This document shows positions 1 through 62,271 of a DNA stretch of 62,271 nucleotides, one piece after another. Below the pieces are notes generated by a model. That model was given only the letters and a program-made list of their open reading frames with translations, was not told where the DNA came from and did no database searches. The DNA lies in the IMG/VR virus record IMGVR_UViG_3300032307_000095, positions 1 through 62,271 of that record; one strand, written 5' to 3'. The position numbers and the translations under genes are program-made. Position 1 is the stretch's first letter. Each line of letters starts with the position of its first letter. The DNA comes from a virus.

Positions 1-123
1 ACGGGACGCAGGCAGAAGCGACATTGAGGAGTTCTTTGCGCTTGAGAAGCTCAAGAAGCAGGAGAACGAGCTGCGGGAGATGATGATCTACCAAGGCCGA
101 GCAGGTATGTGGACAGACTGGCT
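1..123. repeat. Terminal direct repeat, left copy
   Basis: These 123 bases are identical to the last 123 of the window. A gene reads in frame through the join (62000 to 304), so this is most simply the overlap of a circularly closed assembly of a complete, circular or circularly permuted genome. A true short terminal repeat cannot be excluded from sequence alone. Confidence 0.95.
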
Positions 124-304
124 TCAATTCCAAAAGGAAGCCAAGCAAAAGCGGGATGCTGAAGAACGAGCAGAGTTACGCCGAGCAGCCGCACGAAGGG
201 CGAAGTTCTGGATGCTTGCTATGTGGACTGCCATCGGTGTACTGTTTACCGCAATGATGGCCGTCGGCATTTGGGTCGTCGAGCAAATCAAAGGTCATAA
301 GTGA
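1..304 (+). CDS. Membrane-anchored coiled-coil protein, 3' part of a junction-spanning gene
   Basis: This is the C-terminal part of a 150-residue protein that starts at 62000 and continues here after the contig is circularised; 62000 and codon 80-82 are in phase (76 codons). The central part is strongly charged and helical (Lys, Arg, Glu, Gln rich). One hydrophobic segment near the C-terminus (roughly 20 residues after AKFWMLAMW) ends in a short basic tail. It sits just upstream of the holin and downstream of two tiny membrane proteins, so a role in lysis (spanin or antiholin-like) or virion membrane attachment is possible but not shown. Family not recognised. Confidence 0.8.
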   Translation, partial: RDAGRSDIEEFFALEKLKKQENELREMMIYQGRAGMWTDWLQFQKEAKQKRDAEERAELRRAAARRAKFWMLAMWTAIGVLFTAMMAVGIWVVEQIKGHK

Positions 305-315
305 AAGGAATGTAA

Positions 316-819
316 ATGTTGTCTCTTATCTCAACCCTCGGAGGTCTGCTGATCTCCGGCCTGCCCAAGCTGCTGGAGTATTTCCAGAACAAGGCCGACC
401 AAAAGCACGAGCTGGCGCTGGCCCGAGTCCAGACCGAGCGGGAGCTGCAACTGGCCGCTGCTGGTTTTGCTGCACAAGCCCGTGTCGAAGAGATTCGCAC
501 CGAACAAGTGGCGATGGAGACCGAAGCCCGGATGACCGAGGCAGCTCTGGCCCACGACGCCAAGGTGCTTGAAAAAGCCTCCACATGGGTGTCCAGCTAC
601 GTGGGCACTGTTCGCCCCACGGTGACCTACATCTTCGTGCTGGAGTTGGTCTGCATCAACGCTTTCATGGCTTGGTATCTGTACCAGCAACCGGGCTTGA
701 TCAACAACATTGACGACGTGGTGCGCTATGCCGACCTGATCTTCTCCAGCGACGAGATGGCAATGCTCGGGGGCGTGATTGGCTACTGGTTTGGGTCAAG
801 AGGGTGGGCTAGAAAATGA
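316..819 (+). CDS. Holin, 3-TM (GTA-type) family
   Basis: This 167-residue protein has a short hydrophobic N-terminus, a long charged helical region (about residues 20-90), then two hydrophobic segments around residues 95-120 and 145-163. It ends in a GYWFGSRG motif typical of the three-TM holin family (HOLIN 3TMs / GTA holin). Holins permeabilise the inner membrane so endolysin can reach peptidoglycan. The lysozyme gene lies 0.7 kb downstream, which supports the call; only a homing-type endonuclease separates them. Its stop overlaps the start of that endonuclease (ATGA). Confidence 0.75.
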   Translation: MLSLISTLGGLLISGLPKLLEYFQNKADQKHELALARVQTERELQLAAAGFAAQARVEEIRTEQVAMETEARMTEAALAHDAKVLEKASTWVSSYVGTVRPTVTYIFVLELVCINAFMAWYLYQQPGLINNIDDVVRYADLIFSSDEMAMLGGVIGYWFGSRGWARK

Positions 820-1517
820 TTGGGGTCTACGCGATTGTCAACGTTGCAGCCCACAAGGCCTATGTTGGCAGCAGCAAGAACGTAAAGAAACGCTTTTTAT
901 GCCACGCATCTTTTTTGAAGCGCGGCAAGCACCACTGCCCACATCTTCAAAGTTCTTTTAGCCTGCACGGAGAAAAAAAGTTTCAGTTTCGTGTTCTTGC
1001 GGAATGCGCAACACGCGAAGAGGCGCAGGCACTTGAGCAGGCCATGCTTGATATTTGGCATGATGACTTCTACAACGCATCAAAAAGAGCAGATCATCTC
1101 CATCGGCTTGGTAGGCCGCTTGATCAGACCACAAAACAAAAGATTGGCATCAAGAACTCGGGCGCATTTAGATCGCCAGAGCAACGAAAGCTAATTTCAG
1201 AATCTTTGAAAAAACGTTATCAAGAGGGTATGCAAAGCCCGCAACTTGGACGAAAACATACCAACGAAGCAAAGGCCAAGATCAAAGCAAAACGTGCCAT
1301 CCAAGCTCCCACAAACCTTGGAAACGTGGCGTCTCAGGAAACCCGTCTAAAGCAGTCTTTGGCAAAAAAGGGCAATCGTTGCCGCGCAAAAACGGTATGC
1401 ACGGATACGGCGTGCTTTTTTGGACTTGATGTTGCAGCCCAGCACTACCAAGTATCAACACCCACTTTCCGCAGAATGATGCAACGGAACGGTTGGAGCT
1501 TTTATGAAAACCTCTGA
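816..1517 (+). CDS. GIY-YIG homing endonuclease
   Basis: The N-terminus has the GIY-YIG signature (GVYAI at residues 3-7, AYVG at 15-18) followed by a conserved Arg at about 26. The middle is Lys-rich with NUMOD3-like DNA-binding repeats, and the C-terminus has a helix-turn-helix-like segment around residues 205-228. Such free-standing enzymes cut one site in endonuclease-free relatives and are copied in by repair. It lies between holin and lysozyme, with 4-nt and 14-nt overlaps, so it appears inserted in the lysis cassette without breaking either gene. Mobility is inferred from the family. Confidence 0.85.
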   Translation: MIGVYAIVNVAAHKAYVGSSKNVKKRFLCHASFLKRGKHHCPHLQSSFSLHGEKKFQFRVLAECATREEAQALEQAMLDIWHDDFYNASKRADHLHRLGRPLDQTTKQKIGIKNSGAFRSPEQRKLISESLKKRYQEGMQSPQLGRKHTNEAKAKIKAKRAIQAPTNLGNVASQETRLKQSLAKKGNRCRAKTVCTDTACFFGLDVAAQHYQVSTPTFRRMMQRNGWSFYENL

Positions 1518-2010
1518 TGCTGGCTTGCATTTGATGCACAAGTTTGAAGGTTTTCGCAACCGGCCTTATTTGTGCCCGGCGCACATTTGGACTTGTGGAT
1601 GGGGAACCGTCTTATACCAAGATCAGATCAGGCTGCCAATGGTGCGCGTCGAAGGCAAGGACGTGCCTATGATTCGAAAAGAATACCCGCTACGCCCGGA
1701 GGATAACCGTGTCTGGTCCAAAGAAGAATTGGCTGAGATGTTCAAGGCTGACCTCGCAACTTTTGAGCGTGCTGTTTTACGACTTGTTCCCGGCGTTTCT
1801 GGGTATCAAGGCCGCTTTGACGCTCTGGTATGTCTGGCCTATAACATAGGCAGCGGCAACCTCCAACGCAGCACGATCCGCATGAGAGCCAACCGGGGCG
1901 ACTGGGAGGGTGCAGCCGACGCATTCCGGGCTTGGACCAAGGGCGGGGGTAAAGTCCTGCCGGGACTCGTCAAGCGCCGGGAAGCCGAGATTGCGCTGTT
2001 CCTAAGTTAA
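1504..2010 (+). CDS. Endolysin, GH24 (T4-type) lysozyme
   Basis: This 168-residue protein is a lysozyme of glycoside hydrolase family 24, cutting the MurNAc-GlcNAc bond of peptidoglycan. The catalytic triad pattern E-x8-C-x5-T is seen at Glu15, Cys24 and Thr30, followed by GWG. The C-terminal domain carries the conserved F-D-A-L-V-x-L-A-Y-N-I-G block. Length is normal for phage lysozymes. There is no signal peptide, consistent with dependence on the upstream holin. The ATG lies inside the last codons of the GIY-YIG gene. Confidence 0.93.
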   Translation: MKTSDAGLHLMHKFEGFRNRPYLCPAHIWTCGWGTVLYQDQIRLPMVRVEGKDVPMIRKEYPLRPEDNRVWSKEELAEMFKADLATFERAVLRLVPGVSGYQGRFDALVCLAYNIGSGNLQRSTIRMRANRGDWEGAADAFRAWTKGGGKVLPGLVKRREAEIALFLS

Positions 2011-2041
2011 GTGCGAAAATGTCGCAAAACTGAGGTAAACC

Positions 2042-3949
2042 ATGCCCCTGAAGTCCATACTGTTCCGACCCGGCGTAAATCGGGAAAACACCCGCTACGC
2101 CTCTGAGGCAATCGGTGCGGTGACTGCGTCCACGCAAGTTGCTGGGGGTTGGTACGAATCCGAGAAGGTGCGTTTTCGCGCAGGTACGCCAGAAAAGATT
2201 GGTGGGTGGCAGCGCATTTCGGCAAACACGTTCCTTGGTGTGTGCCGCTCTCTGTGGAACTGGGTGACTCTTGGTGTACTGAACCTTGTTGGCGTCGGTA
2301 CAAACCTGAAGTTTTACATCGAGCGCGGCGGTGCGTATTACGACATCACCCCAATACGAGATACAGCCACCCTGACCAACCCGTTTACTGCAACCAACGG
2401 CTCCCCAATTATCACTGTCGCAGATACGTCGCATGGCTGTGTAACCGGGGATTTTGTGACGTTCAGCGGCTCTACGGGCTTGGGCGGCAACATCACGGCG
2501 GACGTGCTCAACCGAGAGTTTCAAATCACATTGGTAAGCGGCAATGCTTACACAATCAATGTTGGCGTTAATGCTAACGCCACGGATGTATCGGGCTCTC
2601 CCGGTGGCGGCACGGTAACAGCCGCGTATCAAATTAATGTCGGCCCTGAGTTTCAGATTCCAACTACCGGTTGGGGTTCGGGCACTTGGAGCACGGGCAC
2701 TTGGGGTACTGGTGGAACCTCCCAAGCCCCCTTGCGTCTTTGGAGTCAGATTAACTTTGGCGAAGATTTGGTTTTTGCGCCTCGTGACGGCCCAATTTAC
2801 TACTGGGATGCCACCGACGGGATTGAAACCCGTGGGGTTCTGCTGTCCTCTTTGGACGATGCGTCGGATGTGCCGACCGTGCAGAAGTTCATCTTTGTGT
2901 CAGACATCAGCCGATTTGTGTTTGCGTTTGGGTGTAACGAGATCGGCAGTGCGGTTCAAAACCCCATGCTGATTCGCTGGTCTGACCAAGAGTCCGCCGA
3001 AGTTTGGACGCCATCCCCTACGGGTCAGGCTGGAAGCATTCAGTTGTCTGATGGCTCTGAGTTGGTAACCTGCTTGCAAACCCGGCAGGAAATCGTGGTG
3101 TGGACGGACTCAGCCATTTACTCAATCCAGTACGTGGGTGTGCCTGCGGTTTGGAGCACTCAGCTTTTAGCAAGCAACATTTCAATCTATGGGCCAAACG
3201 CAAAAGCCGTGGCCTCTGGCGTTATTTACTGGATGGGTGTGGACAAGTTCTACAAGTACGATGGTCGCACTCAAACCCTGCGCTGCGATCTACGGCAGTA
3301 CATCTTCAGTGACATTAACCAGTCCCAAAACCAGCAAGTGTTTGCCAGCACGAACGAGGGCTTCAATGAGGTCTGGTGGTTCTACTGCTCCTCTGGAAGC
3401 ACTGTGGTGGACAAGTATGTGGTGTACAACTACGCGGAGGACATTTGGTACTACGGCACGATGGGCCGTACGGCGTGGCTGGACTCTGGACTGCGCGACT
3501 ATCCACTGGCCGCAACGTACAGCCGCAATCTGGTGAACCACGAACAAGGCGTGGATGACAATGAAACAGCTACTCCTTTGCCTATTGCGGCGTCAATTGG
3601 CTCGTCTGAGTTTGATATTGATGACGGGCACAACTTTGGCTTTATTTGGCGCGTACTGCCGGACTTGACATTCCGGGGGTCTACGGGAAACCTGACACCG
3701 CAGTGCACTATGACACTGATCCCTTTGCGCAACTCTGGCTCGGGGTTTACAACTCCAGCCTCTACAAACGGCACCAGCTCTGCGGAAATTCAACGCATCG
3801 CTACAGCTCCAATTGAGGAGTTTACGGGTCAGGTTTACATTCGTGTGCGCGGCAGGCAGCTCATCTTTAAGGTGGACTCCAACCGATTGGGTACTGCATG
3901 GCAGCTTGGTGCGCCTCGGATCGACATCAAATCTGACGGACGCAGATGA
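2042..3949 (+). CDS. Large tail/DNA-stabilisation-like structural protein
   Basis: This 635-residue protein opens with a segment (gVNRENTRY, then WYESEKVRFR and PEKIGGWQ) typical of podovirus tail proteins related to the P22 packaged-DNA stabilisation protein, which forms part of the tail below the portal. The remainder is beta-rich with many Gly, Thr and Ser. It contains a Gly-Trp-Thr repeat near residues 205-222 (GWGSGTW, STGTWGTGG) that resembles two copies of GWGxGTWGSNAWGG in the protein at 56041-56952. Family assignment is by general resemblance; a virion tail role is well supported by position before the ejection-protein cluster. Confidence 0.6.
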   Translation: MPLKSILFRPGVNRENTRYASEAIGAVTASTQVAGGWYESEKVRFRAGTPEKIGGWQRISANTFLGVCRSLWNWVTLGVLNLVGVGTNLKFYIERGGAYYDITPIRDTATLTNPFTATNGSPIITVADTSHGCVTGDFVTFSGSTGLGGNITADVLNREFQITLVSGNAYTINVGVNANATDVSGSPGGGTVTAAYQINVGPEFQIPTTGWGSGTWSTGTWGTGGTSQAPLRLWSQINFGEDLVFAPRDGPIYYWDATDGIETRGVLLSSLDDASDVPTVQKFIFVSDISRFVFAFGCNEIGSAVQNPMLIRWSDQESAEVWTPSPTGQAGSIQLSDGSELVTCLQTRQEIVVWTDSAIYSIQYVGVPAVWSTQLLASNISIYGPNAKAVASGVIYWMGVDKFYKYDGRTQTLRCDLRQYIFSDINQSQNQQVFASTNEGFNEVWWFYCSSGSTVVDKYVVYNYAEDIWYYGTMGRTAWLDSGLRDYPLAATYSRNLVNHEQGVDDNETATPLPIAASIGSSEFDIDDGHNFGFIWRVLPDLTFRGSTGNLTPQCTMTLIPLRNSGSGFTTPASTNGTSSAEIQRIATAPIEEFTGQVYIRVRGRQLIFKVDSNRLGTAWQLGAPRIDIKSDGRR

Positions 3950-4590
3950 CACAACTTCAGCAAACAGCAGTACCGAACCTGCCGCTGTCGCCGGAACAGT
4001 TTGGGCGGTCCTATCAGGATCAGCTCAATAACATTCTGCGCCTGTATTTCAACCTGCTCAATGGCAATGTCAACAGCCTGATTGGCCCCAATGGTGGTCA
4101 GTATGTAGACTGCCCGAACGGTTTATTTTTCAGCACCACAGATCAGCCGATTGTTTCTGCGAACGTGGCTCAGCCAATCGACTTCCCGCTGGAGTATCTA
4201 AACAACGCCGTGTATGTAAACGCAGGGACGGAAAGCCGCATATATGTAGATATTCCCGGTGTGTACAACTTTCAGTTCTCCGGGCAGCTTCGCAGCGGGT
4301 CGAGCAGCGCAAAGCAGGTCTACATTTGGATCAGACGCAATACGACCGACATCGGCTACTCCACCCACCAGTACACGCTGTCCGGCAGCAATACGCACCT
4401 GAACATCTCTTGGAACTTCAATATCGACCTTGATGAAGGCGAGTACATCGAGATGCGCTGGACCGCTGATGACACCAATGTTGTCTTGGAAGCTACGGCT
4501 CCAACAGCACCGCATCCGGGTATGCCGTCGGCGGTCATAGCTGTAAACTTCGTTGCGCCGCTGCCAGTTCCACGGCCCACCCCACCGTAA
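3946..4590 (+). CDS. Hypothetical virion protein
   Basis: This 214-residue protein overlaps the preceding structural gene by 4 nt (ATGA) and is followed 9 bp later by the next structural gene. The sequence is beta-rich and ends in a proline-rich tail (PLPVPRPTPP). The first 40 residues are polar and Gln/Asn-rich; the rest looks like a jelly-roll-type beta domain (VYNFQFSGQL, KQVYIWIRRN, YIEMRWTADD), as in phage fibre or baseplate head-binding proteins. No enzymatic motif is visible. Confidence 0.75.
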   Translation: MTQLQQTAVPNLPLSPEQFGRSYQDQLNNILRLYFNLLNGNVNSLIGPNGGQYVDCPNGLFFSTTDQPIVSANVAQPIDFPLEYLNNAVYVNAGTESRIYVDIPGVYNFQFSGQLRSGSSSAKQVYIWIRRNTTDIGYSTHQYTLSGSNTHLNISWNFNIDLDEGEYIEMRWTADDTNVVLEATAPTAPHPGMPSAVIAVNFVAPLPVPRPTPP

Positions 4591-4599
4591 GGACAAGAA

Positions 4600-7407
4600 A
4601 TGTCTACAAGATTTACAGATGCACAGGTTGCGTCGTACATTCAAAACAACGCACTAAGCGGCTCAGGACTTCAAGCTGCCGCGCAAGCCTTTCAGCTCGA
4701 CCCAGCGCAAGTGGCAAGGGCGCAGAGTCTTCTTTCCTCTGGTGACGCTTCTGTCGCAGCCGCAAGCAACGCATACAACCAGCAAGTGGCTGGTCGCCCA
4801 GACTTGGTTGCACAAAATCTGGCAACGTATAACCCAGCTACAGGCACTGGAAGCATTGTCCAGCCGGTAGCGGCAACAGCGGCTCCTGTTGTGACAACCG
4901 CTGCAGCAAACAATACCGCCAAAACGACGACCGCTCCCAGCCTTATTGGAGATGTTGCAAGCGCAGCAAACGTGCATTTGGCAAGGCCCAACATCAAAGA
5001 GTTCATGGATGCAACGGGCGCTGACTTCACCACTGCCTCAAACACCATATACGGAAACATTGGTGCAAACCTTGATACGCGCAATTGGAGTGCCATCATG
5101 GCATCCAGCAACCCTGCTGAAGCAGCAAGGCAAGCAACCATACAAATGTATTCTGATCCAAACTATCGGGAGGCGAATACTCGGCACGTTGTTGCTCAGG
5201 GCTATACCCCGGAAGGAGCTGCGAGCACCTACAGTCAAGTTTTGGATAGGGTTAAAGCGCCTATAACCTCAGGCACTGGCGTAGCGTCACTTGGTCAGAA
5301 CGTTAATACGGGTAGCGGAACGACTGGAGTAGCTAAAGATGGTGGTTACACGGGTGGTGCCACGCCAGTGGGGATGGGCATAGCTGCGAGTGAGCCACTG
5401 TACAAAAGCCTCACAGCAAATAGCACGTCAGACGACATTGCTCGGGCCTACTACCAATTAACAAGCGGCGCTGGTGGGGATACTCAAGCAAACCAGCAAG
5501 AAGCCGTTGCGTATCTCAAGAAATTGGGTATTTCTGACCCGATGATCGAGAGCGGCTACAAAGACTACAGAGAAATGGCTGGACTGAAGTCCAGCTTTGG
5601 GTTGACCGATGCTGCAGCCGCCCCCACCACGGAGGGCATTCTGTCTGGGTTCAAGTACGCAAACGAAAATGGTCTTGACGAAAACACCATGAAGCAGGTG
5701 TTGGGCAATGACGCTTTCAACACGTACAAGACTGGGTTTGCCGACTACGCCAAAACCGGGATTGCTAACATCCTTGCCGACAAGCAACTGTCCTTTGATG
5801 AGGCGCGTACTGCGGTTAAGTTCGGTCGTGACTACGGCTACGATGCGCAGAAGCTGGCTGACCTGACGGGCACAGACAAAAAGGTGTTCGACGCCATATT
5901 CAAAAACTACGACGACAGAACAAACCAAATCGTTGATAGCGTGCTTGGGGCTGAAGACGTCAAGACTCAAGACGATCAAGTTGTCCGAGCTTTGGCTCTG
6001 CAGCAAAAGTTTGGCTTTACCGATGAAGACTTGGCAAAAGCTACCGACCTTTCTGTGGATCAAGTAAAAGGGTTCTTGAACCCAGTCAGAAACTTTGAAA
6101 CCGAGTTCCGCAAAGTCCTGACCAACACTGACGCTACAACAGCAGACATCAAAAAGTTTGCCGAGGATGCCCGGTCTAACGGTGCAGTATCTCAGTTGTA
6201 TAGCAAGGGTCTTAATGACTTGGATACAAAAATCACGGAGCTGGAAGACAGGTGGAAGGACTACGGCGGGGTAGACCCATTTCAAGCTCAGCGCGTCTAT
6301 GACCAGCTTGATGCGCAGCGCAAAGCGATTAATAACCCAAACCTGTTCCGTGGCTCATTCGCCGACCCCATGAAAACAGCCGCCACTCTGGCTAAGCTGG
6401 GCATCGACACGCTTGCAGACATCGGCCAGAAGGAAAAGTTTGAGGCTGTACCTGCGGAGAAGCGCCACTTTGCGCCAGATGGCACACCCGTACAGGACTT
6501 TGGCAACGGCACGTTTGGAGTTGCGGACGGCGAGGGCGGCTACTCGTCTGTAGTGCCCAAGAACCAAGTCAAAACTGTGTATGGCCGCACCGAGTCCACT
6601 CTCAATCCTGATGGTGAGACTTCTACCAGCACATTCGTTGAGATACCCGAAAGCGAAATAGACAAGGACGGCAACTACCAGCAAAAGATTGGCACTGTTG
6701 CCATCGACAAAGACACGGGCAAAGAGATTGCTGGCGTAGACGGAACCATCGACGCAGAAAAAAGCGGCAGGTGGAACAACAGAAAGCGCAACGAGCTGAA
6801 CGTCGGGTTTACCAAAGAAGGTGTTCCCGTTCTGTATTCGACGCAGGAAAAGACAGGCTTCGGCGCACTCGTGCAAGACCTCGCACCGATCATTTCTATG
6901 GCGCTGCCGTTTGTGCTGCCCGGCGTGGGCGCTGCATTGAGTAGTGGGCTGGCAAGCGCTGGCGGGTCCGCTCTGGCTACGGGTTCTCTGGCAAACGCAG
7001 CGCTGACTCAGGGTATTTTGAGTGGCGGCATGACCGCGCTTGGCGGCGGTCAGTTTGAAAAGGGCTTCCTCGGTGGTGCTGTGTCTCCCTTTGTGAGCTC
7101 AGGCATCTCAAACCTCCTGCCGACTGGTATGAACCCAGACTTGGCTAAAGCTATCACAGGGGCTGGAACCGGGGCGGTGAGGGGTGCGCTCCAAGGTAAT
7201 GCCAACTTTGGGGATTTACTCCAGACCGGCATTCTGGAGGGCGTCTCAAATTACGGTCTAAACACAGCTTTGGGTAGTTCCGGTTTGACCCCACAACAGT
7301 TAAACTTTGCCACAGGGATTGCGGTGCCGCTGCTCCAAGGCGAGAAAGTCAACCCAATCAAGGTGTTTGGTACGGCAGCAAACTACCTCTCATCGCAACC
7401 GAGATAA
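4600..7407 (+). CDS. Large internal-virion-like protein
   Basis: This 935-residue protein lies first in a run of five large genes of ejection-protein type. The first 250 residues are Ala/Thr/Gln-rich. The middle (about 280-560) is helical with repeats suggesting a solenoid. The C-terminal 170 residues are hydrophobic and Gly/Ala-rich (for example GALVQDLAPIISMALPFVL, then Gly-rich stretches), compatible with membrane insertion during DNA ejection. No catalytic motif was found. RBS AAGGACAAGAA precedes the ATG. Confidence 0.65.
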   Translation: MSTRFTDAQVASYIQNNALSGSGLQAAAQAFQLDPAQVARAQSLLSSGDASVAAASNAYNQQVAGRPDLVAQNLATYNPATGTGSIVQPVAATAAPVVTTAAANNTAKTTTAPSLIGDVASAANVHLARPNIKEFMDATGADFTTASNTIYGNIGANLDTRNWSAIMASSNPAEAARQATIQMYSDPNYREANTRHVVAQGYTPEGAASTYSQVLDRVKAPITSGTGVASLGQNVNTGSGTTGVAKDGGYTGGATPVGMGIAASEPLYKSLTANSTSDDIARAYYQLTSGAGGDTQANQQEAVAYLKKLGISDPMIESGYKDYREMAGLKSSFGLTDAAAAPTTEGILSGFKYANENGLDENTMKQVLGNDAFNTYKTGFADYAKTGIANILADKQLSFDEARTAVKFGRDYGYDAQKLADLTGTDKKVFDAIFKNYDDRTNQIVDSVLGAEDVKTQDDQVVRALALQQKFGFTDEDLAKATDLSVDQVKGFLNPVRNFETEFRKVLTNTDATTADIKKFAEDARSNGAVSQLYSKGLNDLDTKITELEDRWKDYGGVDPFQAQRVYDQLDAQRKAINNPNLFRGSFADPMKTAATLAKLGIDTLADIGQKEKFEAVPAEKRHFAPDGTPVQDFGNGTFGVADGEGGYSSVVPKNQVKTVYGRTESTLNPDGETSTSTFVEIPESEIDKDGNYQQKIGTVAIDKDTGKEIAGVDGTIDAEKSGRWNNRKRNELNVGFTKEGVPVLYSTQEKTGFGALVQDLAPIISMALPFVLPGVGAALSSGLASAGGSALATGSLANAALTQGILSGGMTALGGGQFEKGFLGGAVSPFVSSGISNLLPTGMNPDLAKAITGAGTGAVRGALQGNANFGDLLQTGILEGVSNYGLNTALGSSGLTPQQLNFATGIAVPLLQGEKVNPIKVFGTAANYLSSQPR

Positions 7408-7418
7408 GGAAAAACACC

Positions 7419-8933
7419 ATGAGCGATTACGCTTTCAGCTATGACGACCTCGACAGCATGATCGACTCGGCGTCGAGCGATTTTGATTTCAGCAACTACT
7501 TCACTGACGGTGGCGAAAACTTTGATTTCGGTACGCTCGACTCAAACGCTTTTAGCTTTGATGACCTCGACTCGATGCTGGCTGATTTTTCCAACGTTGA
7601 TTTTGGCAGTAACTTCGACCTTGGTTCGTTTGAAGACTTGGCTGCGGTTGAGGGCTTGGACCTTGGTTCTGCTTTGGGTGGTGGCGACACTGGCCTTTCC
7701 AGAAGCCTGAGCAACATCGATCTCTCCAGCGGAATGGACCTTGGTGGTCTTGGCCTCACACCCACTGGTCGTGGGCAGATGTCTATCCGGGACCCCGAAA
7801 CCGGTGCAACCGGCCTGACTGCAGAAGGCTTCACGAGCCTTAAAGACTTGCTTGGCTCAGGCACGGCAGAAGAGATTGCACGCTACACACCCGGAACCGC
7901 AGACTACTCCATTCGTTCGGGCCTTGAGACCGCTGACGGTCAGGGCTTGTCTACGGACGCCACTCGCGGCATGGGGCTTGACTTTATGGGCGGCGGTCAA
8001 GGCATCTCCAAGTACATACCTGCCGAGTACGGTAGCAGCGTGCTGGAAGACTTGATTAGAAACAATCCGGGTAAATTTGACTCAATCGAAGACTACGTCA
8101 ACAACACTATTTTTGGCGACAGAGGTTTGACCCCATTCAGAGGTACAGGGGGTACGTTGTCTCAGACTGGATTCCTGTCGCAGAGCAGTGCTCAGAATCC
8201 CTTGGGCGCAAAGTATTCACTCGGCGATCCAAAGTCGCTCATCAATCGCCCATCTATTACAGGGCAGCAGGCCACAGTGTCTCCCGACCGCACTGTGATT
8301 AACAATGGTGACGGCACGTACAAAGTTGTAACTGTCGGTGATGACGGCAAAGTAATCACGAAAACTATCGACAACACCAAAACAATCGATAACACCAAAA
8401 CAACCACCACGCCCGGCGGCAGAACAAACACTCAGCAAGGCGGTTTGGGTGCGCTGCTCCCTCTGTTGCTGGCCCTGCTGGCGATGAATCGAGGTGGTGG
8501 CAGCGGCGAGAGCAAAGGCACGGTTATTCCCGGTCTGACAGCTACGCAAAGACAGACTCCCTACGCCCAGCAGCAACGCGCTCCGGGCTACCGTCCGGGC
8601 CAAGGCGGGGTCACTTACTTCGACCAGACCCAATACGCCCCAAGGATGGCTGCTGGTGGTGGGATTGCTCGACTGCTTGACGGTCCCGGCGACGGTGTAT
8701 CTGACAGCATCCCTGCGGTAATCGACGATGAAGGTATGGCCGGTGGCGGTCAGCCCGCCAAGCTCGCTCGTGGGGAGTATGTGATTGACGCACGCACTGT
8801 TGCCGCTCTGGGCAACGGATCGACTGACGCAGGAGCCGAAAGACTCGATAAAATGCGCAAAGACATCCTGCGTGACGACAGAAAAGCTGGGGTCGGCAAA
8901 GACTCTAAAGCCTACCGCCACCTGCTGGCATAA
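7419..8933 (+). CDS. Internal-virion-like protein with Asp/Phe-rich N-terminal repeats
   Basis: The first 90 residues of this 504-residue protein are an acidic, Phe-rich array with repeated SYDDLDSMID / SFDDLDSMLAD units. The centre carries a short exact duplication (TIDNTKTIDNTK). A hydrophobic Leu stretch (GALLPLLLALLAM) follows. The C-terminal 110 residues contain GPGDGVSDSIPAVID and LARGEYVIDARTVAALGNGS, a block recurrent in podovirus structural proteins but of unknown function. It is bracketed by other large structural genes, so virion location is likely. Confidence 0.65.
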   Translation: MSDYAFSYDDLDSMIDSASSDFDFSNYFTDGGENFDFGTLDSNAFSFDDLDSMLADFSNVDFGSNFDLGSFEDLAAVEGLDLGSALGGGDTGLSRSLSNIDLSSGMDLGGLGLTPTGRGQMSIRDPETGATGLTAEGFTSLKDLLGSGTAEEIARYTPGTADYSIRSGLETADGQGLSTDATRGMGLDFMGGGQGISKYIPAEYGSSVLEDLIRNNPGKFDSIEDYVNNTIFGDRGLTPFRGTGGTLSQTGFLSQSSAQNPLGAKYSLGDPKSLINRPSITGQQATVSPDRTVINNGDGTYKVVTVGDDGKVITKTIDNTKTIDNTKTTTTPGGRTNTQQGGLGALLPLLLALLAMNRGGGSGESKGTVIPGLTATQRQTPYAQQQRAPGYRPGQGGVTYFDQTQYAPRMAAGGGIARLLDGPGDGVSDSIPAVIDDEGMAGGGQPAKLARGEYVIDARTVAALGNGSTDAGAERLDKMRKDILRDDRKAGVGKDSKAYRHLLA

Positions 8934-8942
8934 GGAAACAAA

Positions 8943-9848
8943 ATGGCAACCACTGGAACTACAGGTACTGCGGGCTCTGCGCTCGGCACAACAGGCGGCA
9001 CGTCGATGGCAGGTTTGGCCGACTGGGCCTCGCCTTACATCACAAACTACCTCGGTCAAGCCCAAGCTCTGGGCAGCACCCCATACCAGACCTATCAGGG
9101 TCCGCTGACTGCAGGTACTTCTGGCCTGCAAACTCAGGCGTTCCAAGGTATCGGCGGTCTGACTGTACCAAACCAAGGCCAGTACACCCCGGTCGGAGGT
9201 ACGTTCGACTCCACGCAGGCTCAGGCGTACATGAACCCGTACCTGCAAAAAGCGCTCGACCCGCAGTTGGCAGAACTCAAGCGCCAGTCTGACATCGCCC
9301 GTCTGGATGATGCTGCACGCCTAACCCGTGCCGGTGCGTTTGGTGGTAGCCGTCAGGCCATCATGGAGTCCGAAGCTCGCCGCAACCTGCTGGACAAGCA
9401 GTCCAACGTTCTGGGTCAAGGCTACGCCTCTGCCTACGACAAGGCGATGCAGCAGTTTAATGCCGACCAGCAGCGCAAGGTTCAAGAAGCTCAGTTCGGT
9501 GCGGACTTTGGCCTCAAGGGTCTGGGCGCTGAGCGCGACATTTTGAACCAGCAGCTTACTGCGGGTGGAGTCCAGCGCGGCATTACGTCAGAAGGCATCG
9601 CAGCAGACTTGGGCGAGTTCAACGCTCAGCGCGAGTTCCCCTACAAACAGATTCAGTTCCAACGCGACATGATCTCTGGCTTGCCGACTGGCTCGGTAAC
9701 CAACACCCCTGCGCAGCTTTCCGGCATCGCTCAGTTGATCTCCTCTGTTGGAGGTATTGACAAGCTGCTGCAGCAAACAGGTCAGGGTGACCTCGGAACC
9801 ATGCTGAGAAATTTGGGGCTTAACTTTGGTGGCGGAGAAGCTGTATGA
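8943..9848 (+). CDS. Internal-virion-like protein, helical
   Basis: This 301-residue protein has a Gly/Thr-rich start and then a long helical region. A typical stretch (YMNPYLQKALDP, then RAGAFGGSRQAIMESEARRN) is recurrent in T7/P22-type podovirus internal or tail proteins adjacent to ejection proteins. The remaining part is Gln-rich and probably coiled coil. The stop overlaps the next gene (ATGA-like, 4 nt), indicating translational coupling. No enzymatic residues are apparent. Confidence 0.65.
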   Translation: MATTGTTGTAGSALGTTGGTSMAGLADWASPYITNYLGQAQALGSTPYQTYQGPLTAGTSGLQTQAFQGIGGLTVPNQGQYTPVGGTFDSTQAQAYMNPYLQKALDPQLAELKRQSDIARLDDAARLTRAGAFGGSRQAIMESEARRNLLDKQSNVLGQGYASAYDKAMQQFNADQQRKVQEAQFGADFGLKGLGAERDILNQQLTAGGVQRGITSEGIAADLGEFNAQREFPYKQIQFQRDMISGLPTGSVTNTPAQLSGIAQLISSVGGIDKLLQQTGQGDLGTMLRNLGLNFGGGEAV

Positions 9849-11491
9849 ACCTGATTCAAATCCAAGACAAGTTGAAAAGCCTGCCCAATGATCCTCGGGT
9901 CATGCAGCTACTGACGTCTTACGCCAACGGCCAGAACCCACAAGTTCCTCCGTACCTTGCCCTTGGTGAGCTGAACCGCCGCAAAGGCGAGATGGAGCGT
10001 GCGCAGATGGAGAAGGCTGGGCAACCCCCTACCGGCACAGTCAAAGACCAGATCGAGCAGCAGGCAGGCGTCATGGCTCTCCAGCAAGGGCGTCAGCAGC
10101 AGGCCATGCAGAACATGATGCGCCAAGGTATGGCTGCTCCAACCCCCGTGCCTCAAGGCATTGCTCAACCACAACCCCAAGCACAGGCTATGGCCGCTGG
10201 GGGTCTCGCTTCTTTGCGCCCCGGCTATCGCTCAGGCGGCGTGATTGCATTCAGAGAGGGAGACTTGGTTGACCCAGAAGACGATGACGATGACGACGAA
10301 AAGTTGGTTGATGAGCTAAAGACAACCGAAAAAGAAGCTGCACCAACAGCTTTAGCCGGGGGTCCAGTCGACGCAGAGGCTGAGTTGGCTCGGTTGTTGC
10401 GGTTGCGCGAGGCGCGCTCTGGCGCGAAACCGGCTTCCATGATGTCTCTGGCCGATAGACGAAATATGATGGCAGAGAAAGACCCAGAGCGCTACGGCAT
10501 TCTGAACACTCCAATCGGTCGGGATGCAATCCAGCGCCTGCAAGACTTGCAACGCGCACAGCGTTCGGAGTTTGCTACCCAACGAGAGGAGCTTGCCAAG
10601 TCCAAGCCCGGCGTCTTGCAGTTGCTCGGCCAAGCGGCTATGGGCACTCGCGGTCAAAAGGGCGGCAGCGCTCTGGCTTCCATCCTCGGCGGTTATTCTG
10701 AGTTGGCTTCCGGTGCAGATGCCAAGCAGTTGCAGCAAGAGCAGGCTTTGCGCATGAAAGAGCTTGAGCTTCAAAAGGTTGAGGCGGAAGCGCGTAACAA
10801 AATTGATGAGATTAAGCAAGCTCGTGCGGACGGCGATCTTGCCAAGGAAGAAAAGCGTGAGATGGAATTGGCGAAGCTCGCCAAAGACTACAACATCTCT
10901 GAGAACTCTGCGCTCGGCAGACAGATTGCCGCTATCAGTTCTATTGTGGCTGGGGATCGGAAATCCAAGATTGCCGCAAAAGCAAGAGTGGATGCCGCTA
11001 GGCTCAACAAAGACAAGCCCGACAAGCCAACCGATTTGGGCAACATGATCCAAATCCAATTCGACGCGCTGGTAGCCAACGGGGCCGACCCCAAAGACCC
11101 AAACACAAGGCGGATTGCTGCTGATAACGCTACACGGGCTTTGAGCAAGTCGGCTGGCACTACTCGTGCTGAAACAGATGCAATCGACAAAGCCAACACT
11201 GCGTTTGAAAACAAAGTCCTGATGGACCGCAATCTGCGTAAACTGCGCACAACAGACCCCGCAGCGTACGAAACACGACTCGAAGAAATCCGCAAGGAAG
11301 TCGAGACGCAGTACAAAGTCCGTCCTGATGCAGCCGCCGCCCCCGCTACTGGTGGCGCACCCGCAAAACCTGCCGCAGCTCCTACTTCGTCCCCGCCAGT
11401 TAGCCTTCTGAAAGAAGGTGTTGAAACTAAGTTCAAAAACGGGCAAACTTGGACTCTTAAAAACGGCAAACCTGTACAGGTAGTGAAGTAA
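9845..11491 (+). CDS. Internal-virion-like coiled-coil protein
   Basis: This 548-residue protein starts with a compact helical domain (IQDKLKSLPNDPRVMQLL, then a Pro-containing turn and LALGELNRRK). A Gln/Met/Pro-rich linker follows, then a Gly-rich turn (AAGGLASLRPGY), an Asp-only acidic run near residues 138-150 and a long Lys/Glu coiled coil (about 290-390). The C-terminus is Ala/Pro-rich and ends in a small basic segment. This composition fits a flexible DNA-ejection or scaffold-like virion protein. Confidence 0.65.
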   Translation: MNLIQIQDKLKSLPNDPRVMQLLTSYANGQNPQVPPYLALGELNRRKGEMERAQMEKAGQPPTGTVKDQIEQQAGVMALQQGRQQQAMQNMMRQGMAAPTPVPQGIAQPQPQAQAMAAGGLASLRPGYRSGGVIAFREGDLVDPEDDDDDDEKLVDELKTTEKEAAPTALAGGPVDAEAELARLLRLREARSGAKPASMMSLADRRNMMAEKDPERYGILNTPIGRDAIQRLQDLQRAQRSEFATQREELAKSKPGVLQLLGQAAMGTRGQKGGSALASILGGYSELASGADAKQLQQEQALRMKELELQKVEAEARNKIDEIKQARADGDLAKEEKREMELAKLAKDYNISENSALGRQIAAISSIVAGDRKSKIAAKARVDAARLNKDKPDKPTDLGNMIQIQFDALVANGADPKDPNTRRIAADNATRALSKSAGTTRAETDAIDKANTAFENKVLMDRNLRKLRTTDPAAYETRLEEIRKEVETQYKVRPDAAAAPATGGAPAKPAAAPTSSPPVSLLKEGVETKFKNGQTWTLKNGKPVQVVK

Positions 11492-11492
11492 C

Positions 11493-14400
11493 ATGGCAAA
11501 AGACGAATGGTCGGTTGTTTCCGAAACTCCAGTCGGTGCAACCGATAATTCGGGTTGGGAGGTCGCGTCCGAGACCCCTATTGCCGCGCCCGAAGAGAAG
11601 CCGGGGTTTTTCGGGCAGTTGAAAAAGTCCTTTATGGACGTCGGCATCCCCCAAGCGCAGGCGGGCTTGCAGGGCCTCACGGTGGTTGCGCAGGGCAACC
11701 AGATTGCAAAGACTGCCGACCGACTCAAAGCACTCGAGGCCAAAGGCGAAGGCGAGTCCAGAGAAGCGCAGGGCTTGCGCAAGACGCTTGACTTCTACAC
11801 CAACCGACAAGGCACGTATTTCAAAGACTTGGCGGCAAAGCAAAAAGAACTGCAGGGGGCTCCAACCTATTCGGGCGTTCGCGATCTGAGCGAAGCCAAG
11901 ACCTTTTCAGAAGGCTTCAAAACTTTCGCCAAAGACCCAGTAAACATTGTTGCCAACCTCACGGCGCAGTCATTGCCGACGGCAGTTCCCGGCTTGATCG
12001 CTGGCGTTATAAACCCCGCACTTGGGGCGGCTGTGTTAGGTGGTAGCTCGTTCGGTGTCGAGTTTGGTAACTCCTTTCTGGAGTTCGCAAGAGACAACGG
12101 GATCGACACAACCGACCCCAAGCAAATGGCTGCGCTGTTTGAAAACAAAGAGCTGCTGCGCGAGGGCGTGAATAAAGCGGGTACACGAGCGGGCATCATC
12201 GGTGCAGGGGACTTGTTCTTGGGTGGGCTAGCCAGCAAGACTCTGGTGCCGAAACGAATCACGGGCCCCGTAGCTAAGAACGTTACTAACATCGGTGCGC
12301 AAGTTGGCGCTCAGGCAGTTGGCGGTGGCGGGTTCGAGGCTGCTGCACAAGTGGCAACCGAAGGGAAAGTTAGTAAGCCCGGAGAAATCTTGGCCGAAGC
12401 CTTCGGCGGTCTTGGCACTGCGCCCTTAGAGGTCTATACGCAAACGCGTGCAGCGGCTCGCGACGCAAAGAAAGCACAGCCTGCGGAAACCAAAGAGCGG
12501 GTTGAGCCCGAGATGGGCGACTGGGAAGTCGAAGCAGAAACACCCACCGCCGAGACCCGCACCGCCGAGCTGACCGAGAAGTACCGTGGCATGGGCATGA
12601 TGAAGGACGACGCCGAGATGCTGGCGCGTCGGACTGTTGCCGAGCAAGATGCAGAAGCCGCAAAAGCAGCCGAAGCTGAGGCCGAGTTTGTCGTGGATGA
12701 AACACCTGCCGAAACAACCGTTGCTCCTACTGTAGAACCCACGGATGTTGAAGCGGCACCGACACTGGAGTCGCTCACTGCCGAGCTCGTTGACCAAGGC
12801 TTGCCGGAAGAAGAAGCGCGTGTGTTGGCCCAGATGCGTCTCGACAGAGAAAAGCCCGTCATCACGCAGCCAGTGCAGGCTCCGTCGGCGATCATTAGCC
12901 GCGAGGCCCCTCCGACACTGGAGTCCCTCACCACAGAATTTATCGACCAAGGGCTGACCGAGGACGAAGCTCGCGTTCAGGCTCAACTATTTTTGGATCG
13001 GAGCAAGAGTGCGCCAACTGAAGGGAGACAAGATGTTGCAAGACCTGACACAGAGCCAAGTGGAGTCAGCACTACAGTATCTGCACCTGCAGCCGACGAG
13101 CTTTCCACCGCCGAACGACCTGAAGGGGCTCAACGAGATGGAGTGGTTCCTGCTCGACAGGATGCTGGAGTCGTTGCTGAAAGAGAAGGAACACAGCCAA
13201 GTGCAGTGACCGAAGCTGAAGCCGAGCGGATTAAAGCGGAAGACGAGCAAAATGCGGCGTACGAAGCCAAGAAGGCCAAAGCCCAAGATATTGCTCGTAG
13301 GAACGCAAGCACTGCGTTTGATCAAGTGGGTGAGTACGCTGATCTCGATGAAGCGCTAGATTCGTACCGCACAAACATGGCAGACACTCTGGCGGAAGAA
13401 GGGCTCAGAACCGACCCCGACTACGACAGTCTGCTCAACGCTGCAAACCGCGCATTTGACGCCGAAGTTAACAAGCAAAGAGGAACCACGACCGATGGCA
13501 CTGCGACCACTGAAACCGTCCAAGCAAAAGAAGAAGGACAAGAAGCACCAGCAACCAAGCGAGGCCGTCCGATAACGCTCACGCCCGAGCAAAAGGCTCA
13601 GCGAGACAAAGAGCGCAAAGAGGACCGAGCCTCTCGTGGTCGGCACGAGCGTGCGGTAAACAAAGCAGAGGCGTCTCTGCAAAAAGCCCTAGCTCCGCTG
13701 GACGAAGGCGAGTTTGCCAACGAGGCCGAACTCAAAGAGGCTCAGGATGACCAGCGTGCCGAGCGCCGCAACGCGGTCAAAGAACTCCTGCGCGTGTCTG
13801 AGGAGTCCGGGCTCAAGCCAGAGGGCAAGCGTGCACGCAAGATTCTCAAGGATGCCAACATCCCTCAGACCGAGATCGACGACATCAAGCGTGGGCTAGC
13901 TCGCGCCAAGAAAGCACTCTCGGACAAGACCAACTTGCTGGGCCCAGTATCTTCTACTGAGCGCAAGGGCGCAGCGGTTACCAAAGCAGACCCAGCCTTC
14001 GGCGCGTTCAAGACGGGCGCACAGGCCATCGGCCACATCATCAAGACTGGCACCCGGTTCCAGAAAGCCGTCGCCCAGCGCCTGCGCAATTTTGTGCGTG
14101 ACGTTGATTTCGTTGTGCTTGAGCAAGATTCTGAAATCCCTGCGCAGCTTCAACAAGCCAAATACGCACCCCAGTGGGAACGGTCACGCGCTCTGTATAT
14201 CGAGAATTTCAAGACCGGCAAGCGCGTGGTCTACGTGCGCGGTGCATCCTTCGGCAACTCCCAAGGGGTGAACAACGTCACTGTGCTGCACGAGCTGCTG
14301 CACGCCGCCACGGTCAAGAAGATCGCACTGGCGCAGGAATACATCAACAAGGGCATCAACCTCAACACTCCACTGGTACGTGCGTATCAGGACCTGCTCG

Positions 14401-17400
14401 ACACCATGCGGGCAGCGCAGGACCGCCTGATTGAGATGAGCGACAACGGTGAGGTAACCGACGCGCTTGCTGATTTGTACGAGAGCACAGACGGCGAGAT
14501 CGTTGCAGACCCCCGCGAGTTCTTGGCGTATGGCATGTCGGACGAGCAGTTCCAAGAGTTCCTCATGTCTGCTGAGGGCGTGCAGGAAGACACATCGTTC
14601 TTCACACGTTTCGTGGACTCCATCCGCCGCATGTTCGGCATGGACGACTCGGACATCAACGCCCTGTCTGACCTCATCATCGCCACTGACTCCTTGCTCA
14701 CTTCCCGTGTCCCTCGCGGCGAGAGCCTGCCCGGCACTGGGTTGCTGTCGCAGGTCAAGAAAAAGTCGGTCAAGATTTCCGCAGCCGAGCGCAAGCTCAT
14801 GCGCAGCAGGGACGCACAGGAAGTCGCCGAAGACATCGGCATCCTCACCACACTGCGCGACCCCCAGTTGTTTGTGGATACGCTTGGCGCTCTATGGGCT
14901 ACGGCTAACACCACCAAGCTGAAGGCACTCCTGCCTGCAATCCAGACCAGTAACTTGGTGGAGTGGGCACAAAATTTAGGTATCCCCGAGCTGGGCCGTA
15001 CTTGGCGCATGAGCCAAGACATGAGCGCGATGCGCAACAAGATGCTGTCTGCGTCTTCTGACGTAGTGCAGGAGTGGCTGAAGATTCAACCCGGCGTGGT
15101 CGGCAAGCTGCGCGGCAAGAAGAACGAGCTGACTGCACTGGCTGATGTCATGCACTACTCGACCGACCAGCGGATCGACCCAACCAAGAGCACCAAGGAC
15201 CCAGTGCTCAACAAGATGTGGAAGGCTTTGAGCCCACAAGCTCAGAAGGTTTACGCTGAAGTCCGTGATTTCTACCAAGCGCAGTACGACTTGTACCGTG
15301 GCTTGCTCGACGCCCGTATTGCCGAGTCTAGTATCCCCGGCGAAGTTGACGACCCAGACACACCCAAGGGTCAGTTGATGGCGGAGATCAAGAAGGCGTA
15401 CGAGAACGGCAAGGGCATGGCCCCGTACTTCCCACTGATGCGCTACGGTAACTTCTGGGTGCGCGTCGGCAGCGGCAAGTCCAAAGAGTTTTACATGTTC
15501 GAGAGCCAAGTGGCTCGGGAGCTGTTCATCAAGAAGCGCGTGCGTCAGTTGCAAGCCGCTGGAGATAGCCGCACCGAGGCGCAGATGCGTGAAGACCAAG
15601 ACCTCGACAGCGGTAACGAGCTGTCCGGCCTGCGCAAGTCCAGCATCGAGAACAGCACCATGCTCAAGAACATCTTTGAGCTGCTCGACGTGCCCGGAGC
15701 CAACCAAGACATTGAGGCGCTCAAGGACCAGATTTACCAGTTGTATCTGACCACGATGCCAGAGAACAACTTCCGCAGGCAGTTCATCCACCGCAAGGGT
15801 ACTGCTGGTTTCTCCGGTGACGCACTGCGCAACTTCATCACGTCGTCCGTGAACATGGCGAACCAGTTGTCGCGGATCAAGTACGGCTACCAGATGCTCA
15901 ACTCTATCGACACTGCACAAGCGTCGCTAGATGGAAACCCAGACAAGCCACGGCTGGAGATGCTGGTCAAGGAGATGGGCAAGCGCGTGGAGCTGGACGT
16001 GTACCCGGAGGTGGACAGCCCGTTCTTGAACAACGCAGCCAACTTCTTGAACAAGTCGGCGTTCCTGTACTTCATGACCTCGGTGAAGACTGCCCTTGTG
16101 CAGCTCTCGTCGCTGCCTATCTTCGGTGCGCCAGTGCTCATGTCTCGACACAACCCGCTGCAGGTGGTCAAGGAGATGGGCCGCTTCATGCTGGTCTACA
16201 ACCAATTCGGTGTGGTCAAGGACGGCAAGCTGGTGATGCCGACTATCGAGGCATCCAAAGAGATCAACATGAACGCAGACGAGCGTGCGGCTATCGAGGC
16301 TATGCACGATCGGGGTATCGCGGAAGTCACGCTGACGTACGACTTGATGGACCGCCAAGATAAGCCGACTACCAAGTACACCAGTGCGTTCAACACTGGA
16401 ACCAACTTGATGGGCGCACTGTTCCATCACACCGAGCGTCTCAACCGCGAGATCATGTTCATGTCTTCGTTCCGCTTGAGCCGCAACGAGGGGATGAGTG
16501 TTGAGGATGCCATCGAGCAAGCGGTTAGCGATACGTATGCAGCCCTTGGTAACTTCACCGCTCAGAACCGCCCCCGTGTCATGCGAGCCCCTGCTGGGCG
16601 CGTGCTGCTGCAGTTCAAGATGTTCCCGATGTTCCTAACTACCTACCTGTTGCGCAACGGGTATCGTGCTACTGCCGGTATGGACGCAGCCACAAAGAAG
16701 GAAGCGCGGATTCAGTTGCTCGGCACGCTGGGCATGTCACTGTTGCTTGCAGGTTACGTCGGTGTCCCCGGTGCAAGCATGGCGCTCGGCGCAGCTCAGG
16801 CGTTTATCAACGCAATGCGAGATGAAGAGGACGAGGAAGACGATCCGCTGGAGAAGCGCGACTTGGAGTTTTGGTTCCGGTCGGTGTACTTGCCCAACCT
16901 GTTCGGTGATGTGAAGATCGGCGATCAAAAGCTCGGCGAGGTTATTGAGGCAGGTGGTCTGGATTCGCTCACTGGGTACGACATGTCCAGCAGTTTGTCC
17001 ATGAACAACATGTGGATGCCCGAGCTCAAAGAGCAGCGCACTGCGCAAGCCACAATGATGGACTACGCCATGTCTCTCTTGGGGCCAAGCGCAAGTTTGT
17101 ACCTCAAGCAGTTCCCTGCAGCCTACGATGACTTTGCCGCTGGTAAGACTATGCAAGGGTTTGAGAAGCTGCTGCCAGCGTTGTTCCGACAGCCTCTCAC
17201 TTCGTATCGGTACTCGCAAGAAGGCGCACGTACAGCTACTGGGGCCGTGCTCAAGGAAGCCGACGAGTTCACAAATGGACAGCTCGTTGCTCAGGCTTTG
17301 GGTTTCCGCACCGAGGGTCTGGCTGCTGTGCAAGAAGCAAACTTCAAAGCCGAGGCGATTCGCCAGAAGGTTGTGCAGGAAAAGGGCAAAGTACGCGCCC

Positions 17401-17660
17401 GCCTAGACCGCGAGCTTGAGCTGGGTTCCGACGAGGGTGTGGATGACGCGATGGAGAATCTGCTGAAGTTCAACGCCAAGAATCCGCAGTCGGCGATCAA
17501 AGCCAGCGAGCTGCCCAAGCAGTTGCTCAACCGGGCCAAGCAGCGTGCGATGTCGGACCGTGGGTTCAAGGTGGACAAGGACATGTACCCCTACCTTGCC
17601 GAGCTGCTCGACTTGTCACGCGAGAAGATTGAGCGGGAAGCTGCCAAGCCCGAGGAATAA
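11493..17660 (+). CDS. Giant polyvalent virion protein with zincin-like peptidase motif
   Basis: This 2055-residue protein is the largest in the genome and ends the rightward arm. The N-terminus has repeats of W-[SE]-V-x-[SA]-E-T-P (about residues 5-36, recurring near 345). Three UBA-like helical repeats (x-L-T-x-E-x7-G-[LM]-x3-[DE]-A) follow at about 355-505. Residues 510-575 form a disordered linker that overlaps a nested gene. A HELLH zinc-peptidase motif is at 933-937 with a likely third ligand downstream (DPREFLAYG). Later parts are helical, with a hydrophobic Gly/Ala segment near 1745-1775. The family resembles phage polyvalent or internal virion proteins ejected into the host; whether it cleaves a substrate is unknown. 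Confidence 0.7.
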   Translation: MAKDEWSVVSETPVGATDNSGWEVASETPIAAPEEKPGFFGQLKKSFMDVGIPQAQAGLQGLTVVAQGNQIAKTADRLKALEAKGEGESREAQGLRKTLDFYTNRQGTYFKDLAAKQKELQGAPTYSGVRDLSEAKTFSEGFKTFAKDPVNIVANLTAQSLPTAVPGLIAGVINPALGAAVLGGSSFGVEFGNSFLEFARDNGIDTTDPKQMAALFENKELLREGVNKAGTRAGIIGAGDLFLGGLASKTLVPKRITGPVAKNVTNIGAQVGAQAVGGGGFEAAAQVATEGKVSKPGEILAEAFGGLGTAPLEVYTQTRAAARDAKKAQPAETKERVEPEMGDWEVEAETPTAETRTAELTEKYRGMGMMKDDAEMLARRTVAEQDAEAAKAAEAEAEFVVDETPAETTVAPTVEPTDVEAAPTLESLTAELVDQGLPEEEARVLAQMRLDREKPVITQPVQAPSAIISREAPPTLESLTTEFIDQGLTEDEARVQAQLFLDRSKSAPTEGRQDVARPDTEPSGVSTTVSAPAADELSTAERPEGAQRDGVVPARQDAGVVAEREGTQPSAVTEAEAERIKAEDEQNAAYEAKKAKAQDIARRNASTAFDQVGEYADLDEALDSYRTNMADTLAEEGLRTDPDYDSLLNAANRAFDAEVNKQRGTTTDGTATTETVQAKEEGQEAPATKRGRPITLTPEQKAQRDKERKEDRASRGRHERAVNKAEASLQKALAPLDEGEFANEAELKEAQDDQRAERRNAVKELLRVSEESGLKPEGKRARKILKDANIPQTEIDDIKRGLARAKKALSDKTNLLGPVSSTERKGAAVTKADPAFGAFKTGAQAIGHIIKTGTRFQKAVAQRLRNFVRDVDFVVLEQDSEIPAQLQQAKYAPQWERSRALYIENFKTGKRVVYVRGASFGNSQGVNNVTVLHELLHAATVKKIALAQEYINKGINLNTPLVRAYQDLLDTMRAAQDRLIEMSDNGEVTDALADLYESTDGEIVADPREFLAYGMSDEQFQEFLMSAEGVQEDTSFFTRFVDSIRRMFGMDDSDINALSDLIIATDSLLTSRVPRGESLPGTGLLSQVKKKSVKISAAERKLMRSRDAQEVAEDIGILTTLRDPQLFVDTLGALWATANTTKLKALLPAIQTSNLVEWAQNLGIPELGRTWRMSQDMSAMRNKMLSASSDVVQEWLKIQPGVVGKLRGKKNELTALADVMHYSTDQRIDPTKSTKDPVLNKMWKALSPQAQKVYAEVRDFYQAQYDLYRGLLDARIAESSIPGEVDDPDTPKGQLMAEIKKAYENGKGMAPYFPLMRYGNFWVRVGSGKSKEFYMFESQVARELFIKKRVRQLQAAGDSRTEAQMREDQDLDSGNELSGLRKSSIENSTMLKNIFELLDVPGANQDIEALKDQIYQLYLTTMPENNFRRQFIHRKGTAGFSGDALRNFITSSVNMANQLSRIKYGYQMLNSIDTAQASLDGNPDKPRLEMLVKEMGKRVELDVYPEVDSPFLNNAANFLNKSAFLYFMTSVKTALVQLSSLPIFGAPVLMSRHNPLQVVKEMGRFMLVYNQFGVVKDGKLVMPTIEASKEINMNADERAAIEAMHDRGIAEVTLTYDLMDRQDKPTTKYTSAFNTGTNLMGALFHHTERLNREIMFMSSFRLSRNEGMSVEDAIEQAVSDTYAALGNFTAQNRPRVMRAPAGRVLLQFKMFPMFLTTYLLRNGYRATAGMDAATKKEARIQLLGTLGMSLLLAGYVGVPGASMALGAAQAFINAMRDEEDEEDDPLEKRDLEFWFRSVYLPNLFGDVKIGDQKLGEVIEAGGLDSLTGYDMSSSLSMNNMWMPELKEQRTAQATMMDYAMSLLGPSASLYLKQFPAAYDDFAAGKTMQGFEKLLPALFRQPLTSYRYSQEGARTATGAVLKEADEFTNGQLVAQALGFRTEGLAAVQEANFKAEAIRQKVVQEKGKVRARLDRELELGSDEGVDDAMENLLKFNAKNPQSAIKASELPKQLLNRAKQRAMSDRGFKVDKDMYPYLAELLDLSREKIEREAAKPEE
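13033..13209 (+). CDS. Nested overlapping small gene (58 residues, alternate frame)
   Basis: An ORF of 59 codons lies entirely inside the 2055-codon gene in a different frame. It starts at an ATG preceded at good distance by a Shine-Dalgarno-like AGGGAG (13023-13028). The peptide (MLQDLTQSQVESALQYLHL, a PPPND turn, LNEMEWFLLDRMLESLLKE) reads as a compact all-helical protein. It resembles the small helical proteins with an LHL...P...EW..L..L..L pattern found beside structural genes in many podoviruses. The host frame here encodes only low-complexity, disordered sequence, as expected where the other frame carries the constraint. Function unknown. Confidence 0.6.
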   Translation: MLQDLTQSQVESALQYLHLQPTSFPPPNDLKGLNEMEWFLLDRMLESLLKEKEHSQVQ

Positions 17661-17683
17661 AAAACCCCCGGACTTGCCGGGGG
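17659..17683 (-). terminator. Rho-independent terminator of the leftward arm
   Basis: A 7-bp GC stem (CCCCCGG / CCGGGGG, loop ACTTG) is followed on the minus strand by six T. It stops transcripts arriving from the replication genes and sits right at the end of the rightward arm, at the convergence point. On the plus strand there is no T run after the stem, so it should be directional. Confidence 0.8.
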
Positions 17684-17764
17684 TGAAGGGGAGTTTCCAG
17701 CGGAAGGAGCTAACTTCGTCGGAAGTGTTGGCAACTGCGATGTAACCAACAAAAATAGTGTAGC

Positions 17765-17959
17765 TCAAACGCGCCACACCCGCAATCCCTTCACGCCGTC
17801 CTCAACTACCACCTTCGTTACTACCTCCATGCGTAGGCGTTTGACTACGCGAGCAACTGTTGCGCGAGCTGCCACGGTGTCGATGCAGGGGACAAAGAAC
17901 GATCGCCCCCTGCGGAACTTCTGCCAGTTAATTTGATACGTCACTGTCTCGATCTTCAT
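17765..17959 (-). CDS. Small conserved-looking basic protein
   Basis: This 64-residue ORF starts inside the end of the primase-helicase gene (32-bp overlap) and is last in the leftward operon, before the terminator. The peptide (MKIETVTYQINWQKFRRG, FFVPCIDTVAARATVARVVKRL, ending KGLRVWRV) has alternating strands and helices and a balanced composition unlike a shadow frame. It may bind nucleic acid, given its many Arg and Lys. Family not recognised. Confidence 0.6.
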   Translation of the reverse strand: MKIETVTYQINWQKFRRGRSFFVPCIDTVAARATVARVVKRLRMEVVTKVVVEDGVKGLRVWRV

Positions 17960-20783
17960 CGCTTGGCGCAGGTTGGTCGATGTGGATAAAGTCGAAGTTC
18001 TCGGCGTTGAAGCGCAGCACGCGCACAGCAGGAGACAACACTTTCATGCCCTTGGCCATCCGCTTGTTCGTTGCTTCTTTGAAGGCCCCGGTGGTTGTCA
18101 GCTCTCTGATCGTGTCCTTGTAATTTATCTGGTACTTGACGCAGTAGTCCTTGAAGCTCTTAGCCGCAATGAAGAGTTCTTTTGTGTCTGGCTCGTAACG
18201 TACCAGCAACTCCCCCTTCGGCTCCATAAGAGGCATCGACGACAGGTTTGTCCGAGCGTCGTTCAGACCGTTGACCACAAGCGTGTTTGCCATGTGCGCG
18301 TTGATGTATTCGCCGAGGACGGATGCGGTTGAGTTGAACTCTGCAGGCTTTACGTCGCCGCGCATCTCGTTGAGCATCTTGATCGTCCACTCGTAGATCG
18401 CACGCATGTCGTAGTCGTGGAGCCCGAGGTTCTTGGCGATCAGGCCCCCTGCGATATTGCAAGCTGCTGTGGCCGACCAGAAGCGTTCTTTGGCTGTGAC
18501 CTGCAAGTCTTTGTCGATGCGTGCTTGGACTTTTCGGACCAAGTCGGTTGCCGATTCCAAGTTGTTGACGAGCCACTGCAAGTAGACTTCCCCGGCATGG
18601 CCGAAGTTCTGCATCAACTGGTGGTCGAACATGTGCTTACCCTCGGCTACCGAGATCACCGTGGTGGGGGCAATCTTGTACTCAAGCAGACGCATGTTCT
18701 CGCCGTCGGGGGAGTTCTTGGCCGCACCCAGTTTTTCGTAGAACGATGCGTTCGATGAGGTAAGCGTGATGCCCTGCCACTTGGTGTTGTTGATCCGCAT
18801 CTCGTTGCTCTGCGACTTCATGCGGTCTTTGCCTCGGCCTTGACTGATACCGTAGATCAGGTCGGAGAACTCCATTGCTGGGATGTTCGTGATCTCGTCG
18901 ATCGTATTTGCCAAGTTGTTCATGACACCGAGGCGGAACATCTTGGAGTTGGCTGTGTCTTTCCAGATAGACGCAAGCTCAGAGGGGTGCCCCATGATGC
19001 TGTTGCATACATACAACGTAGTTGACTTGCCCGTACCGGAGTCTTTGTGGATCAGGTTGATGATCGCGCCCTTCATCCCGGTGAACTTGAGCAGCGGAGA
19101 ACCAAAGCCTGTGAGCGCAGCAAACGCATTGGGCTCCAGCCCCGGCCTGTTGTACATGTTGAACACATCTTTCCAAGCGTCCATGTTGCCTTCAGCGCGG
19201 ATGTTGGCCGATATGTCTCTGGTTGTCGCAGACGGAGGGCTGTAGAAAACGCCGTCCTTGGTGATCTCCCGGTCCCCCAGAATGAACTTGCTGTCGTCGT
19301 CGATCCACCCAAATTGTGTCCTCATAATTTCAGCTTTCTTTTTGAACTGCAGGTTCTTGATGAACGTAGTCAGGTAGTTCGACAGAGAAGTCATTTGCTT
19401 CGTAGTCGGCACCACACCGTAATGCGCCAGAACCTCACGTAATTTTTCTTTGACCACGATGGCCGTTGCGGGGACGGCAAACTCTTTGACCCCGTCTTGT
19501 GGAAGGTGCAGTCGCATCAGCGCGACCTCGCCCATCTCTGAATGTTTCATGCGCTTGACCACATACAGGTCGTGCTCGTACACAAGTGTCGGCTCTTCTT
19601 CGTCGTCTTCAGCCTTCTTGTACACACCGCCGTTCTTGCCACGGAAATAAGGAAACGGATACTCTGGAATCCGTACCGTTTCAACTACGCCGTCTTCGTC
19701 TTCCACCTCAACTTCGCCGTCATCGTCGGCTTCAGCTATCTCCATACCCAGAACGATCGGGGACTTGATCTTCCCTTCGTGGGGGCATCCGGTGCAACCG
19801 CTGGGGTTAAGTTTCTTGAACGTAGCGCAGTGGTGCGGGCCACCGCTTTTGTGAATGTTTGCGAGTTTGCGGTCTACCTCGGCAGCGTCGTAGCCTGCGT
19901 ATTGATCTGACAGCTTATGTGCAGCCCACGGACCGTCAATACAGTGTGCAGCGATCGACAGCGCGGAGAACCACAGGGGCTCTTCTATGTCGTTTTGGTT
20001 TTCGTAGCAATGCAGCAGTTGGTTGCATCCGTCGCCTTGGGCCGAGCGGATCATGATGGTCTGAAACTTCTTGACCTTGTTGCCCATCAGGGCTTCCATC
20101 ATAGGGCTGACCGTGCGCGGCAGAAAGTCAGGGATGCTGTCTTTTGGCTCCGGCGCTCCGAGCAGTTCTTTCAGTTCTTCGTACGTGAAGCGGGGGGTGT
20201 CTGTGTTCCACACTTCGACAGGCTTGGGGTTTGCCTTGTCCTTGAAGTTGAACGAGTTCAGTGGGCGCAGTACCCGAGACGCCTCAAACACGGAGGAGTC
20301 AACGATCAGATTGTTTTCTTCGCACAGCTCACGTAGGCGTTGCGACAGTGGCTCCCACTCGCGGCGGGAGATGGTTTTATCAAGCAGCCAGTAGGCGTGT
20401 ATGCCGTTACCAGAGTTGATCAGAATGGGTTTGGGTAGGCCGACTGCCTTGCAAAAACGGGAGAACTCTGTAAGTCCGATCTGTTGGTCGAGATAGCCCT
20501 TGATGATGCCCTTCTCGTCGGGCACGCCCTTTGTGGGGCCGCAGTCGATGTCCATCCACAGTGCCTTGAAGAACTGGGCGTTCTCGTGCGTGCGGTTGTT
20601 CTCGGGGCCAAACTTGGCGCACCCGAAATAGGCATCGATTTTGTTCTGGACGAACTCTTGGATCAGCTCCTCAGCTTCTTCTCTTGTGTCTGCAAACCGC
20701 TGGTCTGCGTACCGACTAATCCCCATCACGCAGTACCGGCCTTCTGGCGGCAGTACCACGTCTAGTAGGTCGAAGTTGTGCAT
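17928..20783 (-). CDS. Primase-helicase fusion (AEP-like primase plus P-loop helicase)
   Basis: This 951-residue replication protein has an N-terminal archaeo-eukaryotic-primase-like domain with a DxD metal motif (Asp78, Asp80 in WMDIDCG), an SGNGIHAYW block at 124-132 and an LRPLNSFNFKD block at about 172-182. A Cys/His cluster (HHCATF, CTGCPH, residues 317-335) probably binds zinc. The C-terminal half is a P-loop ATPase with Walker A GTGKS at 583-587 and Walker B IDE at 628-630, resembling DUF927-type helicases. It would synthesise primers and unwind DNA at the fork. It lies with the HTH protein and an unknown protein in one operon. Confidence 0.85.
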   Translation of the reverse strand: MHNFDLLDVVLPPEGRYCVMGISRYADQRFADTREEAEELIQEFVQNKIDAYFGCAKFGPENNRTHENAQFFKALWMDIDCGPTKGVPDEKGIIKGYLDQQIGLTEFSRFCKAVGLPKPILINSGNGIHAYWLLDKTISRREWEPLSQRLRELCEENNLIVDSSVFEASRVLRPLNSFNFKDKANPKPVEVWNTDTPRFTYEELKELLGAPEPKDSIPDFLPRTVSPMMEALMGNKVKKFQTIMIRSAQGDGCNQLLHCYENQNDIEEPLWFSALSIAAHCIDGPWAAHKLSDQYAGYDAAEVDRKLANIHKSGGPHHCATFKKLNPSGCTGCPHEGKIKSPIVLGMEIAEADDDGEVEVEDEDGVVETVRIPEYPFPYFRGKNGGVYKKAEDDEEEPTLVYEHDLYVVKRMKHSEMGEVALMRLHLPQDGVKEFAVPATAIVVKEKLREVLAHYGVVPTTKQMTSLSNYLTTFIKNLQFKKKAEIMRTQFGWIDDDSKFILGDREITKDGVFYSPPSATTRDISANIRAEGNMDAWKDVFNMYNRPGLEPNAFAALTGFGSPLLKFTGMKGAIINLIHKDSGTGKSTTLYVCNSIMGHPSELASIWKDTANSKMFRLGVMNNLANTIDEITNIPAMEFSDLIYGISQGRGKDRMKSQSNEMRINNTKWQGITLTSSNASFYEKLGAAKNSPDGENMRLLEYKIAPTTVISVAEGKHMFDHQLMQNFGHAGEVYLQWLVNNLESATDLVRKVQARIDKDLQVTAKERFWSATAACNIAGGLIAKNLGLHDYDMRAIYEWTIKMLNEMRGDVKPAEFNSTASVLGEYINAHMANTLVVNGLNDARTNLSSMPLMEPKGELLVRYEPDTKELFIAAKSFKDYCVKYQINYKDTIRELTTTGAFKEATNKRMAKGMKVLSPAVRVLRFNAENFDFIHIDQPAPSDEDRDSDVSN

Positions 20784-20786
20784 GGG

Positions 20787-21041
20787 TCAGTCTAGCCAGT
20801 TGTGAGTTTTGTTTTTCAGTGCAGCGATGTGCTCGCGGATGTACCCATGCCGAGAAGGGAGGGGAACACCGTCCCCCTTGAACCAGTTGTAAATCGTCAT
20901 ACGGCTTACGCCGAACGCATCTGCTACGCGATCTACACTTATGTTGGCACGGATGCACTCACGGCCCAAGGCCACACCCAGAGACCTAGCACTTGCTTTC
21001 TTGTTCGCTTGCACCAAGCTCTGGCTGTAACCGTGGCTCAT
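20787..21041 (-). CDS. Small helix-turn-helix DNA-binding protein
   Basis: This 84-residue protein contains a clear helix-turn-helix (VDRVADAFGVSRMTIYNWFKG, about residues 36-56) with flanking basic residues. It lies 3 bp upstream of the primase-helicase and just downstream of the protein at 21044. It could be a transcription regulator or replication-initiation accessory protein. There is no C-terminal oligomerisation or cleavage domain of the CI type. It is one of several candidates for reading the palindromic sites of the early region. Confidence 0.8.
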   Translation of the reverse strand: MSHGYSQSLVQANKKASARSLGVALGRECIRANISVDRVADAFGVSRMTIYNWFKGDGVPLPSRHGYIREHIAALKNKTHNWLD

Positions 21042-21043
21042 GA

Positions 21044-21958
21044 TTACTCCTCTTTAGTCCATGCGTCGAGCACAGAGTTCAAGTCCTTCTTAGCCTCGGG
21101 CGCAGGTGCTGCAGCCTTCTTGCTAGGGCGAACTGTTGGCTCGGGCTCGGCGGTCTCCTCGGCAGCTTGGGGCGCAGGAGCAGCGGCTTGGGGCGCAGCC
21201 TTGGGGGCTTCCAACTTCTGCTGACGGCCAGACGCATCCGCTTGGTACGGAGTCATCACGACCATCTTGTGCACTTCAGGCTTCTGCACGGCCACGCTCG
21301 TGACTGCGTACTCGTTCTTGTTGATGAACCGCGCTGGAGTGAACAGCACCGACTGGTTGTCGTTGTCTTCATTGAAGCTGATCTGGGTAACGACGTAGTC
21401 CAAACTCTTGCCGTTGTTGGCCAGATACTTCGCGTAGTTCTCGAACGTGTGCGAGTTGTCGCCACTGCCTTCACCGAACAGAGACTTGGATGCCAAGTTC
21501 ATCTGGTAGACCTCACCCTCAAGCGATGTGCCGAAATCTTCTTCGAGCACAAGAGCCAGTCGGCGGGAGTAGCGGCATGCCTTGGAGTTACCCATGCCAG
21601 AGCCCTTGATGTTTTGGGGGCAGGCATCGCAGCGAGCTGCTTGTGGGTTTTGCGAGCCAGCATCTGGTGTCGCGCCGTCATTGCTGAAGCAGTCAGGTGC
21701 GCTAGGCTCAGCATCTGGAGTCCATTGCTTGACGTAGAAGATACGTCCGACTTTGGGGGATGCGCTGACCACGATGGCATTGAGGTTGCCCTTGATCTTG
21801 CCCATTTCTTCTTTGCCGACGACTTTGCGGAAGATGCCGTTTTTGGGCACGATGCGCTTGACGCCGGAGTTGCCAGCCAGTTGCTTGGTGAGTTCACTGA
21901 CGCCAGCAGTTTGCAGGAAGTCAGGCAGGTTTTGGTCGATCACTGTAATGTTGCTCAT
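21044..21958 (-). CDS. Unknown replication-region protein with Cys cluster
   Basis: The preferred start (MSNITVIDQ) has an AAGGA Shine-Dalgarno, giving 304 residues; a longer form from 22009 lacks one. Residues about 95-135 hold several Cys (CFSN, RCDACPQN, KACRYSRR), suggesting a zinc site. The C-terminal 90 residues are Ala/Pro/Glu/Lys-rich and acidic at the very end (DAWTKEE), like the tails of phage single-stranded-DNA-binding proteins. Position between SNF2 helicase and primase suits an SSB-like role, but this is inference. Confidence 0.75.
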   Translation of the reverse strand: MSNITVIDQNLPDFLQTAGVSELTKQLAGNSGVKRIVPKNGIFRKVVGKEEMGKIKGNLNAIVVSASPKVGRIFYVKQWTPDAEPSAPDCFSNDGATPDAGSQNPQAARCDACPQNIKGSGMGNSKACRYSRRLALVLEEDFGTSLEGEVYQMNLASKSLFGEGSGDNSHTFENYAKYLANNGKSLDYVVTQISFNEDNDNQSVLFTPARFINKNEYAVTSVAVQKPEVHKMVVMTPYQADASGRQQKLEAPKAAPQAAAPAPQAAEETAEPEPTVRPSKKAAAPAPEAKKDLNSVLDAWTKEE

Positions 21959-21959
21959 T

Positions 21960-22391
21960 TCATTTTTCCTTTGCACGTCTAACAACCACGGTATATTGAC
22001 TTTCGACATTCAGCCCTTGCGGGTAAACGTCTGGATTCTCTGAGAGGAAGTCCTTCATGTTGGTTTGATGAAGTCTCTTCTCAAGCAGGCCGAATGCACC
22101 AGTCTCCTCGATGAAGCTGTACATTGAATCCCAATCATTCGTCCAGTACCGTGATTTCACTGAGCGGATGATCGTGCCGTGCGGGGTGCGGATGCTGTCG
22201 GCATCCATGTCTTTGCAGATGTCCAGCATTTTTTCTGCCAGAAGGTTCTGTTGATCTTCGAGGTCTTTGTCTTGAGCCTCGAATTGTTTTTTGAGGTCAG
22301 CGCGGTGGTCGCGAATCTTGATGTAAACCGCAGTCAAATCGCCTACGTTGCGGTCTTCGGAGGGAGTTCCCCCCTGAACTTCGTCGTTCAT
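21960..22391 (-). CDS. Conserved-looking phage protein with N-terminal coiled coil
   Basis: This 143-residue protein has an N-terminal coiled coil (about 20-60, Lys/Asp/Gln rich) and a compact C-terminal domain with SRYWTNDWDSMYSFI and LLEKRLHQTNMKDFL blocks. This pattern recurs in phage replication regions and is sometimes annotated as unknown or as Gam-like. It is first in the transcript from the promoter at 22420-22447. Its function is not known. Confidence 0.75.
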   Translation of the reverse strand: MNDEVQGGTPSEDRNVGDLTAVYIKIRDHRADLKKQFEAQDKDLEDQQNLLAEKMLDICKDMDADSIRTPHGTIIRSVKSRYWTNDWDSMYSFIEETGAFGLLEKRLHQTNMKDFLSENPDVYPQGLNVESQYTVVVRRAKEK

Positions 22392-22419
22392 GCTAGCTCC
22401 TTCGTGTTGTGGTGGGGTT

Positions 22420-22447
22420 ATTATAGGGCTTCTGTTGACACTGTCAA
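22420..22447 (-). promoter_or_regulatory. Consensus sigma70 promoter with overlapping palindrome
   Basis: On the minus strand TTGACA (22442-22447), a 16-bp spacer and TATAAT (22420-22425) form a near-perfect sigma70 promoter inside the 3' end of the SNF2 helicase gene. It would drive 21960-22391 and the genes leftward to the terminator. The -35 is part of a 13-bp palindrome, TTGACAGTGTCAA (22435-22447), a plausible operator. Confidence 0.75.
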
Positions 22448-23830
22448 TAGGTCATCAGAAATTTCTTCGCGGTAGAGGTCAATTATTTTTGAGTGGTTGT
22501 CGATGTTGTTCTGCAACATGTTGTACAGACGCTGCTCAACTGCACTGCCCTTGATGTGCACCACTGTCATATTGTTCTTTTGACCGGGGCGATCGATCCG
22601 TGCGTTGGCTTGCAGATAGGTCTCAACGCTGGAGACGGGAGCGTACCAGATAACAGTGTTAGCCGCAGTCAAGGTTAACCCGTGGGAGGCCGCTTGCGGC
22701 TGGATAATGAGCACCTTTGGATCAGTCTGGTTCTGGAAGCGTTGCACTGCGTCACTGCGCTTGTTCAAGCTCACTTCGCCGTTAATGACGTCGCAGGTTA
22801 TGCCGCTTTTTTCGAGGTGCGTCTTCAGCAGGTTGATGGTGTGCGTGAACGGCACAAAGACGAGCACCTTGTGTGACGACTCCTCGATCACTTCCTGCAC
22901 CACGTTGAGACGGTTTGATACATCAAAATCCACCACCTCGCCCGTGTCGGTGTAGATGGAGCCGCAAGATATTTGCAGCAGCTTGTTGATTGCCACTGCT
23001 GCGTTAATCGCAGAGATTTCTTCTCCACCGGCTTCAATCATGAGCTGCGACTTGAGCTTGTTGTAAAACTTTACTTGTTGCGACGTGAGGGGGGCGTCAC
23101 GCTCTACGAACGTAACTGGTGGCAGGTCAAGACACTGGGCCTTCTCAAACCGAATTGCTGGCTGCAGTGCTTTGTGCACCACATGGATGGCTGTTGGTTT
23201 CGGCACCCACTTGTACATCGTTATCTTGTTCATGACGGAGTCACGAAACTGTCCGAAGAAGGGGGGCACGCCCGTGGGGTTCACGAGTTTTGCCAAGCCA
23301 TACGCATCCGCAGGGGACTGAGCAGCAGGTGTGCCTGTCAGCATCCACAGCCCTTTGACCTTGCGGTTGATGTCACGCAAAATTTTCCAACGGTCTGTCT
23401 GCGCGTTTTTGTACGCAGACGCTTCATCTACGACGATCAGATCGAAGCCGCCATTGATAACCTCGTCTTTGACAATACCGAGCCCGTCGAAATTAATGAC
23501 GACATACTCGGCACTGCCGTTGACGATTTCTTTGCGCTTGGTCCGAGACCCATGAGCTACGGCTACGGTGCGATGCAGAGCAAACTTGAACAGGTCGTTC
23601 TGCCACGCTGACTTCATGATCGACAGGGGGCACACAACCAAGACGCGCTTGATCGCACCCACGCTCATGAGGTAGTCGGTCGCCCAAATCACTGATGCTG
23701 TTTTGCCAGTGCCCTGCTCGTTGAAGCAGAACGCTTTGCGATTACTAACAAGGAACTCGGCAGTTAACTTCTGATGGTCGAACGGTTGAAACCCATGAGG
23801 GCGGGGCCATTCGTATTCTGATAGGTTCAT
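22421..23830 (-). CDS. SNF2-type DEAD/DEAH helicase
   Basis: This 469-residue ATP-dependent translocase has Walker A GTGKT (40-44) and a DEAS box (135-138) in the first RecA domain. Its second domain ends in an NARIDRPGQ motif VI, the SNF2 signature. It begins with a Q-like motif (FQPFDHQ). Phage SNF2 proteins act in replication, recombination or displacement of host proteins. It overlaps the upstream HNH-like gene by 4 nt and carries a promoter in its 3' end. Confidence 0.9.
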   Translation of the reverse strand: MNLSEYEWPRPHGFQPFDHQKLTAEFLVSNRKAFCFNEQGTGKTASVIWATDYLMSVGAIKRVLVVCPLSIMKSAWQNDLFKFALHRTVAVAHGSRTKRKEIVNGSAEYVVINFDGLGIVKDEVINGGFDLIVVDEASAYKNAQTDRWKILRDINRKVKGLWMLTGTPAAQSPADAYGLAKLVNPTGVPPFFGQFRDSVMNKITMYKWVPKPTAIHVVHKALQPAIRFEKAQCLDLPPVTFVERDAPLTSQQVKFYNKLKSQLMIEAGGEEISAINAAVAINKLLQISCGSIYTDTGEVVDFDVSNRLNVVQEVIEESSHKVLVFVPFTHTINLLKTHLEKSGITCDVINGEVSLNKRSDAVQRFQNQTDPKVLIIQPQAASHGLTLTAANTVIWYAPVSSVETYLQANARIDRPGQKNNMTVVHIKGSAVEQRLYNMLQNNIDNHSKIIDLYREEISDDLLTVSTEAL

Positions 23831-24129
23831 TTTGCTTTGCGCTCTCTTGTGCTGGTTTGGGATACGAGGTCGTGGCCGGAGTTGCGTTTGAACGAACGGT
23901 TAGCTGACGCAGATACAGCACGTAGGTTTGACTTGGTTGTCTCGCCGCCGTTGGACAGAGCCTTCTTGTGGTCCACGTCCTTGCCATCGCCTTTGCTGAC
24001 TTTGCCAGCGGCCTCCATGAGTCGCCGCGCTTTGTTGCGCTGGGCTCGCTTCTTCTTGACAGCTTCAGTGCCGTCGTAGTTCTCGTACTCTTTTTTGTAC
24101 GGGCGGGGTTTGTTTACGTAGGGCATCAT
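23827..24129 (-). CDS. Small HNH-like nuclease
   Basis: This 100-residue basic protein has a C-terminal HNH-type core, DVDHKKALSNGG followed by SNLRAVSASANRSFKRN, with the His-Asn pattern of a beta-beta-alpha-metal nuclease but no zinc Cys pairs. It is very Lys/Arg-rich. It lies between a RecB-like nuclease and the SNF2 helicase, overlapping both by 4 nt, so a part in recombination or end processing is likely. Start at 24129 or 24126. Confidence 0.7.
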   Translation of the reverse strand: MMPYVNKPRPYKKEYENYDGTEAVKKKRAQRNKARRLMEAAGKVSKGDGKDVDHKKALSNGGETTKSNLRAVSASANRSFKRNSGHDLVSQTSTRERKAK

Positions 24130-24791
24130 TCACTCCTGTTGTGCTCACATTGTTTGACCGGACAGAATCGGCACAGCGGTCCAGTCACGGGGTTCCAAAC
24201 ACCATTTTCTAACGCCGCTTCGATCCGATCAAGGTCCGGCACGAATTTGTTCAGGTAGGCTTCCTTCAGGTCGGCGACGTGCTCGGCGCGTACGAACTCT
24301 TTGCTCACCACAAACAGCAGCGCAGACTTGACTCGCTTGATCTTCGGGAAGTGGGCGAACAGGGCCGCAGCTACCAAGTCCAACTGTTGCTTGTCGGCGT
24401 AGCGTGCTGACTTGCTGGTCTTGTAGTCCACAGAGTGCGCGAGCCCCTTCTCCTCCGAGATAACGACGAAGTCGGCGATGCCCCTCCACCACACGTTCGG
24501 TGCGTCAAACTTACAGGGCTCGAAGTCACGGGTCAGGCCAAGCTGCAGCTCTACATGCTTCTCACCGGGTATGGCCGAGAGCGTTTCCACAAACGGACGG
24601 ATGTACTCGAACTTCTCCGGTATTGGCGTGCCGTCTTTGACAAAGTCCTCAGCAGCTTTGTGCACCGCTTGGCCGTACAGCGTGGCCGTGGTTGGCGGGT
24701 CCTTGATGTCCTTTGCCACCTTGAGGTGGTAGTACTTCTTGGGGCACTGCTGAAATGTCTTCAGGCTGCTGTATGACCATGTAACGCTCAT
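24126..24791 (-). CDS. PD-(D/E)XK nuclease, RecB/Cas4-like
   Basis: This 221-residue protein has the RecB-family nuclease pattern: a conserved Asp in RGIADFVVI, the DYK in VDYKTSK and QQLDLVAAALF for the QxxxY motif. One N-terminal Cys (FQQCPKKYY) and three C-terminal Cys (LCRFCPVKQC) match the four ligands of a Cas4-type iron-sulphur cluster. Such enzymes degrade or trim DNA ends. Its start codon overlaps the polymerase stop (TAATG), indicating coupled translation. No cas genes are nearby, so a replication/recombination role fits best. Confidence 0.87.
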   Translation of the reverse strand: MSVTWSYSSLKTFQQCPKKYYHLKVAKDIKDPPTTATLYGQAVHKAAEDFVKDGTPIPEKFEYIRPFVETLSAIPGEKHVELQLGLTRDFEPCKFDAPNVWWRGIADFVVISEEKGLAHSVDYKTSKSARYADKQQLDLVAAALFAHFPKIKRVKSALLFVVSKEFVRAEHVADLKEAYLNKFVPDLDRIEAALENGVWNPVTGPLCRFCPVKQCEHNRSE

Positions 24792-26617
24792 TAACAATCT
24801 CCGTAGCTTTTACCAAAACCGGACTCACAGTTTAGCGGGAGTTCAGGCCCCCATGTAGGGCGTATCTTCATGCAAATCTCGACGTACTCCTGCGCACGTT
24901 CGACTTCCGCCTCGGGCACGATACAGGCGATCGCGTCATGCACCGTCATGACCACTTTGTATTTCTTGGCAACCATAAGCATTTGCTCGCCGATGATGAT
25001 CCGCGCAAGGGCTTGGCACACGTTCTCCACCACCTTGCCGCCGTAGATGCGGTTGGGGATAATGGCTTTGCCCTTCTTGGTGTCGTAGACGTACTCGGGT
25101 TTGCCGTCTTGCTCGTTGGTGGCCCAGCGCAGGTTGGGGTACTTCAAATACAAGCCGTTGGGCAGGCGTATGCCTTTTGTACCTTCTACCTTGAGCAGAC
25201 CGCCTCGGCCCAGCTCGGTCAGTTGGTCGCCGATAACTGCACCAAGGATGTTGTTGGCAGCTCTCCACAGCTCCGTGATCTTCGGATACGTTTGGCGGTA
25301 CGTGGCGATGATGCGTTGAGCTTCTTCCAGTTCAACATCCACGCCAAAGTTTTTGAGCTGCGCCTTGAACTTAGCCGCTCCCATGCCGTACCCCGCCCCA
25401 AGGATCGTCGTTTTACCAACGAACCGTTCGTCTTTCGTAATCTGCGATATATCCTTGCCGTAGATAGCAGATGCCATGATTTTGTATACGTCCTCGCCAC
25501 GATCGAATGCCTCCACCAAGTCGTCTTGCCCAGCTAGCCATGCCAGCGTACGCGCTTCAATCTGCGAAGAGTCTGAGTCGATCATCATGTACCCCGCTGG
25601 GGCAACGATCGCCTTCTTCAGCGGAGAGCTCCTCGGCAGGTTCTGCAGGTTGAGTTTGTCGTCACCACCCCAACGCCCGGTGTGTGCAGCGTAGTAGCGC
25701 AGTGGTACAGGCAGCTTGCCCCTTTCTGCGATAGAGATGAAACGCTCGGTGCGAGTCTCCTCCAGCGTAGACTTTGTGCCAAGCCTAGCAGCCACAAGTG
25801 TCTGTACGTAAACGTCATCATGGTCGAGCAGTGCCTTGAACTCCTCGTCGTTCTTGGCAAAGGCGTAGGTCTCTTTGCCCGTTGCCGCACTGATCTTCAT
25901 CGGGGGCACAACGCCATGCGAACGCAGCAGCTCGGCAAACTTCGGGTTGCTCATCAGCTCTTCTTTGCTGTGCACGATGGTGTCCATCAACGCCTGCTTC
26001 TTCTCACGCACAGATATGATGTGGTCGGCGAGGACTTTCGTGTCCAGCTCCAGCGTGGGCTGTGTGTACATGCGCAGCGTCAAGTCAATCAGGCGCAGCT
26101 CCGTAGCGGGAAAGCCCTGTGCCATGTGTCGGAACAGTTGGTACGTCATGGCAACGTCGTTCTTGCAGTACTCCCCGTACGTGGCTAGGTGCTCCGGCGT
26201 GAAGTCTGCGCGATGGAAGCCCTTGGCATCGTTGACCTCTGTGCCCTTGACGCCGACGTTGTAGTGCTCCGCAAGTACCTTCAAGCTGCCGCCCACCTCG
26301 GTGCCGTGCAGTGCACGCCCCATGCTCAGCGTGTCGAGCAAGCCCTTGGGGTGTATGTCAAACAGCCAGCCCATGATGGCTCCGTCGAATGCCGTGTTGT
26401 GCGCCAACATCAGCGAGTTCTCCCAGTCGTACTGCTTGAGGAACTTCTCGGTCTGCAGCATGGAGCCGCTAAACCAAACTGGCTCGCCGTCATCCTCCTG
26501 CACTGATACGCCGATCACTTCAAACTCGGGGCCGCGCACGTACTCCTCGGTGGTCATGCGACTCAGGCTGTACTCGGTGGAGTAGAAGGTCTCGAAATCG
26601 AGTGTGATGATTTTCAT
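24791..26617 (-). CDS. Family A DNA polymerase with 3'-5' exonuclease
   Basis: This 608-residue replicative polymerase has Exo I Asp7-x-Glu9, Exo II Asn74 and Asp78 (HNTAFDG) and Exo III Tyr150-x3-Asp154. Polymerase motif A is IDSDSSQIEART (347-357), motif B Arg398 to Tyr410 with Lys402, and motif C is VHD (559-561). Conserved HTGRW (312-316) and NLQNLPR (323-329) are present. The proofreading domain is complete; the 5' nuclease domain of Pol I is absent, as in T7-type polymerases. Neighbours are nucleases and helicases of the replication module. Confidence 0.95.
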   Translation of the reverse strand: MKIITLDFETFYSTEYSLSRMTTEEYVRGPEFEVIGVSVQEDDGEPVWFSGSMLQTEKFLKQYDWENSLMLAHNTAFDGAIMGWLFDIHPKGLLDTLSMGRALHGTEVGGSLKVLAEHYNVGVKGTEVNDAKGFHRADFTPEHLATYGEYCKNDVAMTYQLFRHMAQGFPATELRLIDLTLRMYTQPTLELDTKVLADHIISVREKKQALMDTIVHSKEELMSNPKFAELLRSHGVVPPMKISAATGKETYAFAKNDEEFKALLDHDDVYVQTLVAARLGTKSTLEETRTERFISIAERGKLPVPLRYYAAHTGRWGGDDKLNLQNLPRSSPLKKAIVAPAGYMMIDSDSSQIEARTLAWLAGQDDLVEAFDRGEDVYKIMASAIYGKDISQITKDERFVGKTTILGAGYGMGAAKFKAQLKNFGVDVELEEAQRIIATYRQTYPKITELWRAANNILGAVIGDQLTELGRGGLLKVEGTKGIRLPNGLYLKYPNLRWATNEQDGKPEYVYDTKKGKAIIPNRIYGGKVVENVCQALARIIIGEQMLMVAKKYKVVMTVHDAIACIVPEAEVERAQEYVEICMKIRPTWGPELPLNCESGFGKSYGDC

Positions 26618-27006
26618 TTGGAGCTTCCGTTTCCGTACAGTACACGGGGGTCAACGTGTTGCCGGTACTGGGCTAGTTGTTGCTGTATCTGCATGTCAAG
26701 CTGGGCGTGTTGATGCAGAGCTGTCGTAAAGTTACCGTGGGTTGAGAGGCCCCACTTATCTTTCGGTGTCGGGTTAATCACTTCGTTGGTGATAAGGCTC
26801 AGCAACTCACGGCGCTTTTGGGTCTTCTTGAACTTGGCCCACTCTTTGTCCAGCACCTTGCGTTCGGCCCAAGTGAAACCATGCTTCATTTCTACCAAGT
26901 CTCTCCACCTGCTGCCATACTCAAAGTCTTCGGGCCGCTCGTGCATACGCGCAACCATGACGCGCACTTCGGATGCGCAGAAACGGATAAGGAATTTCTC
27001 GACCAT
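26614..27006 (-). CDS. Unknown protein of replication operon
   Basis: This 130-residue protein is coupled by 4-nt overlap to the polymerase gene. It is basic and helical with several Trp (WRDLVEMKHGFTW, EWAKFKKTQKRREL) and a Gln/His-rich segment around 100-118. No catalytic motif is seen. Tight coupling to the polymerase suggests a replication accessory role, which is inference only. Confidence 0.75.
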   Translation of the reverse strand: MVEKFLIRFCASEVRVMVARMHERPEDFEYGSRWRDLVEMKHGFTWAERKVLDKEWAKFKKTQKRRELLSLITNEVINPTPKDKWGLSTHGNFTTALHQHAQLDMQIQQQLAQYRQHVDPRVLYGNGSSK

Positions 27007-27332
27007 CAGAAAATCCCCCGTTTGATTAGTCCGCCCTCGGCTTTGGGTATTGCTTGGTTGTAGTACTCTTTTTTTATCGCTTGTTCTTTCTCGTCCTCTT
27101 CGCCTCGGAGCACTGTGGCTGCTGCCCTAGATGTAATCTCCAGACGTCGAACTTCTTTGAGGCCTTCAAAGATAGCGGCCTTCTCGATCTCAGTCATCAC
27201 CTCGCGCAGTGTGTCCTTGAAAATCCACCGCCACCGACCACCATCATCAAAGAATTCTTCGGGGTTGGTCTTCATACGGTTCAGGATGATCTGCACGCCG
27301 TTGTTCAGGTCGTAGTCTTCTTTGTCGCTCAT
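27006..27332 (-). CDS. Unknown small protein
   Basis: The start MSDKEDYDL overlaps the stop of the VRR-NUC gene by 4 nt; the longer open frame upstream is a shadow of other genes. The 108 residues are charged and helical (LREVMTEIEKAAIFEGLKEV) and end in GLIKRGIF. It is coupled at its end to the next gene. Family not recognised. Confidence 0.72.
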   Translation of the reverse strand: MSDKEDYDLNNGVQIILNRMKTNPEEFFDDGGRWRWIFKDTLREVMTEIEKAAIFEGLKEVRRLEITSRAAATVLRGEEDEKEQAIKKEYYNQAIPKAEGGLIKRGIF

Positions 27333-27625
27333 TGCATGCACTCCGCTATTACGTTTTTGAGGTAGTCGAGGTTGGTCTCGTTGATGATGCAGGCGTACCC
27401 GCCAGCTTTGTTGACTTGGTCGAGGTTCTTGAGTTGGAGGGCCGTTGCTAAGCCCTTGCCTGCCTTGGCTTCGATCGCCACAAACTTGCCGTTCACACAG
27501 CACAGGAAGTCGGGCACGCCGCTGTTGCCGTAGCCAGTGCCGATAGGCATGGCGTAGTAGACGTTGTGTTCTTTGAGTATGGCCTTGATCTTGGCCTTGA
27601 CCTTGGCCTCTGGGGTCGTAGCCAT
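27329..27625 (-). CDS. VRR-NUC domain nuclease
   Basis: This 98-residue protein is a minimal VRR-NUC nuclease: an N-terminal helix with Glu6, then GNSGVPDFLCCVNG (catalytic Asp), FVAIEAKAG (Glu-x-Lys) and a Gln-containing helix (LQLKNLDQVNKAGG). Phage VRR-NUC proteins act as structure-specific nucleases, often next to helicases. It overlaps both neighbours by a few bases. Confidence 0.88.
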   Translation of the reverse strand: MATTPEAKVKAKIKAILKEHNVYYAMPIGTGYGNSGVPDFLCCVNGKFVAIEAKAGKGLATALQLKNLDQVNKAGGYACIINETNLDYLKNVIAECMQ

Positions 27626-27978
27626 CAGTCAACCCATTCCATGAACGTGTTGCCCTTGTGCTGGAAGATAGCCAGTCGAAATACTTTACCAACTGTTGGG
27701 TCGTTCTCGCCGTCGTAGTTGTAACTACACTGCTCGCAAGTGAACTCGATGAGCATGCCGTGCCTGCGTGGGCTTGGGTTGCAGGTGTCTCGTGCGGGGA
27801 ACTTGGTCGCTTGCACGTTGTGGCCGTCTTGTGCAATGACTGTGACTGTCTCGGGGTCCTCACCACATTCAAAGATCGTGGTGTTGCCTTGGTGAATGTT
27901 GCCGCCGCTCCCGCATGGGCAGCGTAGCTCGCCGTAGTTATCGCTGTCAACCACAGCGGGGTTTAAACCGAATGCCAT
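27625..27978 (-). CDS. Small zinc-ribbon-like protein
   Basis: This 117-residue protein has CPCG, a later single Cys, and CEQC, which could form a zinc ribbon. The rest is beta-rich. It is first in the transcript from the promoter at 28009-28036 and shares its stop position with the VRR-NUC start. Similar proteins are common in phages but lack a known function. Confidence 0.75.
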   Translation of the reverse strand: MAFGLNPAVVDSDNYGELRCPCGSGGNIHQGNTTIFECGEDPETVTVIAQDGHNVQATKFPARDTCNPSPRRHGMLIEFTCEQCSYNYDGENDPTVGKVFRLAIFQHKGNTFMEWVD

Positions 27979-28008
27979 CTAATACTCCAATCTGTTTAGG
28001 GAACGGTC

Positions 28009-28036
28009 ATCATATCATCGCTCTTTACTTTGTCAA
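28009..28036 (-). promoter_or_regulatory. Sigma70 promoter
   Basis: On the minus strand TTGACA (28031-28036) and TATGAT (28009-28014) are separated by 16 bp, 30 nt upstream of the start at 27978. It lies just after the terminator at 28047-28070, so a new transcript for the nuclease/polymerase block begins here. An 11-bp word, GAACGGTCATC (28001-28011), overlaps the -10 and recurs twice in the control region near 39.6 kb. Confidence 0.75.
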
Positions 28037-28046
28037 CACCCAGACG

Positions 28047-28070
28047 AAAAAAAGCCCGCACTTGGCGGGC
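28047..28070 (-). terminator. Rho-independent terminator
   Basis: The stem GCCCGC/GCGGGC with a 5-nt loop is followed on the minus strand by seven T. It ends the transcript of the small-gene block above (28098 and upstream). Confidence 0.85.
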
Positions 28071-28081
28071 TAGTAGTTTCC

Positions 28082-28094
28082 CTAACAATGTTAG
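28082..28094. repeat. Palindrome CTAACAWTGTTAG, copy 1
   Basis: Exact copy lying 3 bp beyond the stop of the HTH-DUF3310 gene and before its terminator. Confidence 0.9.
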
Positions 28095-28097
28095 GTG

Positions 28098-28607
28098 TCA
28101 GACAGAATGTTCAATCTCGCGCTTGAGATACCAGATTGCTTTCTCAAGGTCTTGCTTGCGACTGCCTTTGTGGTCGGCACGGGTGATGTACTTCACTGCG
28201 TTGCCCATGTTGTAGTTCAAACGCTTGGCCTCGATGAAGTCGATGGTCTCGATACCGCCTACCTTGTAATGGGCAGGGTGGTTGACCGGGTCGGACTTGG
28301 GTTCAATCATTTCGATTTGCGGGTTACGAATTCGGCCCTTACCTGCCTGATACGCTAGCTCCATCTCCTTCTCAACGCTGTTGTCAGACGTGCTGATATG
28401 CAGGGTCTTCCACTTCTTCGGCACAGGTCGTGGTGTTCTGGGCACGGGCATTGTTTTCTCCCCTGCTTTTTTCATTTCATATTTGATTACTGAAACGTGC
28501 TGTGCGGTAACGTTTAGCACTTCGGCTACCTTCTTAGGTGTAGCTGTTGGGTTGTTTCGCAGGTATGCACGGATTTTTGCTGCGGTTGAGTTTGCGTGTT
28601 TAGACAT
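28098..28607 (-). CDS. HTH plus DUF3310 protein
   Basis: This 169-residue protein joins an N-terminal helix-turn-helix (about 15-45, PKKVAEVLNVTAQHVSVIKYE) to a C-terminal DUF3310 domain (DPVNHPAHYKVGGIETIDF, then GNAVKYITRADHKG and LEKAIWYLKREIEH). DUF3310 is a widespread phage domain sometimes called nucleotide-kinase-like, but its function is not settled. The added HTH suggests DNA binding. It is last in its transcript. Confidence 0.85.
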   Translation of the reverse strand: MSKHANSTAAKIRAYLRNNPTATPKKVAEVLNVTAQHVSVIKYEMKKAGEKTMPVPRTPRPVPKKWKTLHISTSDNSVEKEMELAYQAGKGRIRNPQIEMIEPKSDPVNHPAHYKVGGIETIDFIEAKRLNYNMGNAVKYITRADHKGSRKQDLEKAIWYLKREIEHSV

Positions 28608-28803
28608 TGTTTGCTCCAGTCTGTTGGTTAACGTAGTTCACTAAAATCTCCCTGATCTTTGCTTGTTTTGAATACTCGTGGTGCTTGCCAAAGTAGTCCA
28701 GCACATGCGCAGGTAGCCGTAGGCTTGTGCACAACATGCGTGGCTTCTTGCCGGGGCCCCGCCCCTTGCGTTCTTTTTTAGGTTCGATTGCTTCTGTGTT
28801 CAT
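28600..28803 (-). CDS. Ribbon-helix-helix-like protein
   Basis: After a basic N-terminal arm (KKERKGRGPGKKPR), this 67-residue protein has a strand-helix-helix pattern (TSLRLPAHVLDYF, then KQAKIREILVNYV) typical of ribbon-helix-helix regulators. It could repress phage or host promoters. It overlaps both neighbours by a few nucleotides. Confidence 0.72.
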   Translation of the reverse strand: MNTEAIEPKKERKGRGPGKKPRMLCTSLRLPAHVLDYFGKHHEYSKQAKIREILVNYVNQQTGANNV

Positions 28804-29015
28804 AGCAGTGCTTCGGGTTGGTTAGTTGTCGGTTTCCGTCTTTCGACGATAGACAGGTGCATCAAGTTCAAGACCTTGGGATCGGCCCGATCGAACGGCC
28901 ACCACGCTTTTGTTACGAGGGCGTGGAGTTGTTCCCGCTGCGACTTGTTCAAGCGTGATGAATATGTGTGTGTTGCCGCATTCTTTTCTGCGCCAGATTT
29001 CGTTGGTGTCTTCAT
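28800..29015 (-). CDS. Small protein in overlapping frame
   Basis: This 71-residue frame (start MKTPTKSG, GGAG upstream) overlaps the zinc-ribbon frame 28822-29067 almost entirely but in another phase. Its second half (QREQLHALVTKAWWPFDRADPKVL, given in part) reads like a real folded protein and its stop overlaps the next gene by 4 nt, as most real genes here do. Either it is a separate overlapping gene or the C-terminal half of the zinc-ribbon protein displaced by a frameshift. Confidence 0.5.
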   Translation of the reverse strand: MKTPTKSGAEKNAATHTYSSRLNKSQREQLHALVTKAWWPFDRADPKVLNLMHLSIVERRKPTTNQPEALL

Positions 29016-29067
29016 TGACTCGTGTCTCCAGTGTGCGGGTCCATACGCCACAGATAGGGCATTTCAT
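28822..29067 (-). CDS. NrdR-like zinc-ribbon small protein
   Basis: The N-terminus, MKCPICGVWTRTLETR then WRRKECGNTHIFITLEQV, closely follows the NrdR zinc-ribbon layout except that the second Cys pair is reduced to one Cys. Such short proteins are common in phages and may bind nucleic acid. The C-terminal 40 residues (from about AAGTT) look random, while the competing frame looks coding there, which suggests a frameshift around 28925-28960 or a true overlap. Confidence 0.6.
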   Translation of the reverse strand: MKCPICGVWTRTLETRVNEDTNEIWRRKECGNTHIFITLEQVAAGTTPRPRNKSVVAVRSGRSQGLELDAPVYRRKTETDN

Positions 29068-29324
29068 AGTTCGTGTTTGTTGAGGTAGGGTTTGATGTGG
29101 GGGGTGGCCCGGCTGTAAATGCCGAACGCTTTGTAGTCTGTGCTTACGACCGCACCCTTAGCACGAAACGCAACGTCTTGCAAAAAGATGCTGGGTTGCT
29201 TGTTGTACGCCCAATGAAAAGGCGAGTTGGGGTGGCAGTTGCAAGCTAGTTTTTTCATGGTGCCTTTCAAAACGAAACAGTTACGTTCAGGGTCGTAGCG
29301 CGTGAGCGCGATGGTGTCGATCAT
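29064..29324 (-). CDS. Unknown small protein
   Basis: This 86-residue protein is coupled by 4-nt overlaps to both neighbours. It has two Cys (ACNCHP) and a mixed strand/helix pattern. Nothing identifies its family. Confidence 0.6.
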   Translation of the reverse strand: MIDTIALTRYDPERNCFVLKGTMKKLACNCHPNSPFHWAYNKQPSIFLQDVAFRAKGAVVSTDYKAFGIYSRATPHIKPYLNKHEL

Positions 29325-29512
29325 TTCTTCATGTTCCTCACGTATGCCGCAAAGGATGCTGCGGTATCTCCAAGCACCTTCATCTTGTCGAACTCTCGGG
29401 CAACTTCTTCCAGTGTTGCGTTGCGCAGGTTGCGCTCGTAGTCGTGCTCCCGCTCCACTGCTTTGTTCCTTGAACTCACGTAGTCTTGAATGTCGTCGTC
29501 ATCTTCTCTCAT
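29321..29512 (-). CDS. Unknown small charged protein
   Basis: This 63-residue protein is acidic at the start (MREDDDDIQDYV) and helical thereafter (ATLEEVAREFDKMKVLG). It overlaps both neighbours by 4 nt. No family was recognised. Confidence 0.6.
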   Translation of the reverse strand: MREDDDDIQDYVSSRNKAVEREHDYERNLRNATLEEVAREFDKMKVLGDTAASFAAYVRNMKK

Positions 29513-29898
29513 AGTGCTCTCCTTATTTCTCTTACCTTGTCACGGGTCAAGCCCATGTTGAATACGCTGGTCATGCGAATTACTTTGATGGTCTTTTGCG
29601 CACTGCGTTTGCGGTTTGCCCGAATGTCAGGCTTGGGCTTTGGCTTGTCTTCCTTATCTCCAAGCATGTACACCGCCCGTGGGTAGCGCCGCGCATCGTC
29701 GTGCTCGTAGGTCCAGTTGGCAACGTGTATGCGCTTCTCACCAGCCTTGGTGCGTTTGTTCATGCGGTTCAGTACAGCATGTGCATCGTAGCGTCCAATG
29801 TCGGCGTAGTCGGCAAACTCCTGCGCAGTCATGCGCTTGAACTCCGCGAACGCTTCCAGTGCCTTGATGACATGCACGCCTGTGTTGGTTGTCCCCAT
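29509..29898 (-). CDS. Winged-helix-like small protein
   Basis: This 129-residue protein begins with a helical segment resembling a winged helix (TAQEFADYADIGRYDAHAVLNRM, given in part) followed by a basic wing-like region and a Lys/Arg-rich tail (RANRKRSAQKTIKV). It may bind DNA. It is part of the tightly packed small-gene block. Confidence 0.6.
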   Translation of the reverse strand: MGTTNTGVHVIKALEAFAEFKRMTAQEFADYADIGRYDAHAVLNRMNKRTKAGEKRIHVANWTYEHDDARRYPRAVYMLGDKEDKPKPKPDIRANRKRSAQKTIKVIRMTSVFNMGLTRDKVREIRRAL

Positions 29899-30026
29899 TA
29901 CTCTTGCTTCTCCTCAAGTATTGCTTTGATGAAGTTGCCGCAGCGTGTGCAGCAGTACCAGTAGCTGTTAGGCGGCAGGTTCTTGATGTAGGTGACTTGT
30001 TCCCAGCGGTGTTTGCATTCAGTCAT
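29898..30026 (-). CDS. Very small zinc-finger-like protein
   Basis: The preferred start MTECKHRWEQ gives 42 residues; a longer frame exists but its upstream part looks random. The peptide has Cys4, His6 and a CCTRCGN pair, as in small phage zinc ribbons. Its ATG overlaps the stop of the upstream gene (ATGACTGA). Confidence 0.6.
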   Translation of the reverse strand: MTECKHRWEQVTYIKNLPPNSYWYCCTRCGNFIKAILEEKQE

Positions 30027-30192
30027 AGTCCAGCCCCAACTCTCTGGCGTTCTCTGCCTTCTTGTCGAGGGCACGGGCTTGCTTGATGGCATCTCTTGCT
30101 TCAATCCAAGGCAGAACAGGCGCTCCGTTATGGTTTGCCAATACGCTTTCCAACGCCTCCAGCGCTAAGTCCAGTGCTTCGTCTTTGGTCAT
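30019..30192 (-). CDS. Small helical protein common in phages
   Basis: The start MTKDEALDLALEALE gives 57 residues. This opening is a frequent phage hypothetical-protein signature, with a second helix WIEARDAIKQARAL. No function is known. Confidence 0.68.
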   Translation of the reverse strand: MTKDEALDLALEALESVLANHNGAPVLPWIEARDAIKQARALDKKAENARELGLDYD

Positions 30193-30518
30193 ACCCCACT
30201 CCCTCTCTTGGCGCACGGCCAGCGGTTAGCCAGCGTGACCTGAACATATACGTCCGCAGCCAGATGCCGCTCGGACGGGATGCGCTCCAAAGATTGCTTG
30301 ACCATGTCAGTCATTTGGCCCACTGTCACAACCCCCGGTGGGATGCAGATCGTCACACCCGATTGAGAGTCGGCAACCCCTGCGATGTAGCCAAACACCC
30401 ACATGCGGTTGTCGCCCATGCGGGTGAGTAGCTCTTGCCCCGTAATCAGGGTGGACGACTGCTGAGCATGGACGGAGCAAGACAACAACAGTCCAGCAAT
30501 GGTTAAAAGTTTCCTCAT
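30189..30518 (-). CDS. Secreted Rap1a/Tai-like protein
   Basis: This 109-residue protein has a signal peptide (MRKLLTIAGLLLSCSVHA, cleavage likely before QQ) and a mature domain with the layout of the Rap1a/Tai family: WVFGYIAGVADS, ICIPPGVVTVGQ and RHLAADVYVQVTLANRWPC. In bacteria, Rap1a/Tai proteins are periplasmic immunity proteins against type VI amidase effectors; relatives in phages are uncharacterised. The two Cys probably form a disulphide. It would act in the host periplasm during infection. Confidence 0.75.
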   Translation of the reverse strand: MRKLLTIAGLLLSCSVHAQQSSTLITGQELLTRMGDNRMWVFGYIAGVADSQSGVTICIPPGVVTVGQMTDMVKQSLERIPSERHLAADVYVQVTLANRWPCAKRGSGV

Positions 30519-30700
30519 ACTGTCTCTCCTAGTATCTGTGCAACGATCTTCTTGATCCTGCTGTGTGCGTCTGCTTTCGTAAACGGCGCAGTCAGGATGT
30601 TGTCGATAGAGACGAGCGCCTCGTAGTATTCAGTGCCTTTCAGGGCATGCTCTAGTTTGTGCTCGTCTTCGGGGTAGTTGAACTCAAGGACGGCTTTCAT
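30515..30700 (-). CDS. Small conserved-type phage protein
   Basis: This 61-residue acidic helical protein (MKAVLEFNYPEDEHKLEHAL, later TKADAHSRIKKIV) is of a kind often found in phage early regions. It overlaps both neighbours by 4 nt. Function unknown. Confidence 0.68.
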   Translation of the reverse strand: MKAVLEFNYPEDEHKLEHALKGTEYYEALVSIDNILTAPFTKADAHSRIKKIVAQILGETV

Positions 30701-30876
30701 TTAATCCGCCGCACTAGGTTTACCCACATGGGTTCTTCGCTCACCACAGGTGGGGGCACTATCTTCTCGCTCGGCGGTGTCCAGCCGTACTTGCGCCACA
30801 GTGCTTGCACATCGGAGCCACTGCTCCATTTGAAATCAGGATGACCCACGGGTATCCAAGGGATAGTCTTCTTCAT
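30697..30876 (-). CDS. Small unknown protein, 59 residues
   Basis: This short gene fills the gap between 30700 and 30873. It begins MKKTIPWIPVGHPDFKW and has YGWTPPSEKIVPPPVV in the middle. An upstream AGGAGC Shine-Dalgarno and 4-nt overlaps at both ends support it. It may be a short Pro/Trp-rich adaptor. No family was recognised. Confidence 0.68.
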   Translation of the reverse strand: MKKTIPWIPVGHPDFKWSSGSDVQALWRKYGWTPPSEKIVPPPVVSEEPMWVNLVRRIK

Positions 30877-31736
30877 TTGTTTGCTCCTTCTGCATCTAAC
30901 ACAACAACGAACACTTCACTGCTTACTCTGCAACCAGCATTCGTCACCATCTGTCTGTACTCGACCAGCTTCAGCAGACCCAGTCGGCCCCGTATTTGTT
31001 CGGGGAGGTCATTATCATCAAACAGTTGTACGTTGTCACCTGTTTTAACTATGTATTTACCCTGATCCAACACAACAAGCGCAGCATTGTTCGCGGAGTA
31101 TTTGCTCCGCACTTCCTCAATAGTGTCTGCGTCCAACTTCTTCTTGTCGTAACTCTCTAACATTGTTAGGTTCTCTGGCGCAAGCACTTTGGAAAACTGC
31201 TCGAACGCTTCGCGGTTGTGCTCCATAACAAACTTGAGGCATGCGGTCTCCAGCTTGTACTTGACTGCTTGCGTCTCGTGGTTAGACCGATTCACAGCGG
31301 AGGTGATTGCATCGCTCGCATCGCGTTCCGCTTTATCGAGTCGCTCGTTGAGATTACGCTTAACAAAGTACTTCTTAATGGCACTGAGCGCACGCTTGTC
31401 GTTGCTCGTGCGCATGCGGCTGTTGTTCACCCGGTGGTTGTATATGCCCACGCCGTGGTTACCACGGAAATAATCTGTCTCTATGTAGCCCAGCTTCTCA
31501 CCGTCGCAACTGATGTGAATTGTCTTGGGTGTAGCTGCGCTGGTGTCATTGTAGACAAGCCCCTCTAGCTGAAACCGCCATGTCGGGTTAGCCAAGTAAA
31601 GCGCATTGAACAGCTCGCCCATCATGGTCGATCTGAATTTGAAGTCGCCGCCCCAGTTGTTGTACCGTTGGTTGACCCGATTCAATGTCTCGGGCTCGAA
31701 CGATACGTTGGGCAGGTTGCGTGTGTTGAATCTCAT
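30873..31736 (-). CDS. Unknown 287-residue protein
   Basis: The start MRFNTRNLPNV has a GGAG Shine-Dalgarno. The protein is basic and mixed alpha/beta, with a strand-rich N-terminal half (about 50-110, WRFQLEGLVYN, FRGNHGVGIYNHRVN) and a long central helix rich in Lys, Glu, Arg. It lies in the operon of the AAA+/vWA pair. A palindrome copy (31157-31169) encodes LTML inside it. No catalytic motif is apparent. Confidence 0.8.
   Translation of the reverse strand: MRFNTRNLPNVSFEPETLNRVNQRYNNWGGDFKFRSTMMGELFNALYLANPTWRFQLEGLVYNDTSAATPKTIHISCDGEKLGYIETDYFRGNHGVGIYNHRVNNSRMRTSNDKRALSAIKKYFVKRNLNERLDKAERDASDAITSAVNRSNHETQAVKYKLETACLKFVMEHNREAFEQFSKVLAPENLTMLESYDKKKLDADTIEEVRSKYSANNAALVVLDQGKYIVKTGDNVQLFDDNDLPEQIRGRLGLLKLVEYRQMVTNAGCRVSSEVFVVVLDAEGANK
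31157..31169. repeat. Palindrome copy 2
   Basis: Exact copy inside the coding part of 30873-31736, read as codons for LTML. Confidence 0.9.
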
Positions 31737-31746
31737 TGTGTTCTCC

Positions 31747-32601
31747 TTACCATTCAAACTTCTTGAGGATGTTGTCCACCTTGGACTTCAGCTCGCTTCG
31801 TGCATCGCTGCTTTCCTTGATGACTTCTATGTTTGCCCCTAACATTGTTAGCTCTAGCTGTCGGCGAGCTTCTTCGAGCAGGGGGTTGTTGGTCACGTTC
31901 AGCTTTGTCAGCAGCCCGCATAACTCCAGAGGGTTACTGATAAGTGAGTCGTGGTAACGCTTCTTGGCGTCGTCGCCTTCAACGTCTGTCAGCTTCTCCG
32001 ACATGGTTGTCAGCATGTTGTGTAGGCGGTTCCACGGCTCGCGCACTGCGTCAGCCAGTCGCTCCTTGAACTTGTCCTCGAACTCCTCGCGCATCTCTGC
32101 CAAGTCATCCGCAGGTATGTCCAATCGGAAGTCACCTGACTCGGGCATGGGGTTCACGGCTCGGCGGAAACCGAACTTGGCTTTGACTGTCTCCAAGTCT
32201 GGATAGTCCTCGGCCTTGTACATCGTGCCAAGATTCTTCTGCGCCTCGCCCACCAGTCGTGGGTACTCGGTGTAAAAGTTGTGGCACATCATGTCGAACG
32301 TGCGCTCAAAGTCATTCATGGTCTGCTTGTATTCCATGAACAGCTTGGTCGGCAGCATGCGCTCGCCCTTGTCAGCCCACGGTAGGGTGTGCTGGTTGTG
32401 GTACAGGCGAACGCGAGCCGCGAACTTCTCAATGTCTTTGCGCAGGCTCGTACCCGCAAACAGATTCTTCTTGGTCTGCGATGCCCCGGCCACTGCCGAT
32501 GCGTCTGCATTCACTTTGTCCGTAACCTCTCGGTCGATCTTCGACGCAGGCCACACACTGATGTTCAATTCAACTAACACTGCTGATGCGCTGATACTCA
32601 T
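31747..32601 (-). CDS. Unknown 284-residue helical protein
   Basis: The start MSISASAVLVELNIS has an AGGAG Shine-Dalgarno formed partly by palindrome copy 4; the longer upstream frame has no support. The protein has a short strand-rich start and then long charged helices (for example TMNDFERTFDMMCHNFY, EEFEDKFKERLADAV). It may be a partner of the vWA/MoxR proteins encoded just upstream. Family not recognised. Confidence 0.8.
   Translation of the reverse strand: MSISASAVLVELNISVWPASKIDREVTDKVNADASAVAGASQTKKNLFAGTSLRKDIEKFAARVRLYHNQHTLPWADKGERMLPTKLFMEYKQTMNDFERTFDMMCHNFYTEYPRLVGEAQKNLGTMYKAEDYPDLETVKAKFGFRRAVNPMPESGDFRLDIPADDLAEMREEFEDKFKERLADAVREPWNRLHNMLTTMSEKLTDVEGDDAKKRYHDSLISNPLELCGLLTKLNVTNNPLLEEARRQLELTMLGANIEVIKESSDARSELKSKVDNILKKFEW
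31839..31851. repeat. Palindrome copy 3
   Basis: Exact copy inside the coding part of 31747-32601, read as LTML. Confidence 0.9.
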
Positions 32602-32611
32602 TTGGTTTCTC

Positions 32612-32624
32612 CTAACATTGTTAC
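32612..32624. repeat. Palindrome copy 4 (12 of 13 bases)
   Basis: It lies directly against the Shine-Dalgarno of the gene starting at 32601; its last bases supply TTAG of TTAGGAG. One outer base differs. Confidence 0.85.
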
Positions 32625-32629
32625 TCGGA

Positions 32630-32854
32630 TCACTTCTTGTCTGGCTTGCCAGCCATACGTGCCATGTTCGCAACCTCGTCGGGCACGATCTTCATCGTGA
32701 AGTCCCGCTCGGATGGGTACGCAAAGTAGGCGGTGTTGCCTTCTGCATACTTCTCCTCCCATACATGCGCCTTCGACAGAATCTCGGCCACAGTCACTGC
32801 GTCCTTGACAGACAGCAGCACCTGCGTATCCCAGCCCAACTTTAATACCATCAT
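32630..32854 (-). CDS. Small unknown protein
   Basis: The start MMVLKLGWDTQ has a GGAG Shine-Dalgarno and gives 74 residues. The protein has a strand-helix-strand look (QVLLSVKDAVTVAEIL, AYFAYPSERDFTMKIV). It sits between the vWA protein and the unknown helical protein. No family was recognised. Confidence 0.7.
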   Translation of the reverse strand: MMVLKLGWDTQVLLSVKDAVTVAEILSKAHVWEEKYAEGNTAYFAYPSERDFTMKIVPDEVANMARMAGKPDKK

Positions 32855-32864
32855 GTTGATCTCC

Positions 32865-34067
32865 TCAGTTGCTGATGTGAATTGTTTTGCCGTTTGGAGC
32901 GACACTTGTGTTACCTCCTGTGATGGCCCACATAACCGGAGCAGTCCAGTCACTGCCCCAGTCATTGCCGACATAGCCATCTGTGAGAACGATGATGCAC
33001 TCAGGAACAATCTTCTTCTCCTTCAGATACTCAGACATGCAGCTTGGGCTTGTGCCCCCGCCACCCTTGGGTTTGGTAGAGCTAACAATGTTAGATACGT
33101 CAGCGTCGGCATACTCCTCGTGCGCCGCCACGTCACTGTCCCAATAGATCAGGTCAACCTTCTCGGGGTTTACTTCTTCCGCGATACCCTTTACCTCGGA
33201 CAGAAACTCTGCGAGCTCAGGCCCACCGATCGAACCCGATGTGTCGATACCCACAACGATGTGGCCCACCTTCTCACCCACCATTGATGGCATGTAGATA
33301 CCAGTAGACAGGAAGCGCCGGTTGACCCTGCGCCAGCTTGATGTGTCTTTGGCTCGGCAGATTGCTTTCACATACTCACGCAACTCCTCGCGCCAGTTGA
33401 CCTTGGGCTCCAGCAAGTCTTGCAACTCGCGGTCGAGTCCACCCGCACCCTTGCCGTTGATCTTCTGGTGCGCCATCAACCCCTGCCGGATAGCTTGGTC
33501 AATGTCCCGCGCCAGTTCCTTCTTCTGCTCGTCGGTCATCTCCTTCGCACCATCCCAGTCGTGCTCGTCGATACCATCGCCATCATCGCCGCCGCCTTCG
33601 CCATCCTTTTGCTCTTGCTTGAGAATGTCGAACACTTGCTTCGTGTTCATGCCACGGAACCGCTCGTCGATCAAGCCTATCTTCTTGCCAGCATGTGGCC
33701 CATCCCTGTACATAGGCATGGCGATGACGTTCTCGCCCGGATCGAGGTCTCTGAGCATGAGGTTAATAACGTAGTCACAAGCCCGATTGGCTAACGCGTG
33801 ATCTTCGTCATGTAACTTCTTCCACGTAGTCATGTGGCGGTACATCTTGTGCCCCGCCTCGTGTGCAATCACAAAGGCAAGCTCGGAGTCACGTAGCTTG
33901 CGCACAAACTCACGACCATAAATCTCATCGCGACCGTTGGTGCATGCAGTCGGCACGTTGTCGGCTACCTTCGTCTTGCCCACCATCAAGATACCTTGCA
34001 ACAATGCAAACTTGGGGTGTCGCATCAAGGTGATCTTGGCCTTCTGAACCTTGCGTTCCTCTAACAT
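32865..34067 (-). CDS. Metallopeptidase-vWA protein
   Basis: This 400-residue protein has an N-terminal zincin-like domain with HEAGH (residues 69-73), then a charged linker (about 150-215) and a C-terminal von Willebrand A domain with a full MIDAS: DTSGS (275-279), Thr339 and Asp363 in LTDG. It resembles DUF2201-type putative metallopeptidase/VWA proteins, which pair with MoxR AAA+ ATPases as metal-dependent chaperone or maturation factors. The partner AAA+ gene lies 0.7 kb upstream. The ATG lies inside a copy of the phage palindrome (34061-34073), with AAGGAG upstream. Confidence 0.88.
   Translation of the reverse strand: MLEERKVQKAKITLMRHPKFALLQGILMVGKTKVADNVPTACTNGRDEIYGREFVRKLRDSELAFVIAHEAGHKMYRHMTTWKKLHDEDHALANRACDYVINLMLRDLDPGENVIAMPMYRDGPHAGKKIGLIDERFRGMNTKQVFDILKQEQKDGEGGGDDGDGIDEHDWDGAKEMTDEQKKELARDIDQAIRQGLMAHQKINGKGAGGLDRELQDLLEPKVNWREELREYVKAICRAKDTSSWRRVNRRFLSTGIYMPSMVGEKVGHIVVGIDTSGSIGGPELAEFLSEVKGIAEEVNPEKVDLIYWDSDVAAHEEYADADVSNIVSSTKPKGGGGTSPSCMSEYLKEKKIVPECIIVLTDGYVGNDWGSDWTAPVMWAITGGNTSVAPNGKTIHISN
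33082..33094. repeat. Palindrome copy 5
   Basis: Exact copy in the vWA domain coding sequence, read as SNIVS. Confidence 0.9.
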
Positions 34068-34073
34068 TGTTAG
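34061..34073. promoter_or_regulatory. Palindrome copy 6, contains a start codon
   Basis: On the minus strand CTAACAATGTTAG holds the ATG of the metallopeptidase-vWA gene (34065-34067), so any protein bound here could block initiation or transcription. Confidence 0.9.
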
Positions 34074-34081
34074 CTCCTTGT

Positions 34082-34456
34082 TTAAAAATCAACTTCGATA
34101 TGACGAACGACTCTGATAACGTAGTCAGCGTTAAATGAATTTCTTTCTTCAATGTCGTTAGTCTCTTCCCCAATACGTACGAACTCGCAAGCCCACGTAC
34201 CGTCTTGGCACTTCTCCATGCTTGTGAACTTATCCTCGAACTCGTTGAACGCCTGCACTTCGGGGTAGCTGTCGTACCATTTGTAGTGAGGCACACGGAA
34301 CACGAACCCCCGCCGCTTGCATGGCTCCTCGCACTCCTCTTCTAAGTATTTGTCCAAGTCCTTCGGAAAGTTCTCGTTAACGAACAGCTTGAGCAGCGGC
34401 CATTCGTCTTTCTCGTTGGTGTAGAACACCGCAGTTATCTCGCTTCTATACCCCAT
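34082..34456 (-). CDS. Small unknown protein (MGYRS type)
   Basis: This 124-residue acidic protein opens with MGYRSEITAVFY, a motif seen in many phage hypothetical proteins. It is alpha/beta with a Trp/Tyr-rich centre (HYKWYDSYPEV). It lies between the AAA+ and vWA genes. Its role is unknown. Confidence 0.78.
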   Translation of the reverse strand: MGYRSEITAVFYTNEKDEWPLLKLFVNENFPKDLDKYLEEECEEPCKRRGFVFRVPHYKWYDSYPEVQAFNEFEDKFTSMEKCQDGTWACEFVRIGEETNDIEERNSFNADYVIRVVRHIEVDF

Positions 34457-34465
34457 GTCTTGCTC

Positions 34466-34478
34466 CTAACATTGTTAG
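34466..34478. repeat. Palindrome copy 7
   Basis: Exact copy. It supplies the TAA stop of the gene at 34475-34771 and, with the next bases, the Shine-Dalgarno (TTAGGAG) of the gene at 34082-34456. Confidence 0.9.
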
Positions 34479-34771
34479 CTCCTCATGTGTTGTTTATCTT
34501 CCTCTGCTGTCAACAGCAAAGTAACGAATCCGAGCACGGCGTAGTAGTCGTGCCCTTCGTACAGCACCTCTCTCGGTGCCGCTGTGTGTATGCTTGGCCT
34601 GACGCCCCACCGAATCAAAGTGAACCGATACGGCGGAGCCTTCAGGCTAAACACCTGCTGTGCTATGTCCAAGTCATACCCCCAAACGATTTGCCGGAGC
34701 TTGCGCATCTTCCACTCAAGCTCCTCCCATCCAAGCGGGTAGTTCTGAAATGCAATGGTTGCGTATAACAT
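34475..34771 (-). CDS. Small unknown protein
   Basis: The start MLYATIAFQNYPLGW gives 98 residues and overlaps the stop of the MoxR gene. The protein is Trp/Tyr-rich with alternating helices and strands. It lies inside the AAA+/vWA operon. Its stop codon is part of palindrome copy 7. Family not recognised. Confidence 0.7.
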   Translation of the reverse strand: MLYATIAFQNYPLGWEELEWKMRKLRQIVWGYDLDIAQQVFSLKAPPYRFTLIRWGVRPSIHTAAPREVLYEGHDYYAVLGFVTLLLTAEEDKQHMRS

Positions 34772-34772
34772 C

Positions 34773-35837
34773 TCAAAGCAGGTCTTGATTCTTCGCAACC
34801 CAGTCCGAGAACGCCTTGCAACTGAACGCAATGGATTGTTTGGATGGTGTACGTGCGATGTTGATAGCAAAGCATGCTTGCCACTCGGGCTCGAACCTCT
34901 CCAGATAGGACATGAACGGAGCGATCGTTGTCTTGTCCACACGGGCGATAGCACCGAACACCACGATGGCACATGCGCCGGGGCTTGTGGGTACAGTCGT
35001 AGTCTTTGGATGCTCGATGGTTGACTCCCATGTTGGCAGTTGGTCCGAGAACTCGATGTACGCCTGCATGTCACGGGCTGCACTCTCACCGATCGCACCA
35101 GTCAGCGCGGCAATCACTGCGTCACTGTCGTTGTCCTTGCGTGTCCTAACAATGTTAGATGCAGTCTCAAGTGAGCGTGGTGATACGAACGCTGTCTGTG
35201 TCTTCCTTGGGTTGTAGATGTAAGGGTTGTCGCCCTGTCCACCATCCGTGTAGCTTGCCAGTGCATGAGGGAAACGATTCACCCACGCAATCACCTCGGG
35301 CTCGATGCCTTTATTGATGGCCCAGTCGATCCACTGGTCTGCGTCAGGCTTGCTGATCGTCACCGGAACCAGTCGGTTACGGCTGTGTGCTTTGAGGGAG
35401 TCGCCCACGCCGTCCGTGCTCAGGTTACCCGTCAAGAATACGATCGTGTCCTTGGTCAGTGGGATGTCACCGAGTCGTGGGTTGGCCTTCTCAAGCATGG
35501 GGTGCAGCATGTTCTTCACCGGGTCGGCACCCTTGGTGAACTCGTCGAGCATGATGACCAGTGGCTTGTTCTCGTGGATGCGGAAGCGTGCGTTGGGGTA
35601 GTAGCGTGTTGTCTTCGTGTCGTGGTCGATCACGGGCATGGCAATGTCGCCCAAGTCCATGTTCGGTACGTCTATGTACGCATACTCAAACCCGAGCGAG
35701 TCGGCAATGTTTTCCAGCAGTGATGACTTGCCGATGCCGGGCTCGCCTTGCAACAGGAAGCGGGTGGTTGGGTTGGTGCGGATCAAGTTGGCCGCTTGCT
35801 TGAGCGTGATGCTCTTACCGAAAGATACTTCTGACAT
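34773..35837 (-). CDS. MoxR-type AAA+ ATPase
   Basis: This 354-residue ATPase has Walker A GEPGIGKSS (31-39) and Walker B MLDE (96-99), followed by a sensor region (FLTGN near 150) and an Arg-finger-like SRNRLVPV. It matches the MoxR/CbbQ/NorQ branch, which remodels or inserts metals into partners together with vWA proteins. It is first in the operon from the promoter at 35933-35961. A palindrome copy in its leader and another in its coding sequence (35146-35158) suggest tight control. Confidence 0.9.
   Translation of the reverse strand: MSEVSFGKSITLKQAANLIRTNPTTRFLLQGEPGIGKSSLLENIADSLGFEYAYIDVPNMDLGDIAMPVIDHDTKTTRYYPNARFRIHENKPLVIMLDEFTKGADPVKNMLHPMLEKANPRLGDIPLTKDTIVFLTGNLSTDGVGDSLKAHSRNRLVPVTISKPDADQWIDWAINKGIEPEVIAWVNRFPHALASYTDGGQGDNPYIYNPRKTQTAFVSPRSLETASNIVRTRKDNDSDAVIAALTGAIGESAARDMQAYIEFSDQLPTWESTIEHPKTTTVPTSPGACAIVVFGAIARVDKTTIAPFMSYLERFEPEWQACFAINIARTPSKQSIAFSCKAFSDWVAKNQDLL
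35146..35158. repeat. Palindrome copy 8
   Basis: Exact copy inside the MoxR coding sequence, read as SNIVR. Confidence 0.9.
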
Positions 35838-35881
35838 TTTGATTTCCTTCTAATGAACTCTGATTGAACTCTGATGTGAAC

Positions 35882-35894
35882 CTAACATTGTTAG
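35882..35894. promoter_or_regulatory. Palindrome copy 9, leader of the MoxR operon
   Basis: Exact copy about 30-45 nt downstream of the predicted transcription start of the promoter at 35933-35961 and upstream of the MoxR RBS. Confidence 0.9.
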
Positions 35895-35932
35895 GTGGAT
35901 TTGGCGGGACGCATTTGTCCTCACCAGCTTAT

Positions 35933-35961
35933 ATTGTAACACAGATAGATACCTAAGTCAA
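35933..35961 (-). promoter_or_regulatory. Sigma70 early promoter A
   Basis: On the minus strand TTGACT (35956-35961), 17 bp, TACAAT (35933-35938). The same core with nearly identical flanks recurs at 38653-38681. A short inverted repeat (TAGTC...GACTA) lies just upstream of the -35. It drives the MoxR/vWA operon. Confidence 0.85.
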
Positions 35962-35966
35962 GCAAT

Positions 35967-36191
35967 CTAGTCATTGGTCGTGACTAAATCTCTAGCCCTT
36001 ACGTACCTGTCTGTTAGCTGGGCCATCGCTTGCATGGCCCCGTGGTCGTCGCTCTCAGCAGCGATCCACCACATCTGATCACGGCCTCGCTTCTTGGCTA
36101 TACCTACGAAGTCGTACCATTGGCGCTCAACGACAATGAAGTTGCCGAACTTCCCGCGCAGCAGCATCCATTTCTTTTTGCGCCTCGGCAT
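35967..36191 (-). CDS. Small basic unknown protein
   Basis: The start MPRRKKKWMLLRGKF has an AGGAG Shine-Dalgarno and gives 74 residues. It is Trp/Arg/Lys-rich at the start, then acidic. Its stop lies next to the promoter of the MoxR operon. No family was recognised. Confidence 0.65.
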   Translation of the reverse strand: MPRRKKKWMLLRGKFGNFIVVERQWYDFVGIAKKRGRDQMWWIAAESDDHGAMQAMAQLTDRYVRARDLVTTND

Positions 36192-36385
36192 CAATGCTCC
36201 TCGAAGTAATAGCCGTCATCCTTGTGGACGATCCTGCCCTTGTTCTCGTACACACTCATCAGCCAGCGTGAATACTTGTTGGCTCTCGCCTCCTCTCTCG
36301 CTGCGTTCAGGTTGGCCGATGCGTTGCGCCACAGCAGTGCGAACACTGCAATCATGAGCACGTACTCCAGATCAGTGAAGCTCAT
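36191..36385 (-). CDS. Small membrane protein
   Basis: This 64-residue protein has an N-terminal membrane helix (YVLMIAVFALLW) and a basic cytoplasmic tail. It overlaps both neighbours by a few bases. Possible roles include host takeover or superinfection exclusion; nothing in the sequence decides. Confidence 0.62.
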   Translation of the reverse strand: MSFTDLEYVLMIAVFALLWRNASANLNAAREEARANKYSRWLMSVYENKGRIVHKDDGYYFEEH

Positions 36386-36630
36386 TTCATCACCATCGCT
36401 TTCCTTGTGACTATCTCGGCTACCACAGTGGGTAACACTGTTAGGGGCTCGGACTCGCCGAACTCATCGCGCAAGCGTGTCCACACCGTGGCGTTCCACT
36501 TCGCTGTGCGTTGGTTGGGGACGTGCATCCACCGACCGCTTGCCCTGTCCACCACATCGAACCCATCATTGACGGGCACGATGATGCATCCCTTGTAGCC
36601 TGTCGGCACTCCGATGTTTACTTGTTTCAT
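36382..36630 (-). CDS. Small unknown protein
   Basis: This 82-residue, beta-rich protein (GYKGCIIVPVNDGFDVVD) with a C-terminal helix contains the divergent palindrome copy 10 (codons for LTVL). It is coupled by 4 nt to the membrane protein gene below. No family was recognised. Confidence 0.65.
   Translation of the reverse strand: MKQVNIGVPTGYKGCIIVPVNDGFDVVDRASGRWMHVPNQRTAKWNATVWTRLRDEFGESEPLTVLPTVVAEIVTRKAMVMK
36432..36444. repeat. Palindrome copy 10 (divergent)
   Basis: GTAACACTGTTAG differs from the consensus at one outer base and at the centre; the inner arms TAACA/TGTTA are intact. It lies inside a coding region. Confidence 0.65.
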
Positions 36631-36642
36631 TTACCTTCTCCT

Positions 36643-36813
36643 TTAACTGAATATTTCTTCGACTGATTCGACGTCCCATTGGGAGTCGTTGATGTTTACG
36701 TTGTCGGCTTCAATCCGTGCCCATGCTTTGGCCTCGGCATCGTCTTCGTTCTCAGCCTCCACAGTCACAGTGATGTAACTCGTGCGGCGCAACTCCACTT
36801 CAAATGTCTTCAT
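36643..36813 (-). CDS. Small acidic protein, 56 residues
   Basis: This short gene starts MKTFEVELRRTSYITVTVEA and continues with an acidic helix (DDAEAKAWARIEA). A GGAG Shine-Dalgarno precedes it and its start overlaps the upstream stop by 4 nt. The strand-strand-helix form is common for small phage proteins of unknown role. Confidence 0.7.
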   Translation of the reverse strand: MKTFEVELRRTSYITVTVEAENEDDAEAKAWARIEADNVNINDSQWDVESVEEIFS

Positions 36814-37958
36814 GCTTTCTCTCCTTGCTGTTTAAAGTCCTCGAACAACATCTCTGCATAGTTTGTCGTAGGCACATGGCCCACGGGCATCTGCTTGAGC
36901 TCCATAATCTCCTCGGCGAACACAAGCGTTAGGAACTTGCTCACTGCTGTTGATGCAGTGGAATAGCTAAGCTCGACGGGGATGTTCGAGGCATGCACCC
37001 CCATGCTGAACGACCGCACACCTGACGCCACGCACATGAGTCCCAGCGATGCCTTGAGAAAGTTGGCATGCTTGGTCTCCTCGGGCTGGTCACTGCGCAT
37101 GAGGTCCAACACCTCGTGGCATTTGCCGTACCACTCAGCTCTGCGCTTCTGTGATTCCTGCACCCGTGCTTCGTGCTCAGGGCTTCCCGCTTCAAAGTGG
37201 TAGCCATACCCCGACCATGTCGGCTTGTTGTTGAACGCCGACGCGAACACCTGTGTGTTGACGTACGCATGCTCAACCTCCCTGTGCTGGCCTTGGCCCT
37301 GATACCGGCGCTCCATCCTCGTCGTTACTCCGAGCGTGTCGGCAAGCATCGTCTTGGGCAGTGCCAGTATCTTCTTTGCCTCGAACGGGTCGTCCTCGTT
37401 GGACTTCTCGCGCTCTTGTGTGAGCAGTGAGACCATGCCCTTGTGGTAGTTCAGCATCTCTTTGTACTTGGCCCTAACATTGTTAGCCTTGGCCCGGTTG
37501 GGTGCCCATACGCGCACACCCTCAGCGTTCCTGACTTCCCACTTACCAGCACGGCCCGGCTCCACGGGTACGCGCACCAGCTCGATGCTCTGGCCTTGCT
37601 TGAGTGGGTGCTTGTTGTCCCGGCGGTTGAGGTACAGGATGAGCATGCCCTTCGTTCTGTTTGCGCTCGTATCGGGCAGCAACCCTGTGATGAACGCGCA
37701 CGTAAACGATGACGGCCACTTGCCCGGCGTGACCACCACACCGCCGTCTTGCTTGAATGTCACCACCGCCGTGTCGTAGAGCACGCACTCGAGACTACCC
37801 TCTGCGTTCTCTTGTATATACATGTGCGCATCCCTGCGTGCGCCCAGTGGCTTGCGCCCCATACGTGCACCGCTTCGCAGTGGCTTGATCTGATCGAACC
37901 ACTTCTTGGCCCCTTCGTAGCTGTATATGTACGGCAGTCTGCGTGTTGATTGAAACAT
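36810..37958 (-). CDS. Unknown 382-residue early protein
   Basis: This is the largest unassigned protein of the early block. The N-terminal half is beta-rich (residues about 40-150), the C-terminal half helical with an aromatic region (TWSGYGYHFEAG). No nucleotide-binding or catalytic motif stands out. A palindrome copy lies within it (codons for NNVR). It is transcribed from the promoter at 38653-38681 after three small genes. Confidence 0.82.
   Translation of the reverse strand: MFQSTRRLPYIYSYEGAKKWFDQIKPLRSGARMGRKPLGARRDAHMYIQENAEGSLECVLYDTAVVTFKQDGGVVVTPGKWPSSFTCAFITGLLPDTSANRTKGMLILYLNRRDNKHPLKQGQSIELVRVPVEPGRAGKWEVRNAEGVRVWAPNRAKANNVRAKYKEMLNYHKGMVSLLTQEREKSNEDDPFEAKKILALPKTMLADTLGVTTRMERRYQGQGQHREVEHAYVNTQVFASAFNNKPTWSGYGYHFEAGSPEHEARVQESQKRRAEWYGKCHEVLDLMRSDQPEETKHANFLKASLGLMCVASGVRSFSMGVHASNIPVELSYSTASTAVSKFLTLVFAEEIMELKQMPVGHVPTTNYAEMLFEDFKQQGEKA
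37474..37486. repeat. Palindrome copy 11
   Basis: Exact copy inside 36810-37958, read as ANNVR. Confidence 0.9.
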
Positions 37959-37959
37959 G

Positions 37960-38127
37960 TCAATTCTCCTTGTTGAGTCGGTAAACCTTGATCTGCTTCA
38001 AGGTCGGGTGGCTGGTCTGGTATCGCTTCTTGGCGATCTCCATCGTTGCACATTCCATAGTCTCTGCAACCCACATGCCGAACCTTGCGCTCCAGCCTGT
38101 GACGTAATATCTATTGAGTCCGCTCAT
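37960..38127 (-). CDS. Small unknown protein
   Basis: The start MSGLNRYYVTGW gives 55 residues and overlaps the upstream stop (ATGA). The peptide has a strand-helix-strand pattern (ECATMEIAKKRYQTSHP). Function unknown. Confidence 0.65.
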   Translation of the reverse strand: MSGLNRYYVTGWSARFGMWVAETMECATMEIAKKRYQTSHPTLKQIKVYRLNKEN

Positions 38128-38309
38128 ACACCACTCCCATCTAACAGCCCGAGGGCTAACATTGTTAGGAACACCACAGCGAGCACAACAAACCAGATCA
38201 GCTCGGCTCGGTCGCTCATTGACTCCCTGTGCGTTGGTATGGGCTCGGCTGGCCCCGTGTATTTGACGGGGGGCTTGGTTTGGGGTTTGGGTTTGTTTGG
38301 TGCAGTCAT
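38124..38309 (-). CDS. Small membrane protein
   Basis: This 61-residue protein has a Pro/Lys-rich N-terminus and a C-terminal membrane helix (LIWFVVLAVVFLTMLALGLL). A palindrome copy encodes LTML inside that helix. It is coupled to both neighbours by 4-nt overlaps. Confidence 0.68.
   Translation of the reverse strand: MTAPNKPKPQTKPPVKYTGPAEPIPTHRESMSDRAELIWFVVLAVVFLTMLALGLLDGSGV
38156..38168. repeat. Palindrome copy 12
   Basis: Exact copy inside 38124-38309, encoding part of a membrane helix (LTML). Confidence 0.9.
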
Positions 38310-38539
38310 GAGCGTGTCTGCTTCTGGTTGGTGTTGCGCAGGGTGGTGGGTGCACTCTGGGTGGTAACGTATTGGTAGTTACCCTTGCCGTACTCTTGGA
38401 CAACGCACCAACTCATGCGCTCCATACGGGCAGCTTCTTCGCCGCAGAACTTGCACAGGCGGTAGCCGAGGGCCCAACGCTCGATGTGCACATCGTCGCC
38501 GCACTCGCGGCACTCTTTCCAATCGTGATCGACTGACAT
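38306..38539 (-). CDS. Small zinc-ribbon protein
   Basis: The start MSVDHDWKECREC gives 77 residues. Two Cys pairs (CRECG and CKFCGEE) make a zinc ribbon of the kind found in many phages with the tail pattern SWCVVQEYGKGNYQYVT. It is first behind promoter B (38653-38681). A nucleic-acid or protein-binding role is likely but unproven. Confidence 0.76.
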   Translation of the reverse strand: MSVDHDWKECRECGDDVHIERWALGYRLCKFCGEEAARMERMSWCVVQEYGKGNYQYVTTQSAPTTLRNTNQKQTRS

Positions 38540-38570
38540 GTCTAACCTTTCTAATTGACTTCTGATGGGC

Positions 38571-38583
38571 CTAACATTGTTAG
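38571..38583. promoter_or_regulatory. Palindrome copy 13, leader of promoter B transcript
   Basis: Exact copy about 65-75 nt downstream of the predicted start of promoter B and upstream of the zinc-ribbon gene. Confidence 0.9.
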
Positions 38584-38652
38584 GTGAGGACTGGATGGGG
38601 CTTGGTACGTGCGAGCCTGAACCCACATTTACTTTTCTCCCAACCAGCTTAT

Positions 38653-38681
38653 ATTGTAACACATTATAAGACCTAAGTCAA
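38653..38681 (-). promoter_or_regulatory. Sigma70 early promoter B
   Basis: On the minus strand TTGACT (38676-38681), 17 bp, TACAAT (38653-38658). About 65 bp around it (38642-38706) closely match the region of promoter A (35922-35986), including an upstream inverted repeat (TAGTCT...AGACTA). The two appear to be duplicated regulatory cassettes. Confidence 0.85.
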
Positions 38682-38716
38682 GCGATCTAGTCTTGGCCGA
38701 GACTAAAGCTCCCCTC

Positions 38717-39157
38717 TCATTTCTGCTTTGGTTTGGGCAGTGCAGCAAGGGGTTGGTCGCCCCATGCGTCGAGCAGCAGCTCGGGAATCACCGCAGCTTC
38801 ACCTCCACTCCCCTTTGTGTATTCGTAGATAGCACGGCGCATGATGGACGAGTTGGGCAGCAGGGTGGCTCGGGAGAGGGCGTCGAGTGGGGCGCGGTCG
38901 GTGGGTGGCAGTGTCAGGACGATGGTGCGGTTGCGGGTGATGCGGGTGGGCAGTGAGGGGTCGGCACGGAGCAGGGCGGGGATGTTGGGTGGGCGGTAGC
39001 TGTCGGGGTCGTGGGTGAAGGCGTTGATGGCATCGCGTACGGTGGCGGCGATGGTGCGCTTGTGGGTGGCGGCGTGGTGCTTGACCTGTTTGTGCAGGAG
39101 GGCAGTGATGTTGACGCTAACAATGTTAGATAGGCGGAAGGGTTCGAGAGGGCGCAT
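38717..39157 (-). CDS. Tandem ribbon-helix-helix regulator-like protein
   Basis: The start MRPLEPFRLSN has a GGAG Shine-Dalgarno and gives 146 residues. Two strand-helix-helix units follow one another: VSVNITALLHKQVKHHAA with TIAATVRDAINAF, and TIVLTLPPTDRAPLDALS with SSIMRRAIYEY. A single-chain pair of ribbon-helix-helix folds recalls TraY of the F plasmid. It could bind the phage palindrome or the CGTAACGCG iterons close by. Its own N-terminal codons contain palindrome copy 14, which would allow self-control. Confidence 0.68.
   Translation of the reverse strand: MRPLEPFRLSNIVSVNITALLHKQVKHHAATHKRTIAATVRDAINAFTHDPDSYRPPNIPALLRADPSLPTRITRNRTIVLTLPPTDRAPLDALSRATLLPNSSIMRRAIYEYTKGSGGEAAVIPELLLDAWGDQPLAALPKPKQK
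39117..39129. repeat. Palindrome copy 14
   Basis: Exact copy in the first codons of the tandem ribbon-helix-helix gene (read as LSNIVS), 60-70 nt after its predicted promoter start. Confidence 0.9.
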
Positions 39158-39195
39158 TGTGTACTCCAGTAAAGTGCAAAAAGAGGGTGTTGGGA

Positions 39196-39224
39196 GCATA
39201 ACATATATGTAATGGTGAGGTCAA
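39196..39224 (-). promoter_or_regulatory. Sigma70-like leftward promoter
   Basis: On the minus strand TTGACC (39219-39224), 17 bp, TTATGC (39196-39201), 40 nt upstream of the tandem ribbon-helix-helix gene. A CGTAACGCG iteron and the palindrome GTTACGTAAC (39229-39238) lie just upstream of the -35. Confidence 0.65.
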
Positions 39225-39232
39225 GCGTGTTA

Positions 39233-39241
39233 CGTAACGCG
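39233..39241 (+). repeat. CGTAACGCG iteron 1
   Basis: First of four exact 9-bp copies. Copies 1 and 2 start 30 bp apart and copies 3 and 4 start 33 bp apart, close to three DNA turns each. A TATAAT box (39250-39255, plus strand) lies between copies 1 and 2 but has no good -35. Confidence 0.7.
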
Positions 39242-39262
39242 GGATTACATATAATCTGAAAA

Positions 39263-39271
39263 CGTAACGCG
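39263..39271 (+). repeat. CGTAACGCG iteron 2
   Basis: Exact 9-bp copy, preceded by four A as are copies 3 and 4. Confidence 0.7.
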
Positions 39272-39506
39272 CTAAGTTGTTGATTTGATTGAAGAAAAAG
39301 ATGGTTGGGGGTGTTTATGTTTTAAAGTTTTAAGAAATAATATTGAACAGGAGTTTTTTTTCTTCGGAGATTTGCCTCGTTGCGTCGCACTTGCTGGAAG
39401 GCCTTGCCGATCTCAGAAAAAAAAGTCCACTCTCAATTTTTAAAACGCATAACATTTCCCAATCTAGCATCCATGCGGGTTTCAAGAGGTTTTTGCCCTT
39501 AAAAAA

Positions 39507-39515
39507 CGTAACGCG
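39507..39515 (+). repeat. CGTAACGCG iteron 3
   Basis: Exact 9-bp copy preceded by six A. Confidence 0.7.
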
Positions 39516-39539
39516 AAGTTTCACACGGCCCCCCAAAAA

Positions 39540-39548
39540 CGTAACGCG
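39540..39548 (+). repeat. CGTAACGCG iteron 4
   Basis: Exact 9-bp copy preceded by five A, directly before the first 38-bp direct repeat. Confidence 0.7.
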
Positions 39549-39551
39549 CCC

Positions 39552-39589
39552 CGCTACTGCCGCCCAGAGAACGGTCATCGGGAAAATTT
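39552..39589 (+). repeat. Imperfect direct repeat, copy 1 (38 bp)
   Basis: It matches 39669-39705 at all but about four positions (one single-base gap). It contains the word GAACGGTCATC found also in the promoter at 28009-28036. Confidence 0.85.
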
Positions 39590-39603
39590 AGGCAAAAAAG
39601 AGT

Positions 39604-39632
39604 TTGACGAAAGCCAAAAATAGTGATATGCT
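39604..39632 (+). promoter_or_regulatory. Rightward promoter with operator
   Basis: TTGACG (39604-39609), 17 bp, TATGCT (39627-39632). The -10 lies inside a 24-bp inverted repeat (39624-39647), so a bound protein would occlude it. A transcript from here would run rightward, antisense to 39806-40557, towards the terminase; alternatively it makes a short regulatory RNA. Confidence 0.55.
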
Positions 39633-39647
39633 GCACGCAGCATATCA
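39624..39647. repeat. 24-bp palindrome over the -10
   Basis: TGATATGCTGC and GCAGCATATCA are perfect 11-bp arms around AC. The size and symmetry fit an operator for a dimeric regulator. Confidence 0.8.
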
Positions 39648-39668
39648 GTCAGGGCAACGGTGCAACGC

Positions 39669-39705
39669 CGCTACTGCCGACCAGAGAACGGTCATCAGAA
39701 AATTT
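39669..39705 (+). repeat. Imperfect direct repeat, copy 2 (37 bp)
   Basis: Second copy of 39552-39589, 117 bp downstream. Its end merges into the palindrome CAGAAAATTTCTG (39696-39708). Confidence 0.85.
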
Positions 39706-39735
39706 CTGACCAACCCCCAAAGACAAAAGCCCCGC

Positions 39736-39748
39736 CTAACAATGTTAG
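39736..39748. repeat. Palindrome copy 15
   Basis: Exact copy in the control region, just beyond the terminator of the gene at 39806-39994. Confidence 0.9.
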
Positions 39749-39763
39749 GGCAGGGCCAGACGC

Positions 39764-39788
39764 AAAAAAGCCCCGGACATGCCGGGGC
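39764..39788 (-). terminator. Rho-independent terminator
   Basis: The stem GCCCCGG/CCGGGGC with a 5-nt loop is followed on the minus strand by six T. It ends the short transcript of the genes at 40039-40557 and 39806-39994. Confidence 0.85.
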
Positions 39789-39805
39789 GTTGGAAGGTGG
39801 AAGGG

Positions 39806-39994
39806 TTACTCGAAACGCAAACCAGATGATGGGTCAATCAGGCCGACGATGTTGCGAACGTTGACGGCCCGCCCGATTTCGCTGATTGCTTGCGTTAGCT
39901 CAGGCAAGGTAATCAAGCCACTCGCATACATTTGGATTTGATCCATCGCCATGTTGTGCAGGGTTTGCATTTGGTTTTGTGTCATGGTTTCCAT
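39806..39994 (-). CDS. Small helical protein
   Basis: This 62-residue protein is Met/Gln-rich at the start (METMTQNQMQTLHNMAM) and helical, ending in DPSSGLRFE. The Shine-Dalgarno AGGAG is formed with palindrome copy 16. It is the second and last gene of the most upstream leftward transcript, a place where phages keep host-takeover or regulator genes. Family not recognised. Confidence 0.72.
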   Translation of the reverse strand: METMTQNQMQTLHNMAMDQIQMYASGLITLPELTQAISEIGRAVNVRNIVGLIDPSSGLRFE

Positions 39995-40004
39995 TTGGTT
40001 TCTC

Positions 40005-40017
40005 CTAACAATGTTAG
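40005..40017. repeat. Palindrome copy 16
   Basis: Exact copy between the two first leftward genes, abutting the Shine-Dalgarno of 39806-39994 (TTAGGAG). Confidence 0.9.
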
Positions 40018-40038
40018 GGGGCCAAGGCCCCCCGTGGT

Positions 40039-40557
40039 TTACAGCATGCTCAGGTCAACACCCAAGGCGATCAAAGCCCCGCCGATTTTGGTCAGCGCAT
40101 CGGATTCTTTATCGCTCAGAGACTCAGCACGTTTGCCAGCCTTATAAAGTACGGTCAATTCCTCGATGTATCGGCGCGCCAGCGAACGGGTTTCGCGAGT
40201 ATTGCCACCCTCAGACTCGCCAGCCTCAGCGCCAGCCTCAGACTTTTCAGGCACGCCCTCGATGTATTCCTGTGCATACTTACGCACACGCGCCCAGATT
40301 GTGGAAGGGTTCGAGTGTTGCGCCGCCTTGAGCACCGCGAACAATGCTTTCTTTTCGGCATGCACAGGCTTGGCCGTGTCGCTGGTGTCATTGTGCTCGA
40401 CCAGATACCACTCAGCAGGAAGGACAGCGCACAGGGTTTGCGCATACTCGCGCATAGCACCATACGAGGAGGCGAGGGCATCGCCGACCGCGAGACGCTT
40501 GGCATTGAGAACGTCAGCAGTGACGGGGGAAACGGAAGTGATGTTGACTTGAGACAT
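40039..40557 (-). CDS. First leftward early gene, unknown
   Basis: This 172-residue protein is the first product of the leftward arm, from the promoter at 40646-40674. It is helical and Ala-rich with a charged, Glu/Ser/Gly-rich linker at about 105-120 and a C-terminal helix. The segment HAEKKALFAVLKAA and the aromatic EWYLVEHND may belong to a compact N-terminal domain. No enzyme motif is seen. First-expressed genes often act on the host. Confidence 0.8.
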   Translation of the reverse strand: MSQVNITSVSPVTADVLNAKRLAVGDALASSYGAMREYAQTLCAVLPAEWYLVEHNDTSDTAKPVHAEKKALFAVLKAAQHSNPSTIWARVRKYAQEYIEGVPEKSEAGAEAGESEGGNTRETRSLARRYIEELTVLYKAGKRAESLSDKESDALTKIGGALIALGVDLSML

Positions 40558-40568
40558 TTTCTAACCTT

Positions 40569-40581
40569 CTAACAATGTTAG
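40569..40581. promoter_or_regulatory. Palindrome copy 17, leader of first early gene
   Basis: Exact copy about 57-70 nt downstream of the predicted start of the promoter at 40646-40674 and directly upstream of the RBS (AAGG). Confidence 0.9.
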
Positions 40582-40645
40582 CCCTTGCAATGTGCGCCCG
40601 GCTATCTGAGGCATCGAGACAACCCTTCGCTGTCTTGATGTGTCC

Positions 40646-40674
40646 ATTGTAGCAAAACGCACCACACTATGCAA
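40646..40674 (-). promoter_or_regulatory. Sigma70 promoter of the first early gene
   Basis: On the minus strand TTGCAT (40669-40674), 17 bp, TACAAT (40646-40651), the same -10 as promoters A and B. Palindromes lie on both sides: copy 18 upstream (24 bp before the -35) and copy 17 in the leader. Confidence 0.8.
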
Positions 40675-40697
40675 GCAGAACGTGAACAATAAATGGG

Positions 40698-40710
40698 CTA
40701 ACAATGTTAG
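40698..40710. promoter_or_regulatory. Palindrome copy 18
   Basis: Exact copy upstream of the first leftward promoter; the last copy before the late arm. Confidence 0.9.
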
Positions 40711-41101
40711 GTCATGACCAGAGATGAAGACCAAAGCCGGGGCCAACGCCAAAAAAATCCCAAAAACGAAGACCCCACCGTACCGGCACCCCCCAAATAG
40801 GCCAAAAGGGGACCCGAAATCCACTACACACTGTGCCGCACAATCGATGAGCTGTTTTCAAACTCGGATACCGCGGTTTTAAAATTCATTCGGGTTTACC
40901 CCACCCCCGCCATACAGGGAACACACCCCCTTCCAAAATAAACGGGTCGGCCAAAAAAAATTTTGCAAAAATTTTGGGTTTGATGTTACATTTCAGTCGT
41001 TGGTTAAGCGTCTGATCCGAACTCAACAGCGGCAGGGTCGCGTAGGATTGGGGGAACCCGGTCGCCAACACCCCATTCATTTTCATTGGTGCGGTTACCC
41101 G

Positions 41102-41746
41102 ATGATTCCTATTGAGCCAGTGGCAGACGTCCCTCTGCCGTTTGATCTGTCCGATGAGCAGCCCAAGACTCATGCGGATGCTATTTCTGTTGCTGTGAAC
41201 ACTGCTGACCTGATCGGACAATTAGGCGGCTCGCTCGACTTCACAAGCGACGACCTTACCAAAGCAACCAGCCTCATCAGCGGCACCAAAAAGACCGGTG
41301 CGCCCACACACGTAAAGCTCTCAGGCGAAGCTGCTGCTGCGTCAGCAGTCATAAAGAGATTCGACTTTCAAGCTTTTGCCGATGCCCAGCAAGCGCGGAA
41401 CTTTGTCACGAACAAACTCATTCAGATCGCAGACTGCGGAGACACCAAGCTCGAGCTCAAGGCTCTGGAGCTGCTCGGCAAGCACAGCGACGTGGGTCTG
41501 TTCACTGAGCGCAGTGAGATTACTGTGCACCACACAACGTCCAGCTCTCTGGAGCAGTCGATTAAGGAACGCGTCAAGCGCCTGCTCAATACAGAGGTCA
41601 CAGACATCACGCCACTGGACGACTTGGACGAGCAGCTCGGACCGCCGCTCGAGATTGAGCCGATCAGATACGAGGAAAAGGCCGAGGGCTCCGAAGAAAA
41701 AGACCTAGACCCCGAAAATCCAGACGCTGAGGGCGACGGCAAATGA
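41102..41746 (+). CDS. Terminase small-subunit-like protein
   Basis: The ATG at 41102 (MIPIEPVADV) gives 214 residues; an in-frame TTG at 41000 is less likely and neither has a strong Shine-Dalgarno. The protein is acidic at the C-terminus and has a helical middle (AVIKRFDFQAFADAQQ, LELKALELLGKHSDVGLF) resembling phage small terminases that bind the packaging site. It overlaps the large subunit start by 4 nt, the usual arrangement. Confidence 0.75.
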   Translation: MIPIEPVADVPLPFDLSDEQPKTHADAISVAVNTADLIGQLGGSLDFTSDDLTKATSLISGTKKTGAPTHVKLSGEAAAASAVIKRFDFQAFADAQQARNFVTNKLIQIADCGDTKLELKALELLGKHSDVGLFTERSEITVHHTTSSSLEQSIKERVKRLLNTEVTDITPLDDLDEQLGPPLEIEPIRYEEKAEGSEEKDLDPENPDAEGDGK

Positions 41747-43260
41747 GTGACATCTCACTCAAGGACATTGAGACCCTGCTCGCCAGTGGCAAGCTGTCAG
41801 ATTCTGATATGCGCGTGCTCGAAGCGCAGCTAACCAAGCTGGAGCAGTTGAAAGCCCGTGAGCTGAGCCAGACGAAGTTCATCAAATTCGTGGAAAAGGT
41901 GTGGCCGACCTTCATTTCTGGGCGGCACCACAAGCGGATGGCGGAAGCCTTCGAGCGGGTGGCCAACGGCCAGACAAAACGCCTCATTATTAATATGCCA
42001 CCCCGGCATACCAAGTCAGAATTTGCGTCCTATCTGCTGCCAGCGTGGTTTTTGGGCAAATTTCCACACAAAAAAGTCATTCAAAGCTCCAACACGGGCG
42101 AATTGGCGGTCGGTTTCGGTCGAAAAGTGCGAAATTTGGTGGATTCTGAGGTCTACAAGAGCGTTTTTCCCGATCTGAGCCTGCAGTCCGACTCGAAAGC
42201 TGCGGGCCGATGGAACACCAGCAAGGGTGGTGACTATTTTGCGATCGGTGTGGGTGGTACGGTGACTGGTAAAGGCGCTGACTTGCTCATCATCGACGAT
42301 CCACACTCAGAACAAGAGGCTGCTATGGCAGCTTCGAACCCAGAAGTCTATGACAAGGTGTTCGAGTGGTACACGTCAGGTCCGCGTCAGCGTCTGCAGC
42401 CGGGTGGGTCGATCATCATCGTGATGACACGCTGGGCTCAGCGAGATTTGACGGGTCAGGTGCTGAAGTCCGCTGCTCAGCGCGGGGGTGAGGAGTGGGA
42501 GGTCATCGAGTTTCCTGCCATCTTGCCTTCGGGTAATCCCCTATGGCCGGAGTTCTGGTCCAAGGAAGAACTCGAAGCGCTGCACGAGGAATTGCCCAAC
42601 GCCAAGTGGCAGGCGCAGTACCAGCAGAACCCCGTGGGTAACGAGAGTGCGATCGTTAAACGGGACTGGTGGAAGTGGTGGGAGAAGGACGAGCCGCCTG
42701 AGTGCGACTACATCTTGCAGACATGGGACACGGCGTTCGAGAAAACGCAGCGGGCCGACTACTCCGCTGGGACGACGTGGGGGGTGTTTACAAATGACGA
42801 GGACAACTCCTCAGCCAACATCATCTTGCTCGACACATATAAGAAGCGTGTTGAGTGGGTGGACCTGAAAAAAGACGTGTTGCGCCAGTACAACGACTGG
42901 GAGCCCGATGGCATGCTGGTCGAGAAAAAGGCGTCGGGTGCTCCGCTGATCTATGAGTTGCGGGCGATGGGCATACCGGTCCAAGAATACACGCCAGGTA
43001 AGGGGCAGGACAAAATTGCCCGTCTTAACTCGGTCTCAGACATAATTGCGTCGGGCAAAGTGTGGGTTCCGCGCACCCGATGGGCCGAAGAGCTGGTGGA
43101 TGAAATCGCTGCTTTTCCTTCTGGTGAACACGACGACTTGGTTGACGCCACAACATTGGCGCTCATGAGGTTCCGACAAGGTGGGTTCTTGAGGTTGCCG
43201 AGCGACGAGCCGGAGCCAGTTCGACTCTTCAAGTCCCACCGACGAACCGCTTACTATTAA
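41743..43260 (+). CDS. terL: Terminase large subunit
   Basis: This 505-residue packaging motor has an ATPase domain with a deviant Walker A PPRHTKSE (86-93) and Walker B LLIIDDP (181-187), followed by a nuclease domain with TWDTAFEK, then DYSAGTTWGVF and a C-terminal HDDLVDATTLA motif. It cuts concatemers and pumps DNA through the portal encoded next. It belongs to the terminase_6/17-like group by motif order. Confidence 0.95.
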   Translation: MSDISLKDIETLLASGKLSDSDMRVLEAQLTKLEQLKARELSQTKFIKFVEKVWPTFISGRHHKRMAEAFERVANGQTKRLIINMPPRHTKSEFASYLLPAWFLGKFPHKKVIQSSNTGELAVGFGRKVRNLVDSEVYKSVFPDLSLQSDSKAAGRWNTSKGGDYFAIGVGGTVTGKGADLLIIDDPHSEQEAAMAASNPEVYDKVFEWYTSGPRQRLQPGGSIIIVMTRWAQRDLTGQVLKSAAQRGGEEWEVIEFPAILPSGNPLWPEFWSKEELEALHEELPNAKWQAQYQQNPVGNESAIVKRDWWKWWEKDEPPECDYILQTWDTAFEKTQRADYSAGTTWGVFTNDEDNSSANIILLDTYKKRVEWVDLKKDVLRQYNDWEPDGMLVEKKASGAPLIYELRAMGIPVQEYTPGKGQDKIARLNSVSDIIASGKVWVPRTRWAEELVDEIAAFPSGEHDDLVDATTLALMRFRQGGFLRLPSDEPEPVRLFKSHRRTAYY

Positions 43261-43269
43261 GGACTGGAT

Positions 43270-45768
43270 ATGGCAACGAGCATGATGGACAAATCCCTGT
43301 ACGCAGCACCTCAAGGGCTGGATGAATCGGGGGACGAGAGCGTACTGGAGATTGAGATCGAGGATCCAGAAGGTGTAAAGATTGGCATCGACGGACTTGA
43401 GATTGACCTCATGCCCGAGGAAGATACCAGCGGCGCTGCGTTCGACGACAACTTGGCCGAGTTCATTGATGAAGATGAGCTGGGCAAAATTGGCTCTGAC
43501 ATCATGGGGCTCGTTGAGGCCGACATCTCCTCACGCAAAGACTGGACAGAGATGTATGTCAAGGGCCTCGAAGTCCTTGGCATGAAGTATGAAGAGCGCA
43601 CGGAGCCTTGGACCAACGCTTGTGGTGTGTTCTCGACACTGCTGACCGAAGCTGCAGTTCGCTTCCAGTCCGAGACCATCATTGAGACGTTCCCAGCTCA
43701 GGGTCCGGTCAAGACGCAGATCATCGGTGCGATCGACCAGCTCAAGGAAGAAGCAGCCAGCCGCGTCAAGGACGACATGAACTTCCGACTGACGGAGGAG
43801 ATGCCCGAGTACCGGCCAGAGCACGAGCGCATGCTGTTCAACTTGGGTCTGATTGGCTCTGCGTTCAAGAAGGTCTACTACGATCCCAGCTTGGGACGCC
43901 AGACATCGGTGTTCATCCCGGCTGAAGATGTGATCATCCCCTACGGCTCGTCCGGTGCACGTACCGCTGAGCGCGTGACACACATCATGCGCAAAACCGA
44001 GAACGACGTGAAGAAGCTGCAGGTGGCAGGCTTCTACCGTGACGTTGAGTTGGGCGAGCCCACGCAGACGCACACAGACGTCGAGAAGAAAAAGGCTGAC
44101 GAGCAGGGTTACTCTATCACGGACGACGAGCGTTACCAGTTCTGTGAGATACAGATCGACTACAACCTGCCGGGCTTTGAAGACAAAGACGGCATCGCGC
44201 TGCCCTACATCATCACGATCGACAAGGGCACAACTAAGGTTCTGTCGATCTACCGCAACTACAAAGAGGACGACGAGCTCAAGCTTAAGCGTGACCACTT
44301 TGTTCAGTACGACTACGTGCCGGGCTTCGGTGCTTATGGCTTCGGTTACATCCACTTGATCGGTGGCTACGCTCGTGCTGGTACATCATTGATCCGCCAG
44401 TTGGTAGATGCTGGTACGCTGTCCAACTTGCCCGGTGGCTTGAAGACTCGTGGTCTGCGCATCAAGGGTGATGACACTCCGATCGCTCCCGGTGAGTTCC
44501 GTGACGTGGACGTGCCGAGCGGCTCAGTGCGTGACAACATCATGGCGCTGCCGTACAAAGAGCCGTCGATGGTGCTGGCTGGCTTGCTGGACAAGATCAC
44601 AGAAGAAGGTCGCCGACTGGGCTCCATCGCTGATATGAAGATCAGCGACATGAGCGCTAACTCGCCTGTGGGCACGACACTGGCTCTGCTTGAGCGTCAA
44701 CTCAAGACCATGAGTGCTGTGCAGGCCCGTGTTCACTACTCGATGAAGCAGGAGTTCAAGCTCCTGAAGGCCATCATCCGCGACTACGCTCCCACTGAGT
44801 ATGAGTACGACCCACAGTATGGTGACAAGCGTGCCAAGCAGGCCGACTACGATCTGGTTGAGGTCATTCCTGTCAGCGATCCAAACAGCTCGACGATGGC
44901 TCAGCGGATCATGCAGTACCAAGCTGTCATTCAGTTGGCCGCACAAGCACCGCAGATTTATGACCTGCCTCAGTTGCACCGTCAGATGATTGAGGTGCTG
45001 GGCATCAAGAATGCTGAGAAGCTCGTGCCCGTTGAGGAAGACGAGAAGCCACGCGATCCGATCAGCGAGAACATGTCCCTGCTGCGCGGCAAGCCAGTCA
45101 AGGCGTTCATCTACCAAGACCACGACGCGCACATCGCTGCACACACGTCGTTCCTGCAAGACCCGATGATTGCTCAGCAGATAGGTCAGAACCCGATGGC
45201 TCAGCAGATGATGGCGGCGGCTCAGGCACACATTGCCGAGCACTTGGCGTTCCTGTATCGCAAGAAGATCGAAGAGAAGATGGGCGTCCCGCTCCCACCT
45301 CCAGACGAGAAGCTGCCAGAGGACATCGAGGTGCAGTTGTCACGCTTGGTGGCGCAGGCCTCTACGCAGCTCATGCAGCAGAACATTCAGCAAGCACAGC
45401 AGGCGCAAGCCCAGCAGCAGGCTCAGGACCCCATCATCCAGATGCAGCAGCAAGAGTTGCAGATCAAGATGCAGGACGCCCAGACCAAAGCTCAGAAGGT
45501 GCAGGGCGACTTGGCTATCAAGCAGCAAGAGTTGCAGCTCAAGGCGCAAGAAGTTGCAAGCCGTCAGGGCGAGAACCCAGAACTTGCCGTCGCAAAAGCT
45601 CAGCAAGAGATGGCTATGGACCGCCAGATGCACGAGGTTGAGATGGAGCAGCGCCAGCGAGAGTTTGACCAGAAGATGGCTCAAAAGCAGCAGGAAGCGG
45701 CCATAAATCTGCGCACCAAAATGATGGCGAGCGCAGCCAAACCATCAACCAATGAGGGTGAAAAATGA
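43270..45768 (+). CDS. Portal protein (P22-type, long)
   Basis: This 832-residue protein follows the large terminase and forms the dodecameric DNA channel. The first 90 residues are acidic; the core carries conserved TEPWTNACGVFSTLLTEA and a MLFNLGLIGSAFKKVYYDP block as in P22-like portals. The last 150 residues are a Gln-rich helix-forming barrel or coiled coil, as in long portals of podoviruses. It overlaps the next small gene by 4 nt. Confidence 0.92.
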   Translation: MATSMMDKSLYAAPQGLDESGDESVLEIEIEDPEGVKIGIDGLEIDLMPEEDTSGAAFDDNLAEFIDEDELGKIGSDIMGLVEADISSRKDWTEMYVKGLEVLGMKYEERTEPWTNACGVFSTLLTEAAVRFQSETIIETFPAQGPVKTQIIGAIDQLKEEAASRVKDDMNFRLTEEMPEYRPEHERMLFNLGLIGSAFKKVYYDPSLGRQTSVFIPAEDVIIPYGSSGARTAERVTHIMRKTENDVKKLQVAGFYRDVELGEPTQTHTDVEKKKADEQGYSITDDERYQFCEIQIDYNLPGFEDKDGIALPYIITIDKGTTKVLSIYRNYKEDDELKLKRDHFVQYDYVPGFGAYGFGYIHLIGGYARAGTSLIRQLVDAGTLSNLPGGLKTRGLRIKGDDTPIAPGEFRDVDVPSGSVRDNIMALPYKEPSMVLAGLLDKITEEGRRLGSIADMKISDMSANSPVGTTLALLERQLKTMSAVQARVHYSMKQEFKLLKAIIRDYAPTEYEYDPQYGDKRAKQADYDLVEVIPVSDPNSSTMAQRIMQYQAVIQLAAQAPQIYDLPQLHRQMIEVLGIKNAEKLVPVEEDEKPRDPISENMSLLRGKPVKAFIYQDHDAHIAAHTSFLQDPMIAQQIGQNPMAQQMMAAAQAHIAEHLAFLYRKKIEEKMGVPLPPPDEKLPEDIEVQLSRLVAQASTQLMQQNIQQAQQAQAQQQAQDPIIQMQQQELQIKMQDAQTKAQKVQGDLAIKQQELQLKAQEVASRQGENPELAVAKAQQEMAMDRQMHEVEMEQRQREFDQKMAQKQQEAAINLRTKMMASAAKPSTNEGEK

Positions 45769-45962
45769 ACGACCAAACCCTTGAACTGGCCCTGAAAAAG
45801 ATCGAGAACGAAAAGAAACTCGTCATTGAGAATTTGGCGGACGGCGTAGCTAAAGACTATGCCGAATACCAAAACCTGTGCGGCGTTATCCGAGGTCTGT
45901 TGACCGCACAGCGAGAAATAAACGACCTTCTGCGTAAACTGAAAGACGATGACGATGAATGA
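45765..45962 (+). CDS. Small coiled-coil protein
   Basis: This 65-residue helical protein (LALKKIENEKKLVIENLA, then NDLLRKLKDDDDE) lies between portal and GroES-like genes and overlaps both. It may be a small chaperone or head component. No family was recognised. Confidence 0.75.
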   Translation: MNDQTLELALKKIENEKKLVIENLADGVAKDYAEYQNLCGVIRGLLTAQREINDLLRKLKDDDDE

Positions 45963-46353
45963 CTTTAATGTTCAGGCGGTCGATTTGTCTGGCCTACTCA
46001 ACAAGCCTGTTGAGGACAAGGCCCGGCAGATTCCAGACCCTAAAACCTATCACCTTCTGTGCATGCTTCCAGAAGCCAAAGAGGAATACGAGGGCGGCTT
46101 GCTAAAAGCCAACCAGACGATGCAGTATGAAGAGCTGCTGTCACCCGTATTGTTCGTGGCGAAGATGGGGCCTGACGCGTTCAAAGATGAAAAACGCTTT
46201 CCAAGCGGACCGAGCTGCGAAGTAGGTGACTTTGTGATCGTGCGGCCTAACAGCGGCACACGCATGAAGATTCACGGCACTGAGTGGCGGATCATCAACG
46301 ACGATTCTGTCGAAGCCGTGGTTCAAGACCCTCGCGGCATCCAACGCGTATAA
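45949..46353 (+). CDS. GroES-like co-chaperonin
   Basis: This 134-residue protein has the layout of a GroES-type Cpn10: HLLCMLPEAKEEYEGGLLKAN near the start, then VLFVAKMGPDAF, VGDFVIVRPNSGTRM and a closing WRIINDDSVEAVV strand. Phage co-chaperonins such as T4 gp31 replace host GroES so that GroEL can fold the capsid protein. The scaffold and capsid genes follow immediately. ATG at 45949 or 45955. Confidence 0.8.
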   Translation: MTMNDFNVQAVDLSGLLNKPVEDKARQIPDPKTYHLLCMLPEAKEEYEGGLLKANQTMQYEELLSPVLFVAKMGPDAFKDEKRFPSGPSCEVGDFVIVRPNSGTRMKIHGTEWRIINDDSVEAVVQDPRGIQRV

Positions 46354-46362
46354 GGAGCAATC

Positions 46363-47319
46363 ATGGCAGAAATGGAAAAAGTCGAGTTCGAGTTTCCCGA
46401 TGAAAAAGGGGAAGCCGAAGAGAAAGTAAACGCGGAAGTGGAGAACAAAGACGAGATTGAAATCGTCGATGACACCCCTCCAGAAGACCGTAATCGCACT
46501 CCGATGGTGGAACCACCCAAGGAGTTTGCCGACGACGAATTGGCAAAGTACGACTCCAGCGTTCAGCAGCGAATCAAGCACTTTACGAAGGGCTACCACG
46601 AGGAGCGCCGAGCCAAAGAGGCTGCACTGCGCGAGCGCGAGGAAGCTCTGCGACTGGCGCAGACCATCGTTGAGGAGAACAAGAAGCTCAAGGGCTCTTT
46701 GGGGCAGAACCAAGCTGCCGTCCTCGACAGCTACAGAAAACTTGCTGCAAACGATCTTGAAAAGGCTAAGGCCAAGTACAAGGAAGCGTACGAGTCTGGT
46801 GATTCTGAAGCAATTACAGAAGCACAGGCTAACCTAACTACAGCAGCATTGCGTGCTGAGCGCGTGAACAATATTAAGTCACCCGCTTTACAGCCGGAAA
46901 AAACTGATGTACAAACGCAACAAGAAGAAAGAAGTGAACCTGTTGCTACCCCTGAACCTGACTACAAGGCGCAGGAATGGCAGCGGAAAAATCAGTGGTT
47001 TGGGAAAGATGAAGAGATGACCAGCTTCGCCCTTGGGCTGCACACAAAGCTGATTAACTCTGGTATCAACCCTAAGTCAGATGAGTATTACGAGCGGCTT
47101 AACAGCCGTATTCGTCAAGTTTTCCCGGAGTCGTTTGAATCTGAGAAGACCGTGGATGCGCCCCCTCCACGCCCTGCAAAATCAAACGTTGCACCTGCAA
47201 CCCGTAGCACAGCGCCCAAAAAGATCGTGCTTACGCAAACACAGGTAAATCTCGCTAAGCGGCTTGGCGTTCCTTTGGAACTCTATGCTCGTAAGGTTGC
47301 TGAAGAAATGAGGAAATGA
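46363..47319 (+). CDS. Scaffold-like protein
   Basis: This 318-residue protein is highly charged with an acidic N-terminus (about 1-60), long coiled coil (80-180), a Pro/Glu linker and a basic C-terminal end (PKKIVLTQTQVNLAKRLG). Position between portal and capsid genes and the basic helical C-terminus match phage scaffolding proteins. RBS AAGGAG. It overlaps the next gene by 4 nt. Confidence 0.78.
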   Translation: MAEMEKVEFEFPDEKGEAEEKVNAEVENKDEIEIVDDTPPEDRNRTPMVEPPKEFADDELAKYDSSVQQRIKHFTKGYHEERRAKEAALREREEALRLAQTIVEENKKLKGSLGQNQAAVLDSYRKLAANDLEKAKAKYKEAYESGDSEAITEAQANLTTAALRAERVNNIKSPALQPEKTDVQTQQEERSEPVATPEPDYKAQEWQRKNQWFGKDEEMTSFALGLHTKLINSGINPKSDEYYERLNSRIRQVFPESFESEKTVDAPPPRPAKSNVAPATRSTAPKKIVLTQTQVNLAKRLGVPLELYARKVAEEMRK

Positions 47320-47777
47320 AAATGAGTGAAGTTAAATCTCGCCTTGACCGCGAACTCGACACCCGCGAAGTAACCAAGCGTCCAACAAAATGGATGCCAC
47401 CCCAGCTTCTGCCTGATCCGAAGCCTGAACCCGGTTATGCGTTTCGCTGGATTCGTATTGCAGTACAAGGAAAAGACGACGCCACGAACTATTCCTCAAA
47501 ATTGACCGAAGGCTGGGAGCCCGTTAAGGCATCGGATCACCCCGAAGTGCGTTTGTTTGGCGGAGATAAAAACCGCTTCCCAAACAGCATCGAAGTCGGT
47601 GGCCTGCTGCTTTGCAAAACACCTGTGGAGTTCGTTGATCAGCGTAATGCGTACTACGGCCAGCAGGCTGAGTCGCAGATGCAGTCAGTGGACAACACTT
47701 TTATGCGTGAAAATGATCCGCGTATGCCGCTCTACAAAGAGCGCAGCACGAAGGTCACTTTCGGCAAAGGCACTTAA
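47316..47777 (+). CDS. Hypothetical head protein
   Basis: This 153-residue protein lies between scaffold and capsid genes. It has a beta-rich middle (GYAFRWIRIAVQGKDDATNY, FPNSIEVGGLLLCKTP) and a C-terminus rich in polar residues. It may be a head-assembly or minor capsid protein. Start at 47316, or 47322 in frame. Confidence 0.75.
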   Translation: MKMSEVKSRLDRELDTREVTKRPTKWMPPQLLPDPKPEPGYAFRWIRIAVQGKDDATNYSSKLTEGWEPVKASDHPEVRLFGGDKNRFPNSIEVGGLLLCKTPVEFVDQRNAYYGQQAESQMQSVDNTFMRENDPRMPLYKERSTKVTFGKGT

Positions 47778-47795
47778 CTTTTTTGGAGTCCAAAC

Positions 47796-48392
47796 ATGGC
47801 TTACCCCACCGTTTCGGCACCCTATGGCTTGCAACCTATCAATCGTATTGATGGCATGCCATACGCAGGTGCAATCCGTCAGATTCCCGTAGCTGCTGGC
47901 TTCGGCACCGCCATTTTTGATGGCGACACCGTTTTGCTCAACAGCGATGGTTATCTGGTCAAATCCACCACAACCAACTCCGGCGGCATCGTTGGCGTTT
48001 GCGTTGGCGGTCAGTACGTGAACTCGAGCGGCCAAACCGTTCAAGGTCAGTACATCCCCGCTCTGGCATCTACTTCCAGCAACTTGGCTTACGCCTACGT
48101 TGTGGATGATCCAATGGCTCTGTTCAAAGTCGCTGTCGTGACTTCGGGCACTACTATGGGCACCGCTGGTCGTACCGTTGTTGGCTCGAACCTTCCTTTG
48201 GTTCTGAACGCTGGCAGCACTAACACCGGCAACTCCGCTTTCGCCGTCACTTTGACTGGCGCTGGCACTACTGCCACTATCCCTGTGCGTGTTATCGATG
48301 TTGTGCCAGAAACAGCTACTGCTGCTGACACATACACCGAGCTGTTGGTGAAAATCAACACACACCAGTACAACGACACCACTGGTGTTTAA
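47796..48392 (+). CDS. Head decoration-like structural protein
   Basis: This 198-residue protein starts MAYPTVSAPYGLQPINRIDG and is beta-rich and Gly/Thr/Ala-rich throughout. Directly preceding the capsid gene, this form is typical of capsid decoration or cement proteins in podoviruses. RBS and spacing to the capsid gene (10 bp) suggest strong co-expression. Confidence 0.75.
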   Translation: MAYPTVSAPYGLQPINRIDGMPYAGAIRQIPVAAGFGTAIFDGDTVLLNSDGYLVKSTTTNSGGIVGVCVGGQYVNSSGQTVQGQYIPALASTSSNLAYAYVVDDPMALFKVAVVTSGTTMGTAGRTVVGSNLPLVLNAGSTNTGNSAFAVTLTGAGTTATIPVRVIDVVPETATAADTYTELLVKINTHQYNDTTGV

Positions 48393-48402
48393 GGAGTAAA
48401 AC

Positions 48403-49311
48403 ATGGCTATTTCACGCGCACAACTGCTGAAAGAACTGCTCCCCGGCTTGAACGCTTTGTTCGGCCTTGAGTACGCTAAGTACGGCGAGCAGCACAAGGA
48501 AATCTACGAGACCGAGACTTCGGAGCGTAGCTTTGAAGAGGAAACCAAGCTGTCTGGCTTCTCCGCCGCTCCGGTGAAGAACGAAGGCGCTGCCATTGCT
48601 TATGACAATGCGCAGGAAGCATGGACTGCACGTTACACCCACGAAACCATCGCGATGGGCTTCTCCATCACCGAAGAGGCCGTGGAAGATAACTTGTACG
48701 ACAGCCTCTCCAGCCGCTACACCAAGGCTCTGGCCCGTGGTATGGCTTACACCAAACAGGTCAAGGCAGCAGCCATCCTGAACACAGGTTTCACCGCTGG
48801 CGTAACTTACGGCGACGGCGTGACTTTGTTCTCGACTGCTCACCCTCTGGTCTCCGGTGGCGTCAACAGCAACCGTCCTGCCACAGCAGCCGACTTGAAC
48901 GAGACTTCGTTGGAAAACGCCGTCATTCAGATCGCAGCTTGGACAGACGAACGCGGCCTGCTGATCGCAGCTAAGCCTAAGAAGCTGGTGGTTCCTCCAT
49001 CGCTGCAATTCGTTGCAACCCGCTTGTTGGAAACTGATCTCCGCGTTGGCACTGCTGACAACGACATCAACGCCATCAAGAACAACGGTTCCATCCCCGG
49101 TGGTTATACAGTCAACAACTTCTTGACTGACACCAACGCTTGGTTCCTGTTGACTGATGTGCCCAACGGCCTGAAGCACTTTGTTCGTACCCCGCTGTCT
49201 AACAGCATGGACGGCGATTTCGATACAGGCAACGTGCGTTACAAGGCTCGCGAGCGTTATTCGTTCGGTGTGTCTGACCCACTGGGCGTGTACGGTTCTC
49301 CCGGCGCTTAA
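48403..49311 (+). CDS. Major capsid protein
   Basis: This 302-residue protein has a helical N-terminus (residues 1-30) with the acidic stretch ETETSERSFEEE, an E-loop-like region with FSITEEAVEDNLYDSL, a central VVPPSLQFVATRLLETD block and a C-terminal YSFGVSDPLGVYG. It resembles gpT-like and HK97-fold capsid proteins of similar phages. Strong RBS (AAGGAG) and a terminator immediately after fit high expression. Confidence 0.88.
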   Translation: MAISRAQLLKELLPGLNALFGLEYAKYGEQHKEIYETETSERSFEEETKLSGFSAAPVKNEGAAIAYDNAQEAWTARYTHETIAMGFSITEEAVEDNLYDSLSSRYTKALARGMAYTKQVKAAAILNTGFTAGVTYGDGVTLFSTAHPLVSGGVNSNRPATAADLNETSLENAVIQIAAWTDERGLLIAAKPKKLVVPPSLQFVATRLLETDLRVGTADNDINAIKNNGSIPGGYTVNNFLTDTNAWFLLTDVPNGLKHFVRTPLSNSMDGDFDTGNVRYKARERYSFGVSDPLGVYGSPGA

Positions 49312-49330
49312 TCCCTCGGGATTATTTGAG

Positions 49331-49358
49331 AAGGCCCCCTTGTGGGGCCTTTTCTTTT
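49331..49358 (+). terminator. Rho-independent terminator after the capsid gene
   Basis: AAGGCCCC and GGGGCCTT pair as an 8-bp stem with a 5-nt loop and are followed by a T-rich run (49350-49358). It should attenuate read-through from the capsid gene. Confidence 0.88.
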
Positions 49359-49375
49359 GGGTTATATTGCACCAA

Positions 49376-49434
49376 CCCCGGACTTTCCGGTGTATCTGAC
49401 GGCTCCGGGCCGACATCATGCAGACAGATACGCC
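49376..49434 (+). ncRNA. Candidate structured leader RNA
   Basis: Two structures can be drawn: a hairpin CCGGA-CTT-TCCGG (49378-49390), and a 10-bp helix between 49389-49398 and 49425-49434 (one G-U pair) that encloses a small CGGC/GCCG hairpin (49400-49412). The two share a couple of bases and could be alternatives. A TATATT box at 49362-49367 lies just upstream. The element forms the 5' leader of the gene at 49457. Confidence 0.5.
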
Positions 49435-49456
49435 TTAACCGCATGAGGAATACATC

Positions 49457-49990
49457 ATGGCTCTGACTACTTTCCAAGGCCCAGTCCGTTCATTGGCTGG
49501 CTTCATCACCCAAGGCCCAGCTTCTATTGTGAATCTGGCTAACGGTACAAACACCGTGACTCTGGATGTTGCCAACTACGCTGGCAAGACCATCCGCACC
49601 AACGACGCTACGCTGGTCATCACACTGCCCACCATCAATGCCACACCTAACCCTGTGACATCTGGCCCCGGCCAAGACCCCAGCACTTCCAACAACGTGG
49701 GCACCAGCTATACGTTTGTGATCGAGACTGCCGCCACTGCCGTGGCTATCAAGACCGATGGTACAGACAAGTTTGTTGGCTCCATCTTGATGGTTGCCAC
49801 TGACGCTGCTGGTGCCACTACCGGCTACGCTCCTGCTGCAGCCAATGACGTGATCAACTTGAACGGCACCACCACTGGCGGAGCTGCTGGCTCCGTGATC
49901 ACTGTGACTGTGGTGGCTGCAAACAAGTACATGGTTACCGGCACTTTGCTGGGTTCTGGCACTGTTGCCACACCATTCGCTGACGCTTAA
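49457..49990 (+). CDS. Hypothetical virion protein, beta-rich
   Basis: This 177-residue protein is Thr/Ala/Gly-rich and almost wholly beta-strand in pattern. It has its own leader and a terminator after it, so it can be expressed independently of the capsid gene. It may be a decoration or fibre-like head protein; no family was recognised. Confidence 0.75.
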   Translation: MALTTFQGPVRSLAGFITQGPASIVNLANGTNTVTLDVANYAGKTIRTNDATLVITLPTINATPNPVTSGPGQDPSTSNNVGTSYTFVIETAATAVAIKTDGTDKFVGSILMVATDAAGATTGYAPAAANDVINLNGTTTGGAAGSVITVTVVAANKYMVTGTLLGSGTVATPFADA

Positions 49991-49997
49991 TTGATCT

Positions 49998-50015
49998 CAG
50001 GGGCTTCGGCCCCTG
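49998..50015 (+). terminator. Hairpin with TTCG tetraloop
   Basis: CAGGGGC and GCCCCTG form a 7-bp stem with a TTCG loop, right after the stop at 49990. Only a weak T run follows (CTTTA), so it may be a leaky terminator or an mRNA stabiliser. Confidence 0.65.
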
Positions 50016-50033
50016 CTTTACAGGAGATTGATT

Positions 50034-50327
50034 ATGGCAATGCAAACCGACGTAAGGTCCGTACGCACTGGTGGCGCTCAGACCAATCAGGCGCTTATTT
50101 CTGGCCGAGTGCGCATTAAATCTGTGATTATCACTGGTGGCGCTGGCGCAGGCACAGCTCGATTCTTGGATGCTGCTGGCGGCAATTTGCTGCTTGAACT
50201 AGACACCGGATCGAACTCCAATATGACTAACGTTATTCTGCCCGGAGAGGGAATTTTGTTCCCTAACGGCGTCTGGTACACAGCCACTTCGGTGGTGCCT
50301 ATCGGTGTAACGGTGGTTTATGGCTGA
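50034..50327 (+). CDS. Hypothetical virion protein
   Basis: The ATG at 50034 (MAMQTDVRSV) has a CAGGAG Shine-Dalgarno and gives 97 residues. The protein is beta-rich (RVRIKSVIITGGAGAGT, ITLPG-like strand VILPGEGILF). It resembles small head or tail decoration proteins. It overlaps the glycosyltransferase start by 8 nt. Confidence 0.75.
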   Translation: MAMQTDVRSVRTGGAQTNQALISGRVRIKSVIITGGAGAGTARFLDAAGGNLLLELDTGSNSNMTNVILPGEGILFPNGVWYTATSVVPIGVTVVYG

Positions 50328-51069
50328 AGAGACACGCCCTATGGATGTTGCAGGTCGCAAACTAATGGTTGCGATCCCCGCCTACGACGGCAAGTTGAAC
50401 ATCAAAACTTCTTTTGCCTTGGCCGATTTGGTGGTCAAGGCATCGCAGTTTGGTGTCCAAGTGCAACTGTCGCATCTGTCGGGCTGCTCTCTTATTACCA
50501 AGGCCAGAAACATTCTGGTCGCCAACTTCTTGGAGTCGGACTGCACGGACTTTTTGTTCGTAGATGCCGACATCGTGGTGGACGCAGAGTCTGTGCTTCG
50601 CCTGCTGGCGCTGAGCACTGGCAAGGACATCACAGCCGGGATGTACACCCGCAGAGCTGAGGACCGAAAGTTCTTTTTGGACATCTACATCGACGAGGCC
50701 AACACGCTTGAGTTCGACCAGCACGGTTTGCTGCGGGTTGAGAATGTGGCTACAGGCTTCATGATGATCCAGCGTCATGTGCTGGAGAAGATGGTTGCCA
50801 ACCACCCTGAGTGGACATACTTCAATGACGTGTACAACCGCAACGAGGCCGCGCTGTTTGACTTTGAACTGGTCAACGGGCAGTATGTTGGCGAGGACTA
50901 CACGTTCTGCAAGCGTGCACGCGCAGACGGTTTCACGGTCTTTGTTGACCCCGAGATCACCTTGCCGCATGTTGGCTCGCAGGAATACCACCGCAGCTTC
51001 AAAGAGGCTGTGTTGATGCCGCTGATCGAGCAGCACTGCACTCCCAAACTGAAAGTCGCCAATGGCTAA
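50320..51069 (+). CDS. Glycosyltransferase, GT-A/family 2-like
   Basis: This 249-residue protein has a GT-A fold pattern: VAIPAYDG at 17-24, then KARN (61-64) and the DxD metal/nucleotide-sugar motif VDAD (81-84). A VGEDYTFCKRA motif later provides the likely catalytic acid. It would transfer sugar from a nucleotide donor to a protein, DNA or cell-surface target. It is co-transcribed with virion genes, so virion or host-surface glycosylation is possible. The substrate is not known. Confidence 0.8.
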   Translation: MAEETRPMDVAGRKLMVAIPAYDGKLNIKTSFALADLVVKASQFGVQVQLSHLSGCSLITKARNILVANFLESDCTDFLFVDADIVVDAESVLRLLALSTGKDITAGMYTRRAEDRKFFLDIYIDEANTLEFDQHGLLRVENVATGFMMIQRHVLEKMVANHPEWTYFNDVYNRNEAALFDFELVNGQYVGEDYTFCKRARADGFTVFVDPEITLPHVGSQEYHRSFKEAVLMPLIEQHCTPKLKVANG

Positions 51070-51316
51070 GAAGACTCCATCCCTTGCAGTCGGTCGTGGT
51101 GAGAAGTTGCCTACCTCCAAAGGAGCCGGGTTGACAGCCAAAGGCCGCGCCAAATACAACCGTGAGACCGGTAGCAACCTAAAAGCCCCGCAGCCGCAGG
51201 GTGGCAAGCGCAAGGATTCGTTCTGCGCACGCATGTCAGGTATGCCCGGTCCCATGAAAGATGAGAAGGGCAAGCCAACCCGCAAGGCGGCTGCTCTCGC
51301 AAGGTGGAAGTGCTGA
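51062..51316 (+). CDS. DUF6321-like small basic protein
   Basis: This 84-residue protein, Lys/Gly/Pro-rich (LTAKGRAKYNRETGSNL, CARMSGMPGPMKDEKGKP, ARWKC end), matches the DUF6321 type found in many marine and freshwater phages. Its function is unknown. It overlaps the glycosyltransferase by 8 nt. Confidence 0.78.
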   Translation: MAKKTPSLAVGRGEKLPTSKGAGLTAKGRAKYNRETGSNLKAPQPQGGKRKDSFCARMSGMPGPMKDEKGKPTRKAAALARWKC

Positions 51317-51317
51317 T

Positions 51318-51566
51318 ATGGAATTGCCAGTCTGGAACACCGTCCTGTCGTTTGCTTCGGCGTTGCTTTTGTTTTGGGTGAAGATTTCCCATGACGAAGT
51401 CAAGCGCCTGTCGATCTTGCTGAGCAAGACTCGGGAAGAAAATTCAGACAAGTTTGTGACCAAGCAGGACATGCACAACGATATCAACCGAGTAATCACT
51501 CGTTTGGATCGGCTTGAGAGCAAGATTGATGACTTCATGAAGGAGCAACGAAGTGCCATCAACTAG
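51318..51566 (+). CDS. Small membrane-anchored coiled-coil protein
   Basis: The ATG at 51318 gives 82 residues: an N-terminal hydrophobic helix (VLSFASALLLFWV) and a coiled coil (DINRVITRLDRLESKIDDFM). The form resembles small phage membrane proteins near lysis or virion genes. It overlaps the next gene by 14 nt. Confidence 0.7.
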   Translation: MELPVWNTVLSFASALLLFWVKISHDEVKRLSILLSKTREENSDKFVTKQDMHNDINRVITRLDRLESKIDDFMKEQRSAIN

Positions 51567-51939
51567 CAAAAAACAACATAATTTCATGGCGGCGGTGGCA
51601 AACAGCCCGTCTTTTGCCAAGAAAGCAGGCGTCCCACAGTCCGTGGGCAAAGAGTTCTTAAACGCGGACAAGGGCCGCAAATTTAAAGAAGGTGGCGATA
51701 TGAAATCCGAAAGCATGATGATGAAAAAAGAAGGCCGCAACATGGCTAAAGCCGACTTGGCAAAACACGCTGCAATGCCTGCATCCAAGGCTCACAAAGG
51801 CCTGAAGGCTGGCGGCTCTGTTGGCACAACCAAGATGGGCATGGTCAAGACTGCTGCTCCTAGCCGTGATGGCGTTGCGACCAAGGGTAAAACCAAAGGC
51901 ACAATGATCAAAATGGCCCGTGGCGGCAAAACCTGCTAA
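51553..51939 (+). CDS. Small basic Lys/Gly/Met-rich protein
   Basis: This 128-residue protein is Lys-, Ala- and Met-rich. It ends with TKGTMIKMARGGK, a motif echoed at the end of the next protein (TKGTMVKMAYGGK). The N-terminus (KKQHNFMAAVANSPSFAKKAG) is compact. It may be a DNA- or capsid-binding small virion protein; no named family. Confidence 0.75.
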   Translation: MPSTSKKQHNFMAAVANSPSFAKKAGVPQSVGKEFLNADKGRKFKEGGDMKSESMMMKKEGRNMAKADLAKHAAMPASKAHKGLKAGGSVGTTKMGMVKTAAPSRDGVATKGKTKGTMIKMARGGKTC

Positions 51940-51948
51940 GGAGTTGAC

Positions 51949-52164
51949 ATGAGTCCAGCAGAAAAAGAAGCTCGCCAAATGATGGCGGACAAGAAAGCTG
52001 CAGAGGCCGCCGAAAAGGCGTACAACGCAGCCAGCAAAACAGCTCCAGCGCCAGCGGTCAAGAAGGCCAAGGGCGGCAGCGTAACGCGTGCCGATGGCTG
52101 CATTACCAAAGGCCACACCAAGGGCACCATGGTTAAGATGGCCTACGGCGGCAAGGCTTTCTGA
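51949..52164 (+). CDS. Small basic protein, paralogue-like C-terminus
   Basis: This 71-residue protein has an Ala/Lys-rich helical start and the C-terminal motif TKGTMVKMAYGGK shared with the previous gene. The two may derive from a duplication. Virion role guessed from position. Confidence 0.72.
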   Translation: MSPAEKEARQMMADKKAAEAAEKAYNAASKTAPAPAVKKAKGGSVTRADGCITKGHTKGTMVKMAYGGKAF

Positions 52165-52165
52165 C

Positions 52166-52414
52166 ATGATGGCGAGCCGCGGCATGGGGGATATCGCCCC
52201 CTCAAAGATGCCCAAAGGTGTGCGTAAGGCTCGCCGGGATGACACCGACTTCACGCAATACGCTGAAGGCGGGAAAGTTGGTCTGTACGACAACATCCAT
52301 GCAAAGAGAAAGCGAATCGCCGCTGGTTCTGGTGAGAAAATGCGCAAGGTTGGTAGCGCTGGCGCTCCGACTGCGAAAGCATTTGCTCAATCGGCCAAGA
52401 CTGCAAAGAAGTAA
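52166..52414 (+). CDS. Small basic protein (YAEGGKV type)
   Basis: The ATG at 52166 gives 82 residues with TQYAEGGKVGLYDNIHAKRKR and a Lys/Ala-rich end, a pattern recurrent in small proteins of uncultivated aquatic phages. Function unknown; probably virion-associated. Confidence 0.72.
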   Translation: MMASRGMGDIAPSKMPKGVRKARRDDTDFTQYAEGGKVGLYDNIHAKRKRIAAGSGEKMRKVGSAGAPTAKAFAQSAKTAKK

Positions 52415-52417
52415 ATC

Positions 52418-53032
52418 ATGACCACATCAGACGAATACCTAGCAGGCCTCTTTGATGGAGAGGGGTGCGTTTCTATGCACCTTGCAAAAGCCGGTTACGT
52501 ATCCGTCCATGTCAAGGTTTCAATGTGCGACCGCGCACCAGTGGCTGCTTTTTTTGCAAGATTCGGCGGAAGCATGTCAGACGGCCAGCAGATTACCAAG
52601 ACAGGTAGGCATGTCTACACGTGGTCTGTATTCAATGCCGAATGTGTTGAGGCGCTGCGTGTTTTTTCTGGGCTGTGCTTGGTTAAAAATGCTGTTGCTG
52701 CCGCAGCACTTCCAACCGCCGAAAGCATGGCAAACAATCCCACTCGCGGAGTTTTGTCGCAAGCAGAAAAAAGCGCTCGCGTAGAGGCTGCGAAGTTGAT
52801 TGCCAGAATTAACAAGCCTGTTGGAAAGCGCCGCATATTTGATGCTGGTTTGGTTGATGCATACATGACCCCAAAGAAAATGGGCGGAGGCAAAAGAGTT
52901 CGCCTATCTGATGGTCGTGTTTTTGAGACAACGCTTGCCGCAGCAGAAGCTCTTGGTGTGTCCATTTCTGCGGTATCCTTTGCCAAACGCAAGGGAACCC
53001 GTACAGCGGGCTTATTGGTGGAGGCCGCATGA
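52418..53032 (+). CDS. LAGLIDADG homing endonuclease
   Basis: This 204-residue protein has one LAGLIDADG motif (YLAGLFDGEGC, residues 8-18), so it probably acts as a homodimer. The C-terminal 40 residues hold a helix-turn-helix-like module (TTLAAAEALGVSISAVSFAK) similar to NUMOD1 units. It stands between virion genes with a 4-nt overlap to the next, as free-standing homing genes do. The metal-binding Asp of the motif is kept as D/E, suggesting activity. Confidence 0.85.
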   Translation: MTTSDEYLAGLFDGEGCVSMHLAKAGYVSVHVKVSMCDRAPVAAFFARFGGSMSDGQQITKTGRHVYTWSVFNAECVEALRVFSGLCLVKNAVAAAALPTAESMANNPTRGVLSQAEKSARVEAAKLIARINKPVGKRRIFDAGLVDAYMTPKKMGGGKRVRLSDGRVFETTLAAAEALGVSISAVSFAKRKGTRTAGLLVEAA

Positions 53033-53730
53033 CGACATCTGGAACAGCATCTTTTTCGATGGATTTAACGGAGCTCGTGGAGGAGGCGTTTGAACGCGCT
53101 GGCGGTGAGCTGCGCACTGGCTATGACTTGCGTACGGCAAGCAGGTCTCTGAACTTGATGTTTGCTCAGTGGGCAAACAAAGGTTTGAACATGTTCACGT
53201 ACGAGCAGGGCATGATCAATTTGATCCCCGGTCAAGCAACGTACAACCTGCCTGTTGACACCGTAGATTTGTTGGAACACGTCATTCGTACGGGCGCAGG
53301 CAATGCCTCGACGCAGGCCGATCTGACCATTACTCGTATTAGTGTTTCTACCTATGCCACCATCCCAAACAAACTGCAGCAAGCGCGTCCAATTCAGGTC
53401 TGGATTGAGCGTCTAAACACGCCGCGCATCACAGTTTGGCCGGTGCCAGACAACTCGCAGCCCTACGTATTTGTGTACTGGCGTCTGCGCCGCATTCAGG
53501 ATGCCGGCACGGGCGTGAACACAATGGACATGCCGTTCCGCTTCTATGAAGCTATGACGGCTGGTTTGGCTTACCACCTTGCCCTCAAGATTCCCGGATC
53601 AATGGATCGACTGCCGATTCTGAAGCAGCAGTACGACGAGGCTTGGGACTTGGCTTCGACTGAAGATCGCGAAAAGGCTGCAGTTAGGTTTGTTCCTCGT
53701 GCAATGCACATTGGAAATGGTGGCTACTGA
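53029..53730 (+). CDS. Head-tail connector, P22 gp4-like
   Basis: This 233-residue protein has the layout of P22 gp4-type adaptors: an N-terminal helical block (DLTELVEEAFERAGGELRTG) with SLNLMFAQWANKGLNMF, then beta strands and a conserved YVFVYWRLRRIQDAG. It would bind the portal and the tail. Its stop coincides with the next start (1-nt overlap). Confidence 0.82.
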   Translation: MTTSGTASFSMDLTELVEEAFERAGGELRTGYDLRTASRSLNLMFAQWANKGLNMFTYEQGMINLIPGQATYNLPVDTVDLLEHVIRTGAGNASTQADLTITRISVSTYATIPNKLQQARPIQVWIERLNTPRITVWPVPDNSQPYVFVYWRLRRIQDAGTGVNTMDMPFRFYEAMTAGLAYHLALKIPGSMDRLPILKQQYDEAWDLASTEDREKAAVRFVPRAMHIGNGGY

Positions 53731-54113
53731 TGTCAAACCGGTTTGCAGCAGGCCACAAAGCGATTGCCATGTGCGACCGCTGCGGCCAGCAATACAAACT
53801 CAAACAGCTTAGAACCGAGATCATCAAGCAACGCAAGTATCAGTTGCTGGTGTGCCCGGAATGCTGGGACCCTGATCAGCCGCAGTTGATGCTGGGTACG
53901 TTCCCTGTGGATGACCCGCAGGCGCTGAGAAACCCACGCAGGGATACAACCTACGTGACGTCCGGCTTGAACGACGATGGCAACCTGTCTGGCGGATCAA
54001 GGGACATTCAGTGGGGCTGGAACCCTGTAGGCGGGGCCAGCTTCTTTGACACGGCGCTTACCCCAAACTACTTGGTGGCAACCGCGTTTGTTGGTACAGT
54101 TACGACATCTTGA
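53730..54113 (+). CDS. Zinc-ribbon virion protein
   Basis: This 127-residue protein has two Cys pairs (CDRCGQ and CPECWD) forming a zinc ribbon, then an extended C-terminal part. The same gene type follows the gp4-like connector in related podoviruses. It probably belongs to the neck or tail. No enzymatic features were seen. Confidence 0.78.
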   Translation: MSNRFAAGHKAIAMCDRCGQQYKLKQLRTEIIKQRKYQLLVCPECWDPDQPQLMLGTFPVDDPQALRNPRRDTTYVTSGLNDDGNLSGGSRDIQWGWNPVGGASFFDTALTPNYLVATAFVGTVTTS

Positions 54114-54123
54114 AGGAAACGAC

Positions 54124-54390
54124 ATGGCTAAATTCAGTCACAAAATGATGGGCAAAGAAGTTGGTCAAGCCAGCGTCTACGCCGAACCCCACACCATGAA
54201 GGGCAAGGTTGTCAAAGCCTCTACCAATCCCGGCAAGGAGCCGAACCGCAGCAATGTGGATACGGTGAATATGAGCATTGGCGCTCTTAGCAACAAGCCT
54301 GATGGCATGGGCACCAAGACCAGCGGTATCAAAATCCGTGGCACTGGCGCAGCCACCAAAGGTGTGATGGCCCGAGGCCCAATGGCATAA
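54124..54390 (+). CDS. Small basic Gly/Lys-rich protein
   Basis: The ATG at 54124 has an AAGGAAACG upstream and gives 88 residues. It is Lys/Gly/Met/Thr-rich (TGAATKGVMARGPMA end) and recalls the small basic proteins at 51553-52414. Virion role inferred from position. Confidence 0.72.
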   Translation: MAKFSHKMMGKEVGQASVYAEPHTMKGKVVKASTNPGKEPNRSNVDTVNMSIGALSNKPDGMGTKTSGIKIRGTGAATKGVMARGPMA

Positions 54391-54393
54391 AAC

Positions 54394-55053
54394 ATGACGT
54401 ACGACGAACTGGTCATTGCTGTTTCAAACTACTGCGAGAACGTATTCTCGACGGTAGACATGGACACGTTTATCCGGCAAGCTGAGCAGCGTATATACAA
54501 CGTTGCTCAGCCAGCCAATCAGCGCAAGAACGTGACCGGATCGTTAACAGCAGGAAACAAGTATCTCCAGTGCCCCGTAGACTTTTTGTCTGTGTACAGC
54601 TTGGCAATTTACCCTGCTGCTGGCGGCGCGTACGAGTATTTGCTGGACAAGGATGTGAACTTCATCCGGCAGGCGTACCCCAACCCAGCCACCACGGGCA
54701 AGCCCAAGCACTACGCTATCTTCGGGCCACGCTCGGACAATGAAGATGAGCTGACGCTGATTCTTGGTCCAACACCTGATGCTGCCTACAGCGCAGAGCT
54801 GCATTACTACGCGTACCCAGAATCCATTGTGGACGCTGCCGATGGTCGCACTTGGTTGGGTGACAACTTCGACTCTGTTCTGCTGTACGGCACTATGAAC
54901 GAAGCGTTGACATACATGAAAGGCGAGACCGAGATGGTCAAGCTGTACCAAGAACGGTATGTTCAGGCGATTGCTCTGTACAAGAACTTGGCAGACGGCA
55001 AACAGCGCGGTGATGCATACCGCAACGGCCAAGTTAGAACGGCGGTCCAATGA
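54394..55053 (+). CDS. Phage adaptor protein
   Basis: This 219-residue protein starts with helices (DELVIAVSNYCEN, FIRQAEQRIYN) and has central strands and a helical C-terminus (TLILGPTPDAAY, NEALTYMKGETEMVKLY). The pattern matches phage adaptor proteins that connect the head to the tail. It overlaps the next gene by 4 nt. Confidence 0.8.
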   Translation: MTYDELVIAVSNYCENVFSTVDMDTFIRQAEQRIYNVAQPANQRKNVTGSLTAGNKYLQCPVDFLSVYSLAIYPAAGGAYEYLLDKDVNFIRQAYPNPATTGKPKHYAIFGPRSDNEDELTLILGPTPDAAYSAELHYYAYPESIVDAADGRTWLGDNFDSVLLYGTMNEALTYMKGETEMVKLYQERYVQAIALYKNLADGKQRGDAYRNGQVRTAVQ

Positions 55054-55466
55054 GCAACATCGTTCAGACACAGACCACCAGCTTCAAGGCGGAGTTGTAC
55101 GAGGGCATCCACAACTTGCTCACGGACACTTTGCGTATTGCGCTGTACACGGCCAACGCAAACCTCAACGAAGACACCACCGTTTACACGACAACCGCAG
55201 AGGTGTTTGGTACGGGGTACGTGGCTGGCGGGGTTGTATTGACCGGTGTCACGGTCTCCAAGTCTGGTTACACGGCTTACGTGAATTTCAACAACGTTGC
55301 GTTTGGGGCTTCGGTGACTGCACGTTGCGCTTTGATTTACAACGCAAGCAAGGCCAATCGGTCTATCGCTGTGCTGGACTTTGGTTCGGACAAGACATCG
55401 ACCAGCTTTACCATCACCATGCCGCAAAACACTGCAACGACGGCACTCATTCGCAGTTCAATTTAG
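55050..55466 (+). CDS. Tail/appendage protein
   Basis: This 138-residue beta-rich protein contains FKAELYEGIHNL and LRIALYTANANL, a pattern recurrent in podovirus appendage proteins next to adaptor genes. A structural tail role is likely; the fold is unknown. Confidence 0.78.
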   Translation: MSNIVQTQTTSFKAELYEGIHNLLTDTLRIALYTANANLNEDTTVYTTTAEVFGTGYVAGGVVLTGVTVSKSGYTAYVNFNNVAFGASVTARCALIYNASKANRSIAVLDFGSDKTSTSFTITMPQNTATTALIRSSI

Positions 55467-55474
55467 GAGTCATC

Positions 55475-56038
55475 ATGACCGCAGACCGCATTAATGCCAC
55501 TGACAAGGTGGAAGCTGCTTGCAGCTACAACACACAACCCGTTGATCAGATGAGCATCCACGGCTCGTACCATGCCGTTTGTTACGACGCGCAAGGCAAT
55601 ATTAAGTGGGAAGACGGCATTAAGAATTTGGTGACAACCGTAGGCAAGAACCTGACGCTGGACACCATTCTGGGCAACTCGGCTGCTGGCGCTGTAGTGA
55701 TGGGCCTCAAAGGCACCGGCTCTGCCAACGTAGCGGACACCCAAGCCTCGCACGCAGGCTGGCTGGAAGTGGGTCTGGCTAACGCCCCCACATACTCTGG
55801 CAACCGCAAGACGCCTTCGTTCAGCGCAGCTTCTGCTGGCAGCAAAACCACGTCTTCGGCGGTCAGCTTCTCGATCACATCGACTGGTACAGTGGCTGGC
55901 TGCTTCATTAACATTGGTGGCAGTGCAACAATTGACGATACAACAGGCACCCTGTTTTCGGCTGGCGATTTTTCCAGCTCAAAAGCGGTTGTTTCCGGTG
56001 ATTCGATTGCCGTTACGTACACAGCCACTTTGACCTAA
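55475..56038 (+). CDS. Tail/appendage protein
   Basis: The ATG at 55475 has a TAGGAG Shine-Dalgarno and gives 187 residues. The protein starts with KVEAACSYNTQPVDQM, then IHGSYHAVCYDAQGNIKWED, common in phage tail proteins, and is Ser/Thr/Gly-rich thereafter. No enzymatic motif. Confidence 0.78.
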   Translation: MTADRINATDKVEAACSYNTQPVDQMSIHGSYHAVCYDAQGNIKWEDGIKNLVTTVGKNLTLDTILGNSAAGAVVMGLKGTGSANVADTQASHAGWLEVGLANAPTYSGNRKTPSFSAASAGSKTTSSAVSFSITSTGTVAGCFINIGGSATIDDTTGTLFSAGDFSSSKAVVSGDSIAVTYTATLT

Positions 56039-56040
56039 TC

Positions 56041-56952
56041 ATGGCCGTTGGATGGGGCGCAGGCACTTGGGGTTCTAACGCATGGGGCGGGGGTGAGACA
56101 CTCCCAGTCAGCGTTACGGAGACTGCTGCCCTTTCCGAAAGTCAGGCTGCATCGCAAGAGTTTGCGGCCGCAGCAAATGAGACTGTGGCACTTGCAGAGA
56201 ATCAGAACGCAGGTGCTACGTTTCAGGTTTTGATTAGCGAGTCCTTGGCGGCTCAGACCGGCTGGGGCGTTGGTACTTGGGGCAGTAATGCTTGGGGCGG
56301 CAAGAGTACCATCAAAGAAACTCAGACGGTTGCACTAACGATCAACGTCGCGGTATCGGAGACGGCAGAGCTTGCAGAAGCCCAGACAGCCATAACGGAC
56401 TACACGGCGGCAGTTTCGGATACAGCGGCGCTGACAGAAGAGCAGATTGTTGCAGCTACGTTTGCCCTGTCGGTGGACGAAAGCGCAGCAATTACGGAAG
56501 ATCAGGCGGTTGCGGCCACGTTTGCGTTCTCAGTAGACGAGACGATGGAGGCCACAACGGAAGAGATTGTTGGCACGCAGTTCAACGAAACGGTTGAAGA
56601 AAGCGTAGCGACCAGTACTGACGAGGTTGCGGCCACGGCGTATAACAGCTTGTCTGTATCCGAGTCAGCGGCATTTGCGGCTACTCAAGAGGCGGCGGTT
56701 GCGTTTGTTGCTTCGATTAATGAGTTGGCGGCGCTAACGGCGCAAGAATTTGCGGCTACGGCGTACAACGTGAGCAGGCTGGAAACAGCCATAATCACGG
56801 AAACACAGACGGGACGTTATTTCTGGGAACCAGTAGATGACATTCAGGACGCCAACTGGCAAAATGTCGGAAATGTGCAAGCGGCCAACTGGCAAGATAT
56901 TACCAACACACAGAATCCGGCTTGGACGGATGTTGTTACTCAGGAGTCGTAA
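56041..56952 (+). CDS. Repeat-rich tail fibre protein
   Basis: This 303-residue protein carries two copies of GWGxGTWGSNAWGG (residues about 4-17 and 75-90) and about ten degenerate acidic repeats of the type V-x-E-[ST]-x-A-[LI]-[TA]-E-x-Q. Near the end, three short units around NW or AW (DANWQNV, AANWQDI, NPAWTDV) recur. The pattern suggests a fibrous, repeat-built tail appendage whose length can change by repeat slippage. Confidence 0.75.
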   Translation: MAVGWGAGTWGSNAWGGGETLPVSVTETAALSESQAASQEFAAAANETVALAENQNAGATFQVLISESLAAQTGWGVGTWGSNAWGGKSTIKETQTVALTINVAVSETAELAEAQTAITDYTAAVSDTAALTEEQIVAATFALSVDESAAITEDQAVAATFAFSVDETMEATTEEIVGTQFNETVEESVATSTDEVAATAYNSLSVSESAAFAATQEAAVAFVASINELAALTAQEFAATAYNVSRLETAIITETQTGRYFWEPVDDIQDANWQNVGNVQAANWQDITNTQNPAWTDVVTQES

Positions 56953-57933
56953 ATGACAACAGGAAATACCACGCTGCTCGGACTGGCTCTGCCGGTTGAA
57001 GGCGAACTTGACGGCACATGGGGCGATGTTGTCAATGACTCGATCACCTCGCTGGTGGACTCCGCTGTAGCGGGTACAACTACCCTGAGCGCAGACTCGG
57101 ACGTTACGTTGACCACTACAGTGCTTGCAGCTAACCAAGCCCGTCAGGCAGTTCTTCTGTGGACGGCCAGCAACGGAGCCACGACGCGCAACATCACAGC
57201 GCCTGCTCAGAGCAAACCATACATTGTCATCAACGCGGGCACAGGCTCCGTCGTTCTGCGCGGCGCAGGCCCAACCGCTGGCGTGACGATCGTGTCTGGC
57301 GAGAAATGCTTGGCTGCATGGAACGGTTCGGACTTTGTGAAGATCGCTACCAGCACCGCTGATGGCGTCACGTCTGTCGGCGGCACGGGCACGGTAAACG
57401 GCATTACGCTCACAGGCACTGTGACGTCCACTGGCAACTTAACTTTAGGCGGAACCCTTTCGGGCGTAAGTCTGAGTACGCAAGTTACAGGCACTCTCCC
57501 GATTGCCAACGGCGGTATTGGTGCAACATCTTTTGCTGCTGCGGGTCTTGCTACGTTGACGGGGGCTGAAACACTGACCAACAAAACTGTCGAGGCTGGC
57601 ACGTTCACCAACGGCTACATAGAAGAGACTGTGACCGCCAACACTGGCACGGCCTACACCATTGATCTTGCCAACGGCTCTGTGCAAATCCTGACCTTGA
57701 CAGGCAACTGCACCTTCACATTCCCAACGGCTACAGCGGGACAGTCTTTTATCTTGCTGCTCAAGCAAGACGGTACAGGTGGACGCACAGTGACATGGCC
57801 TGCATCAGTTGAGTGGCCTGGTGCAACAGCACCCACGATCACCAGCACGGCATCCAAGCTGGACAAGTTTGTGTTCACCGCTGCTGATTCAAATTGGTAC
57901 GGTTCGGTTGCTGGGCAGGCATATACCGTCTAA
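56953..57933 (+). CDS. Tail fibre protein
   Basis: This 326-residue protein is Thr/Gly/Val-rich with strong beta-repeat character and typical fibre strings (TGTLPIANGGIGATSF, TLTGAETLTNKTVEAGTF). The N-terminus (LALPVEGELDGTWGDV) resembles fibre attachment parts. The C-terminal domain (SASVEWPG-like, VTWPASVEWPG) ends in a compact beta module. It probably contacts the host surface. Confidence 0.82.
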   Translation: MTTGNTTLLGLALPVEGELDGTWGDVVNDSITSLVDSAVAGTTTLSADSDVTLTTTVLAANQARQAVLLWTASNGATTRNITAPAQSKPYIVINAGTGSVVLRGAGPTAGVTIVSGEKCLAAWNGSDFVKIATSTADGVTSVGGTGTVNGITLTGTVTSTGNLTLGGTLSGVSLSTQVTGTLPIANGGIGATSFAAAGLATLTGAETLTNKTVEAGTFTNGYIEETVTANTGTAYTIDLANGSVQILTLTGNCTFTFPTATAGQSFILLLKQDGTGGRTVTWPASVEWPGATAPTITSTASKLDKFVFTAADSNWYGSVAGQAYTV

Positions 57934-57942
57934 GGGGCTTGA

Positions 57943-60327
57943 ATGTTCAGTTCAAACACAACACAAGTTTCATCTGGCGGCTACGAGATTCAGCGTTCGC
58001 TGCGGTTTAACAGTGCTGACACGGCTTTCTTAAACAGAACTCCATCTACGGCAACCAACCGCAAGACTTGGACGTTTAGTGCGTGGATTAAACGCAGTGG
58101 GTTGGGAGGCTCCAATAATGCTGTAATTTCCGCAGGAACAGCGGGAAATCCTAGAGGTCTTGTGTACTTTACAAACGACCAGTTTGGGTTTTACCAAAAC
58201 AGCATAGGCAGCGAAATGTTTGCGTTGTCTGCGGCAGTATTCCGTGATCCAAGTGCTTGGTATCACTGCGTTGTTGCTTTTGATTCAACGCAAAGCACAG
58301 ATACAAACAGAATAAAAATTTATGTAAACAGTGTGCAGCAAACAATTTCGTCAGGCGCGATTTGGCCTGTGCAAAATTCTGATTCAGTTTTTAACGCCAA
58401 TATTGATCATTTTATTGGTGCTTACATAGGGGGCGCTCATTTCCCCGGCTACATGACCGAGGTGAACTTCATCGACGGTCAAGCCCTGACACCATCATCG
58501 TTTGGCGAGATCAACGCTGACACAGGTGTGTGGCAACCCAAGCCCTACGCTGGCAGCTACGGCACAAACGGCTTCTACCTGAACTTCAGCAACAACAGCA
58601 ACACCACTGCTGCAACTCTTGGTGCTGACTACTCAGGCAACGGCAACAACTGGACACCCAACAACTTCAGCGTGAGTGCGGGTGCTGGTAATGACTCTCT
58701 GGTGGATGTGCCAACGAACTGGGGTTCAGACTCTGGTGTAGGCGGGACTGTGCGGGGGAATTACTGCACGTTGAATCCTTTGTCTAATCCCGGCGCTTCA
58801 ACGCTATCAAATGGCAATTTGGATTGCGTTACATCGGCAGGCAATACTGGCCGTGTTGTTGGCACAACCAGCATGAGTTCTGGGAAATGGTATTGGGAAT
58901 ACAGCAAAACAGCAGCAAACACTTACAATTTGCTTGGCGGTATTGCCCCAGACTATGAATTTACGTCTGCTGAGCCGGGTAGAACTGCGGCTTCTTATGG
59001 TTATTACGGGGGCACTGGTCAAAAGTACAACAATGCAACCTTAACCTCTTATGGATCATCCTACACAAATGGCGACATTATTGGTGTTGCTTTGGACATG
59101 GATGCTGGAACACTGACTTTTTATAAGAATGGAGTTAGTCAAGGTGTTGCATTTAGCGGGTTAACTGGATCATTTGTCCCTGCAATTTCTGCTGAAAACG
59201 CGTCTTCAATTAGCCTGTCTGTCAACTTCGGTCAGCGCCCCTTTGCTTATACAGCCCCATCAGGCTTCAAAGCACTGAACACGCAGAACCTGCCAACTCC
59301 AACGATTGGGGCTACTCCAACGACTCAGGCGGGGAAGTTCTTTAATCCTGTGCTGTGGACAGGTAATGGCGCAAATAACCGTGCTGTTACTGGTGTTGGA
59401 TTTCAGCCTGATTTTGTTTGGGCCAAATCAAGAAGCGCAGCCACAAGCAACGTGTTGAACGATGTCATTCGTGGCGGTAGCCGTACTCTGTTTTCAAACA
59501 CAACAGAAGCTGAGTATTACGATCCTGACGCTTTCGTGCAGTCATTTACCTCGGATGGCTTCACTGTCGGCCAGCTAGGTGGCGTGAACGAAAATACAAG
59601 CACCTACGTCGCATGGAACTGGAAAGCCAACGGCGCTGGCGTAACCAACACAGCAGGCTCCATCACCAGCACGGTGAGCGCCAACACGACTTCAGGGTTT
59701 AGTGTGGTGAACGCCTTGATGAACACTGGCACAAACCAGTCAGTTGGTCACGGCTTGGGCGCTCGACCTGCAATGGTTATTTTGAAGAACAGGGCCATTT
59801 CTGACGATTGGTATGTGTGGCATCAGTCTTTTACAAATCAGACAGATAGTTTTTTGCGACTGAATACAACTGCTGCTGTTAGCGACATCCCCGGTCTTTG
59901 GGGTTCTGGCATGACCAGCACAGTCATTGGAGTACGTCCTTCTTCGTTTGTGACTGCCTCGCAAAATGTGATCATGTACGCGTTCGCAGAAGTCCCCGGC
60001 TATTCACGTTTCGGCAGTTACACAGGCAACGGCAGTACTGATGGGCCTTTTGTGTTCTGCGGGTTTAGGCCAGCGTATGTGCTGATTAAGGCATCATCAA
60101 TAGCGAATGATTGGGTTGTTTTTGATGATGCTCGAAACACATCCAACGCTGCCACACAAGGTCTTTATCCAAACCTGAATATTGCAGAGCAGTCATTTGC
60201 TGGAATTGACATTTTGTCAAACGGATTTAAGTTGCGGAATTCCACCCAGTTAGCCAACCAGAGTGGAACCACCTACATCTTCGCAGCCTTCGCAGAGTTT
60301 CCTCAGAAATTTTCGCTTGCCCGATAG
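57943..60327 (+). CDS. Large receptor-binding/fibre protein with LamG and SPRY-like domains
   Basis: This 794-residue protein contains an N-terminal concanavalin/LamG-like domain (about 15-175, KTWTFSAWIKRSG then GYMTEVNFIDGQ), a SPRY-like domain (about 275-430, SGKWYWEYSKT) and C-terminal modules with VTGVGFQPDFVWAKSR and FVAWNWKANG-like repeats (two related copies, about 480-610 and 610-794). It ends in YIFAAFAEFPQKFSLAR. Such proteins bind glycans on the host surface. A late gene, followed by an endonuclease gene. Confidence 0.8.
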   Translation: MFSSNTTQVSSGGYEIQRSLRFNSADTAFLNRTPSTATNRKTWTFSAWIKRSGLGGSNNAVISAGTAGNPRGLVYFTNDQFGFYQNSIGSEMFALSAAVFRDPSAWYHCVVAFDSTQSTDTNRIKIYVNSVQQTISSGAIWPVQNSDSVFNANIDHFIGAYIGGAHFPGYMTEVNFIDGQALTPSSFGEINADTGVWQPKPYAGSYGTNGFYLNFSNNSNTTAATLGADYSGNGNNWTPNNFSVSAGAGNDSLVDVPTNWGSDSGVGGTVRGNYCTLNPLSNPGASTLSNGNLDCVTSAGNTGRVVGTTSMSSGKWYWEYSKTAANTYNLLGGIAPDYEFTSAEPGRTAASYGYYGGTGQKYNNATLTSYGSSYTNGDIIGVALDMDAGTLTFYKNGVSQGVAFSGLTGSFVPAISAENASSISLSVNFGQRPFAYTAPSGFKALNTQNLPTPTIGATPTTQAGKFFNPVLWTGNGANNRAVTGVGFQPDFVWAKSRSAATSNVLNDVIRGGSRTLFSNTTEAEYYDPDAFVQSFTSDGFTVGQLGGVNENTSTYVAWNWKANGAGVTNTAGSITSTVSANTTSGFSVVNALMNTGTNQSVGHGLGARPAMVILKNRAISDDWYVWHQSFTNQTDSFLRLNTTAAVSDIPGLWGSGMTSTVIGVRPSSFVTASQNVIMYAFAEVPGYSRFGSYTGNGSTDGPFVFCGFRPAYVLIKASSIANDWVVFDDARNTSNAATQGLYPNLNIAEQSFAGIDILSNGFKLRNSTQLANQSGTTYIFAAFAEFPQKFSLAR

Positions 60328-60336
60328 GTAAATAAA

Positions 60337-60876
60337 ATGCCACAAGGAAGATTTCATCAAGACCAAAGCGGAACAAAGTTAAATATGTTGACTTTGCTTT
60401 TCCGCACAGGAGAACAGACAAAAAACAGCAGTTATAAATACATGACTCGTTGTGACTGTGGTGCTGAAAAAGTTATTGCTTATAGCCAAATGAAAAATGG
60501 CAAAGCAAATTCATGTGGATGTTTGCAGCGCCGCAAAGGGAAAGATAGCCCTAACTTCAAGCATGGGCTTTCTCAGAATAGAGAGACAGGGCAGTACAAG
60601 CGCTACCAAAGGGAGTGCTTTGATCGCTTCAAGTACGGACTTGAGCCGGAGCATAAACAGGCAATGCTTGACGCACAGTCTGGTGGTTGCGCCATTTGTG
60701 GCTACAAGTTTGGTCAAAAAAAAGGTGATATGCGGGTCGATCACTGCCACGCAACCGGAGTAGTTCGTGGACTGCTCTGCGACCATTGCAACCGAGGTTT
60801 AGGGTTTTTCAGAGACAATTCACAATCGCTGGAAAATGCTTCGGCTTACGTCCAAAAATTCGCACTCGCACGTTAA
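60337..60876 (+). CDS. Endonuclease VII/HNH-type nuclease with N-terminal zinc module
   Basis: This 179-residue protein has an N-terminal CxC...CxC module (Cys39, Cys41, Cys60, Cys62) typical of phage homing HNH proteins. Its C-terminal recombination-endonuclease-VII domain has Cys118 and Cys121, DHCH (135-138), Cys148, Cys151 and Asn152. It could be a homing nuclease or a junction resolvase. It stands between the receptor-binding gene and a tail-chaperone-like gene, and its C-terminus (QKFALAR) echoes that of the preceding protein (QKFSLAR). Confidence 0.85.
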   Translation: MPQGRFHQDQSGTKLNMLTLLFRTGEQTKNSSYKYMTRCDCGAEKVIAYSQMKNGKANSCGCLQRRKGKDSPNFKHGLSQNRETGQYKRYQRECFDRFKYGLEPEHKQAMLDAQSGGCAICGYKFGQKKGDMRVDHCHATGVVRGLLCDHCNRGLGFFRDNSQSLENASAYVQKFALAR

Positions 60877-60885
60877 GGAGCAACC

Positions 60886-61404
60886 ATGTTTGCATTGATT
60901 CAAGATTCCCAAGTCACCCAAGTCGGTGAGCCATCACAACTCTTTCCCAACACCAGTGGAGCCAACGCAGCCTATGCCATTGAGCAAGGTGCTGTGGAAG
61001 TGGTTGAGGGTGAACAGAAAGACCAGCGGTTCTACTGGGTCACGTTCAGCCACTACGAGGTAACAGGCTCCACAGTGACCCGCACCTACACCAACACACC
61101 CAAGGCGCTTGAGGATGTGACCGAGACACCTGAAGGGCAGACAGAGCCTGTGACCACCAAGGGTCTCAAGTCGCAGTGGATTGCTCAGTGCAAGGCTGCT
61201 GCTGGCTCTGCATTGGCTCAGACCGATTGGTGCGTGACTCGCAAGTTTGAGCGTGGCATCGACATTCCAGAAGCCATTGCAGCCGAACGCGCTCAGATCG
61301 TTGCTGACTGCAACGCCAAAGAAGCTGCAATTGCTGCTTGCACTACAGTGGAGGAACTGATGGCTGTGGTTGCGCCTGTGAACACGGCTGCTCCCGGTAT
61401 CTGA
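60886..61404 (+). CDS. Tail fibre assembly/chaperone-like protein
   Basis: This 172-residue protein follows the tail fibre cluster. The N-terminal half is beta-rich (QDSQVTQVGEPSQLFPNTS, FYWVTFSHYEVTG) and the C-terminal half helical (KSQWIAQCKAAAGSALAQT). This shape resembles DUF4376-type or tail-fibre-assembly proteins. Strong RBS AAGGAG. Confidence 0.7.
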   Translation: MFALIQDSQVTQVGEPSQLFPNTSGANAAYAIEQGAVEVVEGEQKDQRFYWVTFSHYEVTGSTVTRTYTNTPKALEDVTETPEGQTEPVTTKGLKSQWIAQCKAAAGSALAQTDWCVTRKFERGIDIPEAIAAERAQIVADCNAKEAAIAACTTVEELMAVVAPVNTAAPGI

Positions 61405-61406
61405 CC

Positions 61407-61499
61407 ATGAAAGACTATGCCGAGGCTCTGGTCGCGGCAGTCTGCGTTGTTGCGCTCATCATCTGGTGCGCTTACTTTATTGTCCCGTTGCTGAGGTGA
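61407..61499 (+). CDS. Very small single-TM protein, 30 residues
   Basis: The ATG at 61407, 2 nt after the stop of the previous gene, opens MKDYAEALVAAVCVVALIIW, followed by CAYFIVPLLR and TGA. It is nearly all one membrane helix. It starts a run of membrane proteins before the holin, so a lysis role (pinholin or antiholin-like) is possible. Confidence 0.6.
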   Translation: MKDYAEALVAAVCVVALIIWCAYFIVPLLR

Positions 61500-61502
61500 T
61501 GT

Positions 61503-61925
61503 ATGGCTGAAGTCTCTGAAATTCAAATGCTCAAGGCGCAAGCGCGTGCTGAGTTAAACCGTCTGGAGGCGCACTCCAGTGCCAAAGAGGTAGCAGGTAA
61601 AGCTGTCGGCAAGCATGGCCTTTTGTACATCACGACCATCGTGATCGTTGGTGTTGGTGCGAGCATCGTTTTGGAGGAGTCCAAGATCGCTGCCGTCATC
61701 GGCCTTGTGTCTGCTGCGCTCACGGCTCTGATCTCCATGCTGAACGGCGTGGCTGGGGCGAACCCCAAGCAAGAGCGTCCTGAGTTTGAGGTCATGAAGC
61801 AGTTGATCGACAAGCTCGACCGACTGGATCGCAAAGAGCAGCCAATGCGGGTTACGGTGGAAGGCGACAAGGTAACGGTTGCCAAGGGCGACGACTCGAT
61901 CACCACCTCCAAGGGTGCTGAGTGA
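61503..61925 (+). CDS. Membrane protein, holin-like
   Basis: This 140-residue protein has an N-terminal charged helix, two membrane segments (LLYITTIVIVGVGASIVL and IAAVIGLVSAALTALISML) and a charged C-terminal tail. Two-TM architecture near the holin suggests a second holin/antiholin or a virion membrane protein. Confidence 0.7.
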   Translation: MAEVSEIQMLKAQARAELNRLEAHSSAKEVAGKAVGKHGLLYITTIVIVGVGASIVLEESKIAAVIGLVSAALTALISMLNGVAGANPKQERPEFEVMKQLIDKLDRLDRKEQPMRVTVEGDKVTVAKGDDSITTSKGAE

Positions 61926-61996
61926 AGGTAAAAATAGCCATCATCATCGTAGTGGTGTGGTGGCTTTTGATGGTGGCCCGGTTGTTTATGGGGTGA
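61922..61996 (+). CDS. Very small membrane protein, 24 residues, GTG start
   Basis: A GTG start overlaps the stop of the previous gene (GTGA) and opens a peptide VKIAIIIVVVWWLLMVARLF-like membrane helix ending MG. The next gene starts 4 nt later. Coupling and a clear membrane helix support it; it would act with the neighbouring lysis-region membrane proteins. Confidence 0.5.
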   Translation: MKVKIAIIIVVVWWLLMVARLFMG

Positions 61997-61999
61997 AGT

Positions 62000-62271
62000 A
62001 TGTTGGTTGAGTTGGCGGCGGCGAATGCAGCTTTCGCTGTGATTAAGGAGGCTGTGCAGAACTCAGGTGATCTGATGAACGCCGGTCAGGCAATCTTTCA
62101 ATACTTCGACAGCAAGTCTGCGATCCAGAAGAAGTACCAGAAGAAGTCACGGGACGCAGGCAGAAGCGACATTGAGGAGTTCTTTGCGCTTGAGAAGCTC
62201 AAGAAGCAGGAGAACGAGCTGCGGGAGATGATGATCTACCAAGGCCGAGCAGGTATGTGGACAGACTGGCT
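62000..62271 (+). CDS. Membrane-anchored coiled-coil protein, 5' part of the junction-spanning gene
   Basis: The gene starts at 62000 (MLVELAAANAAFAVIKEA), runs to the window end and continues at position 1 to the stop at 304 once the ends are joined (150 residues total). The N-terminal part is an amphipathic helix, then a charged coiled coil. See the other half for the membrane segment. The split is only a consequence of where the circle was opened. Confidence 0.8.
   Translation, partial: MLVELAAANAAFAVIKEAVQNSGDLMNAGQAIFQYFDSKSAIQKKYQKKSRDAGRSDIEEFFALEKLKKQENELREMMIYQGRAGMWTDW
62149..62271. repeat. Terminal direct repeat, right copy
   Basis: Identical to bases 1-123; marks circular closure of the contig. 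Confidence 0.95.

What the first reader, a model, noticed from the sequence alone, without database searches (positions are those of the whole stretch)
49331..49456. Structured leader between the capsid terminator and the next gene
After the terminator a TATATT box is followed by a hairpin and a 10-bp helix (49389-49398 with 49425-49434) enclosing another hairpin. The shared bases allow alternative folds. It could be an attenuator, a protein-binding leader or a processing site for strongly expressed virion mRNA.
Basis: seen in the sequence. Interest (0 to 1): 0.57.

Follow-up and report, generated by a model that had tools for sequence, protein, structure and literature searches.

The report
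RNA clamp before capsid-spike gene
Between its major capsid gene and the next gene this virus of bacteria carries a short knotted RNA whose folding is conserved in hundreds of relatives and whose last helix sits on the spot where ribosomes begin, so it most likely controls how much of a shell-decorating protein is made.

Summary
Window 49378-49446 is a conserved knotted RNA of four helices. In 62 relatives, 22 of 24 pairs show two-sided changes. In 109 leaders chosen without reference to the partner strands, the partners always match.

It is a 5' leader, not an attenuator: when genes insert after the capsid gene it stays with the downstream gene, which encodes a probable capsid spike.

Rfam does not match it. 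At the same place other relatives carry Rfam's Mu-gpT-DE (RF03012), listed as an sRNA, and pelagiphages a third form. All share one core. P3 lands on the start codon in the Mu-gpT-DE form (124 of 124 matched), on the SD in pelagiphages (46 of 46), and beside or on the SD in the window type.

Best reading: a translation-start clamp. What opens it is unknown; nothing was tested experimentally.

The parts
48403..49311 (+). major capsid protein gene (302 aa; Phage_capsid_4, Mu-like gpT)
   Evidence: Pfam PF25209 1e-16, PF10124 2.8e-9; PHROG 371
49328..49354 (+). intrinsic terminator of the capsid transcript
49363..49368 (+). -10-like box TATATT, ending 9 nt before P1a; start of transcription inferred near 49372-49377
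   Evidence: sequence; a -10-like box ends 9 nt before P1a in 108 of 182 leaders and 7-9 nt in 137 of 182; no -35 box recognised
49378..49382 (+). P1 5' strand CCGGA (pairs 49404-49408)
49389..49398 (+).
49399..49400 (+). conserved core A-C; the C closes P4
   Evidence: A in at least 90%, C invariant in 62 leaders; same positions in the third form
49400..49412 (+). P4 hairpin, 4 bp (49400-49403 with 49409-49412), loop UCCGG = P1 3' strand 49404-49408
   Evidence: the three aligned P4 pairs form in every cell of 62 leaders; the middle pair uses four pair types
49412..49414 (+). conserved core G-A-C after P4 (its G is the P4 closing base)
   Evidence: G and C invariant, A at least 90%
49416..49421 (+). 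P3 5' strand UCAUGC (pairs 49441-49446)
49423..49424 (+). conserved core G-A before P2 3' strand
   Evidence: invariant in 62 leaders
49425..49434 (+). P2 3' strand
49441..49446 (+). P3 3' strand GCAUGA, overlapping the first two bases of the SD
49445..49449 (+). Shine-Dalgarno GAGGA
   Evidence: sequence; SD begins directly after P3 in 148 of 182 leaders
49457..49990 (+). gene controlled: 177 aa, probable capsid spike/decoration protein, N-terminus MALTTFQGPVRS
   Evidence: AlphaFold2 pLDDT 81.5; only PDB match with E <= 0.001 is Pseudomonas phage Pa223 capsid spike 9ny6_C; N-terminal motif shared by most downstream proteins

Best explanation
The stretch is the 5' leader RNA of the capsid-spike gene and acts in cis on translation initiation. 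Transcription of the capsid unit ends at 49328-49354 and a new message starts at or a few bases before P1 (inferred). The leader folds as P1, P2 and P4 around a fixed core (A-C, G-A-C, G-A). That scaffold holds out the strand P3a. When the ribosome-binding site is transcribed, P3a zips onto it as helix P3. In the window type P3 ends at or overlaps the SD; in pelagiphages it covers the SD; in the Mu-gpT-DE form it covers the start codon while P2 covers the SD. Closed P3 hinders the 30S subunit and opening allows translation, so synthesis of the spike is throttled or timed apart from the capsid protein. Shown: the helices, the place, the linkage to the downstream gene, and the fit of P3 to the initiation region. 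Inferred: promoter, effect on translation, and any trigger. My guess for a trigger is a virion or host protein that binds the conserved core (about 0.35); a constitutive throttle is about as likely.
For: Covariation over 62 distinct leaders: 22 of 24 pairs with changes on both sides, 87.5% of cells paired against 66.4% shuffled, 26-42% when the partner is slid. Selection-free check: 109 distinct leaders found by the core alone; CCGG-G partner of P1 in 109 of 109; CATAC with GTATG in 27 of 27 and CATGC with GCATG in 82 of 82. Held-out loci found with a model holding only P2 and P4: P1 of 4 or more pairs in 24 of 24 (17.7 shuffled), of 5 or more in 22 of 24 (6.4 shuffled); P3 of 5 or more pairs in 22 of 24 (5.9 shuffled). 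Linkage: a relative of the capsid protein lies upstream in 180 of 182, and in 44 of 182 the gap exceeds 400 nt while the leader stays before the downstream gene; several inserts match endonuclease families. SD directly follows P3 in 148 of 182, overlaps it in 20, lies 1-5 nt on in 13, unresolved 1. Third form: 1011 of 1011 cells paired, 13 of 22 pairs with two-sided change; P3 strand CCTAG with SD CTAGG in 42 and CCTAA with TTAGG in 4, of 46. Mu-gpT-DE form: GCC with AUGGC or UUGGC 79 of 79, ACC/CCC with AUGGG 45 of 45; 13 of 13 independent contrasts on the capsid tree, p 0.00024.
Against: No expression, probing or ribosome data. In most window-type leaders P3 only abuts the SD, which may not block a ribosome; window P3 (-6.5 kcal/mol) and SD:anti-SD (-6.3) are about equal. 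No -35 box was recognised. Leader and gene may recombine as one module, so the contrasts on the capsid tree are not fully independent. Some capsid relatives have no recognised leader (list in the Full report section). The spike assignment rests on one Foldseek match with modest TM-scores (0.44/0.27).
Confidence: 0.77

Rival explanations
1. The knot protects the 5' end of a highly expressed virion message from decay and holds the SD just past a firm structure, favouring translation rather than blocking it.
For: The structure fills the leader from the inferred start to the SD, and P3 abuts rather than covers the SD in 148 of 182 window-type leaders.
Against: In the third form and the Mu-gpT-DE form P3 covers the SD or the start codon with matched changes, which a pure stabiliser does not need; 20 of 182 window-type leaders also overlap the SD.
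Confidence: 0.3
2. The RNA is an operator bound by the protein made from the downstream gene (autogenous feedback, as with T4 gp32).
For: Precedent of the T4 gene 32 leader pseudoknot (PMC3014915, passages read). Most downstream proteins share an N-terminal motif: 136 of 172.
Against: Bodies of the downstream proteins fall into many groups (14 at E < 1e-10) and some have other N-termini (THLGPW, TTxxxWRS) behind the same leader type. One body family follows both window-type and Mu-gpT-DE leaders (L250, L258, L431).
Confidence: 0.2
3. A small-molecule riboswitch with the fixed core as binding pocket.
For: Compact pseudoknot with invariant unpaired bases next to the SD, as in SAM-II-like switches (recalled).
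Against: Always at one phage structural locus, never before metabolic genes (180 of 182); no Rfam riboswitch match.
Confidence: 0.07
4. A trans-acting sRNA, as Rfam types Mu-gpT-DE, or a processing or self-cleaving site.
For: Rfam types RF03012 as Gene; sRNA.
Against: No terminator between leader and gene; the structure runs into the SD and start codon and travels with the gene.
Confidence: 0.06

Closest known systems
Mu-gpT-DE RNA (Rfam RF03012)
   Same: Same place (after the gpT-like capsid gene, before a gene usually starting M-x-TTFxGP), same core A-C-[hairpin]-G-A-C-strand-G-A-helix, a -10-like box 8-9 nt before it in 73 of 127, and a strand in the P3 position that pairs with the initiation region.
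   Different: RF03012 is 53 nt with two nested helices. The window type adds P1, has a long freely varying P2, a 3-4 bp P4 and P3 before or on the SD instead of on the start codon. The Rfam model does not match it.
T4 gene 32 leader pseudoknot
   Same: A phage 5' leader pseudoknot tied to translation; the review calls it perhaps the only viral example used in autoregulation (PMC3014915, passages read).
   Different: It is one H-type knot whose gp32 binding starts 67 nt upstream of the start codon; here several helices cross and the last touches the SD.
Alpha operon ribosome-binding site (RF00140)
   Same: Pseudoknotted ribosome-binding site that controls translation (recalled); chance-level match in L074 (8.8 bits, E 4.5).
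   Different: No significant similarity; different topology (recalled).
SAM-II and preQ1-II class translational riboswitches
   Same: Small pseudoknots adjoining or including the SD (recalled).
   Different: No Rfam match, different core, different gene context.

Membership tests
Mu-gpT-DE (RF03012) | score at or above Rfam's gathering threshold | tested here: not met
   Window leader not matched at E <= 10; L055 and L074 not matched; of 21 records only 2 passed, both with the other form
Mu-gpT-DE (RF03012) | position downstream of a Mu gpT-like capsid gene | tested here: met
   Window capsid gene matches PF10124; 180 of 182 leaders
Mu-gpT-DE (RF03012) | short helix CCUG/CAGG enclosing a hairpin | tested here: not met
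   Window has a 10-bp P2 of other sequence with hairpin P4 inside
Mu-gpT-DE (RF03012) | core A-C-hairpin-G-A-C ... G-A before the closing strand | tested here: met
   (read off the alignments; the pattern used to collect more RF03012-type leaders contains these bases)
Autogenous pseudoknot operator (T4 gene 32 kind) | binding by the product of the downstream gene | not testable with these tools
   diverse products behind one leader speak against it
Known riboswitch classes | match to an Rfam riboswitch model | tested here: not met
Transcription attenuator | alternative terminator inside the leader | tested here: not met
   only the upstream terminator found

The most novel reading that the evidence does not exclude
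One ancient phage RNA class, the capsid-spike leader, exists in at least three forms in freshwater and marine phages. Its scaffold presents a strand that clamps the initiation region, and evolution slides the clamp between SD-edge, SD and start codon and swaps forms at the same locus. Rfam's Mu-gpT-DE would be a truncated, mis-typed view of it. The core would sense a virion or host protein to time or dose shell decoration.
Probability: 0.45. Interest if true: 0.85.

Novelty: new variant of a known kind. Interest (0 to 1): 0.72.

Why it matters
An orphan Rfam motif gets a concrete, testable role and a much larger, structurally richer family. The class sits before a capsid-decoration gene in abundant aquatic phages, including phages of Roseobacter and Pelagibacter. 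If the clamp is right, it gives a compact natural translation switch and a handle on how phages set the ratio of spike to capsid protein, a question few phage leaders address.

Tried and rejected
Energy-only folding finds P2 but not the knot. The 60 of 60 figures are not used as evidence, because the set had been selected by a script that required those pairs; replace them (A1 was also drawn from script-selected loci, but its alignment is sequence-only; 61 and the held-out set of 62 are free of selection on P1 and P3). Script candidates of low score were dropped: of 219, 36 failed the spacing filter; 2 true ones were put back by hand and 3 false ones removed by hand, giving 182. Rfam near-matches are chance matches to the terminator. 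Weak RF03012 scores elsewhere in the window (14.7 bits and less) are noise: the same search rang in 13 of 14 control genomes. P1 duplex energy used a shifted strand and is not cited. The P1 half of the scan used a poor pattern; the alignment replaces it. Close DNA relatives of the window leader in named phages: none. Weinberg 2017, the likely source paper of Mu-gpT-DE (recalled), is not held. Paper searches gave no description of the window type or of a start-codon pseudoknot in Mu-gpT-DE; one search found one paper naming Mu-gpT-DE (PMC7657543, passages read), which says that the Rfam and ZWD versions differ and that more covariation exists, without details in the passages seen.

Full report
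The finding. The capsid gene 48403-49311 ends in a terminator at 49328-49354, followed by TATATT at 49363-49368 and the start codon at 49457. Energy alone is only mildly unusual (z -2.27), and Rfam finds nothing at the leader above chance; matches with low E-values in that region fall on the terminator.

Relatives. The capsid protein brought 80 IMG/VR loci. Reading past the capsid stop showed the same layout again and again with changed letters.

Structure. Order 5' to 3': P1a, P2a, A-C, P4a, P1b (loop of P4), P4b, G-A-C, P3a, G-A, P2b, P3b, SD, start codon. P1 crosses P2 and P4; P3 crosses P2. On a sequence-only alignment of 62 distinct leaders 22 of 24 pairs have changes on both sides; 310 cells carry such changes against 92.8 in shuffles; sliding the partners by 1-3 columns drops pairing from 87.5% to 26-42%. 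The misses, mostly in P1 and P3, partly reflect alignment shifts by one column. Two checks avoid selection on the partner strands. First, 118 matches to the core pattern, of which 2 were cut by contig ends and 109 were distinct: P1 partner in 109 of 109; P3 partner follows the A/G choice in 27 of 27 and 82 of 82. Second, a covariance model with P2 and P4 only was run on 87 sources (68 hits) and 56 further ones (25 hits). Of 24 hits taken for the check (22 of the 25 hits, and L024 and L035, neither used in the model), P1 of 4 or more pairs was found in 24 (17.7 in shuffles), P1 of 5 or more in 22 (6.4), P3 of 5 or more in 22 (5.9) and P3 of 6 or more in 20 (1.5). The model finds one site in the window.

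Place and linkage. A capsid relative lies upstream in 180 of 182; the other two have only 402 and 823 nt of upstream sequence. In 44 of 182 more than 400 nt separates the capsid gene from the leader. Of eight such inserts examined, one matches GIY-YIG in Pfam and one a methyltransferase; of the three of these sent to PHROGs, one matches homing endonuclease and two endonuclease VII. The leader therefore belongs to the downstream gene. A -10-like box ends 9 nt before P1 in 108 of 182, 8-9 nt before the Mu-gpT-DE form in 73 of 127, and 6 nt before the third form in 35 of 51. That puts the message start at the edge of the structure in all three; it is an inference.

The gene. Of 172 downstream proteins read, 136 begin with M-x-[ST]TFxG(P), 22 with THLGPW-like, 10 with TTxxxWRS and 4 others; their bodies form 14 groups at E < 1e-10. 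The window protein has no Pfam or PHROG match. Its model (27 sequences, pLDDT 81.5) has one PDB match at E <= 0.001, the capsid spike of Pseudomonas phage Pa223 (4.2e-4, TM 0.44/0.27). The equivalent gene of Phage DSL-LC04, which carries this leader type, is annotated 'cement protein'.

Other forms at the same place. Loci lacking the window type proved to carry RF03012 (L062, L066, Roseobacter phage CRP-902). A pattern scan brought more; 111 of the 120 loci have the capsid family upstream. In 124 distinct copies the strand before P2b matches the start region: GCC with [AU]UGGC in 79, ACC/CCC with AUGGG in 45, no exceptions; five-base exact matches 75 against 37.3 shuffled, largest 51. On a quick capsid tree of 146 rows this gives 13 of 13 contrasts on starred branches (p 0.00024), and the leader form changes at least 6-8 times. 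Because leader and gene may move together, these contrasts are weaker than they look. Rfam's structure line shows no such helix.

Pelagiphages (HTVC027P capsid query, 80 loci) carry a third form; 46 distinct leaders came from loci with a recognisable downstream gene, the rest were not classified. All 1011 cells of its 22 pairs pair, 13 pairs with two-sided change. P3 here is the SD: CCTAG/CTAGG in 42 and CCTAA/TTAGG in 4. Rfam has no match at E <= 10. The three forms share the core bases.

Tally. Of 193 capsid loci labelled: 95 window type, 67 Mu-gpT-DE form, 23 none, 8 cut short. Of the 23, five (L372, L373, L380, L381, L398) show a window-like leader by eye, L200 the third form, and L329 and L341 sub-threshold window-type hits. 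Fifteen remain without one: L001, L019, L051, L057, L060, L061, L063, L075, L079, L199, L203, L204, L347, L348, L376. Several of these end before the next gene or have inserts; L199, L203 and L204 are named phages of other hosts.

How it works. The constant feature across forms is that P3 ends in the initiation region while its exact target moves. Coding or DNA-level constraint does not explain matched changes that include the second codon in the Mu-gpT-DE form. A translation-start clamp does. Whether it is regulated, and by what, is open; the variety of downstream proteins speaks against feedback by the product itself. In the window P3 and the SD:anti-SD duplex are of similar strength (-6.5 and -6.3 kcal/mol), as a tunable clamp would need, but that is no proof.

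Known or new. By Rfam's own threshold the window RNA is not Mu-gpT-DE. By place, core and logic it is its relative. T4 gene 32 is the nearest functional precedent. No paper found describes this form; the searches are named in Tried and rejected, and the probable source paper of Mu-gpT-DE could not be read.

Noticed in passing
L202 3996-4048, L062 3966-4017 and the loci: Rfam's Mu-gpT-DE (typed sRNA) has an unmodelled pairing with the start codon and second codon of the next gene.
   Followed up: yes
L432-L511, e.g. L432 3962-4052: Pelagiphage leaders form a third, unlisted structured RNA whose P3 covers the SD.
   Followed up: yes
L026, L050, L053, L010 leaders: Within the window type a subgroup has P3 strand CCTCA with TGAGG, so P3 covers the SD itself.
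   Followed up: partly
L004, L007, L020, L046 between capsid gene and leader: Homing endonuclease or endonuclease VII-like genes are inserted between the capsid gene and the leader.
   Followed up: partly
window 49457-49990 and homologues: Downstream proteins share a short N-terminus (TTFxGPV) but have very different bodies, like swappable spikes on one anchor.
   Followed up: partly
window 52418-53032: ORF with YLAGLFDGEG motif, PHROG HNH endonuclease 3.9e-13 and sub-threshold Pfam Hom_end: a probable homing endonuclease.
   Followed up: partly
window 51553-52414: Neighbouring small ORFs share endings such as TKGTMIKMARGGK; one matches PHROG virion structural proteins.
   Followed up: no
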